Source: Xenophilus sp. AP218F (GTDB lineage Bacteria; Pseudomonadota; Gammaproteobacteria; Burkholderiales; Chromobacteriaceae). Taken from it: a DNA stretch of 64,000 nt. The notes under the pieces are model-generated. The model was not told where the DNA came from and made no database searches. It saw only the letters and a program-made list of their open reading frames with translations. Numbering within the stretch: the first letter of the stretch is position 1; each line of letters opens with the position of its first letter. The stretch is from positions 1 to 64,000 of the forward strand of contig NJIE01000026.1 in assembly GCA_002213445.1 (NCBI GenBank), read 5' to 3'. This document shows, piece after piece, positions 1 through 64,000 of this stretch. The translations under genes were made by a program, and so were the position numbers.

Positions 1-10
1 GTTTTATTCA

Positions 11-57
11 TGGACACAGCTCCTAAGTGGTGATTATCCACCTTAAGTTAGTGTCCA
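11..57. repeat. Imperfect 47-bp inverted repeat, like two abutted IS ends
   Basis: The arms begin TGGACAC (11-17) and end GTGTCCA (51-57). CCTAAG and CTTAAG also match inside the arms, which are about 20 bp each around a 6-bp centre. Two terminal inverted repeats lying almost back to back suggest a MITE, a nearly empty insertion sequence or two adjacent IS ends. No transposase frame is visible. It lies directly upstream of the rmlB remnant. Confidence 0.45.
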
Positions 58-104
58 CGAAGGGCGGGACAGACCACCTTCAACCTGCCAGAAAGGTATG
101 CACC

Positions 105-560
105 TACCGGGGCGGACTCAAGAACCAAGCCAAGCAAGCTTTCCGCTTCTTGCACACCTCCACCGATGAAGTGTATGGTCCCCTAGGCTCCGACCGATGC
201 GTAGTTATTTAGCGAAACCCACCGCGTCAAGCCAAGCCGCTCTATAACTCCGCCACCAAGGCCACCTGCGCAATACTCGATGAGCTGAAAATAAAGCAAG
301 GGAAAGCTAATACCGAGCCACCAAACAGCTACGCAAACCAGATCACTAACACTACAGACCATTCCGACCACAACCGCCGCGACGACATCGATGCGCGCAA
401 ATCGGAGCAGGAACAGGTGTCTGAAAACCGGCCGAAATCTTCGAAACCGTTATCCGGTAGACGATCCAGTGGTATTTGAACGACAGCGGCTGGGTGAACA
501 ATGTCACCAACAGCAGCCACCGCGCGTGAATGACCATGCAGCACCACAATACAAATAGAT
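105..560 (+). pseudogene. rmlB: Remnant of rmlB, dTDP-glucose 4,6-dehydratase
   Basis: Conserved RmlB blocks appear in order but in different frames. First comes AKQAFRFLHTSTDEVYG (about 120-180), including the substrate-binding TDE. Next is a degenerate YNSATKA like the YSASKA catalytic box (about 240). It is fused directly to CAILDEL and to the late segment reading ITNTTDHSDHNRRDDIDARK (about 345-400). Last is a C-terminal stretch with FETVIR, an in-frame stop, then TIQWYLNDSGWVNNVT (about 435-510). The N-terminal third is missing, the middle has an apparent large deletion, and frameshifts and stops are present. It cannot make a functional enzyme. Confidence 0.8.
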
Positions 561-640
561 AATGGCTAGCCGGTATGCACCGACCGCAAAGGTGCGGGCA
601 TACGATAGCACCCTTGGTACATGCCAGCAGAAACCTTTAT

Positions 641-1156
641 ATGCCACAAACCATTCTTTCACAGCTTGCCTGGTACCTCGTTCTCACCAAGCCCCGTCAG
701 GAAGCCAAAGCGCTGCTCAATCTGACACAACAGGGCTATCTCTGCTACCTGCCGCTTTGTAGCGTTGAAAAAATCCGTCGCGGCAAAGCTGTGCTTGTCA
801 GCGAACCGCTCTTCCCGCGCTATCTGTTTATCCGCCTCGATAGCAGCCAGGACGGTAAGAGCTGGACGCCGATCCGCTCGACCCTGGGCGTGAGTACTCT
901 GGTGCAGTTTGGCGGGCAGCCCGCTCGGGCTGAGGACGAGCTCATCCATACACTGAAAGAGCACGAGCAAGCCAGCCCCTGCACAACTCTGTTCAAGCCG
1001 GGAGAGCTAGTGCGTATTGCCGACGGCCCATTTGCAGGGCTGGAGGCAATCTACCAATGCAGCGAAGCCGAACACAGATCAATCGTCCTGCTCGAATTGC
1101 TGCACAAACGAGTGCGCATGCAGATCGAAACTGCCCGCTTGGGCAAGCCCGACTGA
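641..1156 (+). CDS. rfaH: RfaH-like transcription antiterminator (NusG paralogue)
   Basis: The product has 171 residues. The N-terminal NGN-type domain opens with AWYLVLTKPRQEAKALLNL, the classic start of NusG/RfaH proteins, and contains the ERIR-like PLFPRYLFIRLD stretch. The C-terminal part (LFKPGELVRIADGPFAGLEAI) resembles a KOW module. The ATG at 641 was chosen over 575 because the family begins a few residues before the WY motif. RfaH proteins bind RNA polymerase paused at ops sites and let it read through long surface-polysaccharide operons. An ops-like element lies 170 bp downstream, just ahead of the sugar cluster, so this protein probably controls that operon. Its own gene sits between the rmlB and rmlC remnants. 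Confidence 0.88.
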   Translation: MPQTILSQLAWYLVLTKPRQEAKALLNLTQQGYLCYLPLCSVEKIRRGKAVLVSEPLFPRYLFIRLDSSQDGKSWTPIRSTLGVSTLVQFGGQPARAEDELIHTLKEHEQASPCTTLFKPGELVRIADGPFAGLEAIYQCSEAEHRSIVLLELLHKRVRMQIETARLGKPD

Positions 1157-1223
1157 CACGTTGTGCCAACTACAGCAATACAACACTACGCAGCCATTAT
1201 TTTGCCTCCTGCACCCATGCACT

Positions 1224-1252
1224 TTGATCGGGCCGCCTTGATCTTGTAAGAT
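1224..1252 (+). promoter_or_regulatory. Putative sigma-70 promoter of the O-antigen operon
   Basis: A TTGATC box (1224-1229) and a TAAGAT box (1247-1252) are separated by exactly 17 bp, each matching the consensus at four of six positions. The site lies in the gap between rfaH and the MarR-like gene, upstream of the ops element. This is the position expected for the promoter of the long downstream operon. Confidence 0.45.
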
Positions 1253-1268
1253 TGTTCAATCTTGAACA
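1248..1268. promoter_or_regulatory. Nested palindromes over the promoter -10, possible operator
   Basis: Two perfect inverted repeats overlap. The first is AAGATTG-TT-CAATCTT (1248-1263). The second is TGTTCAA-TC-TTGAACA (1253-1268). The first includes the proposed -10 box. Such a dyad would suit a dimeric winged-helix repressor, and the MarR-like gene begins 100 bp downstream. No U-tract follows, so it is not an obvious terminator. The operator role is inference. Confidence 0.35.
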
Positions 1269-1325
1269 GCGCTCGCTCTCTGCTACTTAATCAACGCCCC
1301 GCGCTTGCCGAACGTGACACGGTAG

Positions 1326-1338
1326 GGCGGTAGCATGC
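1326..1338 (+). promoter_or_regulatory. ops element (RfaH recruitment site)
   Basis: GGCGGTAGCATGC matches the enterobacterial ops sequence GGCGGTAGCGTGC at 12 of 13 positions. It lies in the leader of the O-antigen operon, 30 bp before the first gene, and 170 bp after an RfaH homologue. The rest of the classical 39-bp JUMPstart sequence is not well conserved here. Confidence 0.75.
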
Positions 1339-1368
1339 CCGAAACAGTCCCAAGAACCGCAAGCGCCC

Positions 1369-1728
1369 ATGGCCAGCAGCCAAAGCAAAAGACAACAAGA
1401 CACCAGCTACCGCGTAATGCGTCTGTTGCAACGCAATCCGAACATAACCCAGCGAGAGCTAGCCGAGCAGCTAGGCATCAGCGTCGGCGGGCTCAACTAC
1501 TGCCTAAAGGCACTAGCGGAAAAGGGCTGGGTCAAGATGCAGAACTTCGCCCACTCCAAGAACAAGTTCGGCTACGTCTATGTGCTCACCCCCAGCGGCA
1601 TCGCAGAGAAAGCCGCGCAGACTAAACAGTTCTTACAGCGAAAGCAGGAAGAATACGACGCGCTCAGTCAAGAAATAGAAGCACTGCGTGCAGAAGTGAA
1701 GACCCAAGAACAACAGCAGGCCGAATAA
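1369..1728 (+). CDS. MarR-family EPS-associated transcriptional regulator
   Basis: This 119-residue protein has a winged-helix DNA-binding domain at about residues 15-85: RVMRLLQRNPNITQRELAEQLGISVGGLNYCLKAL followed by a wing ending in YVLTPSGIAEKA. A charged, probably coiled-coil tail rich in Q, E and K follows (about 86-119). The architecture matches the small MarR-like regulators found at the head of exopolysaccharide and O-antigen clusters (EPS-associated MarR family). It is the first gene after the ops element, so it is likely cotranscribed with the sugar genes. It may act on the palindromes at 1248-1268. The effector is unknown. Confidence 0.85.
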   Translation: MASSQSKRQQDTSYRVMRLLQRNPNITQRELAEQLGISVGGLNYCLKALAEKGWVKMQNFAHSKNKFGYVYVLTPSGIAEKAAQTKQFLQRKQEEYDALSQEIEALRAEVKTQEQQQAE

Positions 1729-1769
1729 TGGATTGGGATACCACCCTCACCACGGCCATCAGCAGGCCA

Positions 1770-2213
1770 ATGTCATCGACGCTACCATCCCCGATGTCAA
1801 GATCATCGAGCCCACGGTATTCGCGATGAGCGTGGCGGCTTTTTCGAAAGCTATAATCAACAGCGCTTTAACGAAGTTATCGGCTACGAAGTCGCCTTCG
1901 TACAGGACAACCACAGCAAATCGAACAAAGGCGTACTGCGCGGCCTGCACTGCCAACGGCCACCCCACGCACAAGGCAAGCTGGTACGTTGCGTGGCCGG
2001 AAAAGTATTCGACGTCGCCGTCGATATCCTTTAGGGCTCACCGACATTCGAGCGGGTCAGCGTCACCGTATGCGCCGACAACAAGGGTCAACTGTGGATC
2101 CCGGTAGGCTTCGCCACCCTCTGCGCAACGGCAGAATATTGTACAAGGCTACGGATTACTACGCTCCGCAGGCGGATGCATGGATCCGCAGGAATGACCC
2201 TGTGATTAGGAAT
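1770..2213 (+). pseudogene. rmlC: Remnant of rmlC, dTDP-4-dehydrorhamnose 3,5-epimerase
   Basis: Concatenating the three frames recovers most of RmlC. NVIDATIPDVKIIEPTVF is in one frame (1772 onward). RDERGGFFESYNQQRF and then VLRGLHCQRPPHAQGKLV are in a second frame (about 1820-1990). VFDVAVDIL is followed by an in-frame stop at about 2033, then TFERVSVTVCADNKGQLW. Finally ILYKATDYYAPQADAWIRRND is in a third frame (about 2137-2200). At least two frameshifts and one stop make it non-functional. With the rmlB remnant it shows that a dTDP-rhamnose pathway once sat here. The downstream epimerase gene at 6621 is a different, intact family member. Confidence 0.85.
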
Positions 2214-2417
2214 AGAGCGACCACTGCAGTACACACTCGTTTTGTAGGATTAAGGACGAGTAGGGAAGCACGCTACTGGCAGCCTCGTGCAGCCTTGTCT
2301 TGACCGGCAAGTGCTCGTCCCTCACCGACCGATACCCCTTCAATTTTCATTTTCCAGCTTTGGCTTTTAGCTCTCCATGCAGCAAAAAGCCACATGCAGA
2401 CACCAACATACAGATCG

Positions 2418-3413
2418 ATGCCAGATATCATCCTAAGCAACGGCAAAAAATTCATGGCTGCACCGGGAGTTTCCATTCTGGATGCAGCCGCTCAAGCGCA
2501 TGTGTTCTTGCCCTACAGCTGCAAAACCGGTCGCTGCAGTAGCTGTAAATGCAAGGTTGTCAGTGGTGAAACCCTTGCGCTGACCACCGAATTGGGTCTC
2601 ACCCAGGAAGAACTGGAGCAAGGATGGGTTCTCAGCTGCGTGCGCAGCGCCCAAACAGATTTGGAACTTGAGATCGATGACCTCGGCGGCATTGCGCTCC
2701 CATCGCAAAAAACTATTCCGTGCCGCATCAGCCGTATCGAACACCTGGCACCCGATGTGGTGCGCGTAATACTACGCCTGCCACCGGCAGCGGTATTTAC
2801 CTTTCTGCCAGGGCAATATATCGACATAATCGGCCCAAATGGCGTACGCCGCAGTTACTCGCTGGCCAACGCGCCCATAACCGACAAGACGCTTGAGCTC
2901 CATATCCGTGCAGTGGAAGACGGCTTGATGAGCGACTACTGGTTCAAGCGTGCTAAAGAAAATGACCTGTTGAGATTAACCGGCCCGCTTGGCACATTTT
3001 TCCTGCGCGAAACAAACGGGCAAGACCTCGTATTTCTGGCCACCGGCACAGGTATCGCACCAGTCAAAGCCATGTTGGAAGCTCTAGTAGAGTTTCCGCA
3101 GGAGCTGCAGCCCGCTTCGGTCACCGTACTGTGGGGCGGACGGACTCCGGCCGACCTCTATATCGACTTGCCCTGCCTGCCGGACCATTACCAGTTCGTT
3201 CCAGTACTGTCCCGTGCGGATAAGGACTGGGCAGGTGCCAAAGGTTATGTATACGAGGCTCTGTTACAAAATGCACCGAGCTTGAGCCGTACCACCGTGT
3301 ACGCTTGCGGCTCCGATGCGATGATTCACAGCGCCCGCAAGGTTTTGGTAGCAGCAGGCTTGCCTGCCCGGCAGTTTTACGCCGACGCATTTGTCAGTTC
3401 CGGAAACATATAA
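2418..3413 (+). CDS. ddhD: CDP-6-deoxy-L-threo-D-glycero-4-hexulose-3-dehydrase reductase (E3)
   Basis: The 331-residue product is an iron-sulfur flavoprotein. An N-terminal plant-type [2Fe-2S] ferredoxin domain (about 1-90) carries the cysteine pattern of [13 protein letters not shown] plus a fourth Cys in WVLSCVRSA. An FAD domain follows, with RSYSLANAP (about 150), then an NAD-binding domain with [16 protein letters not shown] (about 210). It passes electrons from NADH to the PMP enzyme DdhC/E1 in C-3 deoxygenation of CDP-4-keto-6-deoxyglucose. The start was placed at ATG 2418 ([12 protein letters not shown]), because an upstream in-frame ATG at 2394 adds only eight atypical residues. It is the first intact biosynthetic gene and is followed by ddhABC, as in Yersinia pseudotuberculosis dideoxyhexose clusters. 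Confidence 0.88.
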
Positions 3414-3432
3414 TTTCTACAAGGTTATCGAT

Positions 3433-4206
3433 ATGAAAGCAGTTATTCTGGCCGGAGGTCTCGGAACCCGTATCAGCGAAGAAACGACAACCCGCCCCAA
3501 GCCCATGATCGAAATTGGCGGCAAACCGATTCTCTGGCACATCATGAAAATGTACTCGCAGCACGGTATCAACGACTTCATCATCTGCTGTGGTTACAAG
3601 GGGTATGTCATCAAGGAGTACTTCGCCAACTACTTCCTGCACATGTCCGATGTGACCTTCGACATGCGCTCCAACGCTATGGAAGTCCACCAAAAGCGCG
3701 CCGAGCCATGGACAGTCACCTTGGTGGACACCGGCGACGAATCCATGACCGGCGGCCGCCTCAAGCGTGTCAGCAAGTATGTGGAAAACGACGAGGCCTT
3801 CTGCTTCACCTACGGCGACGGCGTCAGCGATGTAAACATCGCCGATACCATTGCCTTCCACCGCCAGCACGGCAAGGCAGCCACCCTTACCGCCACCTTC
3901 CCGCCGGGGCGCTTTGGCGCGCTGGATATTCAGGCCAATCAGGTCATGAGTTTCAAGGAAAAGCCCAAGGGTGATGGTGCCATGATCAATGGTGGTTTCT
4001 TCGTACTCTCGCCCAAGGTGTTCGGCTACCTGAAGGACGACAGCACCACTTGGGAGCAAGAGCCCCTGATGAATCTGGCCAGCGACGGCGAGTTGATGGC
4101 CTACCCACACGAAGGCTTCTGGCAACCGATGGATACCCTGCGCGACAAGCACTACCTGGAAAATTTGTGGGCATCCGGCAAAGCACCGTGGAAGATCTGG
4201 GACTGA
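3433..4206 (+). CDS. ddhA: Glucose-1-phosphate cytidylyltransferase
   Basis: At 257 residues it has the usual length for RfbF/DdhA/AscA. The nucleotidyltransferase signature [20 protein letters not shown] is at the N terminus, with [10 protein letters not shown] next. [12 protein letters not shown] (about 127-138) provides the metal-binding aspartate, and [11 protein letters not shown] lies near residue 185. It makes CDP-glucose from CTP and glucose-1-phosphate, the first committed step of CDP-dideoxyhexose synthesis. ATG 3433 has AAGG 8 bp upstream. It lies 19 bp after ddhD and 2 bp before ddhB. Confidence 0.93.
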
Positions 4207-4208
4207 AC

Positions 4209-5285
4209 ATGACTATCGACGCTCAATTCTGGCAAGGCAAAAAGGTTTTCCTGACCGGCCACACCGGCTTCAAGGGCAGCTGGCTCAGCCTGTGGCTGCA
4301 AAGCCTTGGCGCCGAAGTGCACGGCTACGCCCTACCCGCGCCGACCACACCCAACCTATATGCCGTGGCCCGGGTAAAAGACAGCATGGCAAGCTCGATT
4401 GCCGACATCCGCGACGCCAAGGCAGTACAAGATGCCGTGACCGCCTTCCGTCCCGATATTGTCCTGCACATGGCAGCCCAGCCGCTGGTGCGCCTCTCCT
4501 ACACTGAGCCGGTAGAAACCTACGCCACCAACGTGATGGGGACGGTCCATGTTTTGGAGGCAGCCCGCCACGTCGACAGTGTGCGTGCCATCGTCAACAT
4601 CACCACCGACAAGTGTTATGAAAATCGAGAGTGGGTGTGGGGCTATCGCGAAGACGAACCCATGGGCGGTCACGACCCATACAGCAATAGTAAAGGTTGC
4701 TCGGAACTTGTCACCAGTGCCTACCGCCGCTCTTTTTTCCAGCAGGGCAACACCGCGCTCGCCTCAGCCCGCGCCGGCAACGTCATCGGTGGTGGCGACT
4801 GGGCACTCGATCGCCTGGTGCCGGACATACTGCGTGCATTCGAAGCCGGCAAGCAAGTCACCATCCGCAACCCGCATGCCACTCGACCATGGCAGCATGT
4901 GCTGGAGCCCCTCTCGGGCTACCTGACACTCGCGCAACACCTTTATGAGAAGGGACAGCCCTATGCAGAAGGCTGGAACTTTGGCCCTAACGAAGGTGAC
5001 GCCCGCCCGGTACAATGGATTGTTGAGCGCATGTGTGAAAAATGGGGCGAGGCTGCCAGCTGGCAGCTGGATGGCGGCGAGCACCCGCATGAAGCTAATT
5101 ATCTCAAGCTTGATATCTCCAAGGCCGGCAGCCTTCTGGGCTGGCAGCCATGCTGGAACCTATCCACCGCGCTGGATGCCATTATCGAATGGCACCACGC
5201 TTGGCTATCCGGCCACAATATGCAAGAACAGTGCCTGCAGCAAATCGCTGCCTATACCCAAGCAATGAAAGCACATCACCCATGA
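4209..5285 (+). CDS. ddhB: CDP-glucose 4,6-dehydratase
   Basis: This 358-residue extended short-chain dehydrogenase/reductase has the Rossmann motif GHTGFKGSW near residue 15. The ITTDKCYEN block carries the catalytic Thr/Asp region, and [11 protein letters not shown] (about 155-165) contains the YxxxK pair. It converts CDP-glucose to CDP-4-keto-6-deoxyglucose using bound NAD. FKGSW and [16 protein letters not shown] are typical of the CDP-glucose enzyme rather than RmlB. ATG 4209 follows the ddhA stop by 2 bp, and the 3' end overlaps ddhC by the ATGA tetranucleotide, indicating translational coupling. Confidence 0.93.
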
Positions 5286-6610
5286 ACACCCAAAACAAGA
5301 CCCCAGACAGCCTGCGCCAGGAAATCGCCGCCCTCGTCCAGCAGTACGCCGATATTGTTTACGCACCCAAAGACTTCATTCCGGGCGAAAGCCCTGTTCC
5401 GGTTTCCGGCAAAGTGATCGGCGCTACCGAATTGCAATATATGGTAGAAGCTAGCCTCGATGGTTGGCTGACAACCGGCCGCTTCAACGATGCCTTCGAA
5501 AAAAGGCTGGCCGACTACCTGGGTGTCAAGCACCTGATTACCGTCAACTCCGGTTCCTCCGCCAACTTGGTGGCGTTCTCGACGTTGACCAGCCCCAAGC
5601 TGGGCGAGCGCGCCATCAAGCCCGGTGACGAAGTGATCGGCGTGGCCGCCGGCTTCCCCACCACTGTCAACCCGATTTTGCAGTTCGGCGCGGTACCGGT
5701 GTTTGTCGACGTCGACCTAGCCACCCATAATATCGACGCCAGCAAGATCGAAGCCGCCATCAGTCCGAAAACCAAGGCCATCATGCTGGCACACAGTCTG
5801 GGCAACCCGTTCAACCTCGACGTGGTGACAGCCCTGTGCAAGAAGCACAACCTGTGGCTGGTCGAAGACTGCTGCGACGCACTGGGTGCCACTTACAATG
5901 GCCAGATGGTCGGCACCTTCGGAGATATCGCAACCCTCAGTTTCTACCCTGCCCACCACATCACCATGGGTGAAGGCGGCGCAGTGTTTACCAACAATGC
6001 AGACCTGAAGCTGATCGCCGAATCGTTCCGGGACTGGGGCCGCGACTGCTACTGCAAACCGGGCAAGGACAACACCTGCGGCAAACGCTTCTGCTGCCAG
6101 ATGGGCGACCTGCCATTCGGCTACGACCACAAGTACACTTACAGCCATCTGGGCTACAACCTGAAGATTTCCGATATGCAGGCGGCCTGTGCGCTGGCGC
6201 AAATGGACCGTGTCGATGACTTTATCGCCAAGCGCCGCGCCAACTTCACCTACCTCAAGAACCGCTTGGCCAGCGTCGAACAGTTCCTGCACTTGCCGGA
6301 AGCGACACCAAATTCGGAGCCTTCATGGTTCGGCTTTCCGCTGATCGTCAAGGAAAACAGCGGCGTCAAACGTGCCGACCTGATCAATTTCCTGGAAGAC
6401 AACAAGATCGGCACTCGTCTGCTGTTTGCCGGCAACCTGACCAAGCAGCCCTATTTGGCTGGCCGCAATTTCCGCGTCAGCGGCGAACTGACCAACACCG
6501 ATGTCGTGATGAACCAGACCTTCTGGCTGGGCACCTTCCCAGCCTTAGGCCAGGAGCAACTGGACTATATCGCGGATAAGCTCGAAGAGTTCTTCGGGGT
6601 CAACTTCTAA
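5282..6610 (+). CDS. ddhC: CDP-4-keto-6-deoxy-D-glucose 3-dehydrase (E1), PMP/[2Fe-2S]
   Basis: At 442 residues this is a DegT/AspC-fold sugar enzyme of the RfbH/DdhC/AscC type. The usual PLP-lysine block reads [16 protein letters not shown], with His in place of Lys, the hallmark of this PMP-dependent dehydrase. A cysteine-rich insertion ([17 protein letters not shown], about residues 250-266) supplies the [2Fe-2S] ligands. With DdhD it removes the C-3 hydroxyl of CDP-4-keto-6-deoxyglucose. The ATG at 5282 overlaps the ddhB stop. The ddhD-A-B-C order is conserved in known 3,6-dideoxyhexose clusters. Confidence 0.94.
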
Positions 6611-6620
6611 GGTCAAGACA

Positions 6621-7157
6621 TTGGAGCTAATTCCCACCAAGCTGGAAGGTTGTTTCCTAGTGAAACCCTTCCTCGCGGAAGACGAGCGCGGAAAATTTGT
6701 AAAAACCTACCATACAGAGCAGTTCATGAAAGCAGGGCTGCCCACCCAATGGCGGGAGGAGTATTACTCCAGCTCCCGTATGGGTGTGATCCGAGGCATG
6801 CACTTTCAAACACCTCCACACGATCATGAGAAACTCGTCTACTGCTTACAGGGGCGAGTGAAAGATGTGGTTGTCGATCTGCGCAAGAGTTCGTCAACTT
6901 ACGGCCAATACGTCGCAGTCGAGCTTGATGCGGAACACGCTCACGGCCTAATGATACCCAAAGGCATGGCCCACGGCTTCTTGGCGTTAACCGAAGATGT
7001 CTTGATGTTGTACAAGGTTACCAGCATCTATATGCCAACCAATGATGCGGGTATCCATTGGGATTCCTTCGGGCTAGACTGGGGCGTTGATGAGCCCATA
7101 GTGTCAAGCCGTGATCAGTTGCACCCGGTTCTTTCTGACTTCTCCTCACCATTCTGA
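6621..7157 (+). CDS. ascE: RmlC-type sugar-nucleotide epimerase, probable CDP-3,6-dideoxyhexulose 5-epimerase
   Basis: The product has 178 residues in the RmlC cupin fold. FLAEDERGKFVKTY (about 18-31) matches the DxRG region. VIRGMHFQTPPHDHEKLVYCLQGRVKDVVVDLR (about 57-89, given here as family blocks) holds the catalytic His and the beta-sandwich core. IPKGMAHGFLAL follows at about 113. The start is TTG 6621, with AAGG 8 bp upstream. Just after ddhABC, the expected substrate is the CDP-3,6-dideoxy-4-hexulose, whose C-5 epimerisation is specific to L-ascarylose synthesis. Family membership is clear; the exact substrate is inferred from context. Confidence 0.7.
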   Translation: MELIPTKLEGCFLVKPFLAEDERGKFVKTYHTEQFMKAGLPTQWREEYYSSSRMGVIRGMHFQTPPHDHEKLVYCLQGRVKDVVVDLRKSSSTYGQYVAVELDAEHAHGLMIPKGMAHGFLALTEDVLMLYKVTSIYMPTNDAGIHWDSFGLDWGVDEPIVSSRDQLHPVLSDFSSPF

Positions 7158-7159
7158 CC

Positions 7160-8008
7160 ATGAAAATCTTCGTCACAGGCGGCACCGGCTTTGTCGGCTC
7201 TCACTTCCTTCAACAAGCTCTGGCAGCAGGACATGAAGTCGTCGCCCAACGCCGTCCCGGCAGCCGACCTAGACTAGCGCTGCAGCATGAGCCCGTTTGG
7301 GTCGATCGTATGCTGGATCAGGACTTTACCGCGGAGTTAGCAGGCTGCAACGCTGTTGTTCATCTGGCCTCACACACCCCAAACCCTCCTTACGCGTCAC
7401 TAGATGAGTGCCTTTACTGGAACGTCTATGCGACAAGCCGCCTATTACAACAGGCGGCTAATCAGGGAGTCAAAAATGTACTGATAGCAGGAACATGCTT
7501 CGAATACGGCGCAGCAGCGAATGGACAGGAGTTTGTTCATCCGGCGACCGAGATGCGTCCATCGCTGTCCTATCCAACCTCCAAGGCTGCGGCCACCACC
7601 GCCTGTTTGGGCTTGGCGCGAGAATTGGGGCTACGGCTGCAGGTGCTGCGCATCTTCCAAGTGTTCGGAGAGGGCGAGGCGACAACGCGGTTCTGGCCGT
7701 CGCTGCGCAGCGCTGCCATGGAAGGCCGCGACTTCTCAATGAGCGCGGGCGTGCAGGTCCGCGACTTCATCGAGGCTCCGGAAGTGGCGACGCAGTTCCT
7801 GTGCGCGCTTGACTTCGACGGCGTGACGCCGGGACAGCCACAGCTGCGCAACGTCGGAAGCGGCCGCGCGCAGACACTACTAGAATTTGCCCGTAGCTGG
7901 TGGGTCGCCTGGGGCGCCACTGGCCAGCTGATCCCAGGGCAGGTTGGGCTGCGACCAGGCGAACTGTCGCGTCTGGTCGCCGACGTCAAGACCGTGCATG
8001 TCTGTTAA
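7160..8008 (+). CDS. ascF: NAD(P)-dependent sugar-nucleotide reductase, probable AscF-type 4-reductase
   Basis: This 282-residue extended SDR protein has the N-terminal coenzyme loop FVTGGTGFVGSH (5-16) and the VVHLASHT block (about 66). GTCFEYG provides the catalytic Ser/Thr region, and SYPTSKAA (about 136-143) the YxxxK pair. It begins 2 bp after the epimerase stop. In CDP-L-ascarylose synthesis an SDR reduces the C-4 keto group after the epimerase acts. Following ddhABC and the epimerase, that is the most economical assignment. Alternatives are a paratose/abequose-synthase-like reductase or another hexulose epimerase. Confidence 0.65.
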   Translation: MKIFVTGGTGFVGSHFLQQALAAGHEVVAQRRPGSRPRLALQHEPVWVDRMLDQDFTAELAGCNAVVHLASHTPNPPYASLDECLYWNVYATSRLLQQAANQGVKNVLIAGTCFEYGAAANGQEFVHPATEMRPSLSYPTSKAAATTACLGLARELGLRLQVLRIFQVFGEGEATTRFWPSLRSAAMEGRDFSMSAGVQVRDFIEAPEVATQFLCALDFDGVTPGQPQLRNVGSGRAQTLLEFARSWWVAWGATGQLIPGQVGLRPGELSRLVADVKTVHVC

Positions 8009-8018
8009 GGTCATCCCC

Positions 8019-9527
8019 GTGAGCACATATCCCGACGCCGCCGGCGCGGTCGGCCGACACATCACCGTCGGCATGGTCTGCGGCGGGCTGCTGGTGGCGA
8101 CGACAATCGTCACCGCAATCATCCACTACAAGCTCGTCATCGGCCTGCTGCCGCGCGAACTGGCCGGTCTTTGGCTGCTCTTCTGGAGCTTTGGCAGCTA
8201 CCTAGCCTTCTTTGACCTAGGTATCGGCCCGACGCTGTCGCGGGAGATCGCCTTCCTCACCGCCGACAAGAACCGCTTGCCGGCCATCGCCGATTTGGCC
8301 GCGACATGCCTGCGCATCTACCTGGGCGTGGTAGCGCTGCTGCTAACGGTCGCCGCGCTCGCGGGCTGGATCCTGCTCCCGACGCTGAAGCTGCAAACCA
8401 TCTCCTCGGCAGACGCACTGCTGGCTTGGGTGCTCTTCGCCGCAGGTGCCTGCGTGAACCTACTCGGCAACTTGTCTTTTTCAGTGCTGACAGGCGAAGG
8501 CCATGTTGCCACCGAGCGCCTAACGCGTGCCTTCGGCATGCTGCTTTGGCTAGCGTTGAGTAGCTATGCGCTGATGGCCAACCACGGCCTAACTGGTCTG
8601 GCGCTAGTCTGGCTCATCAACGCCATCATAGGCCGTGCACTAGCCATGGCCGTGTTGAAGTTGCGTGTGCACGGACTGTCGCTATCGAGCGGACGATGGC
8701 GCTCCGACGTGGCGCGCCACCTGGCCCACCCCAGCGCACGCTGGGCGCTGACACAGCTTGGCGCCTTGCTGATTCTGCAAACGGCCAATGTGCTCATCGC
8801 ATGGAACCTCGGCCCAGCCGCCATTCCATCCTACGAGGCTGCCACACGCGTAACCATGGCCGTGGGCACGATCGCGCTGCTGAGTACCAACGCCTCCGTT
8901 CCCTACTATTCGCGCGCCTTTGCCGCGGACGACATCACCGGACTGCGCAGCCTGCTCTACCGCAACGTCCAGCAGGGCCTGCTGACGATGGCAGCCGCAA
9001 TCGCTGTGCTGGGTGCCTTCGCGCCGGATCTGTTCAACATGTGGCTGGGGCACGGCAACTTCATCGGTTACGCGGTGCTAATGACAATGGTGGTCATGAT
9101 GACGCTGGAGACCCATCACGTTGTACATGCAAGCCTGATAATGGCCAGCGGCCACATCCCATTCGTGCGCATTGCCATTGTTGCCGGCGTTCTGAACCTA
9201 GTGCTCTCTCTGGTACTGGTGCGCCATATTGGGCTGCTGGGTATCGCACTCGGCACCATGACCGCGCAGATGTTGACCAATAACTGGTACGCACCTTATG
9301 TCAACCTGCGCCGACTTGGAATCGGAATAGGTGACTACATGCGTGTCATGTCCTCGCGCTTCCTGGGTTTCCTCTTGATGTTCGGATCTATCGAGGCTGC
9401 ACTGGCCGTAGTACTACATGATCAGACCGCGTCGCTACGACTGGTAGTGGGCATCGGCGCTGCTGCGGTCCTATACATTGCGCTCACCCGATTCCTACCC
9501 GCGCCTCAAGCACCGTCTGGCATATGA
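8019..9527 (+). CDS. wzx: Wzx-like O-antigen flippase
   Basis: A strongly hydrophobic protein of about 502 residues with roughly 12 predicted membrane segments and an N-terminal SYLAFFDLGIGPTLSREIAF block, typical of polysaccharide-transporter (MATE/MOP) flippases. It should move lipid-linked O-units across the inner membrane. GTG 8019 is preferred because AAGG lies 8 bp upstream. ATG 7998 is in frame, would add seven residues and would overlap the previous gene. The 3' end overlaps the next glycosyltransferase by 4 bp. Flippase sequences are too diverse to infer the substrate. Confidence 0.8.
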   Translation: MSTYPDAAGAVGRHITVGMVCGGLLVATTIVTAIIHYKLVIGLLPRELAGLWLLFWSFGSYLAFFDLGIGPTLSREIAFLTADKNRLPAIADLAATCLRIYLGVVALLLTVAALAGWILLPTLKLQTISSADALLAWVLFAAGACVNLLGNLSFSVLTGEGHVATERLTRAFGMLLWLALSSYALMANHGLTGLALVWLINAIIGRALAMAVLKLRVHGLSLSSGRWRSDVARHLAHPSARWALTQLGALLILQTANVLIAWNLGPAAIPSYEAATRVTMAVGTIALLSTNASVPYYSRAFAADDITGLRSLLYRNVQQGLLTMAAAIAVLGAFAPDLFNMWLGHGNFIGYAVLMTMVVMMTLETHHVVHASLIMASGHIPFVRIAIVAGVLNLVLSLVLVRHIGLLGIALGTMTAQMLTNNWYAPYVNLRRLGIGIGDYMRVMSSRFLGFLLMFGSIEAALAVVLHDQTASLRLVVGIGAAAVLYIALTRFLPAPQAPSGI

Positions 9528-10270
9528 CCTCACCTCACATCTCCGTCATCCTGCCCAGCTACAACTCGGCACACTTCCTTCCGCGCAGCATCGAAAGCGT
9601 GCTGCAACAGGACTTCGATGATTACGAGCTGTTAGTCCTCGACAACGCCTCGACCGATGCAACCCAGGAAATCGTGGCCCGGCACGCCGATCCGCGTATC
9701 CGGGCTATCCGCCATCAGGTCAATCTCGGCATGGTGGCCAACATCAATTACGGCATCGACAACGCGAACGGTCGCCTCGGCGTTATCCTGTGCGCGGATG
9801 ACTACTGGTCTCCGGACTTTCTGTCGCGCTCGATCGCGGTCCAGCAGACGCGTCCAGGGCTGACGTTCACCAACAGCATGGTGAAGCAGGACGGAAAGGA
9901 AACTGTCTTCCCCAATGTCTTTCACGGTCTGCACGTCATTCGCCCTTGGCGCTTGCTCCGACACCTTCACGGTATCCCACTTTCGTCACTGATATTCCCG
10001 CTAGGCGCGAACCGCGCACGCTTCGACGACAGACTTCCTTTCAACTGCGACCTCGAATTCGTCCTGCGCCAGATGATCCGTCGCGGTCTGCCGCTCACAT
10101 TCATCGACTGGCCTGGCGTGTACGTGAACCTGCACGAGCACAATGAGACCAGACGCTACGACATCCGCCAGGAAAACATTAAGCTGCTAGAGATCGTGTC
10201 GCGCTATACCCCGCGGGGTTGGCTGCGCACGGTACTGGCTCTCCAACACACTAGGCTCTGCCATGTCTAA
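9524..10270 (+). CDS. Glycosyltransferase family 2
   Basis: This 248-residue GT-A enzyme has SVILPSYNSAHFLPRSIESV (7-26), LVLDNASTDATQEIV (about 36-50) and ILCADDYWSPDFL with the DxD-like metal site (about 88-92). LGMVANINYGI is the usual nucleotide-sugar loop. It should add one sugar to the lipid-linked O-unit on the cytoplasmic face. The ATGA overlap with wzx and the 8-bp overlap with the next gene place it inside the operon. Donor and acceptor cannot be read from sequence. Confidence 0.85.
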   Translation: MTSPHISVILPSYNSAHFLPRSIESVLQQDFDDYELLVLDNASTDATQEIVARHADPRIRAIRHQVNLGMVANINYGIDNANGRLGVILCADDYWSPDFLSRSIAVQQTRPGLTFTNSMVKQDGKETVFPNVFHGLHVIRPWRLLRHLHGIPLSSLIFPLGANRARFDDRLPFNCDLEFVLRQMIRRGLPLTFIDWPGVYVNLHEHNETRRYDIRQENIKLLEIVSRYTPRGWLRTVLALQHTRLCHV

Positions 10271-11282
10271 GATATCTGTCTGTATCCCCACATACGAAAG
10301 TGCTGGCACCTTGGGCCGCGCAATCAGGTCCGCGTTTGCCCAGACTGGCTGCGACATCGAGATCATTATTGGCGACAACGCGTCGACCGATAACACCGAG
10401 GTGGTCGTGAGCGACTTCAACGACAGCCGCGTAATCTACTTCCGGCACGCCACCAACATCGGTTATCCGGCCAACGTCAACTCCTGTCTTGAACGCGCCA
10501 GCGGCGACTATATCTTCATCCTATGCGCAGACGACTTTCTGACGCATGACGGAGTGATCTTGGAACTTCTTACGGAACTTCAAGCCGAGCCGAAAGCAGT
10601 CGCCTCCCACGTCCCATTTCAGCTGTATCTACAGAGCAATGAGCAATGCTTGCCTATAGGACGGCCCTTCAGTCCACTCTCTCCAGGCGTGTTGACACCC
10701 CGCGAAGTACTTACCTCGTTCACCGAGGGACGTGGCTGTTTTGGGTGGGGATGGCTGTTCCGACGCGATCTGGTCAGTCTCCAAGGCCTGCGCTTCGAGA
10801 TCGACCATGACATGGCACCCGACACAATGTTTTGGTTAACAATCAGCATGAAAGGACCCGTCGCGGAAGCTCGCTCAGGCCGCCCCGGTTATGCATTTGT
10901 AATGCACAACGAAAGCTTGGGCGGCCGCATCTTCAACGAGCAGGCGCTGAAGGTGTACGAGCAGTTGCTCACCTTCGAGTGTCGGCTTTTCGAGCTCCTT
11001 CGGCAGGAGCTGCCCGAGGTAGCCCTAGAACTATCCGGTCGTCAGTACCGCTACAGCACCTGTGAGTTCGCCGGCCTCGTCCAGAAGGGTTTCCAAGAAG
11101 GACGCCTGAACCGCCCCAAGGCACTGGACCTGCTAGGGCAGGCAGCCTGCCGCCATCCGCGGGCGGCGCTAAACCTGCGCTTTGTGTACAACCTCCTCTT
11201 CATTCTGCTGCCGGAGGCTCTACGCCACCGGATTCTCGCTGCCCGGCGCGCTACGTACGCCGGCTCCTCTATGGAGGTCTGA
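10263..11282 (+). CDS. Glycosyltransferase family 2
   Basis: A 339-residue GT2 protein that looks like a paralogue of its upstream neighbour. The N terminus reads ISVCIPTYESAGTLGRAI, then IIGDNASTDNTEVVV (about 37-51) and ILCADDFLTHDGVI (about 82-95), giving the same NASTD and CADD signatures. The C-terminal 100 residues are less typical and may hold acceptor-binding helices. It starts 8 bp inside the previous gene. Tandem related GT2 genes suggest duplication followed by specialisation for successive linkages. The linkage is unknown. Confidence 0.82.
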   Translation: MSKISVCIPTYESAGTLGRAIRSAFAQTGCDIEIIIGDNASTDNTEVVVSDFNDSRVIYFRHATNIGYPANVNSCLERASGDYIFILCADDFLTHDGVILELLTELQAEPKAVASHVPFQLYLQSNEQCLPIGRPFSPLSPGVLTPREVLTSFTEGRGCFGWGWLFRRDLVSLQGLRFEIDHDMAPDTMFWLTISMKGPVAEARSGRPGYAFVMHNESLGGRIFNEQALKVYEQLLTFECRLFELLRQELPEVALELSGRQYRYSTCEFAGLVQKGFQEGRLNRPKALDLLGQAACRHPRAALNLRFVYNLLFILLPEALRHRILAARRATYAGSSMEV

Positions 11283-11285
11283 TCG

Positions 11286-12338
11286 ATGCCAGCGATGCTT
11301 TGCAACCTTTGGCACATCAAGCAAACGAACGGGCTATACTACTACGCCCTCGACTATCTACGCGCGATCAAGCCGCGCGTGCCTGTGCTGGTGCGTCCCA
11401 CCCTGCTGGAAACGACGCGACGGGCGTTGCCGAACCACGACGTGCGGGCGGTGGGGGCAAGTGGGTTGATCGCTCGGCTAATTGGAACCGCACTACAGGG
11501 ACGATGGGTGTTCACGCCGACATCGCACCCATTCCCGCTGTTAAAGCGGCAGCTAATCGTCATCCATGACGATTATCCGTTCCTCGAGCCACGTGGCAAT
11601 CTCAAGCGCAAGGTGTTCCACACGTTGCTGGCAATGTCGGAATGCCACGTGGGCCACGTCAACCACTCGACCGCGCTGCGTGCCATCCCAAACGACCTTG
11701 TGCCAGCGTCGCGGCGCTGGTATGTCCCCAACCTTGGGCCTCTCGACCAGGATATCGTTGCGCTGCGGCTCCTCAGGCTAGCAGCGTCGGCGGCCAACGG
11801 TGGCGACGATGGCACGCTACGCGTGGCGCTGTTCGGCACGGACTCCCGCAAGAAGCGATACGAAGTGCTGTTCGACGCGGTGTGCCGGGCCGGTCTCGCC
11901 GATCGCCTATCTTTCGCGGCCTACGGCCATCCGACACCCTATTTGGACGAACTAACCGCGGCCTTCCCAGGGTTGTCGATCGAACTAGTCCACAGTTCGA
12001 TGACTCCGATGGAAGTTTTTCTCGCCGATGCGGATGGCGTCGTATCGGTCGCCGAGCATGAGGGGTTCGGCCGCCCGGTCGCGCTCGCGCTCGCTGCCGG
12101 CCTACCCTGCTTCCTGCTGCGGTCTCCGGTGTTCGAGGAGTTCTTCAGCAGCAGCATCTCCCTACACGCTTCCGTGGACGCGCTCGTCAGCGCGCTTGCA
12201 GCCGCCAGTCGCCCCCCGGCCAAGCCTGGCGCTTCGAATTTGGAGACATCATTCGTCGCACTACCGCAGATCCGCGCCGCATTTGAGGAAGCAACCGCCC
12301 GGCTGAACCGACTCGCAGCACAAGGAGCGCCAGCATGA
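11286..12338 (+). CDS. Glycosyltransferase, GT-B / GT4-like
   Basis: 350 residues with a C-terminal GT-B half. VALFGTDSRKKRYEVLFDAV (about 178) resembles the start of the nucleotide-binding domain, and VVSVAEHEGFGRPVALALAAGLPCF (about 257-281, read in blocks) resembles the GT4 EGFGxPxxEAxA region. The canonical E(x7)E is altered: the second Glu of the GFGRPVALALA stretch is missing. The N-terminal half is divergent. The ATG at 11286 follows the previous stop by 3 bp, and the 3' end overlaps the next gene by 4 bp. Confidence 0.7.
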   Translation: MPAMLCNLWHIKQTNGLYYYALDYLRAIKPRVPVLVRPTLLETTRRALPNHDVRAVGASGLIARLIGTALQGRWVFTPTSHPFPLLKRQLIVIHDDYPFLEPRGNLKRKVFHTLLAMSECHVGHVNHSTALRAIPNDLVPASRRWYVPNLGPLDQDIVALRLLRLAASAANGGDDGTLRVALFGTDSRKKRYEVLFDAVCRAGLADRLSFAAYGHPTPYLDELTAAFPGLSIELVHSSMTPMEVFLADADGVVSVAEHEGFGRPVALALAAGLPCFLLRSPVFEEFFSSSISLHASVDALVSALAAASRPPAKPGASNLETSFVALPQIRAAFEEATARLNRLAAQGAPA

Positions 12339-13363
12339 ACGCTTTCGTGTCAGTCAACAGCGGCTTTGGTGGTGCAGAAAAGCAGTTTGACCAAATGGTC
12401 AAGGATCTGCGCGAGGCCGGCGTCGTTGGCGACAACTGGACCTATCAGCGCCATGATCTGTCCTCATCATCACGCTTGGCGACCTTCCGCGCGTTGTGCC
12501 GCCAGCGCGGTGGCACGGTCGTTTACAACATGAGCGTGTTGGGCATCGGCATATGGCCGCTGCTGCTGCTGCGCCTGCTAGGCAACCGCATCCTGCTGTT
12601 CCCGCACGTAGTTGTCTCGCCGGCCCGATCCCGCCCGAAACTGTGGCGCCTGCGCGCATGGCTGCAGGTCTTCAGCACGCGACTGGCAGATCGGATCGTC
12701 GCCATCTCCGACGGCAATCTGTTCACGCTCGAGCGTTTCGTGCAACGCGAGAAGATGAGCGTGGTCTACAACTACGTCGACTGTGAGAACGACACGCCGT
12801 TCCAGACCAAACCGTTGAACCGAAACATCGCGATCATTGGCCGACTTCAGGACCAGCATAAGCAGCAGTTGACGTTCCTGCGCCAACATGGTTCTCTCCT
12901 GCGCGAAAAGGAGATTGTCCTGCATCTTTTCGGCAGCGGCCCCGACGAAGCCGCGATACGTGCCACAGTTTCGGAGCAATGCCTCGACGACCACGTCGTG
13001 CTGCATGGCTGGTGCGACGAGGACACCATCTACACTCATCCGTTCAGTTTCGTATTGAACCTATCGCGCTGGGAAGGGTTGCCATTGAGCATTCTCGAAG
13101 CGATTTACCGGGACCGCATCGTCTTGCTTTCGGACGTGGACGGCAACCGGGAGCTGGCCTACGGCGACTTCCTGTTCAAGTCTGACGAGGAACTGCGCGA
13201 ACTGCTAGTGCGGTTGGTGGTAGATCAGGACATCGACTACTGCCTGCTCCGAGCGCAGAAGCGACGTCTCTATTCACGCTGCAATCGCGAACGATCGCTC
13301 CAGCTTATGGGCCGTGCCTTGCAAGATATCGACCCCGACAACGCCTGCCGAGCCAACAAGTGA
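12335..13363 (+). CDS. Glycosyltransferase, GT4-like
   Basis: 342 residues. It starts with VNSGFGGAEKQFDQMVKDL (5-23), the GGAE-type loop of GT-B enzymes. IAIIGRLQDQHKQ marks the C-terminal nucleotide-binding domain (about residue 165). LSRWEGLPLSILEAIYRDRIVL (about 244-265, in blocks) is the donor-binding E(x7)E motif. It is a retaining-type glycosyltransferase of the O-unit assembly set. The ATGA overlaps on both sides indicate coupled translation. Donor sugar not predictable. Confidence 0.8.
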   Translation: MNAFVSVNSGFGGAEKQFDQMVKDLREAGVVGDNWTYQRHDLSSSSRLATFRALCRQRGGTVVYNMSVLGIGIWPLLLLRLLGNRILLFPHVVVSPARSRPKLWRLRAWLQVFSTRLADRIVAISDGNLFTLERFVQREKMSVVYNYVDCENDTPFQTKPLNRNIAIIGRLQDQHKQQLTFLRQHGSLLREKEIVLHLFGSGPDEAAIRATVSEQCLDDHVVLHGWCDEDTIYTHPFSFVLNLSRWEGLPLSILEAIYRDRIVLLSDVDGNRELAYGDFLFKSDEELRELLVRLVVDQDIDYCLLRAQKRRLYSRCNRERSLQLMGRALQDIDPDNACRANK

Positions 13364-14649
13364 TCCTTATTATTGCCTACGTCCTCGTCTTGGCGACCGT
13401 CCTACTAGGATCGCGGAGGCTGCCTACGGGGCCGTTCCTGCTTGCGAATGCCTACGGCCTGTTCCTGACGCTTCCATGCGCGCTTGCCTACTACCTGCTC
13501 TACTCCAACGACTTTGGCATCGACTACGGAAACTTCGTACTCCAGTCTCCCATATACACTTGGATCTTTTGTTTCCAAGCATGCGTCCTTTTCGCAGGGT
13601 ATGCCGGCTATCGTTCCGGGTTTCGTTACGGCGTGCGTCACCCGCCCACCTCGCTTGTCCACGTCGATAACGAAGCACCGTCCTACAAGTTAATTACCCT
13701 GCTTATGGTGATTTTGGCCGTCGGAATATTGGTCAATGTTCACACCGCGTTCGGATTCGCTTACATCCTGGAGCCACGGCGCCTTTACGAAGTCAGTCGC
13801 GAAGGCTTCGGCACGCATTACTTTGCACTCGGCTTTTCCCTGCGCCTCGCCGCTCTACTCCTGCTAATGTCGAATTTTCGCGGCAAGGCGCTTATGCTCA
13901 CCGGATTGCTCGCCCTCTCCGTATTCACCGGCGCAAAGGTGAACACCTATGTCATCACCATGTTCGCCGTGATGCATTTCATCGTCTTCGCGCGAGCAGG
14001 ACGGGTGAACGGAAAGCTGCTGATCAAGTTGGCCCTGATCGCTTTGCCGTTGGTGTATCTCTTGATCTGGCTCACTTTTCAGGATTCAGAGATCAATATC
14101 CTGGAACTGCTAGTCGCCTACGTCAACGAACCCTGGAATAACTTCAGTCTGCTCGTGCAGTCCTTCGATCAGCACTTCCGCGACTTCTTCCTTGGCACAT
14201 TGACCTGGGAAAATAACATCATCAGTCGTATCCCACGACCCTTCTTCCCTGAAAAGCCATATCTGTTTGGCGGCTTCAGGCTGGCGAACGAATATTTTCC
14301 GGAAACCGTTGCGCTGGGCATCGGTGCCCCGTCATTCGGTTCCGAGGGAATCGCCTATGCGGACTGGGGCGTGTTCGGCCTCTTGATGCTGCTCAGCCTG
14401 AAATGGTTACTATCCTGGGTCCTAGGGCGCTTCACCTGTCTCATGACGTACAACCAGACGGGGTCGATACAGGGCAACTTCCTGTATTTCGGCGTGCTCG
14501 TGATCATGGCGGACATGTACTTCCTGACGCTGCCGCCATCGAATAACCTTGTAGACAACCTGTTCGTAGTGATCGGGCTCTCCCTGCTGTTCGGTATCCG
14601 CCGCAAGCCTATGGGGTCGACGCTTGCACTACTCTCCCCCTCGCGCTGA
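13360..14649 (+). CDS. wzy: Wzy-like O-antigen polymerase
   Basis: 429 residues, mostly hydrophobic, with about 10-12 membrane segments and a larger polar stretch around residues 250-330 (FDQHFRDFFLGTLTWENN and following) that would be the periplasmic loop. It ends in two further helices. It starts at GTG 13360 overlapping the preceding stop. Polytopic topology, poor sequence conservation and position among wzx, glycosyltransferases and a distant wzz identify it as the polymerase. It would join O-units in the periplasm. Assignment is by topology and context. Confidence 0.72.
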   Translation: MILIIAYVLVLATVLLGSRRLPTGPFLLANAYGLFLTLPCALAYYLLYSNDFGIDYGNFVLQSPIYTWIFCFQACVLFAGYAGYRSGFRYGVRHPPTSLVHVDNEAPSYKLITLLMVILAVGILVNVHTAFGFAYILEPRRLYEVSREGFGTHYFALGFSLRLAALLLLMSNFRGKALMLTGLLALSVFTGAKVNTYVITMFAVMHFIVFARAGRVNGKLLIKLALIALPLVYLLIWLTFQDSEINILELLVAYVNEPWNNFSLLVQSFDQHFRDFFLGTLTWENNIISRIPRPFFPEKPYLFGGFRLANEYFPETVALGIGAPSFGSEGIAYADWGVFGLLMLLSLKWLLSWVLGRFTCLMTYNQTGSIQGNFLYFGVLVIMADMYFLTLPPSNNLVDNLFVVIGLSLLFGIRRKPMGSTLALLSPSR

Positions 14650-14680
14650 TTGCCGAGTTGTCAGCCGGAAGGATTTTCGC

Positions 14681-15394
14681 ATGCTCTCTCTCTCAATCGT
14701 CAGTCATTGCCAGTCAAAACTGATCAAACCACTCCTGGACGATCTGCGCCGACTGGCGCTACCGGACATCGAGGTCCTGATCACGGTCAACACTCCTGAA
14801 GATGAAACCCCATTTCAAGACCTCCCATTTCCGTCTAGGATCATTCGCAACCCCACACCTCAGGGCTTCGGGGCTAATCACAATGCCGCCTTCGCTCAAT
14901 CGAAGGGCCAATTCTTTGTTGTGGTGAATCCTGACATCCGGCTGCCATCACTTAATGTTGATCAATTGCTTGAGCCGATGCGCGATCCAAAGGTCGCCGC
15001 CGTGGCGCCGGTTGTCTTGAATCCCGCCGGGTGCATCGAGGATAGCGTCCGGCGCTTTCCGACAATTGCCAGCCTAGCCCGCCGGGTATTGTTCACAAAG
15101 CGCGCTCCGGAATATGAATGGAAAATGCACCCCATCGACGTCGATTGGTCTGCTGGGATGTTTGTTGTTTTCCGGCGCGAGAGCTACCAAGCAGTACAGG
15201 GCTTCGATCACCAACGCTTTTTTATGTACCTGGAAGATGTGGACATTTGCCGGCGTCTAAAAGAGAAAGGCTGGCGGATTGTTCTGCAGCCAGAAGTAAG
15301 CGTCTTTCATGATGCACAGCGCGCCAGTCACCGCAGCTTTAAACACATGCGTTGGCACTTAACTAGTGTTATTCGCTACTTCACGGGTTTTTGA
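14681..15394 (+). CDS. Glycosyltransferase family 2, WbbL/rhamnosyltransferase-like
   Basis: 237 residues. SLSIVSHCQSKLIKPLLDDL opens the GT-A fold. TPQGFGANHNAAF (about 59-71) and VVVNPDIRLP (about 81-90) are the GFGxxxN and NPD signatures of the WbbL/RfbN rhamnosyltransferase subgroup. FFMYLEDVDICRRLKEKGW (about 179-197) gives the ED motif. ATG 14681 has GGAAGGA about 8 bp upstream, better than the in-frame ATG at 14624 inside wzy. Since the local rmlB and rmlC are dead, the donor may be another deoxy sugar or dTDP-rhamnose made elsewhere. Confidence 0.82.
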   Translation: MLSLSIVSHCQSKLIKPLLDDLRRLALPDIEVLITVNTPEDETPFQDLPFPSRIIRNPTPQGFGANHNAAFAQSKGQFFVVVNPDIRLPSLNVDQLLEPMRDPKVAAVAPVVLNPAGCIEDSVRRFPTIASLARRVLFTKRAPEYEWKMHPIDVDWSAGMFVVFRRESYQAVQGFDHQRFFMYLEDVDICRRLKEKGWRIVLQPEVSVFHDAQRASHRSFKHMRWHLTSVIRYFTGF

Positions 15395-15477
15395 CCCTTT
15401 ATAAACATTCTGCAGGAAATGACACTTGCCTGAAATGAGCTTTCTACCCCCTAAAAACGCAAACTAATTAATAGAAA

Positions 15478-16908
15478 ATGAAACCTATCATTTTATCTGG
15501 AGGCTCCGGCAGCCGCCTGTGGCCGCTGTCTCGCTGCCTGTTCCCCAAGCAGTTTCTGCCGCTGGTGGGCGAGGCCAGCATGCTGCAGGACACGCTCTCC
15601 CGGCTTGACGGCATCCCCGGTTGTTCGGCACCGCTACTGATCTGCAACGAGGCGCATCGCTTTATCGTCGCCGAGCAGTTGCGTCAGGCAGGTAAGGCTG
15701 CGGCAGGCATCTTGCTGGAACCGGTTGGCCGCAATACTGCACCGGCTATCGCGCTGGCAGCGCTCACCGCCACCCTGCAAGGGGAAGACCCGCTGCTGCT
15801 GGTACTGGCGGCGGACCATGTGATTGCCGACACTGCTGCTTTCCAGCAGGCAGTGGTTTGGGCACGGCAGGCGGCCGAGGCGGGTGCCTTGGTGACATTC
15901 GGCATCGTGCCCAGCCACGCCGAAACTGGCTATGGGTACATAGAGAAAGGGATCAGGGATTTGGGATCCGAGATCTGCTTGCCGGCTGGTGTATCACCCG
16001 TAGCAAGGTTTGTGGAAAAGCCGGACTTCCAGACTGCATCGGCTTATGTGGAAAGCGGGCGTTACCTGTGGAACAGCGGCATGTTCCTGTTCCGCGCGTC
16101 GGTATTTCTGGCTGAGATGGCGCGCTTTGCGCCGCAGATGCTCGAGTCTTGCCGGGCGGCACTAGCCGGCAGTCAGCAAGACCTGGACTTTATCCGCTTG
16201 GACGCTGCCGCATTTGCCGCCTGCCCAGAAGATTCGATCGACTATGCGGTGATGGAAAAAACCGACAAGGCGGTGGTGGTGCCGCTGGATGCGGGCTGGA
16301 GCGACGTGGGTTCGTGGAGCGCGTTGTGGGCAGTTGCACCGCAAGATGGTGATGGCAATGCCGCGCGCGGCGACGTAATTTCGCACGATAGCCACAACTG
16401 CTACCTACACGGCTGTGAAGGCCGCTTGCTGGCGGCGGTTGGAATAGATGACCTGGTAGTGGTCGATACTGCCGATGCAGTGCTGGTCGCCCATAAGGAC
16501 CGGGTACAGGACGTAAAGAAAATCGTCGAGCAGCTTAAAACTGAAGGCCGCAAGGAACACAGCCAGCACCGCATGGTGTACCGACCATGGGGCAACTACG
16601 ACAGCATCGATCACGGTGAGCGCTATCAGGTGAAGCGGATTACCGTGCAACCAGGCGCCAAGCTATCGGTGCAGATGCACCACCACCGCGCAGAGCACTG
16701 GATCGTGGTGTCCGGTACCGCGCGTGTGCTGCGCGGCAAGGAAGAACTGCTACTGACCGAAAACCAGTCGGTGTATATCCCGGTCGGAGAAGTGCATGCA
16801 TTGGAAAATCCGGGGCGCATTCCGCTAGAGCTGATCGAGGTACAGTCTGGCGCTTACTTAGACGAGGACGATATCGTGCGCTTCGAGGATAGGTACGGGC
16901 GGGTATAG
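15478..16908 (+). CDS. manC: Bifunctional mannose-1-phosphate guanylyltransferase / mannose-6-phosphate isomerase
   Basis: 476 residues. The pyrophosphorylase signature [14 protein letters not shown] lies at 5-18, with FPKQFLPL next. [12 protein letters not shown] is at about 180. The C-terminal type II isomerase cupin includes [18 protein letters not shown] and [13 protein letters not shown] (about 365-450). It makes GDP-mannose and can isomerise fructose-6-phosphate to mannose-6-phosphate. This implies mannose or a GDP-mannose-derived sugar in the polymer. No phosphomannomutase or GDP-mannose dehydratase gene is in the window, so those steps must be supplied elsewhere. It is the last plus-strand gene of the cluster and converges on the next gene. 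Confidence 0.93.
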
Positions 16909-16993
16909 GGGCTGTCCATTCGGCTCACCCTCATCCGGAGCTGCGCACCACTTGGGATACGCCGCTTGGCAGCAGCTATCCATCTCTATAGGT

Positions 16994-18169
16994 TCAAGCC
17001 ACTTTGCGTGGTTTGATCACTTCGCGTTTCGGATTGGGATTGGCCTTACGCAGTACCAACAGGCGCGGGGCGCGGAAGGTAACCAAGCGACGATAGGCCC
17101 AGATATAGGCAAATACAAACAACAGCGCGCATAGTTGGAGCGCCCATTGATGGCGCCAGAACAGCAGCGCTGGCATGATAGAAAACAACGCCACACCCCA
17201 CAGATAGGGTGCAGTCAGGCTGTTGCGGCGGGTCAGGTGTTTGGCTTCCTTGCTACCCACCATCCAGCGCACCATCCGCTTGTAGATCATCTGGTGAAAA
17301 TGCATGCTATCCGGCAAGCCGGCCGCAGCCTGGCGCTTTTTACGCCGCCAGATGGAAAACAGCGTCTCGAACACTGGATAAATCAGCAGCAGCAGTGGGA
17401 ACCACGGTGAGACCACACCGGGGTGACGGGCGACCAGCAACACCGCCAGCTCGGCCAGCAGGAAACCCACCAGATAGGCCCCGGCATCGCCGGCAAAGAT
17501 CATGCCGTGCGGAAAGTTCCATAGCAAAAAGCCCAGCACTGCGGCAGCGGCAGCCAGACACAGCGCCAGCAAGGGGAGATCGCCCACCGCCAGCGACACA
17601 TATGCCAGAGCACCGAAAGCCAGGAGCGCCACACCACCCATCAGGCCATTATAACCGTCGATGATGTTGATCGAATGGCACACACCACCGGCGGCGAAGA
17701 TCGTCAGCAGCATAGCGGCAACAGGAAAACTGGCGAGCAAGGGGTCTATACCAGGAATTCCCAACGCCGGCAGGAGGCCACCCACACTCCCGATGGCGAT
17801 GGCCGCAGAGGCAAAAGCGGCCAGCAGGCGGATTAACGGGCTGACTTTCTTGGTCAGGTCTTCGACTAAACCGGCCAGAAACACCGGGCCGGCAGACAGC
17901 AACACGCCCCAATACAGGCGGTACTCGGCCTCCGGTCCGGCGATCAGCAATAAAGCACCTGAAGCCAGTAAGCCTGCCAGCACCGGTACGCCCCCAATGC
18001 GCGGCGTGGGGGCCGCGTGAAATTTCTGCACGCCGCCCAGATCATGGTCCATGGACAGGTGCGCATGAAATTGCTGAGTGCGAATCAGCAGCATGCCAGT
18101 GAGTAGCGAAACCAGCAGCGCGGTGAAAACGACGGCCAATAACATTAAAAATTTCCAATATTTGATCAA
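16994..18169 (-). CDS. wbpL: WbpL/WecA-type undecaprenyl-phosphate glycosyl-1-phosphate transferase
   Basis: 391 residues, polytopic (about 10-11 helices), of the MraY/WecA/WbpL superfamily. TPRIGGVPVLAGL (about 55-67) is the first cytoplasmic motif. NIIDGYNGLMGG (about 168-179) supplies the Mg/substrate aspartates, FAGDAGAYLVGF (about 222-233) is a further family motif, and HFHQMIYKR (about 296) resembles the HxxH-containing loop. It should start each O-unit by transferring HexNAc-1-phosphate onto undecaprenyl phosphate. It lies on the opposite strand, convergent with manC, so it escapes the RfaH-dependent operon. WbpL-like is a best guess. Confidence 0.82.
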   Translation of the reverse strand: MIKYWKFLMLLAVVFTALLVSLLTGMLLIRTQQFHAHLSMDHDLGGVQKFHAAPTPRIGGVPVLAGLLASGALLLIAGPEAEYRLYWGVLLSAGPVFLAGLVEDLTKKVSPLIRLLAAFASAAIAIGSVGGLLPALGIPGIDPLLASFPVAAMLLTIFAAGGVCHSINIIDGYNGLMGGVALLAFGALAYVSLAVGDLPLLALCLAAAAAVLGFLLWNFPHGMIFAGDAGAYLVGFLLAELAVLLVARHPGVVSPWFPLLLLIYPVFETLFSIWRRKKRQAAAGLPDSMHFHQMIYKRMVRWMVGSKEAKHLTRRNSLTAPYLWGVALFSIMPALLFWRHQWALQLCALLFVFAYIWAYRRLVTFRAPRLLVLRKANPNPKREVIKPRKVA

Positions 18170-18228
18170 AAATAAGCAAAAGCCATCATGGCTTGGCGTG
18201 ATGAGTATTATAATTGATTAATACCATA

Positions 18229-18255
18229 GATGGGTTGCTCTTCGTTTCACCCATC
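18229..18255. repeat. REP-like palindrome
   Basis: GATGGGT (18229-18235) and ACCCATC (18249-18255) form perfect 7-bp arms around a 13-nt loop, followed by CTACG. The form (GTAGGATGGGT...ACCCATC on the reverse strand) resembles scattered intergenic palindromes common in gamma- and beta-proteobacteria. Nothing else recognisable lies between 18170 and 18480. Confidence 0.5.
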
Positions 18256-18480
18256 CTACGCCGTAAAATACCACATGCCTTTGGCGTCCCTCAAAACCCA
18301 AAACCGAAGCCCTACAGTCCTTTTCACGCCACCACATGATAGTGCTGTTGATGCTGACCGATACCCTACTACTGCTTGCCCAGGGGTCTGCAGTCTTGCT
18401 TCGTCTGAGCGGAGGAGCCACAAACTCTATCCACTCTGGTAAATTTTTGTTGCTCTGCAACTTTGGGTTATGCGCCGCGC

Positions 18481-18786
18481 CTACCAGTACTGATTTCGAT
18501 GCTGGCGACTCTCATGCATACCAGACTTGCCCATCACTACCGCCAGCTTACCTGAGCCTACACTGACATCTTTTTCCAGCATTTCCATCGTCTTGTCGCC
18601 GATATTCGGCACATTATCCAGCTCTTCTACTGTCGTAAATGGGCCGTTTGGGTATGAAAATCAATATTAGCGTATGCCGTTCAGTGCCTTCAGCTCGACC
18701 TAGTTTGCGCTATTGCGATTGACCGATGCCATAGCGGCTGAGGATAGCTATAGAGCGCCGAGTAAACCAGCTAACAGTTTCTTCAC
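18481..18786 (-). pseudogene. comEA: Remnant of comEA-like helix-hairpin-helix competence protein
   Basis: Read on the minus strand from GTG 18786, the frame gives VKKLLAGLLGAL, a stop, LSSAAMASVNRNSAN, a stop and VELKALNGI. After a scrambled patch it continues as NGPFTTVEELDNVPNIGDKTMEMLEKDVSVGSGK. These are the signal peptide, the first hairpin and the second hairpin (ELDxVPxIGxKT) of ComEA-type DNA-binding proteins. At least three stops or frameshifts, including an apparent gap over the AKAxAIVxYR segment, make it dead. ComEA-like genes border O-antigen loci in pseudomonads, so this may mark the edge of imported DNA. Confidence 0.75.
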
Positions 18787-18907
18787 TGCACCGACTCCTT
18801 AATGATCAAGCAACCCAAATGGCTGCTTAAACACTATAGGATTATTCGTAAAGGATTTCAGATGGCAAAAGGCTCGCGGCCGAAAATGCTCCGACGATCA
18901 TACAATC

Positions 18908-18935
18908 GGTAGGAGCAGCTTAAGCTGCGAGCCAC
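18908..18935. repeat. REP-like palindrome of the Pseudomonas type
   Basis: GCAGCTTAAGCTGC (18915-18928) is a perfect 14-bp dyad inside TCGGTAGGAGCAGCTTAAGC followed by TGCGAGCC. This closely resembles the pseudomonad REP pattern (GTAGGAGCGGC...GCCGCGA). It sits just beyond the 3' end of gltD. Confidence 0.5.
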
Positions 18936-18956
18936 CACTTGAGCTGTGATAGCTAC

Positions 18957-24904
<5,948 letters not shown>

Positions 24905-25187
24905 GTCTTTGCCCTGCTTATAATTGTCGCGAATGCTTCGATTCTAAGGGCAAGCTGCTTGACCCTGCAACTCGATTTTGTGCGGCGCAAGACTTGATTA
25001 AAATCAATCATTTAAACGAAATTTGTCCGCGCCTGCCCAGCTAAAATCATGCTGCGGCATGCAGTTTTATTACTTTTTTGAGACACAAAATTTCATTTAT
25101 ACGACTCAAAAAAGCACGTGAAAAACAGATACAATCGGCCGATTCCAATGATATTTTGGATATTGTCAGACATTAACCAAAAATAAA

Positions 25188-26705
25188 ATGAATAAGCCAG
25201 AAATTAGCCAGAGCACCCACGAGTTCGTCCGCCAGTTGGCCAACCAGGCCTTGTCGCGCTCCGCCGGCGCGCCATTGCTGGGTGGAAACCAGGTGGAGCT
25301 GCTATACGACAGCGCCGAAAACTTCCCGGCCTGGGAAAATGCCATCGCCGCCAGCCAGGAATCGATCTTCATCGAGATGTATATTGTCTCCAATGACCGA
25401 TTTGGCCGGAAAATCCGCGATCTATTGATAGAACGGGCTCAATCCGGCATCCAGGTATGCCTGCTGTATGACTGGCTGGGGTGTTTATGGCCGCAGTTGC
25501 GCGGTTTCTTCAAGCCGCTGCTGGCCGCCGGCGCGGAAGTCCGCGCCTACAACCCGCCTTCGCTGAATAGCGGGCTGAATCTGTTGGGCCGCAACCACAG
25601 AAAGCTGATCATCGTCGACAGGCAGGTGCTGTTCGTTTCCGGCCTGTGCATCAGCGCCAGCTGGGAGGGCGACGCCGCCCGCGGTTTGCCGCCCTGGCGC
25701 GATACCGGCCTGCGTCTCGCCGGCCCCCTGCTGAGCGAAGCGCTGGCCGCCTTCGCCGACAGCTGGGCCGATACCGGGCCGGCGCTGGACGCGCGCTGGC
25801 TCTCGCCGCTGCCGGATCGGACTTGCGGCGACGTGGCCGCCCGGCTGATCGCCACCACCCCGTCCACCGCGCGGATGATGCGGCTGGACTTGCTGATCGC
25901 CAGCTTCGCGCGCAAGACGCTGTGGCTGACCGACGCCTACTTCATGGGCACCAGCCTGTACCTGACCGCGCTGAAACAGGCGGCGCGCGACGGCGTGGAC
26001 GTGCGGCTCTTGGTGCCGCGCTCCAGCGACATCCGCTGGATCGCCACCGTGTCGCGCACCCAGTACCGGCCGCTGCTGGAGGCCGGGGTGCGCGTGTTCG
26101 AATGGAACGGCAGCATGATCCACGCCAAAACCGCGGTAGCCGACGGCCGCTGGGCGCGCATCGGTTCCACCAACCTCAACCTTTCCAGCTGGCTGGCCAA
26201 CCGCGAACTGGACGTGGCGCTGGAGGACGAAACCATCGCCGGCCAACTGGCGGACCGTTTCCTGCAGGATCTCGCCAACGCCACCGAAGTGGTGCTCAGC
26301 GGCCAGCGCCGCCGCCCGACGCTGACCCAGCCGCGCGCCGGCAAGCCGCTGCGTCAGCTCTCCCCGCGCGAAACCGCGCTCAACAGCGCCCACGCCGCGG
26401 CGCGCCAGGCGGCGCGGATCGGCGACGCGCTGGAAGCGGTGGTGCGCGGCACCCGCAGCGTGGACGCCAGCGAGGCGTCGGCCTTTCTCAGCATCGGCCT
26501 CGCCCTGTGCCTGCTGGCGCTGGCGATAGGGCTGTTCCCCTGGCTGGCCGCCGGCCCGCTCACCGCACTCCTGGCCTTCAGCGGCGTGGCCATCGTGCTG
26601 CGCGCGCTCGGGCTGTATCGCAGCCGAAGGCTGAAAAAACAACAGTCGCCGCCTGTCGCGCCTCCTCCTCCCTCCGCGCCGCCCGCAGAGGACGATCAAG
26701 CATGA
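25188..26705 (+). CDS. clsB: Cardiolipin synthase-like phospholipase D family protein
   Basis: 505 residues with two PLD/HKD motifs: HRKLIIVD (about 139-146) and HAKTAVADGRWARIGSTNLN (about 311-330). Two hydrophobic segments lie near the C terminus (about 435-480). The tail is basic then proline-rich (PPPPSAPP). ClsB-type enzymes form cardiolipin in the inner membrane. HKD proteins without N-terminal membrane helices fit ClsB better than ClsA, but the C-terminal anchor is less usual. Transcribed divergently from gltB. Confidence 0.75.
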   Translation: MNKPEISQSTHEFVRQLANQALSRSAGAPLLGGNQVELLYDSAENFPAWENAIAASQESIFIEMYIVSNDRFGRKIRDLLIERAQSGIQVCLLYDWLGCLWPQLRGFFKPLLAAGAEVRAYNPPSLNSGLNLLGRNHRKLIIVDRQVLFVSGLCISASWEGDAARGLPPWRDTGLRLAGPLLSEALAAFADSWADTGPALDARWLSPLPDRTCGDVAARLIATTPSTARMMRLDLLIASFARKTLWLTDAYFMGTSLYLTALKQAARDGVDVRLLVPRSSDIRWIATVSRTQYRPLLEAGVRVFEWNGSMIHAKTAVADGRWARIGSTNLNLSSWLANRELDVALEDETIAGQLADRFLQDLANATEVVLSGQRRRPTLTQPRAGKPLRQLSPRETALNSAHAAARQAARIGDALEAVVRGTRSVDASEASAFLSIGLALCLLALAIGLFPWLAAGPLTALLAFSGVAIVLRALGLYRSRRLKKQQSPPVAPPPPSAPPAEDDQA

Positions 26706-27086
26706 AAACAGCCAGTTAGCCTGCCGATCCGCATCGCCCGCCGCCCGCTCCGAGAAGGCCCGCGGGCCCGGCGCCGTTTTTTTTGCCCAAAGGCCGCCCG
26801 ACGGCCACTCGATGACAAACAAAGAGTCTACAATGCGCGGTTCTTGGGTTGTTCTCCAGGCCGGCTGACGTGACGCAACCACCGGTTGCCAGGTACGGAT
26901 CGCGGCGCAAAGCGCCCGTTTTCATTGCGCCTCAAGGCCAGCCTCCAGGGCGGCGGCGGACGGCATCGTCCGCTCGTGCGTACAGACCTGCGCCCCACGC
27001 GCACCTAGCGACATTGCCGCGGCGAAGTCCGGTGACGCCATCGGCCCCGCGGCAGTGTCCGAGTTAACCGCAACAAGGACTCAGGC
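26706..27086 (+). other. Intergenic region before the decarboxylase
   Basis: No convincing gene was seen in this 381-bp stretch. It holds a GC-rich hairpin with a T8 run (26757-26784) near the upstream gene and a TACAAT hexamer at about 26828 that could be a -10 box. AAGGA, about 8 bp before ATG 27087, gives the ribosome site of the next gene. Confidence 0.4.
26757..26784 (+). terminator. Possible terminator after clsB-like gene
   Basis: GGCC-CGCG-GGCC is followed by a second GC palindrome and eight Ts (26777-26784). The stem is short, so termination strength is uncertain. Confidence 0.4.
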
Positions 27087-29345
27087 ATGCGTTTTCACTT
27101 CCCCATCGTGATCATCGACGAGGACTTCCGCTCGGAAAACACCAGCGGCTCCGGCATCCGCGAACTGGCCGCCGCCATCGAGACGGAAGGCATGAGCGTG
27201 ATCGGCTACACCAGCTACGGCGACCTCACCTCCTTCGCCCAGCAGCAAAGCCGCGCCGCCGGCTTCATCCTGTCGATCGATGATGAGGAGTTCCACACCG
27301 AAGATTCGGCGCAGGTGGCGCTGGGCGAGCTGTACGGCTTCGTCGCCGAAATCCGCCGCCGCAACCCGGACATCCCGGTTTACCTGTACGGCGAGACCCG
27401 CACCGCGCGCCACATCCCCAACGACATCCTGCGCGAGCTGCATGGCTTCATCCACATGCACGAGGACACGCCGGAGTTCGTCGCCCGCCACATCATCCGC
27501 GAGGCCAAGAGCTATCTGGACAGCTTGGCGCCGCCGTTCTTCCGCGCGCTGGTGGACTACGCCCACGACGGCTCCTACTCCTGGCACTGCCCCGGCCACT
27601 CCGGCGGCGTCGCCTTCCTGAAAAGCCCGGTGGGCCAGATGTTCCACCAGTTCTTCGGCGAAAACATGCTGCGCGCCGACGTCTGCAACGCGGTGGACGA
27701 GCTGGGCCAGCTGTTGGATCACACCGGCCCGGTGGCGGCGTCGGAACGCAACGCCGCGCGCATCTTCAACGCCGACCACCTGTTCTTCGTCACCAACGGC
27801 ACCTCCACCAGCAACAAGATCGTCTGGCACAGCTGCGTGGCGGCCGGCGACATCGTGCTGGTGGACCGCAACTGCCACAAGTCCAACCTGCACGCCATCA
27901 TGATGACCGGCGCGATTCCGGTATTCCTGATGCCGACGCGCAACCACTACGGCATCATCGGCCCGATTCCGAAATCCGAATTCCAGCTGGACAGCATCAA
28001 GAAGAAGATCCTGGCCAACCCCTTCGCTCGCGAAGCGCTGGAGAAGCGCCCCGGCGCCAAGCCGCGCATCCTGACCCTGACCCAGTCCACCTACGACGGC
28101 ATCCTGTACAACGTCGAAGAGATCAAGGACATGCTGGACGGCGAAGTGGACACGCTGCACTTCGACGAAGCCTGGCTGCCGCACGCCAGCTTCCACGACT
28201 TCTACGGCGACTTCCACGCCATCGGCGAAGGCCGCCCGCGCTGCCGCGACAGCCTGATCTTCTCCACCCAGTCCACCCACAAGCTCCTGGCCGGCATCAG
28301 CCAGGCCTCGCAGATTCTGGTGCAGGACCCGCAGAACCGTCAGCTGGACACCGCCTGGTTCAACGAAGCCTATCTGATGCACACCTCGACCAGCCCGCAA
28401 TACTCGATCATCGCCAGTTGCGACGTGGCCGCGGCGATGATGGAACAGCCGGGCGGCCAATCGCTAGTGGAGGAATCGCTGGTGGAAGCGCTGGAATTCC
28501 GCCGCGCCATGCGCAAGGTGGACGAGGAATACGGCCGCGACTGGTGGTTCAGCGTCTGGGGGCCGGACGACCTGTCCGACGACGGCGTCTGCGACCCGGC
28601 CGAATGGACGCTGCGCCCAGGCGAGCGCTGGCACGGTTTCGCCGGCATCGAAGAAGGCTTCAACATGCTGGACCCGATCAAGGCCACCGTGCTGACGCCG
28701 GGCCTGGACGTGGACGGCAGCTTCGAGGAGATGGGCATCCCCGCCGCCATCGTCACCAAGTATCTGACCGAGCACGGCGTAGTGGTGGAAAAAACCGGCC
28801 TCTACAGCTTCTTCATCATGTTCACCATCGGCATCACCAAGGGCCGCTGGAACACGCTGATCTCGCTGTTGCAGCAGTTCAAGGACGACTTCGACAAGAA
28901 CCAGCCGATGTGGCGCGTGATGCCGCAATTCATCGCCAAGTATCCGCAGTACGAACGCGTCGGCCTGCGCGATCTGTGCCAGCGGGTGCACCAGCTGTAC
29001 AGCAAGCACGATGTGGCGCGCATCACCACCGAGATCTACCTGTCGGAAATGGAGCCGGCGATGCGCCCGGCGGAAGCCTTCGCCAAGATGGCGCACCGCG
29101 AGATCGAGCGCGTGCCGGTGGACCAGTTGGAAGGCCGCGTCACCGCCGTGCTGCTGACGCCGTATCCGCCGGGCATCCCGCTGCTGATCCCGGGCGAGCG
29201 CTTCAACAAGACCATCGTCGACTACCTGCGCTTCGCCCAGGCCTTCAACCGCGAGTTGCCGGGCTTCGAGACCGACGTGCACGGGCTGGTGGCGGTGGAA
29301 ATCGAAGGCCGCAAAACCTATTGCGTGGATTGCGTCAAACCGTAA
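27087..29345 (+). CDS. Arginine/lysine/ornithine decarboxylase (PLP, fold type I)
   Basis: 752 residues, the length of the large inducible decarboxylases. The N-terminal wing/response-regulator-like domain covers about 1-130. The PLP domain has WHCPGHSGGVAF (about 167), GTSTSNKIVWHS and the cofactor block STQSTHKLLAG with Lys399. The C-terminal domain carries TPYPPGIPLLIPGE (about 690). It decarboxylates a basic amino acid and consumes a proton. Substrate choice among Arg, Lys and Orn cannot be settled by reading. It resembles the pseudomonad LdcA and beta-proteobacterial group more than E. coli AdiA. No antiporter gene is adjacent. Confidence 0.88.
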   Translation: MRFHFPIVIIDEDFRSENTSGSGIRELAAAIETEGMSVIGYTSYGDLTSFAQQQSRAAGFILSIDDEEFHTEDSAQVALGELYGFVAEIRRRNPDIPVYLYGETRTARHIPNDILRELHGFIHMHEDTPEFVARHIIREAKSYLDSLAPPFFRALVDYAHDGSYSWHCPGHSGGVAFLKSPVGQMFHQFFGENMLRADVCNAVDELGQLLDHTGPVAASERNAARIFNADHLFFVTNGTSTSNKIVWHSCVAAGDIVLVDRNCHKSNLHAIMMTGAIPVFLMPTRNHYGIIGPIPKSEFQLDSIKKKILANPFAREALEKRPGAKPRILTLTQSTYDGILYNVEEIKDMLDGEVDTLHFDEAWLPHASFHDFYGDFHAIGEGRPRCRDSLIFSTQSTHKLLAGISQASQILVQDPQNRQLDTAWFNEAYLMHTSTSPQYSIIASCDVAAAMMEQPGGQSLVEESLVEALEFRRAMRKVDEEYGRDWWFSVWGPDDLSDDGVCDPAEWTLRPGERWHGFAGIEEGFNMLDPIKATVLTPGLDVDGSFEEMGIPAAIVTKYLTEHGVVVEKTGLYSFFIMFTIGITKGRWNTLISLLQQFKDDFDKNQPMWRVMPQFIAKYPQYERVGLRDLCQRVHQLYSKHDVARITTEIYLSEMEPAMRPAEAFAKMAHREIERVPVDQLEGRVTAVLLTPYPPGIPLLIPGERFNKTIVDYLRFAQAFNRELPGFETDVHGLVAVEIEGRKTYCVDCVKP

Positions 29346-29368
29346 ACCGTTCCGCAACCGGCAAACCA

Positions 29369-29400
29369 GGGGTCGCGCTCGGTCGGGCGCGACCCCTTTT
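29369..29400 (+). terminator. Rho-independent terminator of the decarboxylase gene
   Basis: GGGGTCGCGC (29369-29378) pairs perfectly with GCGCGACCCC (29387-29396), followed by TTTT. Confidence 0.8.
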
Positions 29401-29483
29401 CGCATTGCGGCCTCGCCGGCGCGCGCGATGACAAACTCATCTCAAGCCGGCAGAATGGATCCACACTCCGGACGAACTTGAGC

Positions 29484-30035
29484 ATGAGCTTCCCCACCCT
29501 GACCACCCAGCGCCTGCTGTTGCGCGAACTTGCCGCCGACGACGCCCCCGCGCTATTCGCCATCCACAGCGACGCCGAGGCGATGCAATGGTTCGGCACC
29601 GACCCGCTCACCGAACCCGCCCAGGCCTTGCAGCTGATAGAAACCTTTCGCGGCTGGCGCAACCAGCCCAACCCCGGCACCCGCTGGGGCATCGTCCGGC
29701 AACGCGACCGGCAACTGATCGGCAGCTGCGGCCTGTTCAGATGGAATCTGGGCTGGCATTGCTGCGCGCTGGGCTACGAGCTGGCCCGTCCGGCCTGGGG
29801 CCAGGGCTATATGAGCGAGGCGCTTGGCGCCATCCTGCCCTGGGGGTTTCAGCACATGGCGCTCAACCGCGTCGAGGCCCAGGTGCATCCCGACAACGCC
29901 GCCTCGCTCAAGCTGCTCCGCAAACTCGGTTTCCAGCAGGAAGGACGGCTGCGCCAGGCGGGCTACTGGCTGGGGCGTTACCAGGACTTGCTGCAGCTTG
30001 CGCTGCTGCGCCAGGATTTGCCGATCCGGCCTTGA
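29484..30035 (+). CDS. GNAT-family N-acetyltransferase, RimJ/RimL-like
   Basis: 183 residues. It opens with LTTQRLLLRELAADDAPALF, the standard start of the RimJ/RimL-type GNAT subgroup. LGYELARPAWGQGYMSEAL (about 94-112) supplies the acetyl-CoA loop. The later part, VEAQVHPDNAASLKLLRKLGFQQEG, carries the usual NxxSxxLxxKxGF motif. Start ATG 29484 (MSFPTL) was taken over TTG 29478. The acceptor could be a ribosomal protein N terminus or a small molecule. It lies alone between the decarboxylase terminator and hmp. Confidence 0.82.
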   Translation: MSFPTLTTQRLLLRELAADDAPALFAIHSDAEAMQWFGTDPLTEPAQALQLIETFRGWRNQPNPGTRWGIVRQRDRQLIGSCGLFRWNLGWHCCALGYELARPAWGQGYMSEALGAILPWGFQHMALNRVEAQVHPDNAASLKLLRKLGFQQEGRLRQAGYWLGRYQDLLQLALLRQDLPIRP

Positions 30036-30129
30036 GCTGGGTCAGCGCCGCCGGGCGCGGCGCTGGCGGAGCCTGGCGGCGTGGGCTATTACGGGTAATG
30101 CCCGCCCCCACCATCCGTCGGAGAACCGC

Positions 30130-31326
30130 ATGCTGGACGACGCCACCCGCGCCCAGATTCGCCACAGCGCCGCGCTGCTGCACACCGTGGGAGACCAACT
30201 GGTCGAACATTTCTACCAGCGCCTGCTGCGCCACCACCCCGAGCTTGGCATCTTCTTCAACGCCACCCACCTGCACAAGCGCGAGCTGCAAGCCGCGATG
30301 TCGCGCGCCGCGGCCTTCTACGCCGAACACAACGACCAGCCCGAAAACCTGCAGCCCATGCTGCAACATATCGCCTGCAAACACGCCAGCCTCGGCGTGC
30401 GGCCGGAACATTACCCGCTGATCGGCGAACACATGCTCAAATCGCTGGAGGAGGTGCTGGGCCCGCTGGCCAGCGAGACGGTGCTGCACACCTGGCGCAT
30501 GGCGTTCAGCGAGCTATCCGGCAAGCTGATCGCCATGGAAGCCGAACTTTACCGCCACGCGCTGCAGCAAAAGGGCGGCTTCAGCGGCTGGCGGCGTTTC
30601 GCCATCGGCAAGAAGGAAGAGGAATGCCAGGACACGGCCTCGCTCTATCTCTACCCGGTGGACGGCGGCAGGGTGCCCGCCTTCCTGCCCGGCCAGTACA
30701 TCAGCCTGCGCGGCCTAGACTTCCACTGGAACCAGCTGGCGCCGCGCCAGTACAGCCTGTCGGCGGCGCCCAATGGCCGCTATCTGCGCATCACCGCGCA
30801 ACGGGAAACCGACGAAGGCCATCCGCCGGGGCAGGCTTCGGAACTCATCCTGCAGCACCTGCGCCAGGGCGACGAGGTGGAGCTGTCCATGCCGCAAGGA
30901 GATTTCGTGTTGCAGGAGAGCTCCGCGCCGGCGGTGCTGATCGGCAACGGCATCGGCCTGACGCCGCTGCTGGCGATGCTGGAGTCCCGCCTGCAAGCCG
31001 GCTTGCCGGCGGTATGGGTGTACGGTTGCCCGGATGGCGCGCGCCATCCGCTGCGCGCGCCGCTGCGAAAACTGCTGGCCGATCACCCGGCCACCCGCCA
31101 GGCGGTGTTTTACGAACACCCCTCCGCCGGCGACAAGCACAATCAGGACTACCACTTCAGCGGCCACATCGACCTGTCCAGCGCCGGCGTGCTCGCCTTG
31201 CCGGACGCGCATTACTACTTGTCCGGCCCGGCGGCGCAGATGCGCCCCCTGCTCGCGGCGCTTCGCCGCCGCCAGATCGCCGAGGAGCGCATCCACTATC
31301 AGAATTTCGGACCGGGAGAAAAGTAA
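30130..31326 (+). CDS. hmp: Flavohemoglobin, nitric oxide dioxygenase
   Basis: 398 residues with the standard three domains. A globin domain (1-140) has Tyr in VEHFYQRLL (distal B10) and the proximal His in IACKHASLGV (near residue 85). An FAD domain has RQYSLSAAPNG (about 205). An NAD-binding domain has VLIGNGIGLTPLLAML (about 267), and the C-terminal end reads IHYQNFGPGE. It turns NO into nitrate with O2 and NADH. The ATG at 30130 has GGAG upstream. The gene converges on fpr with a 23-bp gap. No clear NsrR site was seen upstream. Confidence 0.93.
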   Translation: MLDDATRAQIRHSAALLHTVGDQLVEHFYQRLLRHHPELGIFFNATHLHKRELQAAMSRAAAFYAEHNDQPENLQPMLQHIACKHASLGVRPEHYPLIGEHMLKSLEEVLGPLASETVLHTWRMAFSELSGKLIAMEAELYRHALQQKGGFSGWRRFAIGKKEEECQDTASLYLYPVDGGRVPAFLPGQYISLRGLDFHWNQLAPRQYSLSAAPNGRYLRITAQRETDEGHPPGQASELILQHLRQGDEVELSMPQGDFVLQESSAPAVLIGNGIGLTPLLAMLESRLQAGLPAVWVYGCPDGARHPLRAPLRKLLADHPATRQAVFYEHPSAGDKHNQDYHFSGHIDLSSAGVLALPDAHYYLSGPAAQMRPLLAALRRRQIAEERIHYQNFGPGEK

Positions 31327-31349
31327 GCGCGCCCGCCCCCATCCGCCGC

Positions 31350-32129
31350 TTACCAGCCGTTTTCCAGCACGATCTGGCCCGGCGCGGTTTGCCGGCTCAT
31401 GCGAAAGCCCATCTTCATCAACTGGCGATGGGTGTCTTCCACCATTTGCGGGTTGCCGCACAGCATGAAGCGCGAATGCTCCGGCGCCAGGGTCAGGCCG
31501 GCCGCGTCGGCCAGCGCGCCGCTTTGCAGCAGCGCCGGAATCCGCTCGCCCAGCATCCCCGCCGGCGTATCGCGGGTCGCCACCGGCAGATAAGTCAACT
31601 TGTGGCCGTGCTCTTCCCACAGAGGATGCTCGCGCAGGGCTTCGATCTCCGCCTGGTAGCTCAACTCGGACGGGTGGCGGACGCAATGCGCCAGCACGAT
31701 GCGTTCGAAACGCTGCCACTGCGCCGGGTCCTGCAAAATGGACAGATAGGGCGCAAGTCCGGTCCCGGTGGCCAGCAGCCACAAATCCTTGCCCGGCGGC
31801 AGGCGGTAGGCGTCGAAAAAGCCCATGGCGCGCTTGTCCAGCATCAGCCGGCTGCCCTCTTGCATGTCCGAGAGCAAGGGAGTGAACTGCCCCTGCGGCA
31901 CCACGATGGAATAAAACTCCAGATAGTCGTCGGTAGACGCCGAGCACATCGAATACGCCCGCCACACCTCGCCGCCTTGCGGCGGCTTCAGCCCCAGCCT
32001 GGCGAACTGGCCGGGCGCGAAGCGGTAACCGGTCGGACGCTCGATGCGGAAACTGAGCAGTTTGTCGGTCCAGCGCCGCCTCCAGATGATCGATTGCAAC
32101 GTGTAGCGTTCGTCTATCGCCATTTCCAT
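31350..32129 (-). CDS. fpr: Ferredoxin/flavodoxin-NADP+ reductase
   Basis: About 259 residues. FAD-binding residues lie in RAYSMCSASTDDYLEFY (about 56-72, the RxYS motif). NADP-binding GTGLAPYLSIL comes at about 121 and CGNPQMVEDT near residue 224. The C terminus ends in W, as in bacterial subclass I/II FPRs. It exchanges electrons between NADPH and ferredoxin or flavodoxin, and in beta/gamma bacteria commonly serves oxidative defence and Fe-S repair. The start is uncertain: ATG 32129 was chosen, with ATG 32123 also possible. The Nudix gene ends 20 bp upstream. Confidence 0.9.
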   Translation of the reverse strand: MEMAIDERYTLQSIIWRRRWTDKLLSFRIERPTGYRFAPGQFARLGLKPPQGGEVWRAYSMCSASTDDYLEFYSIVVPQGQFTPLLSDMQEGSRLMLDKRAMGFFDAYRLPPGKDLWLLATGTGLAPYLSILQDPAQWQRFERIVLAHCVRHPSELSYQAEIEALREHPLWEEHGHKLTYLPVATRDTPAGMLGERIPALLQSGALADAAGLTLAPEHSRFMLCGNPQMVEDTHRQLMKMGFRMSRQTAPGQIVLENGW

Positions 32130-32148
32130 CGCACAATACCCAAGTAAT

Positions 32149-32550
32149 TTACTCAACTAAATTGTGCGCGTTTTGCGGTTGCAGGGCAAGCCAGGCGCAT
32201 AACTGGGGGTGCAGCGCCGCGCCGGGGAGGCGACGCAGCTCGTCCAGCGTCAGCGCCACGGTTTCCGCCACCTCTGCGCCCAGTTCCATCTGTGCCGGCC
32301 AGTCGGCCAGAAACACATGGCAAGGCTCGTTTGCCAATCGATACGCCCCCAGGGCGCGCAGAGCCGCGGCGCAAACGCCCAATTCCTCCCAAAGCTCGCG
32401 TTGCGCCGCAGCCAGCGCCGACTCGCCCTCCTCGATGCCGCCCCCCGCGGCGAAATCGAGGCAGCCGGGACTATCCGCGTCATCCCAGGCGCGGCGCTGC
32501 CACAGATAGCAGCCATCTCGCTCGATCAGTATCAACGCGCAGCCAACCAT
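32149..32550 (-). CDS. Nudix hydrolase
   Basis: 133 residues with a complete Nudix box: G-x5-E-x7-RELWEELGV (about 51-73, beginning GGGIEEGESALAAAQRELWE). It removes nucleoside diphosphate-linked moieties; the substrate is unknown. ATG 32550 was picked because AAGGA lies just upstream; the open frame further upstream does not look like the family. It is probably cotranscribed with fpr (20-bp spacing) and is divergent from the isoaspartyl peptidase gene by 89 bp. Confidence 0.85.
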   Translation of the reverse strand: MVGCALILIERDGCYLWQRRAWDDADSPGCLDFAAGGGIEEGESALAAAQRELWEELGVCAAALRALGAYRLANEPCHVFLADWPAQMELGAEVAETVALTLDELRRLPGAALHPQLCAWLALQPQNAHNLVE

Positions 32551-32639
32551 ATTCCATCCTTTCAAAGCCGTTGCGGCGCGCGCATCGACAGCGGCGCCCG
32601 AGCCAAGCACAATGACATTTTTCGCGAAAGAAAACCACC

Positions 32640-33566
32640 ATGACCATCGCACTGGCCCTGCACGGCGGCGCCGGCACGCTGCGCCGCAGCGAGCTCTCTC
32701 CCGCCGACGAACAGCGCTATCGCGCCGGACTGGAGGCGGCCTTGCAGGCTGGCTACCGCGTGTTGCGACAGGGAGGCGCGGCGCTGGACGCCGTCTGCGC
32801 CAGCGTCTGCGCGCTGGAAGATGACCCGCTGTTCAACGCCGGGCGCGGTTCGGTGTTCACGCTGGCCGGCGCGCAGGAAATGGAAGCGGCGGTGATGGAC
32901 GGCAGCCGCCAGGACGCCGGCAGCGTCACCGGGCTGTCCACCGTGCGAAATCCGGTGCTGCTGGCGCGCGCGGTGATGGAACGCAGCCCGCACGTGACGC
33001 TGGGCTTCGCCGCGGCCGAGGACTTCGCCCGCCGCATAGGCCTGCCCACGCAAGCGCCCGGCTACTTCCACACCGACAAGCGCTGGCAGGCCCTGTTGCT
33101 GGAAAAGGAAAGACTGGCCGCCGGCGGCGACGACGCGGATATTCCGGAAGACCGCAAGCACGGCACGGTGGGTGCGGCGGCGCTGGACGCGCAAGGCCGG
33201 CTGGCGGCGGCGACTTCCACCGGCGGGCGCACCGCCAAATGGCCGGGCCGCATCGGCGACACGCCCGTCATCGGCGCCGGCACCTGGGCCGACGCGCATT
33301 GCGCCGTCTCCGCCACCGGCCACGGCGAATCCTTCATCCGCTGCGCGGCGGGGCATGAAATCTCGGCGCGGATGCGCCTGGCGGGAATGAGCCTGGAGCA
33401 GGCTTGCGACAGCGTGGTCCACGACGAGCTGCTGCGCCTGGGCGGCAGCGGCGGCGTCGTGGCCGTGGACCGCGCCGGGCGGGTCAGCCTGCCCTTCAAT
33501 TGCGAGGGCATGTACCGCGCGGCCATCGACGGCGAAGGCCGCCGGACGCTGGCCATCTACCGCTGA
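32640..33566 (+). CDS. iaaA: Isoaspartyl peptidase / L-asparaginase (plant-type, Ntn hydrolase)
   Basis: 308 residues. The N-terminal ALHGGAG block, DDPLFNAGRGSVF (about 60-72) and MEAAVMDG match the alpha subunit. The autoproteolysis site and nucleophile is Thr176 in KHGTVGAAALD. Downstream, TSTGG, RIGDTPVIGAGTWAD and SATGHGE follow the beta-subunit pattern. The precursor should cleave itself to expose Thr176 and then hydrolyse isoaspartyl dipeptides and asparagine. It ends 8 bp before the converging nitronate monooxygenase gene. Confidence 0.93.
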   Translation: MTIALALHGGAGTLRRSELSPADEQRYRAGLEAALQAGYRVLRQGGAALDAVCASVCALEDDPLFNAGRGSVFTLAGAQEMEAAVMDGSRQDAGSVTGLSTVRNPVLLARAVMERSPHVTLGFAAAEDFARRIGLPTQAPGYFHTDKRWQALLLEKERLAAGGDDADIPEDRKHGTVGAAALDAQGRLAAATSTGGRTAKWPGRIGDTPVIGAGTWADAHCAVSATGHGESFIRCAAGHEISARMRLAGMSLEQACDSVVHDELLRLGGSGGVVAVDRAGRVSLPFNCEGMYRAAIDGEGRRTLAIYR

Positions 33567-33573
33567 TGGCGGT

Positions 33574-34623
33574 TCAGCGATAGGCGGCCAGCCATTCTTC
33601 GTGCAGCCGCGCCGCCAGTTCGGCCGCCGGCAGCTCGCGGGCGGCGGCCACCCCTTCGCCCGCCCACATCGATAAATACTCGCCGCGACCGGCCTGGGCC
33701 GCCGCAGCCCTGAGCGGCGCGCTGAGCGCGTTCATCGCCGGATAGTCCGGCAAGTCCGCCTCCCACGCCGCCATGCGGCGCATGTAGTCGTTTTCCAGAC
33801 CGCGCGCCAGCCGGCCGGAAAAAGCCCGGGTCAGCCGGGTGCCCCCCGCCGCGGCCAGGCCTTGCCGCCAAGCGGGCGAAACGGCGGACTCGGGACAACG
33901 CAAGAACGCCGTTCCCAGCTGGCAAGCCTGCGCGCCGTGACGCATCGCCGCCGCCATGTCGCGGCCGTTCATGATCCCGCCGGCGGCGATCACCGGCAGC
34001 GGCAGGTTCTGCGCCAGTTCGTACACCAGCGACAGCATCGGCCGCAGCGACTGCTCGGCCGGGCCCAGAAAAGTGCCGCGATGGCCGCCGGCTTCGCGGC
34101 CCTGGGCGCAGACCGCGTCCGCCCCCAGCTCGGCCCAGGCCAGCCCCTCGCCCAGATTGGTGGCGGTGCCGACCACGGCGATGCCGGCTTTCCTCAGGGC
34201 CGAGAGCTGCCTGGCGTCGAGTATGCCGAAGGTAAAGCTGGCCACCTGCGGCCGGGCCTCGATCAAGGCCTCCAGCTGCCGGGAAAACGGCTCGCAAAAG
34301 CGGGCCGGCGCGACCGGCGGCGGCAAGCCAAGCTCGGCGTGCAGGGGCGCGAGACGCTCCAGCGCGCGCGCCAGCCGCGCCTCGTCATGTTCCGGTTCGT
34401 CAGGCTGCACGAACAGATTGATGCCGAAAGGCCGCTCGCTCAGCGCGCGCAGCGCGGCCGCTTCGCCAAGCAGCGCCTCCGGCGACAGCATGCCGCCGGC
34501 CAGAAAGCCCAGCCCGCCGGCATTGGACACCGCCGCCGCCAGCCGCGGCGTGGCGGCGCCGGCCATGGGCGCTTGCCACAAGGGCAACTTCAACTGCAAA
34601 CGCTGCGTCAACGTCGCGGCCAT
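33574..34623 (-). CDS. Nitronate monooxygenase (2-nitropropane dioxygenase-like)
   Basis: 349 residues, TIM-barrel flavoprotein. LWQAPMAGAATPRLAAAVSN (15-34) is the class signature, with GGLGFLAGG next. The catalytic-His region and the FMN-phosphate stretch follow in QGREAGGHRGTF (about 175) and VIAAGGIMNGRDMAAAM (about 218). It probably oxidises nitronates with FMN and O2 and so detoxifies propionate-3-nitronate. It begins 27 bp after the trans-sulfuration gene stop on the minus strand, so the two are likely an operon. Confidence 0.87.
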   Translation of the reverse strand: MAATLTQRLQLKLPLWQAPMAGAATPRLAAAVSNAGGLGFLAGGMLSPEALLGEAAALRALSERPFGINLFVQPDEPEHDEARLARALERLAPLHAELGLPPPVAPARFCEPFSRQLEALIEARPQVASFTFGILDARQLSALRKAGIAVVGTATNLGEGLAWAELGADAVCAQGREAGGHRGTFLGPAEQSLRPMLSLVYELAQNLPLPVIAAGGIMNGRDMAAAMRHGAQACQLGTAFLRCPESAVSPAWRQGLAAAGGTRLTRAFSGRLARGLENDYMRRMAAWEADLPDYPAMNALSAPLRAAAAQAGRGEYLSMWAGEGVAAARELPAAELAARLHEEWLAAYR

Positions 34624-34649
34624 GCCGCTCTCCTCGAATGCGGGCGGGC

Positions 34650-35795
34650 TCAGTCAGCCAGCGCCTGTTTGATATCGGCCAGGATGTCGTCGATATCCTC
34701 GATGCCGACCGACAGGCGCAGACCGCCTTCGACGATCCCCAGCGCCGCCTTCTGCTCCGGCGGCATGCCGCCGTGCGACATGGTGTAGCTGTGATTGACC
34801 AGCGACTCCACCCCGCCCAGCGATTCCGCCAGCGCGAACAATTCCAGCCGCTGCACGAAGCGGTTGGCCGCCTCGCGCCGGTTATCCTTCAGCTGGATGG
34901 TGACGATGCCGCCAAAGCGGCGCATCTGGCGGCGCGCCAGCTCGTGCCCCGGGTGCCGGGCCAGCCCCGGGTAATAGACCTTGTCCACCAGCGGGTGCCC
35001 GTCCAGCAAGGCCGCCACCTGCTCGGCGTTGTCGCAGTGGCGCTCCATGCGCAGCGCCAGCGTCTTCAGCCCGCGCAGGGTCAGGAAGCAATCCTGCGGA
35101 CCGGGAACCGCGCCGGCCGCGTTCTGGATGAAGCGGATGTCCTGATACAGCGCCGGATCGCTCACCGCCACCAGCCCCAGCAGCACATCGGAATGGCCGC
35201 CCAGATATTTGGTGGCGGAGTGCACCACCACGTCCGCGCCCATCTCCAGCGGCCTTTGCAGATAAGGGGTGGCAAAGGTATTGTCCACCGCCACCCTCAC
35301 GCCGCGACGGCGGGCGATGGCGGCCAGCGCGGCGATATCGACCATGCCGAGCAAGGGATTGGTGGGCGACTCCAGCCAGAGCAGGCGGGTTTGCGGGGTG
35401 ATGGCTTCCTCCAGCCGCTCCGGCTGCGACAGATCGACAAAGCTCACCTTGACGCCCTGCGGCGCCATCACCCGGGTCAGCAGGCGGTAGGCGCCGCCGT
35501 AGAGATTGGCCAGCGCGATCACTTCGTCGCCCGGCTTGAGGCAGGCCCGCAGCACGGCATCGATGGCGGCCATGCCGCTGGAAAAGGCCAGAGCGTGGCC
35601 GGCGCCTTCCAGACTGGCCAGGCAGCCTTCCAGCGCCGCGCGCGTGGGCGTGCCGGTGCGGGCGTAGGAGAAGTCCATCGCCTCGCCGATCTCCTGGAGT
35701 TCGAACACCGAGGTCTGGTACAAGGGCGGCATCACCGCCCGATTATGGTCGGCGCTGTCGTAGCCGGCGTGGATGGCGCGGGTAGCGAATTTCAC
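34650..35795 (-). CDS. metB: Cystathionine gamma-synthase/beta-lyase family PLP enzyme
   Basis: 381 residues. FSSGMAAIDAVL (about 71-82) is the cofactor phosphate loop. VAVDNTFATPYLQ (about 169) carries the PLP Asp, and SATKYLGGHSDVLLG (about 192) the Schiff-base lysine. SLGGVESL (about 331) matches the C-terminal family motif. MetB, MetC-like and O-acetylhomoserine sulfhydrylase members are hard to separate by reading; the layout and length fit cystathionine gamma-synthase or a gamma-lyase. It makes or breaks cystathionine in the methionine-cysteine pathway. First gene of a likely operon with the nitronate monooxygenase gene. Confidence 0.83.
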   Translation of the reverse strand: MKFATRAIHAGYDSADHNRAVMPPLYQTSVFELQEIGEAMDFSYARTGTPTRAALEGCLASLEGAGHALAFSSGMAAIDAVLRACLKPGDEVIALANLYGGAYRLLTRVMAPQGVKVSFVDLSQPERLEEAITPQTRLLWLESPTNPLLGMVDIAALAAIARRRGVRVAVDNTFATPYLQRPLEMGADVVVHSATKYLGGHSDVLLGLVAVSDPALYQDIRFIQNAAGAVPGPQDCFLTLRGLKTLALRMERHCDNAEQVAALLDGHPLVDKVYYPGLARHPGHELARRQMRRFGGIVTIQLKDNRREAANRFVQRLELFALAESLGGVESLVNHSYTMSHGGMPPEQKAALGIVEGGLRLSVGIEDIDDILADIKQALAD

Positions 35796-36029
35796 AAAAA
35801 CTCCTAAAAATCATATGCTTGGAATGAATTGCCCGACAATCTAACCAGCGCGCTCGACAAATTACCTATTTGCCATGCGAGCTTCATCTATTTACCAGTA
35901 TTTCAGCGCATATGCGAACAATTATCGCCAAAAATGCCTTGATTTTCGCCAAGCCGCCGCGGTTTTTTACTTTACATGACGACGCTTTAGGGCTATTTTG
36001 CAGCGTTTCGCATTCAAACGATCGTACGC

Positions 36030-37784
36030 ATGAAGCTAGAACGCGCTTTTGACATCCTGAAGCACCAGCTCGAAACACATCCCCGCTCCGACTGCCTGGC
36101 TGCAAAATCCGGCAAGCAGTGGCGGATGCTGTCCACCGAGCAAGTGCAAGACACTGTCAACCGCGTCAGTCTGGGCCTGCTGGATCTGGGCATCAGCCGT
36201 GGCGACAAGGTGGCGATAGCCGCCGACAACAGCATCGAATGGATCCTGGTCGATCTGGCCCTGCAGCAAGTCGGGGCCGTCAGCATACCGCTGTATCCGA
36301 CCATCACCCTGGATGATGCACGCTATATCCTGTCTCACGCCGAGGTCAAGCTGGCCTTCGCCGGCACCGCCGCGCTGCAGCGCAAGCTGCACGAAGCCTT
36401 GGGCAAACTGTCCTGCCCGATCTACGGCCTGGCGGACCTGGAAGGCGTGCCGTCCTGGCGCGAAATCGCCGAACGCGCCGACCTTGCCCGCATGGACGAG
36501 CTGTCGGCGCTGCGCGACAGCATCCAGCCGGACGACGTTTACACCATCATCTACACCTCCGGCACCACCGGCCGCTCCAAGGGCGTGATGCTGAGCCACC
36601 GCAACGTGGTCAGCACCGTGGTCGCCACCGCGGCCTTCACCGGCCTGCCGCACGGCACGTGCCGCGCCATCAGCTTTTTGCCGCTGTCGCACATTTTCGA
36701 ACGCGCCGGCGTGTTCTACTACCTGTACAGCGGCACCGGCATCTATTTCTCCAGCGTGGAGTGCCTGTCCTCGGCCATGGCCGACGTCAAGCCGCACACC
36801 TTCAGCGCCGTGCCGCGCGTGCTGGAGAAAGTGCATGAAAAGCTGGTGGGCAAGGCTCGCGACCTGACCGGCGCCAAACGCCGCCTGTACCTGTGGGCGC
36901 TGGAGCGCGCGGAAAACTTCAATCCCAACGCCCCGCGCTCGCCGCTGGAAGCGCTCAAGCACCTGCTGGCCGACAAGCTGGTCTACAGCAAGTGGCGCGC
37001 CGCCATGGGCGGCGAGCTGCAGTCGATCAACGTCGGCTCCGCCGCGCTGCAGCCGCGCCTGGCGCGCATGTTCTGGGCCGCCGGCATCGCCGTGGCCGAG
37101 GGCTACGGCATGACCGAAAGCTCGCCGGTGATCTCAGCCAACCCGTTCAACGCCGAAGGCGTGCGCATCGGCAGCGTCGGCCTGCCCCTGCCCGGCGTGG
37201 AAGTGCGCCTGGCCGACGACGGCGAAATCCTGGTGCGCGGCGACAACGTGATGGTCGGCTACTACAAGGAGCCGGAACTCACCGCGGAGGCGCTGCAAAA
37301 CGGCTGGCTGCACACCGGCGACATCGGCGTGATCGAACACGGCTACCTGCGCATCACCGACCGCAAGAAGGAGATGTTCAAGACCTCCAACGGCAAGTAC
37401 ATCGCTCCGCAGGCGCTGGAAAACAAGCTGAAGGAGTCGGCCTTCATCGACCAGATCATGGTGGTGGGCGACGGCCAGAAATACGCCGCCGCGCTGATCG
37501 TGCCGCTCTACGAAAAGCTGAAGGAATGGTGCGCCGAGCAGGGCGTCGCCTATACCACCGACGGCGAAATGGCGCGCCACCCCAAGATCGTCGAGCTGAT
37601 CGACCGCGAAATCAAGCGCTTCAACCGTTACTTCGGCAGCTGGGAACACATCAAGAAGTTCTCGCTGCTGGAAAAGCCATGGTGCGTGGACGCCGGCGAG
37701 CTGGCGCCTACCCTCAAGCTGCGCCGCAAGGTGATCGCCGAGCGTTGCCGCTCGATGATTGAAAGCATGTACATCCATGCTTGA
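36030..37784 (+). CDS. Long-chain fatty-acid-CoA ligase (AMP-binding)
   Basis: 584 residues. The P-loop is YTSGTTGRSKGVMLSH (about 174-189). The adenylate motif is GYGMTESSPVIS (about 357), and HTGDIGVIEHGYLRITDRKKEMFKTSNGKYIAP (about 427-460, in blocks) gives the A8 hinge region and catalytic Lys loop. It activates fatty acids to acyl-CoA. The gene is more like the FAA1/ACSBG-type long-chain ligases than E. coli FadD. It is preceded by a 234-bp spacer divergent from the metB-like gene and ends at a strong terminator. Confidence 0.88.
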   Translation: MKLERAFDILKHQLETHPRSDCLAAKSGKQWRMLSTEQVQDTVNRVSLGLLDLGISRGDKVAIAADNSIEWILVDLALQQVGAVSIPLYPTITLDDARYILSHAEVKLAFAGTAALQRKLHEALGKLSCPIYGLADLEGVPSWREIAERADLARMDELSALRDSIQPDDVYTIIYTSGTTGRSKGVMLSHRNVVSTVVATAAFTGLPHGTCRAISFLPLSHIFERAGVFYYLYSGTGIYFSSVECLSSAMADVKPHTFSAVPRVLEKVHEKLVGKARDLTGAKRRLYLWALERAENFNPNAPRSPLEALKHLLADKLVYSKWRAAMGGELQSINVGSAALQPRLARMFWAAGIAVAEGYGMTESSPVISANPFNAEGVRIGSVGLPLPGVEVRLADDGEILVRGDNVMVGYYKEPELTAEALQNGWLHTGDIGVIEHGYLRITDRKKEMFKTSNGKYIAPQALENKLKESAFIDQIMVVGDGQKYAAALIVPLYEKLKEWCAEQGVAYTTDGEMARHPKIVELIDREIKRFNRYFGSWEHIKKFSLLEKPWCVDAGELAPTLKLRRKVIAERCRSMIESMYIHA

Positions 37785-37805
37785 AGCGGCCTAGCCGGAT
37801 GAAAC

Positions 37806-37832
37806 AAGCCCCGCGATGCGCGGGGCTTTTTT
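37806..37832 (+). terminator. Rho-independent terminator of the acyl-CoA ligase gene
   Basis: GCCCCGCG and CGCGGGGC pair perfectly around ATG and are followed by six Ts. It lies between two convergent genes. Confidence 0.88.
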
Positions 37833-37849
37833 GCGTCCGGCGTGCCGGA

Positions 37850-38518
37850 TCAGCGCTGATGGGCGAGGTTCAGGCGCCGCTCCACCCGCTGCTGAACGCG
37901 CTCGAAGGCGGCGCTGAGCAGCCAGTAGATCGCCGCGGCGGCCAGATACAGCGGCAAAGGCTGAAAGGTTTGCGCGATCACTTCCTTGGTCGCCAACATC
38001 AGCTCGGTCACCGTGATCACCGAAACCAGCGAAGTATCCTTGATCAGGGAAATCAGGCTGTTGGATAGGCTGGGCACCGACAGGCGCAAGGCCTGCGGCG
38101 CGATGATGAAGCGCATCGTCTGCCACCAGGACAGCCCCAGCGAAAACGCCGCATCCCACTGCCCTCTGGCCACGCCGGCGATGCCGCCGCGCAGGCTCTC
38201 CGACAGGTAAGCCGCCACGTTCAGGGTCAGCGCCAGCACGCCCGCCGGCACCGGGTCCAGCTCCAGTCCGACGCCGGGCAGACCGTAATAGATGACGAAG
38301 ATCTGCACCAACAGCGGCGTGCCGCGCATGGCGCTGACGTAAAACGCCGCCAGTTCCGACAACAGCGGCACCCGCGCCACTCGCGTCAACGCCACCACAA
38401 AGCCCAACGCCAGGCCCAGGACCATGGCGATAACGGCGAACATCACCGTATAGCCCGCGCCCTTGAGCATCACCGGCAATGCGGCTTCAAACAAGGCTAT
38501 CCATTGCTGCATGCCCAT
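37850..38518 (-). CDS. Polar amino acid ABC transporter permease
   Basis: 222 residues with about five membrane helices. The EAA loop reads AAFSLGLSWWQTMRFIIAPQALRLSVPSL (about 141-170, in blocks), the classic HisMQ-family signature. It resembles cystine permease TcyL/YecS, though substrate cannot be fixed. It follows the binding-protein gene on the minus strand, separated by a terminator-like hairpin. No ATPase gene is adjacent, since the next minus-strand position is occupied by the convergent ligase. Confidence 0.88.
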   Translation of the reverse strand: MGMQQWIALFEAALPVMLKGAGYTVMFAVIAMVLGLALGFVVALTRVARVPLLSELAAFYVSAMRGTPLLVQIFVIYYGLPGVGLELDPVPAGVLALTLNVAAYLSESLRGGIAGVARGQWDAAFSLGLSWWQTMRFIIAPQALRLSVPSLSNSLISLIKDTSLVSVITVTELMLATKEVIAQTFQPLPLYLAAAAIYWLLSAAFERVQQRVERRLNLAHQR

Positions 38519-38525
38519 CTTTCCT

Positions 38526-38560
38526 CAAAAACCGACGCCCCTGCGCGCAGACAGGGGCGT
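38526..38560 (-). terminator. Intra-operon terminator-like hairpin
   Basis: On the minus strand ACGCCCCTG pairs with CAGGGGCGT (arms 38552-38560 and 38535-38543). CGG and TTTTT (38526-38530) follow. It lies between the binding-protein gene and the permease gene. It could end most transcripts and keep the binding protein in excess. Confidence 0.65.
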
Positions 38561-38585
38561 ATCGTCGCCGCGGAGCCGGCAGAGA

Positions 38586-39371
38586 TTATTTGGCCGTCGC
38601 GCCCGGCGCCCTGGAGACGTCCGCGTCGAACCATTTCAGCGAAATCTTGCGGAAGCTGCCATCGGCCTTCATATCGCTCAGCGCCTTGTCGATGGCCGCC
38701 TTGAATTTCGGATTGCCCTTGGCGAACGGAATGGCCATCGTCGCCACCTCGCCCACCGGCGCGCCGGCCTTGAGCGGCAATTTGGCCTGCTTGATGGCGA
38801 ACGGGATCAGCAAGCTATCGTTGAGCGCCGCGTCCAGCCGGCCCGCCGCCAGATCCTGAAGATATTCCGGCGCGCCCGGATAAGTCTTCACCTCGACGCC
38901 GGCCACGGCCTTGGCCATGTCGGCGTAATTGCTGCCCTGCCCCACCCCCAGCTTCTTGCCCTTCAAATCATCCAGGCCCTTGAAGCCGCGGGTTTCGCTC
39001 TTGCGCACGATCAGCTGCGCGCTGGAGTAGGTATAGGGCTGGCTGAAATCGAACACCGCCTTGCGCTTGTCGGTCACCCCCACCTGGTTGACGACGATAT
39101 CGAACTTGCCGGACTGCAAGCCCGCCAGCAAGCCGCTCCACTCGGCGGTGGTGAACTCGGGCTTGACTTTGAGACGCTTGGCGATTTCAGCGGCGATCTC
39201 GACGTCAAAGCCGGCGAGCTGCTGCTTGGCGTCCTTGAAATTGAACGGCGGGTACGTTCCCTCCAACGCGATCTTCAGACTGCCGCGCTGCTTCACCGTA
39301 TCCAGCAAATCGCCGGCGACAGCATGGCCAACCACTCCCAGCAGCGCCAGCGCGAGTATCCATTTCCTCAT
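38586..39371 (-). CDS. Periplasmic amino acid-binding protein of ABC transporter
   Basis: 261 residues. The signal peptide is MRKWILALALLGVVGHAVAG with cleavage after AVA. LKIALEGTYPPFNF (about 32-45), GFDVEIAAEIAKRL and VVNQVGVTDKRKAVFDFS are the family-3 solute-binding blocks (SBP_bac_3, cystine/FliY-like). It should bind an amino acid, perhaps cystine, in the periplasm. ATG 39371 follows AAAGG by about 9 bp; longer upstream frames do not look like signal peptides. Confidence 0.9.
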   Translation of the reverse strand: MRKWILALALLGVVGHAVAGDLLDTVKQRGSLKIALEGTYPPFNFKDAKQQLAGFDVEIAAEIAKRLKVKPEFTTAEWSGLLAGLQSGKFDIVVNQVGVTDKRKAVFDFSQPYTYSSAQLIVRKSETRGFKGLDDLKGKKLGVGQGSNYADMAKAVAGVEVKTYPGAPEYLQDLAAGRLDAALNDSLLIPFAIKQAKLPLKAGAPVGEVATMAIPFAKGNPKFKAAIDKALSDMKADGSFRKISLKWFDADVSRAPGATAK

Positions 39372-39454
39372 TTCAATATAACCTTTTGCGATAAAGTTTT
39401 TAAAAAATATTGATTGCAAGAATATCAGCGCCAACCTGCTTTGTAAAACGGAAT

Positions 39455-39489
39455 GAAAAAAGCCGTTCGATCCCTGCTCGAACGGCTTT
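39455..39489 (-). terminator. Rho-independent terminator downstream of wzz-like gene
   Basis: AAGCCGTTCGA and TCGAACGGCTT form perfect 11-bp arms (39460-39470 and 39478-39488). A T run follows on the minus strand (A run 39455-39460). It lies just after the minus-strand wzz-like gene. Confidence 0.85.
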
Positions 39490-39509
39490 GAAGAACAGCC
39501 GGCGTCGTC

Positions 39510-40505
39510 TCAGCTCACGGCTTGCGGCTGAATCTGCCGCCGCCAGGCCGGCCACTGCTCTTTCAGCAGCGCAAACAGCACCGCCAACATCAGGCCCGCC
39601 AAACCGGACATGACCACGATCAGCGCGCGCTTGGGCGAACTCTTCTCCAGCGGGGCCGCAGCCGGCAATACAATCTGCACGTCCTGCCGCTCCAGCACCT
39701 TGGCTACCTGGATCTGCTTTTGCAGCTCGCGCACCATGGCGCGGTTGAAATACAGATTGCGCAAAGCCGTCAGTTGCTCCGGCGGCAGACGGTAAACCTG
39801 CGAGTTGGCTTTTTCCAGCTCGGCGCGGATCTGCAAAATCGACGCCTGGACGTTGCCCAAAGCCACCGAGTCCGTCTGCGCCTGGCTCATCGCCAATTGC
39901 GCTTCCAGGCTGGCGAAGCTGCTGACGATTTGCGTGGAGATATTGTCCAGCGCCGCTTCCCGATTGGGAATCAAGCGCGCGACGTCTTTCGCCGCCTTGT
40001 CCAGCTCGCGCTGATTCACCCCCAGCCGGCCCTGCAAGGCATACAAACGCTTGCTCTGCTCGGTCAGATGCGCATCCAGAATCTGCTGGCGAGTCTGTTC
40101 CGCCAAGAAGTTGGCTATCTGCGCCGCGACTTCGGCATCCCCGTCCGTCACGTTGACTTGCAGCAACCCCTCCTTGGTGGGCGACAACTTGAGCCTGTCC
40201 CCAAGCGCCAGCAAGGCGGCGCGTTCGTTCTCAGCCTGGTAGCGCTGCTGCAGCTGAAAGCGCTGCGCCGCCAGCCTCATCACCGCCGGGCTCTGCGCGA
40301 TCGACGCGCCGCCCGCCGCTCCCAACGGCGGCGGCACCACCAGCGAAACACTGGCCGTGTACTGGTTGGGCAACAGCAGGCTCACGCCCGTCGCGCACGC
40401 CGCCGCAAACAGCGGAATCAAGACCAACATCTTCCAATTGCGCACGATGAAACCGATGATGTCGCCCAGACTGATCTCATCGGACTCTTGCCGAATCTCA
40501 CTCAC
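39510..40505 (-). CDS. wzz: Wzz-type polysaccharide chain-length determinant
   Basis: 331 residues. SLGDIIGFIVRNWKMLVLIPLF leads into the first membrane segment (about 12-40), with PNQYTASVSLVVPP just after it. A long periplasmic helical region of about 220 residues contains QAENERAALLALG and a coiled-coil-like QTDSVALGNV. A second membrane segment lies near the C terminus (VVMSGLAGLMLAVLFALLK), preceded by PKRA. Wzz sets O-antigen modal length with Wzy. It starts at GTG 40505, preceded by GAGGAAG; the longer frame upstream is poor. It is 22 kb from the other O-antigen genes. Confidence 0.82.
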   Translation of the reverse strand: MSEIRQESDEISLGDIIGFIVRNWKMLVLIPLFAAACATGVSLLLPNQYTASVSLVVPPPLGAAGGASIAQSPAVMRLAAQRFQLQQRYQAENERAALLALGDRLKLSPTKEGLLQVNVTDGDAEVAAQIANFLAEQTRQQILDAHLTEQSKRLYALQGRLGVNQRELDKAAKDVARLIPNREAALDNISTQIVSSFASLEAQLAMSQAQTDSVALGNVQASILQIRAELEKANSQVYRLPPEQLTALRNLYFNRAMVRELQKQIQVAKVLERQDVQIVLPAAAPLEKSSPKRALIVVMSGLAGLMLAVLFALLKEQWPAWRRQIQPQAVS

Positions 40506-40602
40506 CTTTAGCTTCCTCTTGTCGCATCCGATCACACGGTCGCCATTTTCACATGCCACCGTAAAAATGGCGCGGCAATTTTGCCGCGCCATCCCGAAAT
40601 CA

Positions 40603-41694
40603 TCAGACATTGAACAGGAAGTTCATCACATCCCCGTCCTGCACCACATACTCCTTGCCCTCAGCGCGCATCTTGCCCGCCTCCTTGGCCTTGGCTTCGC
40701 CGCCATAGGCGATGAAGTCGGCGTAGGAGATGGTCTGGGCGCGGATGAAGCCGCGTTCGAAGTCGGTATGGATCACGCCAGCCGCCTGCGGCGCGGTATC
40801 GCCGATGTGGATGGTCCAGGCGCGTACTTCCTTGACGCCGGCGGTGAAGTAGGTCTGCAGGCCCAACAGCTTGTAGCCGGCGCGGATCAAGCGATCCAGA
40901 CCCGGCTCCTCCAGGCCCAGCGTCTCCAGGAATTCCGCCTTGTCGGCGTCGTCCAGCTCGGCGATTTCCGATTCGATGGCCGCGCACAGCGCCACCACCG
41001 GCGCGCCCTCGGCATCGGCCAGCGCCTGGACGCGGTCGAGCAGCGGGTTGTTGGCGAAGCCGTCTTCCGCCACGTTGGCGACGTACATCGCCGGCTTGAT
41101 GGTCAACAGGCACAGGGGCTTGATCAGCGCCTTCTCTTCATCGGCCAGGCCCAGCGAACGCGCCGGTTTGCCCTGGTCCAGATGCGGCACCAGCTTTTCC
41201 AGCACCGCGATCAGGGCGCGAGCGTCCTTGTCGCCGGCCTTGGCCTTCTTGCCTTCGCGCTGCATGGCCTTTTCCACCGCGGACAAGTCGGCCAGCGCCA
41301 GTTCGGTGGCGATGGTTTCGATGTCGGCGATCGGGTCCACCTTGCCGGCGACGTGCACGATGTTGTCGTCGTCGAAGCAGCGCACCACGTTGACGATGGC
41401 GTCGGTCTCGCGAATGTTGGCCAGAAACTGGTTGCCCAGGCCCTCGCCCTTGGACGCGCCCGCCACCAGGCCGGCGATGTCGACGAACTCGACGATGGCC
41501 GGCTGGATTTTTTGCGGATTGATGATCTTGGCCAGCTCAGCCAGCCGTGCGTCCGGCACTTCCACGATGCCGACATTGGGCTCGATGGTGCAGAACGGGT
41601 AGTTGGCGGCTTCGATGCCGGCCTTGGTCAGCGCGTTGAACAGGGTGGACTTGCCGACGTTGGGCAAACCGACGATACCGCATTTGAGACTCAT
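40603..41694 (-). CDS. ychF: Redox-regulated ATPase/GTPase YchF (Obg family)
   Basis: 363 residues, the usual length. The G1 P-loop is [18 protein letters not shown] (7-24). Switch and [17 protein letters not shown] (about 68-84) cover G3, and [10 protein letters not shown] follows. The C-terminal TGS domain (about 280-360) contains [20 protein letters not shown]. It is an ATP-preferring translation-associated P-loop protein. Its position just downstream of pth is conserved in many proteobacteria. Confidence 0.96.
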
Positions 41695-41761
41695 GGCTGT
41701 CTTCCTAAAATTTCGTATTCAATCCATTATGGCGGCGGCCTCGCCGACCGCCAGCCCGCAA

Positions 41762-42343
41762 TCATTTCGCTTCGGTGTGCAAGGCCTTCATCGCCTCTGC
41801 CATCTTGCCGCCGACCGCCCGCGGCAGCTCGCGCAGGGAGGCAAGAATGGCCTCGTCCAACGCCTGCTGCTCTTCGGCGCGCGGCTTTTTCAGCACGAAG
41901 TTGGCCACTTCCTTCTTGTCGCCAGGGTGGCCGATGCCGAGCCGCAAGCGCCAGAAGGCCGGCGATCCCAAGCGCGCCGAGATGTCCTTCAGGCCGTTAT
42001 GGCCGCCATGGCCGCCGCCCTGCTTGAAGCGGGCGACGCCCGGAGCGAGATCCAGTTCGTCATGCACCACCAGGATCTCGTCCGGCAGAATCTTGTAAAA
42101 ATGCGCCAGCGCCAGCACGGCCTGGCCGGAGAGGTTCATATAGGTCATCGGCTTCAGCAGCCAGACGTCCTGCCCTTCCGCGCTCACGCGCGCCACGTCG
42201 CCGTGGAACTTGCCCTCGCTGCGCCAGTTGCCCTTGAACTGCCAGCACAGCTCGTCCACCAGCCAGAAACCGGCATTGTGGCGGGTCTTTTCATACTCGG
42301 GGCCTGGGTTGCCCAGGCCAACAATCAGGCGGATGCCGGACAT
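41762..42343 (-). CDS. pth: Peptidyl-tRNA hydrolase
   Basis: 193 residues. [24 protein letters not shown] (8-31, in blocks) contains the catalytic His of the TRHNAGF motif. Asn and Asp residues follow in [10 protein letters not shown] and [12 protein letters not shown], and [15 protein letters not shown] lies near residue 107. It recycles peptidyl-tRNAs that fall off ribosomes. ATG 42343 was preferred because GGAAG lies about 6 bp upstream. It follows rplY, from which a terminator-like hairpin separates it. Confidence 0.95.
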
Positions 42344-42358
42344 GTCCATCTTCCAAAT

Positions 42359-42398
42359 AAAAAAGCCCGCTGTCCGCCGCATGGACGCACAACGAGCT
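42359..42398 (-). terminator. Terminator-like hairpin between rplY and pth
   Basis: On the minus strand AGCTCGTTG (42390-42398) pairs with CAGCGGGCT (42364-42372) with only wobble exceptions. A T run follows (A run 42359-42363). It may reduce read-through from rplY into pth. Confidence 0.55.
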
Positions 42399-42434
42399 CT
42401 TCACCGTTACCGCCAGGCGGCACGGCAGCAGACA

Positions 42435-42722
42435 TTACACACGAGCGAAGTCGATGTGCATTACTTGCTGTTTGTACGGGTGCATCTGGAATGCAGCCAC
42501 TTTTACTTGCTCTTTCTGGCCGTCGATCACCAGCTCCAGAACGGAGGTGTGGAAATCTTCGTGCTTGACGGCGTGGTAGATGGTGTTGTGGTCCAGCACC
42601 AGGGAAACGGCTTCCTTGCCAGCGCCGTATACAACAGCCGGCAGTTGGCCAGCGCGACGCAGGCGGCGGCTCGCACCCGTACCCAGATCAGCACGCTTGG
42701 CAGCAATCAGTTCGTAGGACAT
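42435..42722 (-). CDS. rplY: 50S ribosomal protein L25
   Basis: 95 residues. ELIAAKRADLGTGASRRLRRAGQLPAVVYG (4-33, in blocks) is the L25 5S-rRNA-binding start, followed by VSLVLDHNTIYHAV and MHPYKQQVMHIDF at the end. The length matches the short E. coli-type L25 rather than the longer Ctc form with a TL5 domain. It binds 5S rRNA in the large subunit. Prs-rplY-pth-ychF order is common in proteobacteria. Confidence 0.93.
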   Translation of the reverse strand: MSYELIAAKRADLGTGASRRLRRAGQLPAVVYGAGKEAVSLVLDHNTIYHAVKHEDFHTSVLELVIDGQKEQVKVAAFQMHPYKQQVMHIDFARV

Positions 42723-42783
42723 GTCAATACTCCAGTTTCAGATTAAAAGCACCCAGCCCGCCGCGACCAGCGGGGCCGGATGT

Positions 42784-43767
42784 TTACGGCAGGCAAGCGC
42801 CCGTCGCAACCAGTTCCTCATTGAAGAGGTAGGACACCGATTCTTCGTTGTTGATGCGGCGCAGGGTCTCGGCCAGCAAGCCGCCGATGGACGCCACCCG
42901 GATGTTGGGGCAGGCCTTCGCTTCGGCGGTCAACGGGATGGTGTCGGTCACCACCACCATATCGATGTCGGAATTCTTGATGCGCTCCACCGCCTGACCG
43001 GAGAAGATCGGGTGGGTGGCATAAGCCAGCACGCGCTCGGCGCCGCGCTCCTTGAGGGCGCTGGCCGCCTTGCACAGCGTGTTGGCGGTGTCGATCATGT
43101 CGTCGATGATCAGACAGGTACGACCGGACACGTCGCCGATGATGTTCATCACCTCGGCCACATTGGCCTTGGGACGACGCTTGTCGATGATGGCCAGATC
43201 GGTATTCAGGGCTTTTGCCACCGCGCGGGCGCGCACCACGCCGCCGACGTCCGGGCTGACCACGATCAGGTCTTCGATGCGCTGGGCGCGAATGTCCTTC
43301 AGCAGCACCGGCGTGGCATAGACGTTGTCCACCGGAATGTCGAAGAAGCCCTGGATCTGGTCGGCGTGCAGATCGACAGTCAGCACGCGGTCGATGCCGG
43401 CGCTGGTGAGCATATTGGCCACCAGCTTGGCCGAGATCGGCACGCGGGCGGAACGGGGACGCCGATCCTGGCGCGCATAGCCGAAATACGGAATCGCAGC
43501 GGTGATGCGGCCTGCCGAGGCGCGCTTGAGCGCGTCGGCCATGGTCAGGATTTCCATCAGGTTGTCGTTGGTGGGTGCGCAAGTGGATTGCAGAATGAAA
43601 ACGTCGCGTCCGCGCACGTTCTCCAGCAATTCTACCGCCACCTCGCCATCGCTGAACTTGCCGACGTCGGCGCGTCCCAGCGAGATGTCCAAATGTTTGA
43701 CTACGTTCTGAGCAAGTTCCGGGTTAGCCGTACCGGTAAATACCATCAAACTGTCGTATGCCGCCAT
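42784..43767 (-). CDS. prs: Ribose-phosphate pyrophosphokinase
   Basis: 327 residues. DGEVAVEL, the flexible-loop region [15 protein letters not shown] (about 103-117), [12 protein letters not shown] (about 131) and the PRPP-binding [14 protein letters not shown] (about 219) are all present. It makes phosphoribosyl pyrophosphate from ribose-5-phosphate and ATP for nucleotide, His and Trp synthesis. The N terminus [12 protein letters not shown] is the usual one. It follows tRNA-Gln after a terminator and has rplY 61 bp downstream. Confidence 0.96.
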
Positions 43768-43794
43768 GATTCGCTTTGCCTTAGCTGGATAAAG

Positions 43795-43828
43795 AAAAAG
43801 CGTGTAAGGGATGCTTACACGCTTTTTT
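43795..43828 (-). terminator. Bidirectional terminator between tRNA-Gln and prs
   Basis: AAGCGTGTAAG and CTTACACGCTT (43798-43808 and 43814-43824) form perfect arms. A runs on one side and T runs on the other allow termination in both directions. It would end the tRNA transcript. Confidence 0.8.
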
Positions 43829-43857
43829 CATGCTCTCTCTTCACAAGGAGAAAGTCC

Positions 43858-43932
43858 TGGCTGGGGAGGTAGGGATCGAACCTACGAATGCCGGAATCAA
43901 AATCCGGTGCCTTACCACTTGGCGACTCCCCA
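43858..43932 (-). tRNA. tRNA-Gln (anticodon TTG)
   Basis: The minus strand folds as a tRNA. The acceptor stem starts TGGGGAG and pairs with CTCCCCA, with encoded 3' CCA (43858-43860 on the reverse). The anticodon arm CCGGATTTTGATTCCGG has loop TTTTGAT with anticodon TTG. The T arm contains GGTTCGATCC. It strongly resembles E. coli glutamine tRNA. It lies between ispE and prs, a familiar arrangement. Confidence 0.95.
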
Positions 43933-43939
43933 GTAACCT

Positions 43940-44794
43940 TTAATCGATGCCGTCGAACAGGGGGTGGGCGCTCAGCCCTTTTGCTACGAACCCTGCATAT
44001 TTTTTCGACAACACCTGATAAACTTTATCGGCTTCGTCTTTTGAACTGAATTCCAGAAACACGCAAGATCCGGAACCCGTCATCAGCGGCGAACCATATT
44101 TTTTCAGTTCGCTCAGCACTTCATTCACCGCTGGAAACATCTCCGAAACCACGCCTTGCAGATCGTTTCTTCGCTGCCGCGTCGTTTCGAGGATTCGCAT
44201 TATGCCGATGCGCCCCACCTCTGTCAACATCTGCCGCGAAAAATTCTGGAAAACTTTCGCAGTCGGAACATGGACCTGAGGATGAATCACCACATACCAG
44301 GCTTCCGGCAACTCGATGGCCTGCAACTGCTCGCCCACTCCGGTCGCCAGCGCGTTGCGCCCGTAAACAAATACCGGCACATCCGCCCCCAGACGCAAAC
44401 CCAGCGCCTGCAGCTCGCCGCGCGGCAAATCCAGACGCCACAACCGGTTGAGCGCCAGAAGCACGGTGGCGGCGTCGGAGCTGCCGCCGCCCAGGCCGCC
44501 GCCCATCGGGATGCGTTTATGCAGCCGGATGCTGACGCCCTGCGGACAACCGGCGTGCACCTGCAGCAGCCGCGCGGCGCGCACGGTCAAATCCTGCTCG
44601 GGCGGCACGCCTTCGGTCGGCGTCAACAGCTCGATCGCGCCGTCGTCGCGCGCGGCCAATTCCAGCGTGTCGGAAAAATCGATGAACCGGAATACGGTTT
44701 CCAGCAGGTGGTAACCATCCGGACGCTTGCCGACCACATGCAGCAGCAGGTTGAGCTTGGCCGGCGCCGGAAATGAATGAAAAGTGGCTTGCAT
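43940..44794 (-). CDS. ispE: 4-diphosphocytidyl-2-C-methyl-D-erythritol kinase
   Basis: 284 residues of the GHMP kinase family. FPAPAKLNLLLHVVGKRPDGYH (7-28, in blocks) is the N-terminal motif. The ATP loop is IPMGGGLGGGSSDAATVL (about 93-110). SPLMTGSGSCVF (near residue 239) is motif 3. It phosphorylates the 2-hydroxyl of CDP-methylerythritol in the MEP isoprenoid pathway. ATG 44794 (MQATFHSF) gives the normal length. It lies 45 bp after lolB and leads into tRNA-Gln. Confidence 0.95.
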   Translation of the reverse strand: MQATFHSFPAPAKLNLLLHVVGKRPDGYHLLETVFRFIDFSDTLELAARDDGAIELLTPTEGVPPEQDLTVRAARLLQVHAGCPQGVSIRLHKRIPMGGGLGGGSSDAATVLLALNRLWRLDLPRGELQALGLRLGADVPVFVYGRNALATGVGEQLQAIELPEAWYVVIHPQVHVPTAKVFQNFSRQMLTEVGRIGIMRILETTRQRRNDLQGVVSEMFPAVNEVLSELKKYGSPLMTGSGSCVFLEFSSKDEADKVYQVLSKKYAGFVAKGLSAHPLFDGID

Positions 44795-44838
44795 CGAAAA
44801 CTTCAAAAATCGGATGAAAAAAGAACCTGCGAGAACAT

Positions 44839-45381
44839 TCAGCGCCAATCCTGGGCCAGCACCTTGACGGTCAGCCCGTCGCGCGCCATTTCAACCCGTT
44901 TGGGATAAGGACTGCTCGACGCCTCGTCGCGCACGAAACGGATGCGCCACCCCTGCTGCCGCAACTCGCCGTCCGCCTCATAGCTGGCCGCTTCGCCCGG
45001 CGCGGGCAGGCCGCGTATCCACCAGGCAAGATTGGACAGCGGCAGCGGCCAGCCCAACACCTGCCGGGTCAAGGCTTCGGCGTTGTCGGCCTGCCAGGTT
45101 TTGCCGTCGGCCAGCAAGCTGACGCCGGACGGATCGCGCAGCACCTTGGCCACGGTATTGCCCAGCGGACTGTTGATCGAGACCTCGTCGTACTCCGGCA
45201 GATGCTGCCAGGCGAAGTTGGCGACATGCCCTTTGCCGTCCAGATTGGCGGACAAGCGGCCGCTGACCGCGAACGGCAAATCCCTGGCGGCGGATTGCGT
45301 CGCTAGCGCGACGAAGGGGACCTCATGGCTGGCGCAGCCGGAAAGCGCCAACGCCGCCAGGGCGGGAAGCAGCCATTTCAT
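44839..45381 (-). CDS. lolB: Outer-membrane lipoprotein receptor LolB
   Basis: 180 residues. The lipoprotein signal is MKWLLPALAALALSGC with Cys16 as the lipid site. LPFAVSGRLSANLDGKGHVANFAWQH matches the LolB beta-barrel start, and WWIRGLPAPGEA near residue 108 is the diagnostic loop. LolB accepts lipoproteins from LolA and inserts them in the outer membrane. Its ATG overlaps the stop of the upstream TPR gene by 4 bp. The lolB-ispE order is typical of beta- and gamma-proteobacteria. Confidence 0.93.
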   Translation of the reverse strand: MKWLLPALAALALSGCASHEVPFVALATQSAARDLPFAVSGRLSANLDGKGHVANFAWQHLPEYDEVSINSPLGNTVAKVLRDPSGVSLLADGKTWQADNAEALTRQVLGWPLPLSNLAWWIRGLPAPGEAASYEADGELRQQGWRIRFVRDEASSSPYPKRVEMARDGLTVKVLAQDWR

Positions 45382-47138
45382 GATTTGCCCGTCAGCCTCT
45401 GCATGGTTTCGGTCAGCACCTCGTGGCCCGGATGCGCCGCCAGCTCCTTGCGCCACAGATCGCGGGCGGCTTGCTGCTGGCCCAGCTTCCACAGCACCTC
45501 GCCCAGATGGGCGGCGACTTCCGGATCCGGCAAGGCTTTATACGCCTTTTCCAGGTACTTGCGCGCGGCGTCCAGCTTGCCGAGCTTGTACTGCACCCAG
45601 CCCATGCTGTCGAGAATCACCGGATTGGCGGGGTCGCCTTTCAGCGCCTTTTCGATATAGCCCAGCGCCTCGCGGGCGCGGTGGGTGCGGTTGGCCAGCA
45701 TATAGCCCAATGCGTTCAGCGCCTGCACATCGTCCGGCTTGTCCTTGAGCAACTGGCGCAGATCGCGCTCGGCGTTGCCGATATTGCCCAGCGTGTCCGA
45801 CACCAGCGAGCGCTCGTACAGCAGCTCTCCGGCCTTGGGCTGGCGCTGCAGGGCACGGGTCAGCAAGTCGTAGGCTTGCCGGTACTGTTTGGCGTCGCGC
45901 GCCAGCTGCGATTGCAGCAGCGCGAGCGATACCCGCTCCTGGTCATTGTCGCCCAGGGCGGAGAGGCGGGCGAGCGCCGGATCCAGCTTGCCGTCGTCGG
46001 CGTCCAGCACCGCCAGACGCACCTGGGAAGGCAGGAATTGCGGCCCCGCCCCCACCTGCTGGTACCAGTCTCGCGCGGCGGCGGGATCATGCCGGTCTTC
46101 CTTGATCTGCCCCATGGTGTAACGCACGAAATCCGCTTCGCGGAACGGCGTTGGCTGCTTCAGGACTTTTTCCAGCCGCTGCTCGGCGACGTCCAGATCT
46201 TTGAGCTGGTAGGCCAGCAAGCCGGCGGCGTACAGCAGGTCCTGGTTGTCCGGGTTGTTTTGCAGCAGAGCCTCGAAAGCCTGCCGCGCCTCCGGGAAGC
46301 GTTTGGCGCCGACCAGCAGCCGCGGGTAGGCCATCTTCAGCTCCATCCCGGCGTCGGGGCGGCGCGCCAGCTCCCGCTTCAGGAAGTCGCTGGCTTGCGC
46401 CATGTCCTGCCGCCGCAGGCGGTCCACCTGCCAGGCGACCGGCAAATCCCACTTGGGAGCGATGATCGCCAACCGGTCGAACTCGCGCTGCATCGCGGCG
46501 GCGTCGTTGTTTTCCGCGGCCACCGCCAGCAAGGCGAAGCGCGCTTCGGGAAGATCGGGATAACGTTCGGCCAACTGGCTGACCAGCCGGTAAGCGTCGG
46601 CCTTGCCGTCCTGGCGCATCGTCAGGCGCGCCAATTGCACGAAAATGGCCGGCGCGCGCTGCGGCTCGCGGGCCAGCAGGTCTTCGATCAAGGGTTTGCT
46701 GTCGGCCAGCTTGCCGGAGCGCAGCAAGGTGATGAACAGTTGCTCGCGGGCCGGCAGGGAGTTCGGGTCCAGCTCTATCCACAGGCTCAGCGACTCCGAC
46801 GCCTCTTTCAGCAGCCCGGAGAGCAGACTGAATTCGGCGGCGCGCTGCGCCATGCGCGGGTCGCGGGTCTGCCGCGCGAGGTCGAGATAGGTCAGCGCCG
46901 CCGAGCCGGACGCGCCGCGACGCGCCGCGATTTCGCCGGCCAGCACGCCGTAGACGATTTCCGGGGTGAGCTCCAGCTTGGGCAAAGAGGCTTCGTTCGC
47001 GGCCGCGCTGGCCGCCGCGTCGCTGGCCACCGCCTTGTCGAGCGTCGCGGCCGGGATCTGCGGCTTGACGCTGGCGCACGCCGGCAACAGCAGGGCCAGC
47101 AAAAGCGGAAGCGTTCGTTTCAGCGGTTTCATTCGCAT
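45378..47138 (-). CDS. TPR-repeat lipoprotein
   Basis: 586 residues. The lipoprotein signal is LKRTLPLLLALLLPACAS with Cys in the LPAC lipobox. Degenerate tetratricopeptide repeats cover most of the chain; clear ones near the C terminus include LGYIEKALKGDPANPVILDS and MGWVQYKLGKLDAARKYLEKA. The protein likely sits on the outer membrane inner face or periplasm and scaffolds envelope proteins. Precise partner unknown. Start ATG 47138 (MRMKPLKR) or 47132 (MKPLKR). It overlaps lolB by 4 bp and is divergent from mutM. Confidence 0.88.
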   Translation of the reverse strand: MRMKPLKRTLPLLLALLLPACASVKPQIPAATLDKAVASDAAASAAANEASLPKLELTPEIVYGVLAGEIAARRGASGSAALTYLDLARQTRDPRMAQRAAEFSLLSGLLKEASESLSLWIELDPNSLPAREQLFITLLRSGKLADSKPLIEDLLAREPQRAPAIFVQLARLTMRQDGKADAYRLVSQLAERYPDLPEARFALLAVAAENNDAAAMQREFDRLAIIAPKWDLPVAWQVDRLRRQDMAQASDFLKRELARRPDAGMELKMAYPRLLVGAKRFPEARQAFEALLQNNPDNQDLLYAAGLLAYQLKDLDVAEQRLEKVLKQPTPFREADFVRYTMGQIKEDRHDPAAARDWYQQVGAGPQFLPSQVRLAVLDADDGKLDPALARLSALGDNDQERVSLALLQSQLARDAKQYRQAYDLLTRALQRQPKAGELLYERSLVSDTLGNIGNAERDLRQLLKDKPDDVQALNALGYMLANRTHRAREALGYIEKALKGDPANPVILDSMGWVQYKLGKLDAARKYLEKAYKALPDPEVAAHLGEVLWKLGQQQAARDLWRKELAAHPGHEVLTETMQRLTGKS

Positions 47139-47213
47139 GGGGTAAGTTGCCTGCTCAAAGCCAGTTGAAAAGGTAGAATACCATGTCCTGTTTTCATCGT
47201 TACAGCCTTTGCC

Positions 47214-48029
47214 ATGCCTGAACTGCCAGAAGTGGAAACCACCCGGCGCGGAATCGCGCCGCATCTTGCCCAAGCCACGATCACCGGCGTCGCGGTGCGC
47301 CAACCCAGCCTGCGCTGGCCGGTGCCGCCCGATCTGGCTGCGCAATTGCAAGGCCAGACCGTCCGTCGCGTGGCCCGCCGCGCCAAGTATCTGCTGCTGG
47401 AGTTCGACCACGGCACCTTGCTGATCCACCTGGGCATGTCCGGCAGCCTGCGCTATCTCGCCGCCGACACGCCGCCGGGCAAGCACGATCATCTGGACCT
47501 GCTATTGGGCGGGCATCTGCTGCGCTATCGCGACCCGCGCCGCTTCGGCGCCGTGCTGTGGCACGTCGGCCCGATCGAACGGCATCCCTTGCTGTGCAAG
47601 CTGGGACCGGAGCCGCTGGGCGAAGGTTTCAGCGGCGAGACGCTGTACGCCGCCGGCCGCAGCCGCGGCAGCGCCGTCAAGCTGCTGCTCATGGACAATC
47701 ACGTGGTGGTGGGCGTCGGCAACATCTACGCCAACGAGTCGCTGTTCTACGCCGGCATCGCGCCCACCCGCGCCGCCAACAGCCTCAGCCGCGCCGAATG
47801 CGAACGGCTGGCCGAAACCATCCGCCAGGTGCTCGATCACGCCATCGCCGCCGGCGGCAGCACGCTGCGCGACTTTACCGACAGCGAAGGCAAGCCCGGC
47901 TACTTCCAGCAAAGCTATATGGTGTACGACCGCCAGGAAGAGCCGTGCCGGCAGTGCGGCAGCCCCATCCGGCATATCCGCCAGGGACAGCGCAGCTCTT
48001 ACTATTGCCCTCTGTGCCAGCCATGCTAG
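47214..48029 (+). CDS. mutM: Formamidopyrimidine-DNA glycosylase
   Basis: 271 residues. The catalytic N terminus [14 protein letters not shown] has Pro1 after Met removal. [20 protein letters not shown] (about 156-175) is the H2TH region. The C-terminal zinc finger is [21 protein letters not shown] plus PLC. It removes 8-oxoguanine and formamidopyrimidines and nicks the DNA. It is divergent from the TPR gene with 75 bp between them. Confidence 0.97.
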
Positions 48030-48066
48030 AGTGCAGCCTGTTTAACGCGGACATGAAGCCTTAACC

Positions 48067-48891
48067 TTGAAGTCACCTGCCACCACCTCGCTGACCACCC
48101 GCTGCGCGCGCGTGCTGCGCCTGTGCGCGCACCTGGCCGTCGGCGTTTTCATTCTGGCCACGCGCTACCCGCGCCTCGCCCATGCCGAGCGCGCCGTGAT
48201 CACCCGCCGCTGGGCGCAAAAAGCGTTGAAGATCCTTGGCGTCGAGGTCAAGGTCAACGGCGTCAACCCGGGGTTTTATCCGCCCAACACGCTGCTGGTG
48301 GCCAACCACGTCTCCTGGCTGGACATCGTCGCGCTCAACAGCTGCACCGTCACCCGCTTCGTCGCCAAGCGCGAAATCCGCTCCTGGCCGCTGATCGGCT
48401 GGCTGGCGCACGCCGGCGGCACGGTCTTCATCGACCGCGGCAATCGCCGCGACGCCAGCCGCGTCAATCAGGCGCTGGCCCATGCGCTGGGCCACGGCGG
48501 CTGCATGGCGGTGTTTCCGGAGGCCACCACATCGGACGGCAGCGGCCTCTTGCCGTTCAAGGCCTCGCTGTTCGAGGCGGCGCTGCTCTCCGGCGGAACG
48601 GTGCAGCCGGTTTCGCTGCGTTACCAGCGCCCGGACGGCGCCTTGCTGCAAGAGGCGGCCTACGTCGGCGATCTGAGCTTCATCCAGAGCATAGGCCGGA
48701 TGCTGACCGTGCCGGCCTGCGCGGTGGAGCTGAGCTACGGCCAGCCGCTCAAGGCGGGCGAGCCGGGCCTGGACAACCGCTTCCTGCTGGCCGAACAAGC
48801 GCGCCAGCAAGTGGCGCAAGGCTTGCGGCTGACGCTGGAGCCGCCCAGGCCCGCCGAGCAGAGCGACGCGGTCGCCGAGCCTTCTTCGTAA
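48067..48891 (+). CDS. plsC: Lysophospholipid acyltransferase, PlsC/OlsA family
   Basis: 274 residues. The acyltransferase NHVSWLD (HX4D box, about 79-85), VAKREIRSWPLIGWL (about 98), FIDRGNRRDA (about 120) and FPEATTSDG (about 149) define the family. It transfers acyl chains to lysophosphatidic acid or a related lyso-lipid at the inner membrane. TTG start at 48067; lyso-ornithine lipid acyltransferases look similar, so substrate is uncertain. It ends at a perfect hairpin. Confidence 0.85.
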   Translation: MKSPATTSLTTRCARVLRLCAHLAVGVFILATRYPRLAHAERAVITRRWAQKALKILGVEVKVNGVNPGFYPPNTLLVANHVSWLDIVALNSCTVTRFVAKREIRSWPLIGWLAHAGGTVFIDRGNRRDASRVNQALAHALGHGGCMAVFPEATTSDGSGLLPFKASLFEAALLSGGTVQPVSLRYQRPDGALLQEAAYVGDLSFIQSIGRMLTVPACAVELSYGQPLKAGEPGLDNRFLLAEQARQQVAQGLRLTLEPPRPAEQSDAVAEPSS

Positions 48892-48892
48892 C

Positions 48893-48923
48893 AACAGGCG
48901 CTGCCGCGGCAGCGCCTGTTTCG
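48893..48923 (+). terminator. Terminator: perfect 28-bp palindrome after plsC
   Basis: The palindrome runs from 48893 to 48920, with arms AACAGGCGCTGCCG and CGGCAGCGCCTGTT. TCGTTT follows on the plus strand, so the U tract is imperfect. It sits between convergent plsC and apaH. Confidence 0.75.
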
Positions 48924-48950
48924 TTTCCCGCGCCCGGACCCGGCGGATCG

Positions 48951-49787
48951 CTAGCGCGCGGCCGGCTGCGCCGCCACCTCGCGAAACGCCGGACAAGGCA
49001 GGGAAACCGTCTCGCGACTGTCCAGCCGCAAGGCGGTCAGGCTGCCGCCCCATAAACAGCCGGAGTCGATGGACAGCACGTCCTCGTCCAGATGCACGCC
49101 CAGCGCGGACCAGTGGCCGCAGATGACGGGCGTGCCGGCGTGGCGGCGGTTCGGCGCTTCGAACCAGGGCACGAGATGGGCCGGCGCGGCGTCGCGCTCG
49201 CCCTTGAAGCCAAGGTCGATTTCGCCGTCGCGGGTCACGAAGCGCATCCGGGTCATGGCGTTGACGATCACCCGCAAACGGTCGCCGCCCTTGAGGTCGT
49301 CGCTCCAGCGCGTCGGCTTGTTGCCGTACATCCGCGACAGGAAATCGCGGTAATACGGTCCGGCCAGGCCATCTTCCACTTCCTCGGCCAGACGCAAGGC
49401 CTTGGCGATGCTCCACTCCGGCAGCAAGCCGGCGTGCACCATGGCGTAGCCGTGCCCCTCCAGCATCAGCGGCTGGCAGCGCAGCCAGTCCAGCAGCACC
49501 TTGCCGTCGGCGGCGTTGAGAATATCGTGGATGGTGTCGTCGCGATGCAGCTTGCCCAGTCCCTCGGACACCGCCAGCAGATGCAGATCATGATTGCCCA
49601 GCACGATCTCCACCTGATCCTGATGCTGGTAGACCCAGCGCAACACCTCCAGCGACTGCGGGCCGCGGTTGACCAGATCGCCGGTCAGCCACAGGCCGTC
49701 CTTGCCGGGATTGAAGTCTATCTTGCGCAAAAGTTGCTGGAACTGGACGAAACAGCCTTGAATGTCGCCGATTGCATAGATGGCCAT
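48951..49787 (-). CDS. apaH: Bis(5'-nucleosyl)-tetraphosphatase, symmetrical
   Basis: 278 residues of the metallophosphatase superfamily. IYAIGDIQGC (3-12) is the first metal motif. LTGDLVNRGPQSLEVL (about 35-50) is the GDxxxRG motif and VLGNHDLHLLAV (about 62) the GNHD motif. It cleaves Ap4A to two ADP and can decap RNAs with Np4 caps. ATG 49787 has AAGGGAA upstream. It is divergent from rep with 132 bp between. Confidence 0.95.
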   Translation of the reverse strand: MAIYAIGDIQGCFVQFQQLLRKIDFNPGKDGLWLTGDLVNRGPQSLEVLRWVYQHQDQVEIVLGNHDLHLLAVSEGLGKLHRDDTIHDILNAADGKVLLDWLRCQPLMLEGHGYAMVHAGLLPEWSIAKALRLAEEVEDGLAGPYYRDFLSRMYGNKPTRWSDDLKGGDRLRVIVNAMTRMRFVTRDGEIDLGFKGERDAAPAHLVPWFEAPNRRHAGTPVICGHWSALGVHLDEDVLSIDSGCLWGGSLTALRLDSRETVSLPCPAFREVAAQPAAR

Positions 49788-49919
49788 AGTATTCCCTTGG
49801 TAGGCGGATCGACGGCGGCACGCCATCCGCGAATGGCGTCATGATACCGCATGCTACAATGCATCACCTCGATTACCGATTTGCAACGCCCGGCTCCCGG
49901 GCGCGCGTCCGATACCGCC

Positions 49920-51938
49920 ATGTCCGCTCCCCTGCTCAATCCGCCGCAACGCGCGGCCATCCATTACATCGACGGCCCCTTGCTGGTGCTGGCGGGCGCC
50001 GGCTCCGGCAAAACGCGGGTGATCACCTACAAGATCGCCCACCTGATCCGCGAATGCGGCATCCCGGCCCGCAACATCGCCGCCATCACCTTCACCAACA
50101 AGGCCGCGCGCGAGATGCTGGAGCGGGTGGGCAAACTGATGAGCTCGACCGAGCTGCGCGGCATCACGGTATCCACCTTCCACTCGCTGGGCATGCACAT
50201 GCTGCGCCAGGAGGCGACCCACCTCGGCTACAAGCCGCAGTTTTCCATACTGGACGCCTACGACGCCGGCAAGATCATTTCCGACATCCTCGGCACCACC
50301 TCCAAGGACGAGCTGCGCAAGGTGCAAAGCCAGATCTCGCTGTGGAAGAACGATCTGAAAACCGCCGACGAATGCCTGCTCTCGGCGCAGGATCAATGGG
50401 AAAGCATTTGCGCCAAAACCTACCTTGCCTATCAGGACACGCTCACCGCCTACCAGGCGATGGACTTCGACGACCTGATCCGGCTGCCGGTGCAACTGCT
50501 GCGCGACAACCCCGACGTCCTGCTCAAATGGCAGGGCAAGCTGCGCTACATGCTGCTGGACGAATACCAGGACACCAACACCTGCCAGTACCAGCTGGTG
50601 AAGCTGCTGTGCGGCGTGCGCGGCCAATTCACCGCGGTGGGCGACGACGACCAGTCCATCTACGCCTGGCGCGGCGCCAATATGGAAAACCTGCGGCTGC
50701 TGCAGCAGGACTTCCCGGCGCTCAAAGTCATCAAGCTGGAGCAGAACTACCGCTCCACCGCCCGCATCCTGCGCGCCGCCAACAGCGTGATCGCCAACAA
50801 TCCCAAGCTGTTCGAAAAGCAGTTGTGGAGCGAGCTGGGCCTGGGCGAGCCCATCCACGTCGTCCAGTGCAAGGACGAGGAGCACGAGGCCGAGGCAGTG
50901 GTGCAGCGCCTGCTGGCGCACAAGTTCGAACACCGCGCCGCGTTCAAGGACTACGCCATCCTGTATCGCGGCAACTATCAGGCGCGCATCTTCGAGCAGG
51001 CGCTGCGCAACCAGCGCATTCCCTATCAGATGGCCGGCGGCCAGAGCTTCTTCGACAAGCCGGAAATCAAGGACGTCATCGCCTACCTCAGGCTGATCAC
51101 CAATCCCGACGACGATCCGGCCTTCATCCGCGCCGTCACCACGCCCAAACGCGGCGTCGGCGCCACCACGCTGGAAAAACTGGGCGGCTGGGCAGGCCAG
51201 TACGCCAAGAGCCTGTTCGCCGCCGCCCATGACGCCGGCCTGCGGGTGCAGCTGCAAAACGCGCAGCTGGAGCCGCTGGAGCAGTTCTGCAACTTCATCA
51301 ACAACCTGCAATACCGCGCCACCCGCGAAGACGCCGGCCCTTTGGCGCTGGAAATGCTGCAGGCCATCGGCTATGAGGCCTGGCTGTACGATAGCGAGGA
51401 TAGCCCCCGGATCGCCGAGACCAAGTGGAAAAACGTGCTGGACATGGTGGCCTGGCTCGCCAAGAAGGGCTCGGAAGACGGCAAGAACCTGATCGAGCTG
51501 ACGCAGACCATCGCCCTGATCACCATGCTGGAAGGACGCGACGAGGGCGAGGTGGACGCGGTGAAGATGTCGACGCTGCATGCGTCAAAAGGCCTGGAAT
51601 ACCCGCACGTGTTTCTGGTGGGCTGCGAGGAAGGCATCCTGCCGCACAGCGAGTCGGTGGAGAACGGCATGATAGAGGAGGAGCGGCGGCTGATGTACGT
51701 CGGCATCACCCGCGCCCAGCGCAGCCTGGCGCTCACCTATTGCGTCAAACGCCGCCGCGCCGGCGAGTGGCTGTTCGTCGAACCCTCGCGCTTCATCGCC
51801 GAAATCGACGCCGCCGATCTGCGCCACTTCGGCAAGCCTAGCGCCGAGCCCATCGTCAGCAAAAGCGAAGGCAAATCCCGGCTGGCCAATCTCTCCGCCA
51901 TGCTGGCCGGCAAGGACAAGACGCTGGATCAGGGCTGA
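49920..51938 (+). CDS. rep: ATP-dependent DNA helicase Rep (UvrD/Rep family)
   Basis: 672 residues, matching Rep. Motifs are Walker A LAGAGSGKTRVIT (about 22), Ib TFTNKAAREM, II LLDEYQDTN (about 210-218), III AVGDDDQSIYAWRGA (about 235-249), IV NYRST and V STLHASKGLEYPHVFLVG (about 548-565). VGITRAQRS gives motif VI. It is a 3'-5' helicase of replication-fork restart. Start ATG 49920 (MSAPLLNPPQRAAI) is right for the family. It ends at a bidirectional terminator facing the LysR gene. Confidence 0.95.
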   Translation: MSAPLLNPPQRAAIHYIDGPLLVLAGAGSGKTRVITYKIAHLIRECGIPARNIAAITFTNKAAREMLERVGKLMSSTELRGITVSTFHSLGMHMLRQEATHLGYKPQFSILDAYDAGKIISDILGTTSKDELRKVQSQISLWKNDLKTADECLLSAQDQWESICAKTYLAYQDTLTAYQAMDFDDLIRLPVQLLRDNPDVLLKWQGKLRYMLLDEYQDTNTCQYQLVKLLCGVRGQFTAVGDDDQSIYAWRGANMENLRLLQQDFPALKVIKLEQNYRSTARILRAANSVIANNPKLFEKQLWSELGLGEPIHVVQCKDEEHEAEAVVQRLLAHKFEHRAAFKDYAILYRGNYQARIFEQALRNQRIPYQMAGGQSFFDKPEIKDVIAYLRLITNPDDDPAFIRAVTTPKRGVGATTLEKLGGWAGQYAKSLFAAAHDAGLRVQLQNAQLEPLEQFCNFINNLQYRATREDAGPLALEMLQAIGYEAWLYDSEDSPRIAETKWKNVLDMVAWLAKKGSEDGKNLIELTQTIALITMLEGRDEGEVDAVKMSTLHASKGLEYPHVFLVGCEEGILPHSESVENGMIEEERRLMYVGITRAQRSLALTYCVKRRRAGEWLFVEPSRFIAEIDAADLRHFGKPSAEPIVSKSEGKSRLANLSAMLAGKDKTLDQG

Positions 51939-51948
51939 GTCCGCGCAG

Positions 51949-51979
51949 AAAAACGCCCCGGCCTGGACCGGGGCGTTTT
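51949..51979. terminator. Bidirectional terminator between rep and lysR-type gene
   Basis: AAAACGCCCCGG (51950-51961) and CCGGGGCGTTTT (51968-51979) form perfect 12-bp arms around a 6-nt loop, with U/A tracts usable in both directions. Confidence 0.88.
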
Positions 51980-52004
51980 CACAAGCGGATGCCGACAGCT
52001 GCGA

Positions 52005-52970
52005 TCACGCCGCGCCCTGCGTCGCCGCCTTGCGTTTGGCGCTCAAATCCAAGCCCGGCAGATCGGCGACGATGTCCGGGTGATCGGCGAGCTTCTCCAC
52101 CATGAAATCGACGAAGACGCGCGTGCGCGGCGCGATGTGGTCGCGATGCGGGAAGCAGATGTAGATGGAGCGCTCCAGCGACACCATATCGGTCAGCACC
52201 GGCTCCAGCTCGCCGCTGCGGATCATGTGCACCACCTCGTGCCCCGGCAACTGCGCCACGCCCATGCCCAGGCGCGCCATTTCGGCTACGGCTTCCATCT
52301 CGTTCAGCGTATAGGTGCCGTTGACGTCGAGCGGAATGCGCTCGCCATTGCGGTCGAACTCCCACTTGAACAGGCGGCCGGAGGTCGGGAACTGGAAGTT
52401 GATGCAATCGTGGTTGCCCAGCTCCTCCGGCGACGTCGGCCGGCCATGCTTGTCCCAGTAAGACGGCGCCGCCACCACGTACAAGGGCATTTGCGCCAGG
52501 TTGCGGGCCACCATGCGGCTGTCGGGCATCATGCCGGAGCGCACGCCCACATCATAGCCATCCTCGATCAGATCGCTGAAATGATCGTCCAGGCCGAAAA
52601 ACACCCTGACCTTGGGATAACGCTGACAGAACTCGTCCATCAACGGCAGGATGAAGCGGCGGCCGAAGGAGTTGGGCATGCTCACTCGCAAATGCCCGGC
52701 CGGCTCGTCGCGGCTGGCCTTGAGCTGATTGATGGCCGAATCCAGATTGTTGACCGGGCCGCGGCACTGGGCATAAAAACGCCGGCCGTCTTCGGTCAAG
52801 GTCAGTTGGCGCGTGGTGCGGTTGAACAGGCGAACCTCCAGCTCCTGTTCCAGGCGGGCGATGCTCTGGCTGATGGCGGCGGGAGACACGCCAAGCTTGC
52901 GGGCTGCATCGGAAAAACTTCCATTCTCGGCGGTGGTCATGAAGACCATGAGCGCTTTCAACGTATCCAT
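52005..52970 (-). CDS. LysR-family transcriptional regulator
   Basis: 321 residues. The winged-helix HTH is at about 4-62: LMVFMTTAENGSFSDAARKLGVSPAAISQSIARLEQELEVRLFNRTTR (in blocks), the LysR signature. The remainder is a two-lobed effector domain with GHLRVSMPNSFGRRFILP starting near residue 93. It belongs to the CrgA/DsdC-like group by layout. Target and effector are unknown; the AT-rich region upstream of its start (53000-53060) could hold its operator. Confidence 0.9.
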   Translation of the reverse strand: MDTLKALMVFMTTAENGSFSDAARKLGVSPAAISQSIARLEQELEVRLFNRTTRQLTLTEDGRRFYAQCRGPVNNLDSAINQLKASRDEPAGHLRVSMPNSFGRRFILPLMDEFCQRYPKVRVFFGLDDHFSDLIEDGYDVGVRSGMMPDSRMVARNLAQMPLYVVAAPSYWDKHGRPTSPEELGNHDCINFQFPTSGRLFKWEFDRNGERIPLDVNGTYTLNEMEAVAEMARLGMGVAQLPGHEVVHMIRSGELEPVLTDMVSLERSIYICFPHRDHIAPRTRVFVDFMVEKLADHPDIVADLPGLDLSAKRKAATQGAA

Positions 52971-53586
52971 AGCGGGGATATTCCAGATTCGGCGGCGCAG
53001 GCCGGCAAAACGCCGACAGACGATGCCATCTAAATTATTAAGTAATTTTTCTTTAAAAAGGTTACACCAACTGTTGTCAACATTAAAGAAGACATTGTGA
53101 ATGTCGTCAATGCTTCTCGTCTGCCGCGCTTAACCCAGTCTTCCCCGAACCTTGCCGCATGCCTTGTTCGTCGCCCCGATTGCCAAGGCGAACGCATCTT
53201 ATCTGCCCAACACTTTATGCATTGCAATTATGCGCTTTAAACTATCCGCTTGCTATAGCTTTGTTTTGTTAAGAAACACATTTCAAAGCCCATGGGCTCC
53301 AGCCTCCGGCCAAAGCCAGGTTCAGCTTGCCAGCGGCATGTCAACACCCTCGCGCCAGTCTGGACGTGGAAAATTTCACATAGACCTGTAACCATCTGCA
53401 TCATCATCAATAAGAGCATGAAATACATATGAATTTATCACGAGATTTCATCACTCCAATTTGATATACTAATTGACAGGAAATACAACATTTCCCTTGG
53501 AAGCGGTTGCATGGCAACTGACATGCTTTAAGCATTCTGGCTAATATCCCATTCCGTGACCCCACAAGACCAAGAAAGACCAGCTC
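52971..53586. other. AT-rich intergenic region between lysR-type gene and cviR
   Basis: This 616-bp stretch holds no convincing gene. It is clearly richer in A and T than its surroundings, especially around 53029-53100 and 53400-53500. Notable items are a 12-bp palindrome AGCCCATGGGCT (53287-53298) and an extended -10 box near 53462-53470 upstream of cviR. It should carry the promoters of both divergent regulators. Confidence 0.5.
53462..53470 (+). promoter_or_regulatory. Possible extended -10 promoter of cviR
   Basis: TGATATACT contains TG-n-TATACT, an extended -10 motif, about 117 bp before ATG 53587. A good -35 hexamer is not evident, consistent with extended -10 use. No lux-box palindrome was seen here. 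Confidence 0.35.
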
Positions 53587-54384
53587 ATGGTGATCTCCAA
53601 GCCTGTTGCCGCAAGACCACTGCCAGTCGGCCTGACGTCCTCACAACAGTGGACTCTGCTTGAGTGGCTGCATCTGGTTGGTCATATCGAGACGGAAAAC
53701 GAGCTCAAGGCGTTTCTTGACTACGTTCTGACTCAGGCCCCCACCGAACATTTCGTGCTGGCGCTTGGCAGGTTGAATAGCCAGCATCAGATCCAGCGCC
53801 TGGAAAAGGTGCTGAACGTCAGTTATCCCAACGAGTGGCTGGATCACTATCTGCAAGAAAACCTGGCGCAGCACGATCCCATCCTGCGCATCCAGATCGG
53901 CCAGGGGCCGGTATTGTGGGAAGACCGTTTCAATCGGGCCAAGGGGGCGGAAGAGAAGCGCTTCATAGCAGAAGCCACCGAGTGCGGCATGGGCAGCGGC
54001 ATCACCTTCAGCGCCGCCTCCGGCCGCAACAATATCGGCAGCATCTTCTGCCTGGCCGGCAAGGAGTCGACGCGCAACGCCGCGCTGGTTTCCATGCTCA
54101 ACTGCCTCACGCCGCACCTGCATCAGGCCGCCGTTCGCGTCGCCAACCTCCCTCCCGCCGCCCCCAGCAACATGCCGCTATCCCAGCGGGAATACGATAT
54201 TTTCCACTGGATGAGCCGCGGCAAAACCAACTGGGAAATCGCCACCATCCTCAACATCAGCGAGCGGACGGTGAAATTCCACGTGGCCAACGTCATCCGC
54301 AAGCTCAATGCGAATAATCGTACTCACGCAATCGTTCTTGGGATGCATCTGACACTGTCACACCCTGTTGCATCGATTGAATGA
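53587..54384 (+). CDS. cviR: CviR, LuxR-type acyl-homoserine-lactone receptor
   Basis: 265 residues. The start MVISKPVAARPLPVGLTSSQ and the whole chain match my memory of Chromobacterium CviR closely. The AHL-binding domain covers about 20-175, with LNVSYPNEWLDHYLQ and QHDPIL typical of the ligand pocket. The LuxR HTH at about 195-255 includes LSQREYDIFHWMSRGKTNWE, ISERTVKFHVANV and IRKLNANNRTHAI. It binds C6- to C10-homoserine lactones and activates violacein, protease and chitinase genes. Its 3' end overlaps convergent cviI by 80 bp. A classical strong ribosome site is not visible. Confidence 0.95.
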   Translation: MVISKPVAARPLPVGLTSSQQWTLLEWLHLVGHIETENELKAFLDYVLTQAPTEHFVLALGRLNSQHQIQRLEKVLNVSYPNEWLDHYLQENLAQHDPILRIQIGQGPVLWEDRFNRAKGAEEKRFIAEATECGMGSGITFSAASGRNNIGSIFCLAGKESTRNAALVSMLNCLTPHLHQAAVRVANLPPAAPSNMPLSQREYDIFHWMSRGKTNWEIATILNISERTVKFHVANVIRKLNANNRTHAIVLGMHLTLSHPVASIE

Positions 54385-54958
54385 ACTCCGGCGTCACCAG
54401 GCTCCAGTCGAAACATCCGGCCATGGACAACACGCCGCCGTCCAGCGGCCGCGGCACGCCCACCGGCTGAATCGGAAATTTCAACGCGGCCAGGCGGCGA
54501 TACATCCGCGGCTCGACGACGAAATACATCCAGCGGATGCGATTCCAGGCCGCCCATTGCCAGAGGCTGAGATAAAGCAACTGCGCGGCCGCCGCAGCCG
54601 GACGGCCGCGCAAGGCCTGGCCATCCATGGCGAAGCGGGTAATTTCCGCGCTGCGCCTGCCCTTGACCAGCGTTTCGCCCGGCACCAGCAACCTCGAGAA
54701 CTCATGCTCCAGCATGAACGGCTCGCTTCCCAGGGTGAAACGCACGGAACCTACCACCTGCTTGCCGTGCCACAGCGCCAGGTTGTCCGAAAAGCCATCG
54801 TAGCGATCCGAATCCAGCCCATCGTCCCGCACCGGCACCCAGCCTAATTGTTCGCGAAACACCTTGTGCCGGAAGGCCAATTGTTGCTGTAATTCCTCGG
54901 GGCACGCCACTTGGCGCATCTGAAACTCACCTAACTGCAACGCATAAAAACACGGCAT
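54305..54958 (-). CDS. cviI: CviI, acyl-homoserine-lactone synthase (LuxI family)
   Basis: 217 residues. Conserved LuxI-type residues appear in FRHKVFREQLGW (about 28-39: R, F, W), DGLDSDRYD (about 44-52) and VGSVRFTL (about 69-76). SAEITRFAMD (about 102-111) contains the E-RF pattern of the acyl-ACP/SAM site. It makes the AHL signal for CviR from SAM and acyl-ACP. ATG 54958 is preferred: GAGG lies 6 bp upstream, while the ATG at 54964 touches it. The 3' end overlaps cviR antisense. A CviR-type dyad lies 67 bp upstream. Confidence 0.93.
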   Translation of the reverse strand: MPCFYALQLGEFQMRQVACPEELQQQLAFRHKVFREQLGWVPVRDDGLDSDRYDGFSDNLALWHGKQVVGSVRFTLGSEPFMLEHEFSRLLVPGETLVKGRRSAEITRFAMDGQALRGRPAAAAAQLLYLSLWQWAAWNRIRWMYFVVEPRMYRRLAALKFPIQPVGVPRPLDGGVLSMAGCFDWSLVTPEFIQSMQQGVTVSDASQERLREYDYSH

Positions 54959-54995
54959 CGCCATTCCTCTGTGTCATTGTTTTAAAAACAGGGGA

Positions 54996-55040
54996 AATGT
55001 AAAAGCGTGTCACATCCGCCGAATCTGTCCATTAGGACAG
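54996..55040 (-). promoter_or_regulatory. CviR-type lux box and -10 of the cviI promoter
   Basis: CTGTCC-ATTA-GGACAG (55025-55040) is a perfect dyad with 6-bp arms matching the CTGnCC...GGnCAG form bound by CviR. On the minus strand a TACATT -10 box (55001-54996) lies 23 bp beyond the dyad, so the lux box sits over the -35 position. This is the layout of LuxR-activated promoters and implies positive autoinduction of cviI. Confidence 0.8.
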
Positions 55041-55209
55041 TTTCATTTCAGCCATACGGGATCGGCGACTCCGCAAACCGCGAACCCGCCCAGCCATAGC
55101 GCGCCGCGTCTCCCTCCCCGCGCCGCGCAAGCTCCTCGCCCGAGGCCTCCCGCCCTGCAGAGGCCGCTCATTTTTGTTACAGTAGCCCCTTTGCCCCGTC
55201 CCCATCGCC

Positions 55210-56565
55210 ATGACTGCCTTTACCAGCTGCAACCCTGCCACCGGCGAGGTTGTCTACACCCGCCCGGCCTGGCCGGCGCCTCAACTTGCCCTCAGCATGC
55301 AAGCGTTGCAGCGGGCGCAGAAACGGTGGCGACAGCTTGACGTCGGCAGCCGCGCCGCCCAGTTGCTGGTTCTGGCCAACCTGCTGGCCGAGCGCCGCGA
55401 AGAGCTGGCCGCGCGGGTCACGCTTGAAGTGGGAAAACGCACCAGCGAGTGCCTGGCGGAAATCGACAAGTCCGTCCAGTTGATTCGCTACTACGCCGAA
55501 CTGGCGCCGGCGCTGCTCGCGCCGCAAAGCATCCCCACCCAGGCCAGCCGCAGCGGCGTAGCCTTTGAACCGCTGGGAACCGTGCTGGCGGTGATGCCCT
55601 GGAATTATCCGATCTGGCAGGTCTTGCGTTTCGCCATACCGGCGCTGATGGCCGGCAATGCCTGCATGGTCAAGCCTGCGCCATCCGTGCCGCAATCCAC
55701 CCAGCTGTTGCTGGACATCGCCGAAGCCGCGGGGCTGGATGTGCTCGACATCGCTTGGATCGAGCACGATCAAGTCGAAGAAGCCATCCATCTGGCCGAC
55801 GCGGTGGCGTTCACCGGTTCTACCCACACCGGCCGCGCCATCGCCGCCTTGGCTGGCCGCCATCTGAAGAAAACCGTGCTGGAGCTGGGCGGCAGCAACC
55901 CGTTCATCGTGCTGGCCGACGCCGATATCGCCGCGGCGGCCCGCGACGCCGCCCACTCGCGCTTTCGCGACGCCGGGCAGAGCTGCAACGCCGCCAAGCG
56001 CATGATCGTGGTGCCGGAAATCGCCGAGGCCTTCATCGCCGCGTTTTGCGCCGAAGCGGCCATGCTGCAGGCCGGCGATCCGCGCGACGCCGCCACCACC
56101 TTGTCGCCCTTGACCCGCGCCGACTTGCGCGAGGCGTTACACGCGCAGGTGCTGGATGCCTGCGCCAATGGCGCGGAACTGAAACTGGGCGGCAAAATGC
56201 CGGTCACGGCCGGCTTTTTCTACCCGGCCACGGTGCTGGACCACGTCAATCCGGCTTGCCGGGTTTACCACGAGGAAGTGTTCGGCCCGGTAGCCAGCAT
56301 CCTGCGCGCCAGCGACGAAGCCGACGCCCTGCGACTGGCCAACGATACGCCATTCGGACTCGGCGCCAGCATCTACAGCGCCAACGTCGCCCGCGCCTGG
56401 GGACTGGCGCGGGAAATCGAAGCCGGCAGCGTCTTCATCAACCGCCACACCAGCTCGGATTTGCGCCTCCCCTTCGGCGGGGTCAAGGCCTCCGGCTATG
56501 GTCGGGAGCTGTCGGAATTCGGCCTTTACGAGTTCGTCAACGTCAAGACCTACTGGCAAAAGTAA
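55210..56565 (+). CDS. NAD(P)-dependent aldehyde dehydrogenase, succinate-semialdehyde type
   Basis: 451 residues. FEPLGTVLAVMPWNYPIWQV (about 118-137), AFTGSTHTGRAI, VLELGGSNPFIVLADADIAA (catalytic Glu in LELGGSN, about 223) and AGQSCNAAKR (catalytic Cys, about 257) define the enzyme. The length and motifs fit the short Sad/YneI-like succinate-semialdehyde dehydrogenases. It converts an aldehyde to the acid with NAD(P). It is divergent from cviI; whether the lux box at 55025 also influences it is unknown. Confidence 0.88.
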   Translation: MTAFTSCNPATGEVVYTRPAWPAPQLALSMQALQRAQKRWRQLDVGSRAAQLLVLANLLAERREELAARVTLEVGKRTSECLAEIDKSVQLIRYYAELAPALLAPQSIPTQASRSGVAFEPLGTVLAVMPWNYPIWQVLRFAIPALMAGNACMVKPAPSVPQSTQLLLDIAEAAGLDVLDIAWIEHDQVEEAIHLADAVAFTGSTHTGRAIAALAGRHLKKTVLELGGSNPFIVLADADIAAAARDAAHSRFRDAGQSCNAAKRMIVVPEIAEAFIAAFCAEAAMLQAGDPRDAATTLSPLTRADLREALHAQVLDACANGAELKLGGKMPVTAGFFYPATVLDHVNPACRVYHEEVFGPVASILRASDEADALRLANDTPFGLGASIYSANVARAWGLAREIEAGSVFINRHTSSDLRLPFGGVKASGYGRELSEFGLYEFVNVKTYWQK

Positions 56566-56584
56566 ATCCGCGGCCCCATGCGCC

Positions 56585-56629
56585 AAGACGGCGGCGACAG
56601 ACGCAAAAAACGCCTGCCGCCGCCGTCTT
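56585..56629. terminator. Bidirectional terminator-like hairpin after aldehyde dehydrogenase
   Basis: AAGACGGCGGCGACAG (56585-56600) pairs with CTGCCGCCGCCGTCTT (56614-56629) with one mismatch. A short T run follows. It lies between convergent genes. Confidence 0.65.
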
Positions 56630-56659
56630 TGATTCTCCGCGCCGCCGCCGCTATCCAGT

Positions 56660-57001
56660 CTAGAGGCCGCCCCGCGACACAACCGACTGGCTGGCCGCCT
56701 TGAGCTGCTCCAGGCTTGCGCCCTTGCCTCCTCCTTGCTGCTCCAGGAAATAAACGAAGGCCAGGATCTCGGCCACCGCTCGATAAAGCTCCGGCGGAAT
56801 GTTCTTGTCCAGGTCCACCTGCATCAGCAGGGAAACCAGCTCCGGCGAATCATGCACGAAAACGCCGGACTCCCGCGCGCATTCGATGATGCGAGTGGCC
56901 ATCTCGCCGTAGCCCTTGGCGACGACGCGCGGCGAAAGCTGCCCCTCTTTGTAAGACAACGCCACCGCTGAGCGGCGCGCCTCATCCTGCGTCGGTTTCA
57001 T
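56660..57001 (-). CDS. FhlB-type protein (FlhB C-terminal-domain homologue)
   Basis: 113 residues. SAVALSYKEGQLSPRVVAKG (11-30), AREGVF-like CARESGVFVHDSPELVSLLM and IPPELYRAVAEILAFVYFL match the cytoplasmic domain of FlhB/YscU after the autocleavage site. There are no membrane helices and no NPTH motif. Such FhlB proteins can stand in for FlhB-CC and interact with the export gate during flagellar secretion. It overlaps the 3' end of fliK by 20 bp and is the last gene of the flagellar run. Confidence 0.87.
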   Translation of the reverse strand: MKPTQDEARRSAVALSYKEGQLSPRVVAKGYGEMATRIIECARESGVFVHDSPELVSLLMQVDLDKNIPPELYRAVAEILAFVYFLEQQGGGKGASLEQLKAASQSVVSRGGL

Positions 57002-58025
57002 GCTCTTTCACCACCAAACTGGCCAGCGTCAAACCGGCTGCGGCCATGCCCGCGTCCAGGCGCGCCGCATGGCTGGAAATCAACTCGCCGGTACTGTTTT
57101 CATCGGTCTGGAACGAAACCTGCACCGCCTGCCCTACCAGGCGCACCCGCACCGCCATGCCGCCCAGCGCGGGCAAATCCAGGGACAGGCTGGTGCTCCA
57201 GCCGACCTGCTCCTGCTCTCCTCGCGCCTGGCGCTCCGGGTCCAGCACTTCTTGTTCGATCTGCAACTGCATCGGTTGACCGGGCCACGCCATCGCCTGG
57301 AATTGCATCGTGCGATTTTCCAGCCCGTCCAGCTGACGCTGCACCAAGCCGCCCAGTTCCTGCATCTGGCTGCGGGCCGGCGCGGCGGACGCATGCTCGC
57401 CGCTCAACGCGCCGGCGTCGGGCTTGTGCATGGCGAAGCGGGCCTGCGGCTCCGCGCGCAGCTCCTCCGGCGTGCGCAAGCCGTGCGCCAGATCTTTGAG
57501 ATGGGATTCGTAAAACAGTCCGCTTTGCGCCACGCCCTTTTTCAAAGCATCCGCCATTTGCGCCGGCGTCTGCTCGCCGGCATTCAGCTGCAGAGGCTGG
57601 CTTTTGGCGCTGTCGCCAGTCGTCAGCAGATTGGTCAGGTAGCGCGATGCGGGGCTGAGCGCCACCGCCACCGAGCCATCCTTGGCCGGCGCGCCCTCTT
57701 GCGTCAGATCCTGCAGGGCCAAGGTCAGGGTCGGCTGCAGCGACATGACCTTGAGCTTGAGCGTGTCGCCGGATTGGGCGGGACTGCCTTCCGGCATGTT
57801 CAAGGTGAACAGGCTGTTCTTGATCAACACCGCCAGCTGGTTGTTGCCCAACTGATCCGCTACTTTGGCGGTCAGCAGCTCGCCCAGCTGCAACGGCGGC
57901 ATTCTCCCCGGCTGGGTCAGAACCTGCAGCAGAACGTTGTTGTCTACTTTGGCTTGCGGCAAGTTGCCGCCCGGCGGCAATGAGGCATTGCCGGGCAGGG
58001 GCGAAGACGGAATCGACGGAATCAT
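56982..58025 (-). CDS. fliK: Flagellar hook-length control protein FliK
   Basis: 347 residues, Pro/Gln/Ala-rich and low complexity at the N terminus. The C-terminal domain (about 235-335), with WPGQPMQLQIEQEVLDP, WSTSLSLDLPALGGMAVRVRLVGQAVQVSF and DAGMAAAGL, matches the FliK C-terminal domain that switches export specificity. It acts as the hook-length ruler at the export gate. It overlaps the DUF2802 gene by ATGA and fhlB by 20 bp. Pairing FliK with an FhlB protein is consistent with the FliK-FlhB switch. Confidence 0.83.
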   Translation of the reverse strand: MIPSIPSSPLPGNASLPPGGNLPQAKVDNNVLLQVLTQPGRMPPLQLGELLTAKVADQLGNNQLAVLIKNSLFTLNMPEGSPAQSGDTLKLKVMSLQPTLTLALQDLTQEGAPAKDGSVAVALSPASRYLTNLLTTGDSAKSQPLQLNAGEQTPAQMADALKKGVAQSGLFYESHLKDLAHGLRTPEELRAEPQARFAMHKPDAGALSGEHASAAPARSQMQELGGLVQRQLDGLENRTMQFQAMAWPGQPMQLQIEQEVLDPERQARGEQEQVGWSTSLSLDLPALGGMAVRVRLVGQAVQVSFQTDENSTGELISSHAARLDAGMAAAGLTLASLVVKEHETDAG

Positions 58026-58375
58026 GAAGTCGGACTATTGCGGTACAGGGATACGATCAGCTCGGCCTCGCTGCGGGAAATGCCGCAACGCGACGCTACC
58101 TCTGACGCGCTCAATCCCTGGCGTATCATTTCAATGGCCTGATTATACGGACTAAGCCCCGGCTCGGGCTGCGCCTGATGCTCCAACCGGGCTTGCAGCC
58201 GCGCCACATCGCGCTGCAGGGCGCTGATTTGCTGCTGTTGCTGATCCAGATACATGGTGGTCAAACTATCGCGCTTGTTTTCCAGCCGCTGCAGACGGAA
58301 ATAGAGATACGCGACAGCCGCCGCCAACAGCAGGCAAACCGTCACCATCAGATAAGGAAGGAATGCGCCGGCCAT
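58022..58375 (-). CDS. DUF2802 single-pass membrane protein
   Basis: 117 residues. One N-terminal helix (LMVTVCLLLAAAVAYLYF, about 8-25), a coiled-coil-like region (LQRLENKRDSLTTMYLDQQQ and beyond) and a C-terminal mini-HTH-like block GLSASEVASRCGISRSEAELI (about 89-109). DUF2802 proteins are found in flagellar clusters near fliK/flhB; role unknown. ATG 58375 was picked because GGGGAAG lies just upstream. Confidence 0.8.
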   Translation of the reverse strand: MAGAFLPYLMVTVCLLLAAAVAYLYFRLQRLENKRDSLTTMYLDQQQQQISALQRDVARLQARLEHQAQPEPGLSPYNQAIEMIRQGLSASEVASRCGISRSEAELIVSLYRNSPTS

Positions 58376-58569
58376 TGTGACTTCCCCTCGACGAAAACAA
58401 CTGGAGTGGCTCAGAGTCTGGCGGCAGGCGTGGCGTACAGGTCGAACTGTTCTTGCCAAGCCGTTTTCGGCCGCGACGCTTCAGTTTATGGCGAAACCGG
58501 ACGCAACCCAAGACAAAACAAAATTGGGAAACAGAAAACCATCGTGGAGACAAGCGCCTCTGCGCGGCC

Positions 58570-58911
58570 TCAAAGCTGGTATTGCTTGGCGAGGCGATTG
58601 TTCTGATTGAGCGCCACCAGTTCCTGCTTGAGCAGGTCCACCCAAACCGCCAAATGTTGCTGGGTTTGCTGACGCAGACTCAGGACGCGCTGCAAAGCCT
58701 CCTGCTGCGCAGGCAGAAGCGGGGCCCTGCCCTCCGCCGCCAGGCGCTCCAGCAACACCGCGGTGTAATGCTCCTGGCGCTCGATCAGCTGGTGGGCTGC
58801 CGGCTGTTTTTCCTGCACCGAGGCCAGCGCTTGCTGCGCCAGCTGATCCAGCGCGGCGATCAACTCGCCCAATCCGGCTGGCGGAGGAGGATAGGAAGGT
58901 TTGGTCGGCAT
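58570..58911 (-). CDS. fliT: FliT-like flagellar export chaperone
   Basis: 113 residues, all-helical and Gln/Leu-rich: ELIAALDQLAQQALASVQEKQ, LIERQEHYTAVLLERL, LQRVLSLRQQTQQHLAVWVDLLKQELVALNQNNRLAKQY (in blocks). Length and helical pattern fit FliT, the chaperone of FliD. It overlaps fliS by the TGATG junction, so it is translationally coupled. Called mainly from position fliD-fliS-fliT. Confidence 0.75.
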   Translation of the reverse strand: MPTKPSYPPPPAGLGELIAALDQLAQQALASVQEKQPAAHQLIERQEHYTAVLLERLAAEGRAPLLPAQQEALQRVLSLRQQTQQHLAVWVDLLKQELVALNQNNRLAKQYQL

Positions 58912-59351
58912 CAAGCCCCCGTTTGCGCGGCGGCGGCCTTGGCGGCCGCGGCGGCGTTTTCACGATCCACTTGCTGCCAGGCCGGCAAAATGGTTTCCAG
59001 AAGATTGCGCACTTCTTCCAGGATTTCCGGATCGTTTTTCAGCGTCGCCTGAGTCAGGCGCTGCTTCATGTAGAGATAGAGATCGTTCAAATTGCGCGCC
59101 GCGTCGCTGCCAAGCTCAAGATCCAGCGCGATGCGCAAGCCTTCCACGATGTCCATCGCCTTGGAAATCATCCTGGCCTTCTCTTCGAAACGGCCGGCCT
59201 GGATGGCGATGCTGGCTGTCGACAGCGCCTTGATGGCGCCTTCGTAGAGCAAAACCACGATGCCGATCGGACTTGCGCCGTACACCGCAGCCTTGAGGGC
59301 ATCGTTGGCGTAAGCCTGATTGAACTGCTTGAGCATGCGTGAATTCAGCAT
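58911..59351 (-). CDS. fliS: Flagellin-specific chaperone FliS
   Basis: 146 residues. FNQAYANDALKAAVYGASPIGIVVLLYEGAI (9-39, in blocks) is the FliS signature, with GRFEEKARMISKAMDIVEGLR following. LNDLYLYMKQRLTQATLKND is the last conserved helix. It binds the flagellin C terminus and blocks premature polymerisation. ATG 59351 (MLNSRMLKQF) or 59336 (MLKQF) could start it. Confidence 0.93.
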   Translation of the reverse strand: MLNSRMLKQFNQAYANDALKAAVYGASPIGIVVLLYEGAIKALSTASIAIQAGRFEEKARMISKAMDIVEGLRIALDLELGSDAARNLNDLYLYMKQRLTQATLKNDPEILEEVRNLLETILPAWQQVDRENAAAAAKAAAAQTGA

Positions 59352-59419
59352 ATCTTTCCCATCGATTTTCTTATTGCATAAAACTTGCTGTCAGCACGGC
59401 CCGAGGCCGCCCTCACGAC

Positions 59420-60793
59420 TTACTTCGAGCTGATCAAGCGATCCAGACTGCTGGAGGCGCTGGCCATTTTAGCCAAGGTCGCATTCAGAGCCGTGTATTG
59501 TTGCAGCAATTGCTTTTGCTTGTTGGCCAAACGCGAGGTCATCGAGTCCTGATTGCTTTTCTCGATGGTCAACCGGCTATTGATCGAGCTCTTGCTGCTT
59601 TCGATCACGCCATTGGGCCCCAGCATGCTGTTGATCACCTTGTTGAAGTTTTGCCCCACGCCGGTATTGTCCGAATTGCCGAACAGTTTGAGCACCGCTT
59701 GCTGGTCTTTCTTGGCCGCATCGTTGAAAGCGGTCTGGTCCAGCTTGAGCGTGCCGTCCTTTTGCAGGGAAATGCCGACCTGGGCCAGATAAGCCACCGA
59801 CTGGGAGGCGTCCACGCCAGGCAGCGGCGTGGACAAAACCTGCTGCAGCTGATTCTGGATGTCGAGTACCGAGGCATTGCCTTTCAGGGCGCCGCTGCGA
59901 GCGCTTTTGACGTCGTTGATTACCTGATTGTAAGCATCGATGAAGCCTTGCAGGCTCTTGCTGACGCTGCTGCTGTCCGGGGACAGGGATACGGTGAAGG
60001 TGGAGCCGGGATTGGCCTTGTACAGGTCCAGTTCCACGCCCGGAATGGCGTTGCTGAGCTTGTTGCTGCCGGACGTCATGCTCACGCCGTTGACCTTGAC
60101 CAGCGCGTCCTTGGCATCCTGCGACTCAGTGGCCGCAGAAGCGCTTTGCCCCAGCCCGCCAAGGGTGGGACCGGCCCCGCCGCTCGCCTCGCTGCCGCCG
60201 GCGGTGATGGTGAATTTGTTGTCATTGCCCGAAGCCGACGAGGTCAGCACCAGCTTGTAAGCGCCGTCCTTCTGCACCAGCGTGCTGTTGACGCCGATGC
60301 CGGCTGCGTTGAGCTTGTCGTTCATGCCTTGCAGCGTAACCGTATCTTCAGGCTTGTCTTTAAGCTTGATGACCTGCTGCTTGCCGTTGATGGTGAGGGT
60401 GATGGAGTCCGGCGCGCCGGGAATGGCGGCTTTCGGATCGGTGATGGCGCTGCCATTGACCTGGTCGAACACCAGTTGCCGCGCCGTGGCCAGGTTTTGC
60501 ACTTCCACCTGGAAAGTTCCGAGCGCTCCGCCGCTGGTAGTGGAAACGCCAGCCATGGACGAATCGCTGATGGACGCTTTGAAAGCCTGCAGAAAACGGC
60601 CGGAAGAAAGCGAAGTCATGGCTGTCTGCAAAGCGGACAGGGAAGAACTGAGCTTGCCTATCGTGCTGAGCTGGCTGTTGTAGGTGCTGCTTTTCTGCTG
60701 GCTGGCATCAAGAGGCTGCCGCTCGATCTGCATCAGGGAGCTGACAATGCCCTGTACGTCCAGGGCACCTACGTTGCTGGTTATCGCTGCCAT
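59420..60793 (-). CDS. fliD: Flagellar filament cap protein FliD (HAP2)
   Basis: 457 residues. The N-terminal coiled-coil region, LDVQGIVSSLMQIERQPLD (about 11-29) and QLSTIGKLSSSLSALQTAMTSL, plus the C-terminal SINSRLTIEKSNQDSMTSRL and LLQQYTALNATLAKMAS, match FliD. The middle is the variable D2-D3 region (VFDQVNGSAITD, SFTVSLSPDSS). It caps the filament tip and helps insert flagellin. The 68-bp gap to fliS has no strong terminator. Confidence 0.94.
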   Translation of the reverse strand: MAAITSNVGALDVQGIVSSLMQIERQPLDASQQKSSTYNSQLSTIGKLSSSLSALQTAMTSLSSGRFLQAFKASISDSSMAGVSTTSGGALGTFQVEVQNLATARQLVFDQVNGSAITDPKAAIPGAPDSITLTINGKQQVIKLKDKPEDTVTLQGMNDKLNAAGIGVNSTLVQKDGAYKLVLTSSASGNDNKFTITAGGSEASGGAGPTLGGLGQSASAATESQDAKDALVKVNGVSMTSGSNKLSNAIPGVELDLYKANPGSTFTVSLSPDSSSVSKSLQGFIDAYNQVINDVKSARSGALKGNASVLDIQNQLQQVLSTPLPGVDASQSVAYLAQVGISLQKDGTLKLDQTAFNDAAKKDQQAVLKLFGNSDNTGVGQNFNKVINSMLGPNGVIESSKSSINSRLTIEKSNQDSMTSRLANKQKQLLQQYTALNATLAKMASASSSLDRLISSK

Positions 60794-60826
60794 GACATTC
60801 CCATATCAAAACCGCCAAGGGACAAA

Positions 60827-61249
60827 TCAGGCTTTGTCCTTCAGCAAAAGTCCTTTGAAATCGCCGATTGCCTTGGCGATGCGCAATGCTTCCTCGGACG
60901 GTATCTGGCGGATCACTTGCTTGGTTTCGGTATCCACAACCTTGACCACCGTCGTCCCCGTGTCCTTGTCCACGGAAAACTGCAAGTTGCTATTGTATAG
61001 CGAAGCGGTGTTATTGAGCTGTTTTACCGACTCCTGCAACTGCTTGGCGATATCCGGCTCAGTCTGCTGCTGCGAGGCCGCTTGCTGCTGACCTTGCGCC
61101 TGGCCTGCCGCGGTCACCGCATTCGCGGAATCCGGCAGCACCGCAGCTGCCTGGCCGTTGCCAGGCTGTGCCAGACCAACCAACTGCTGGTTGGTCACCG
61201 TGGGCGCGCTCCCGCTGACGGGGACCGCTTGAAGCGATGGGATTTGCAT
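60827..61249 (-). CDS. flaG: FlaG-family flagellar protein
   Basis: 140 residues. The first 70 residues are Ala/Gln/Ser-rich and disordered. The C-terminal FlaG domain reads LQFSVDKDTGTTVVKVVDTE, TKQVIRQIPSEEALRIAKAI and FKGLLLKDKA. FlaG affects filament length in related species. It is downstream of fliC and 33 bp before fliD. A long dyad in the fliC-flaG gap (61267-61298) may stabilise the fliC message. Confidence 0.88.
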   Translation of the reverse strand: MQIPSLQAVPVSGSAPTVTNQQLVGLAQPGNGQAAAVLPDSANAVTAAGQAQGQQQAASQQQTEPDIAKQLQESVKQLNNTASLYNSNLQFSVDKDTGTTVVKVVDTETKQVIRQIPSEEALRIAKAIGDFKGLLLKDKA

Positions 61250-61266
61250 GGCAGCTCTCCTAAGAC

Positions 61267-61298
61267 TTGCAGCTCCGGCTGCCCAACCGGAGCTGCAA
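61267..61298. repeat. Hairpin in fliC-flaG spacer
   Basis: TTGCAGCTCCGG (61267-61278) and CCGGAGCTGCAA (61287-61298) pair perfectly. No T run follows on the minus strand (GTCTTAGG). It may attenuate read-through or protect the 3' end of fliC mRNA. Confidence 0.6.
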
Positions 61299-61323
61299 AC
61301 GGTTTATCACCATCCAGCTAGCC

Positions 61324-62172
61324 TTACTGTAGCAGGGTCAGCGCCGCTTGTGGCAGGGTATTGGCTTGTTTCAGAATCGAAGCGCCCGCTTGTTGCAGGA
61401 TCTGGTTCTGCGTCAGTTTGGCCGTTTCCGAAGCAAAATCCACATCCAGAATACGGCTATTGGCGGCAGTCAGGTTCTGCACATAGTTATGCAAGTTGGC
61501 CACTACCGCGTCGAAACGGTTCTGAACTGCGCCAAAGGTGGAGCGCACCGTGGAAATTTCGGCGATGTCCGAATCCAAAGCCGACAACACGCTGGACGCG
61601 CCAGACTGGGTCGTCACGCTGATGGTGCCGGTGGCGCTCAGGCTCGAGTTGTAGCTGCACAGCACGCCGCCCGAGGTCAGGTCTACCGAAGAAATCGCAA
61701 CTTGGTTATTGGCCGCGCCCGAGGAGCCGACCTGGAAGGTCAGAGTCGAGCCGCCGGACAGCAGGTTGGTGCCGTTGAACTGCGTGGTCTGCACAATCCG
61801 CGAAATTTCCTGGGTCAGCTGGTCCACTTCGTTCTGCAGCTGCGAGCGGTTGGTATTGCTCACCGAGCCGTTGGCTGCCTGCACCGCGATTTCACGAATA
61901 CGCTGCAGGTTGTTGGCGATCTGCCCCAAGGCGCCTTCCGCGGTCTGTCCCACGGAGATGCCGTCGTTGGCGTTGTTGATAGCCTGGTTGTTGCCGTTGA
62001 TGGCCGAGGTCAACGTCTGGGAAATGGCCAGACCCGCCGCATCGTCCTTGGCGCTGTTGATGCGCAAACCGGAGGACAAGCGCTGCAGGGATTGGCTCAG
62101 GGCGTTGGCCGAGTTGTTGAGGTTGAGCTGCGCCTGCAGCGAGGTGACGTTGGTGTTGACGGTAATGGCCAT
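61324..62172 (-). CDS. fliC: Flagellin
   Basis: 282 residues. The conserved N-terminal D0/D1 segment [20 protein letters not shown] and [19 protein letters not shown], and the C-terminal [20 protein letters not shown], are standard. The variable centre is short (about 170-215) and includes a single cysteine in [10 protein letters not shown], unusual for flagellins. It is the filament subunit, exported and polymerised under FliD. ATG 62172 was used rather than the longer frame. A sigma-28 promoter lies 50-76 bp upstream. Confidence 0.97.
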
Positions 62173-62221
62173 GATGACTCTCCTGATAATCCTGTTGGGC
62201 AATGAGGCTTGCTTACCAGTC

Positions 62222-62248
62222 ATATCGGCCGCCGCTTTGTGAACTTTA
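62222..62248 (-). promoter_or_regulatory. Sigma-28 (FliA) promoter of fliC
   Basis: On the minus strand TAAA (62248-62245), a 15-bp spacer and GCCGATAT (62229-62222) match the FliA consensus TAAA-N15-GCCGATAA at all but one base. It lies 50 bp before the fliC ATG. Confidence 0.93.
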
Positions 62249-62569
62249 CACTTGATATGTGAATTTTCACACTACGCGCCGAGGGAGTTGTTTTGTCATC
62301 AAAAAAACAACAGTTAAACACCAAAGGTCATTATCAAAAACGCCCGGGCGCGCTCACGGAACGGTTTGGCGCCTCGCCTTGGGACAATGAGAGCGGATTG
62401 GTCCTGGCGGTGGAGGCAGACCAATCGAGAATCCTTGAACGGCGCGGCGCGTCCTGAAAGTTGCGCCGCGGTGAAATCAGCGCACAGGCCCGACTCTCAA
62501 AACACGCACGCGTCTCGGCGAAGCCGACGCCGCGCCGCCAGCAGCAGGCACAACGGGCGGCTCTGAGGC
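62249..62569. other. Intergenic region upstream of fliC promoter
   Basis: This stretch of about 320 bp has no convincing gene. An A/T-rich run (about 62290-62340) lies just upstream of the sigma-28 promoter and could act as an UP-like element. No terminator was seen for the minus-strand gene ending at 62570. Confidence 0.4.
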
Positions 62570-63040
62570 CTAATAGGCGTAATTGGTATTGCTGGCCATC
62601 TCGATCTGGACCAGCTTGACCCGCTTGTCCGCTTGCAGGCGCTTTTGCACGGCCAGCAAATCCGCGCGCGTCGGCGTATCGAAGACCACCACGTTCTGCA
62701 TCGTGAAACTGACGGTCAAGCCGTGATCTCTGGCGACTGCGGCAGATTGCGCATGAGGCATCAGTTGCGCCAGGATCAGCCCGGTCGCGGTGGCGGACTC
62801 CGGCTGCGAAGCGGGCTGCAACACGTCTCCGCGTTTGAGCGCAGACGCGGCCGGCTGGCCCCCCGCGCCGCGCCTGGCGTTTAACGCGAACGGCGACGCC
62901 ACGCTGGCCGGCCTCGGCAGGTAATACACCTTGCCGTCGATGAGGATGGCGGCACCCGCCTGCTTGACGCCGGTCGCGGCATGCGCGCCGATCGCTGCGG
63001 AGAAGGCCAGCACGCCGGCCAGAATCAGAGTGGTCTTCAT
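62570..63040 (-). CDS. Small exported protein next to subtilase remnant
   Basis: 156 residues. A clear signal peptide, MKTTLILAGVLAFSAAIGAHA, precedes a mature region with ILIDGKVYYLPRP, a Pro/Ala linker, and a compact C-terminal part including GLTVSFTMQNVVVFDTPTRA, LLAVQKRLQADKRVKLVQIE. The last part resembles in size and tone a subtilase-propeptide or inhibitor fold, but I cannot assign it. It lies 32 bp downstream of the dead subtilase gene and was probably its partner. Confidence 0.6.
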   Translation of the reverse strand: MKTTLILAGVLAFSAAIGAHAATGVKQAGAAILIDGKVYYLPRPASVASPFALNARRGAGGQPAASALKRGDVLQPASQPESATATGLILAQLMPHAQSAAVARDHGLTVSFTMQNVVVFDTPTRADLLAVQKRLQADKRVKLVQIEMASNTNYAY

Positions 63041-63072
63041 CTCACGCTCCTGTGGCCGAAGAAGCGGATATG

Positions 63073-64000
63073 TCAGGACTTCAAGCGACCGGTTGAATTA
63101 GGGAGTTTTTGTCTGGAGACGGTAGTGCCTTGGCGAAGCGCGTGAACATATTCACCGGCATTGGTATCGACCACGCGCAAACGCCACTTTCCTTGCGCCT
63201 GTTCTCCATAGCAGTGAACGGACAGCAACCGCTGCTGATTGAGACCATACTTCTCGGCAATCAGCGCAGTGCGGGGGATCAGCAGTAGCGAGCGGATACC
63301 CGCGGGCGAAGTCAACTGCATCGCCAGGTCGTTGACCCGGCCGTGCTGGGCATCCACCAGCACCTGCACCGCTTCCACCGTCAGCGCCTCGGTCTGCTCG
63401 AACTCGCTGACAATGCCGCCGGTGTCCCCATCCGGAATCGCAGCTTGAACATTCACCGGCTTCCAGGCGCTTATCACCAGAGCAGGCAATGCCATGTGAC
63501 TACCACCTTTTGCCAGCGCCGCATCGACGTCAATCAATCCAAAGCCATAAAATACGAAGCGCGCTTTCCTCCCGCATTCAGCGCAGAGAGCACTACGTTC
63601 CAGTCATCGCTGTTCTCGACCGGAATATTGGCGTCCGCATGGGTAAACCATGGTTGCCATCCGAGCCGAAAATCAGATCCTCACCACGTTTGAAATTCAG
63701 GTAGCCGTTGCCGGCTGTCTTGACGAATACCACCCCGCGTCCGCCATGGCTTTCCTGGCTGACTTTCTGATAAGCCTGCTCCCGAAGCTTGAGGCTCAAG
63801 TCGGCGTCCGGATTGCCCGGCATGGACTTGACCGGTACGGGCTCTGGTTGAAGACGCGCGCGTCGGTGGGCAGATCCCGCAAGGAACCATCCGGCTTGAA
63901 TCCATGCGCCAAGCGCCAACTGTCGGCGGTCTGCTTTTTGAGCCAGTTGAAACCTTGCAATTTGGCAGCCGGTACCGCGCCGGGTCCGCCAATATGATTG
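63073..64000 (-). pseudogene. Frameshifted S8-family serine peptidase with P domain (partial)
   Basis: Read on the minus strand from the window edge, one frame gives FNWLKKQTADSWRLAHGF and ARVFNQSPYRSS, then a stop. A second frame gives YQKVSQESHGGRGVVFVKTAGNGYLNF, including the subtilase oxyanion-hole AGN. A third gives DDWNVVLSALNAGGKRASYF, then a stop. The last gives FYGFGLIDVDAALAKGG and a P-domain (EALTVEAVQVLVDAQHGRVN, LAMQLTSPAGIRSLLLIPR). The GTSxAxP catalytic-serine block normally between ASY and YGFG is absent. At least three frameshifts plus this deletion make it inactive. The 5' end is outside the window. Confidence 0.82.

Follow-up and report, generated by a model that had tools for sequence, protein, structure and literature searches.

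The window analysed here, the first 64,000 nucleotides of contig NJIE01000026.1 of Xenophilus sp. AP218F, carries near its start an O-antigen-type locus headed by rfaH (Table 1). Within this locus, between positions 2418 and 8008 of the + strand, lie six genes in the order ddhD-ddhA-ddhB-ddhC, an RmlC-like epimerase gene and an SDR gene. A preliminary description had proposed a ddhDABC set followed by an RmlC-type epimerase and an SDR in this region, and the open frames and family matches found there bear it out. The genes are tightly packed: ddhC overlaps the stop codon of ddhB, 10 bases separate ddhC from the epimerase gene and 2 bases separate the latter from the SDR gene. Six long, adjoining frames that all match families are far beyond what chance would produce.

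Table 1. Features of the locus, with positions in the window and supporting matches
Feature	Position	Strand	Basis
rfaH, transcription antiterminator gene, head of the locus	575..1156	+	TIGR01955, 173.6 bits (cut-off 144.5)
ops-like element GGCGGTAGCATG, possible RfaH recruitment site	1326..1337	+	1 mismatch to the ops word
EPS-associated MarR-type regulator	1369..1728	+	TIGR04176, 157 bits (cut-off 88)
Broken rmlC remnant	1768..2166	+	65.8% to Salmonella RmlC over part; internal stop codon
ddhD	2418..3413	+	Fer2, FAD_binding_6, NAD_binding_1; 37% to Salmonella ddhD over 329 aa
ddhA, glucose-1-phosphate cytidylyltransferase	3433..4206	+	TIGR02623, 483.5 bits (cut-off 300)
ddhB, CDP-glucose 4,6-dehydratase	about 4209..5285	+	TIGR02622, 519.1 bits (cut-off 278); 559.7 bits to PDB 1rkx
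ddhC (RfbH/E1), CDP-4-keto-6-deoxyglucose 3-dehydrase	5282..6610	+	NF011936, 753.7 bits (cut-off 423); 712 bits to PDB 3bcx
RmlC-fold epimerase, predicted C-5 epimerase (AscE-like role)	6621..7157	+	TTG start; PF00908, 193 bits
SDR type 1, predicted C-4 ketoreductase (AscF-like role)	7160..8008	+	PF01370, 116 bits; 80% to Massilia L007
Wzx-type O-unit flippase-like protein, start uncertain	8004..9527	+	NF041503, 155 bits (below cut-off 300); hydrophobic, GRAVY 0.91
Two GT2-type glycosyltransferase genes	9524-10270, 10263-11282	+	PF00535, 98 and 94 bits
Putative Wzy-like polymerase	13360..14649	+	No family match; GRAVY 0.71, 7 hydrophobic 19-residue stretches
manC, GDP-mannose synthesis, end of the locus	15478..16908	+	TIGR01479, 749.9 bits

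The ddh genes and their surroundings

Motifs and matches to curated families underlie the predicted functions of DdhA, DdhB and DdhC. DdhC keeps the PLP-site His and, in an ungapped alignment to the Yersinia pseudotuberculosis E1 enzyme (PDB 3bcx), the same four Cys, spaced C198-X57-C256-X1-C258-X7-C266; we take C-X57-C-X1-C-X7-C to be the E1 cluster formula. The ddhD frame opens at position 2394 with a plausible start at 2418, and its product contains the E3-type domain set (2Fe-2S, FAD, NAD); these domains, synteny and the identity to the Salmonella protein (Table 1) point to its role. Further downstream, the two GT2 genes are from their position candidates for the dideoxyhexosyl transferase, and the Wzy-like polymerase is a guess from position and hydrophobicity.

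Upstream lies the window's single exact copy of GGCGGTAGC, against an expectation of 0.62 per 64 kb. The ops word with up to two mismatches gives 10 matches against 10.5 expected, so the weak matches are uninformative; that the word searched for is ops is our assumption. A relative from another genus of the same family, L161, carries the ops word without mismatch in the corresponding location (position 1024). The same relative carries rmlA-rmlD-rmlC where the window has its rmlC remnant, which is, as judged from the sequence, a trace left by an rml operon that has been lost. Such a scar within the locus could indicate that the whole operon is silent or decayed; we consider this quite unlikely, given that all six cassette frames are open and full length with catalytic residues retained and that rfaH and an ops-like site stand upstream.

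Relationships of the epimerase

The epimerase scores just above the cut-off of the NCBIfam rmlC model TIGR01221 (166.6 against 155.75). This name and the rmlC remnant upstream could suggest a dTDP-RmlC serving rhamnose synthesis, present at this place by chance, next to an SDR that would then produce paratose or abequose, a combination that appears very improbable. The trees lend no support to the NCBIfam name: the epimerase belongs to a clade comprising ddh-linked epimerases and the CDP-specific WbcA, a CDP-6-deoxy-hexulose epimerase of Yersinia enterocolitica (PDB 5BUV), on a branch supported at 100/99. Its union with six true RmlC proteins was rejected by the AU test (p-AU 2.6e-06), so that the closer relationship to true dTDP-RmlC, named beforehand as counting against the ascarylose proposal, was not observed. 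Pairwise scores agree, with 176 bits to WbcA (46% over 160 aa) against 131.5 to the best RmlC chain. Branching within the clade is mostly weakly supported. Both epimerase trees excluded the rmlC remnant, L095, L105 and L136 (copies or fragments), and the second also left out the near-duplicates L142 and L143. Moreover, rhamnose synthesis does not depend on this epimerase, because a complete rmlB-D-A-C set is encoded on another contig of the same genome.

Residues His61, Lys71, Tyr131 and Asp165 are retained. The catalytic Tyr fails to distinguish C-5 from C-3,5 epimerases since the RmlC rows of the alignment carry it as well. WbcA has a Cys at this position, whereas Tyr is present in the window epimerase, in 18 further rows of the clade and in L197, a locus probably from Enterobacteriaceae; the substrate listed for WbcA is not 3-deoxygenated. 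Fold, catalytic residues, clade membership and the fact that C-3 would no longer be a stereocentre all suggest C-5 inversion, and position, fold and clade fit an enzyme that is probably specific for CDP-linked substrates and for C-5.

Two lineages of epimerase-linked reductases

Tyr138 and Lys142 of the SDR are invariant in 15 aligned rows. A truncation, suspected from the short C-terminus, was rejected, as the protein has 282 aa and its 14 relatives (L007-L020) have 275-286 aa. In 13 of these 14 loci, distributed from Massilia to Verrucomicrobia, such an epimerase lies directly upstream of this type-1 SDR, a pairing that also argues against the rhamnose reading of the epimerase. So does the distance of the SDR from Prt and Abe: it is 20% and 23% identical, respectively, to the Salmonella proteins and stands on the opposite side of a 100/99 branch. 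An identity with either reductase, the other observation named in advance as adverse to the proposal, was thus rejected. In 6 of the 14 loci the ddhC-like protein is devoid of the E1 cluster motif, and the SDR family is therefore not bound to one type of 3-dehydrase.

Epimerase-linked SDRs split into two lineages (tree and AU test, p-AU 1e-13, the test being weakened because its groups were defined only once the first tree was known). The long-branch rows L021_sdr and L161_TKSDR were dropped from the second tree; in the first, which included them, the two SDR types also stood apart. The other lineage (type 2) comprises L197, L138 from Sphingomonas, L119 from genome G249, L157 and L128. L197 is the one enterobacterial epimerase-linked example found; its SDR is 23% identical to that of the window and, because the latter belongs to a separate lineage, the C-4 stereochemistry is not transferable from L197. 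What is new in the window would rest on this reductase lineage. A plasmid search with the SDR returned 100 records, all below 60% identity and, among the 25 listed, at most 33%.

The existence of two reductase lineages behind a single epimerase clade leaves some room for a type-1 SDR that reduces the opposite face of C-4, yielding CDP-3,6-dideoxy-L-lyxo-hexose by an otherwise identical pathway. By stereochemical reasoning, C-5 inversion followed by C-4 reduction yields only the L-arabino (ascarylose) or the L-lyxo sugar, and an excerpt of PMC7224695 names L-3,6-dideoxy-lyxo-hexose among the sugars of nematode metabolites. This alternative remains doubtful: two unrelated reductases may form one product, and the L-lyxo sugar is missing where PMC8533242 names five 3,6-dideoxyhexoses. 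Equally tentative is its extension to the Burkholderiales-to-Verrucomicrobia relatives, which would share with the window a separately recruited second reductase lineage of opposite C-4 outcome and place L-3,6-dideoxy-lyxo-hexose in a bacterial surface polymer. If true, the two reductase types would explain both L-sugars of the nematode modular metabolites, ascarylose and L-3,6-dideoxy-lyxo-hexose.

Proposed pathway, distribution and significance

In Yersinia pseudotuberculosis serotype O5a, CDP-L-ascarylose is made by ddhDABC together with the AscE epimerase and the AscF reductase. We assume that AscE and then AscF are the sugar-specific genes following ddhDABC in that species. The window resembles this pathway in gene order and E1 motifs, and its epimerase and SDR would fill AscE-like and AscF-like roles. 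The order ddhDABC followed by sugar-specific genes is described for Salmonella, and said to hold for ascarylose in Y. pseudotuberculosis too, in a section of PMC3715488. The Salmonella abequose and paratose modules share this order with the window but have no epimerase among their sugar-specific genes, and their SDRs (Abe, Prt) belong to another clade.

In the proposed route, DdhA would form CDP-glucose, DdhB would convert it to the 4-keto-6-deoxy sugar and DdhC (PLP, [2Fe-2S]) with DdhD would remove the C-3 hydroxyl; the RmlC-fold enzyme would then invert C-5 by His/Tyr proton exchange, and the SDR, the only reductase of the cassette, would presumably reduce C-4. As a prediction from sequence, a C-5-epimerised CDP-3,6-dideoxy-L-hexose pathway is well supported. 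We consider it probable that this pathway leads to CDP-L-ascarylose and feeds a Wzx/Wzy-type surface polysaccharide; the C-4 configuration, and hence the name ascarylose, would follow only from the fact that this route is known in bacteria to end in ascarylose. The ascarylose pathway initially proposed thus stands as a C-5-epimerised CDP-3,6-dideoxy-L-sugar route, with an epimerase outside RmlC and an SDR that is neither Prt nor Abe, and is left weaker on the identity of the sugar, the SDR belonging to a lineage other than that of L197. At one place in PMC7729866, 3,6-dideoxy-L-arabino-hexose is given as the name of tyvelose. A tyvelose pathway, with a CDP-paratose 2-epimerase by the reductase, was rejected, as the Salmonella Tyv query was not the best match (E 1e-15) at any site within the first 18 kb. 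The tyvelose naming in that paper is presumably a slip, judging from the usual nomenclature.

This six-gene cassette, with unchanged gene order, also occurs in Massilia rhizosphaerae, Roseateles terrae, R. depolymerans and Aquincola tertiaricarbonis (SDR 74-80%, epimerase 69-74%), where the flanks give just weak matches to the polymer genes of the window. L161 resembles the window in rfaH, ops, regulator and ddh genes (ddhD 86%, ddhA/B/C 97/94/97%) but retains an intact rmlA-D-C and, instead of the epimerase and SDR genes, has a transketolase pair and another SDR gene. Because this transketolase module begins right after the stop codon of a ddhC whose product is 97% identical, the epimerase and SDR genes seem to form an end module that has been exchanged. 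Of the 31 RfbH places in the family, 22 carry, downstream of ddhC, either a transketolase pair or a ThDP enzyme resembling acetolactate synthase, and one more has it upstream. Such modules would favour an end product that is 4-C-branched, like yersiniose or erwiniose, or a dideoxy sugar modified in some other way. For the window such a product is highly unlikely: no ThDP enzyme was found among the proteins scanned between 2394 and 16908, and searching the first 18 kb with transketolase and ThDP queries gave none either.

The rarity first attributed to the sugar is softened by the Massilia, Roseateles and Aquincola cassettes and by the presence of RfbH in 29 of 61 genomes from the family to which the window belongs; the SDR itself is in just one of the 61, the window's own, with 30% relatives in two more. 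Enterobacterial marker searches at class level gave 0/369 (with too strict a threshold), 0/369 and 0/185, and MukB was present in 7 of 180 genomes of the phylum sample. RfbH occurs in 10 of 392 genomes of the family of G579, probably Enterobacteriaceae judging from L193 (Abe 100% and RmlB 99% identical to Salmonella); the epimerase adjoins ddhC in one of these ten loci, L197. No Yersinia appeared among the best 80 loci listed in the contig scan. The Yersinia-like L195 (96.8% identity to the 3bcx protein) has no epimerase in its stretch, and the lack of an epimerase match at E 1e-15 in nine genomes of its genus, where a positive control was missing, shows little.

Here a non-enterobacterial genome would encode a full L-form route, which recurs in other phyla. 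Whether the same sugar results from both reductase lineages, which share a single epimerase clade, is a clean, testable question. The exchange of end modules at the ddhC stop codon would show how surface sugars are swapped and, were ascarylose the product, these bacteria would display a sugar of nematode pheromones.

Operon, predicted C-3 deoxygenation and the epimerase

All six genes that the preliminary description had named were found as open, closely packed frames (see table of features). DdhA, DdhB and DdhC score far above the curated NCBIfam cut-offs, DdhD carries the 2Fe-2S, FAD and NAD domains expected for an E3 reductase, and a family search identifies the fifth protein as a PF00908 epimerase and the sixth as a PF01370 SDR. 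The ddhC product aligns without gaps (712 bits) to PDB 3bcx, which we take to be the E1 of Yersinia pseudotuberculosis, consistent with the reference titles. It retains the PLP-site histidine and cysteines 198, 256, 258 and 266, in the C-X57-C-X1-C-X7-C spacing of the E1 cluster; 3bcx has cysteine at all four positions in the same alignment. Given the domain matches, the histidine and the four cysteines, a working C-3 deoxygenation pair formed by DdhC and DdhD is well supported.

Coordinates of features in the window and in loci of other genomes (L-numbers)
Feature	Location	Strand	Remarks
ops-like element	window 1326-1337		between rfaH and the ddh operon
rmlC piece	window 1768-2166		broken, internal stop; between regulator and ddhD
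six-gene operon	window 2418-8008	+	ddhD to SDR
ddhC	window 5282-6610	+	RfbH/E1
epimerase	window 6621-7157	+	RmlC label looks like a misnaming
SDR	window 7160-8008	+	282 aa, untruncated
WecA-like polyprenyl-phosphate sugar-phosphate transferase	window 16994-18169	-	PF00953 104 bits; TIGR02380 below cut-off
ddh-linked epimerase	L119 10149-10697		RmlC label looks like a misnaming
ddh-linked epimerase	L138 7319-7879		RmlC label looks like a misnaming
protein after ddhC	L158 8448-10223		592 aa; weak N-terminal acetyltransferase match, C-terminal DegT-type PLP domain; split transketolase next

NCBIfam TIGR01221 narrowly names the window epimerase rmlC (166.6 bits against a cut-off of 155.75) and, barely above cut-off, also labels the tabulated epimerases of L119 and L138 dTDP-rhamnose RmlC; the apparent misnaming is judged from the trees. 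The best solved relative is 5buv (176 bits), the best dTDP-RmlC chain reaching 131.5 bits; 5BUV is entered in a table of PMC9095892 as WbcA, a CDP-6-deoxy-hexulose epimerase. Two trees group the window protein with WbcA and ddh-linked epimerases at 100/99: the first (41 rows) in a clade of 20 rows, the second (40 rows) in one of 21. With the second tree, a union of the window protein with six true RmlC proteins was rejected (p-AU 2.6e-06). A separate rmlB-D-A-C operon lies on contig C26 of the same genome, and its RmlC scores 275 bits. Among the clade members checked, all except L112, ddhA and ddhB do not accompany every epimerase: none was seen in the stretch available for L018, and the L013 stretch ends at a contig end.

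His61, Lys71, Tyr131 and Asp165 correspond to the residues to which passages of PMC9095892 and PMC7949155 assign catalysis in RmlC. The tyrosine position is cysteine in 5buv and tyrosine in the window, in the other 18 rows of the first clade and in all 21 rows outside it; being general in the fold, this tyrosine is no evidence on C-5 versus C-3,5 epimerisation. Since DdhC and DdhD would have removed the C-3 hydroxyl, leaving no stereocentre at C-3, the sole useful inversion would be that of C-5.

Two reductase lineages and the product sugar

The reductase was rejected as Abe or Prt: it shares 23% identity with Salmonella Abe and 20% with Salmonella Prt, and lies on the opposite side of a 100/99 branch. 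Among the best 80 loci of one scan of genome contigs, 14 encode relatives of at least 39% identity (L007-L020; together with the window SDR, hereafter type 1); the closest named carriers among the scanned loci are Massilia rhizosphaerae, two Roseateles and Aquincola tertiaricarbonis. A same-clade epimerase lies directly upstream in 13 of the 14, its aligned end at most 80 bases away (the exception is L019). The available stretches hold a ddhC-like gene in all 14, ddhA and ddhB in 12, and ddhD, searched with the window's gene, in six (L007-L012). Eight of the ddhC-like proteins have the exact E1 cluster motif; five of the other six retain the histidine segment without that cysteine spacing, and L018 has neither.

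Epimerase-linked SDRs outside type 1 adjoin ddh genes at five loci, here called type 2: L119, L128, L138, L157 and L197. L138 lies on a plasmid of Sphingomonas hengshuiensis, L157 comes from the window's own family, and L197 probably belongs to the Enterobacteriaceae; the ddhC of L197 is 89% identical to Y. pseudotuberculosis E1. L128 has a distant DegT-family protein (33%) instead of RfbH. The five form one group within the clade holding Abe and Prt (100/99). Uniting the 15 type-1 rows with the 5 type-2 rows in a single group was rejected with a p-AU of 1e-13; the groups had been defined only after the first tree was seen, and the value should be read with that in mind. The epimerases of both kinds of locus share one clade in the second epimerase tree; one epimerase lineage therefore serves two separate SDR-superfamily reductase lineages.

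Once C-5 has been inverted, stereochemistry allows just two products of the C-4 reduction, 3,6-dideoxy-L-arabino-hexose (ascarylose) and 3,6-dideoxy-L-lyxo-hexose. The complete CDP-L-ascarylose pathway of the preliminary description holds as far as a CDP-3,6-dideoxy-L-hexose, whereas the name ascarylose is only likely, by analogy, because the window SDR lineage differs from that of the enterobacterial example (L197). Ascarylose is the known bacterial outcome, in Y. pseudotuberculosis O5a, a species said to produce all known natural isomers, five being named (PMC8533242). The lyxo sugar is named among nematode sugars in a passage of PMC7224695; the passages retrieved for it from a largely open-access literature contain no report of it from bacteria. 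As product here it is rather unlikely. In the same literature, titles, abstract openings and some passages yielded no report of ascarylose in Chromobacterium or relatives. On balance, ascarylose is probably the product.

End modules in the family and a proposed exchange

RfbH exceeds its cut-off at 31 places in 29 of the 61 genomes from the window's family. It does so in 11 of 369 genomes sampled across the class, among them that of the window, and in 10 of 392 from the Enterobacteriaceae-like family. An epimerase adjoins it in two of the class's 11 (the window and G249, the genome carrying L119) and in one of those ten. Type-1 SDR occurs in one of the 61 family genomes, the window's own, with 30% relatives in two more. 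The 31 places were sorted by the genes around ddhC within the fetched stretches, and Pfam confirms representative ThDP and transketolase proteins.

Modules around ddhC at the 31 family places
Module	Places
epimerase + type-1 SDR	1 (window)
epimerase + type-2 SDR	1 (L157)
transketolase pair downstream of ddhC	12
acetolactate-synthase-like ThDP enzyme	11 (at most 2 genes from ddhC, 9; farther downstream, L179; upstream of ddhA, L180)
Abe-like + Tyv-like	1
RfbH, then GT gene, then ddhA-ddhB-RmlC-like-SDR of another lineage	3
none of these recognised	2

The 23 places combining ddhABC with a split transketolase or ThDP enzyme (L153, L158-L177, L179, L180), eight with a close NeuB-like protein, are predicted to make 3,6-dideoxyhexoses branched at C-4, either resembling yersiniose/erwiniose or novel. 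The three with a GT gene (L178, L181, L182; 36-39% and 28-29% to best-matching queries) possibly make two CDP sugars from one locus.

The window locus is headed by rfaH and an ops-like element, and so is L161, a locus from a different genus in the same family. The element has a single mismatch in the window and none in L161, and it suggests RfaH-controlled expression; GGCGGTAGC occurs in 8 of 30 other family stretches, its placement being judged for L161 only. The WecA-like protein adjoining the window locus is perhaps the initiating enzyme.

According to passages of PMC3715488, the Salmonella order is rml, ddhDABC and sugar-specific genes, and ddhDABC followed by end genes recurs in Y. pseudotuberculosis, ascarylose included. 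L161 carries rmlA-rmlD-rmlC between regulator and ddhD, and the rmlC piece of the window is a scar of this operon. The DdhD, DdhA, DdhB and DdhC proteins of the two loci are 86, 97, 94 and 97% identical, and DNA identity (87.8% over 1768-6610) stops at the ddhC stop codon, where a transketolase pair and a different SDR start in L161. This pair of loci suggests that the end module was exchanged, in one direction or the other.
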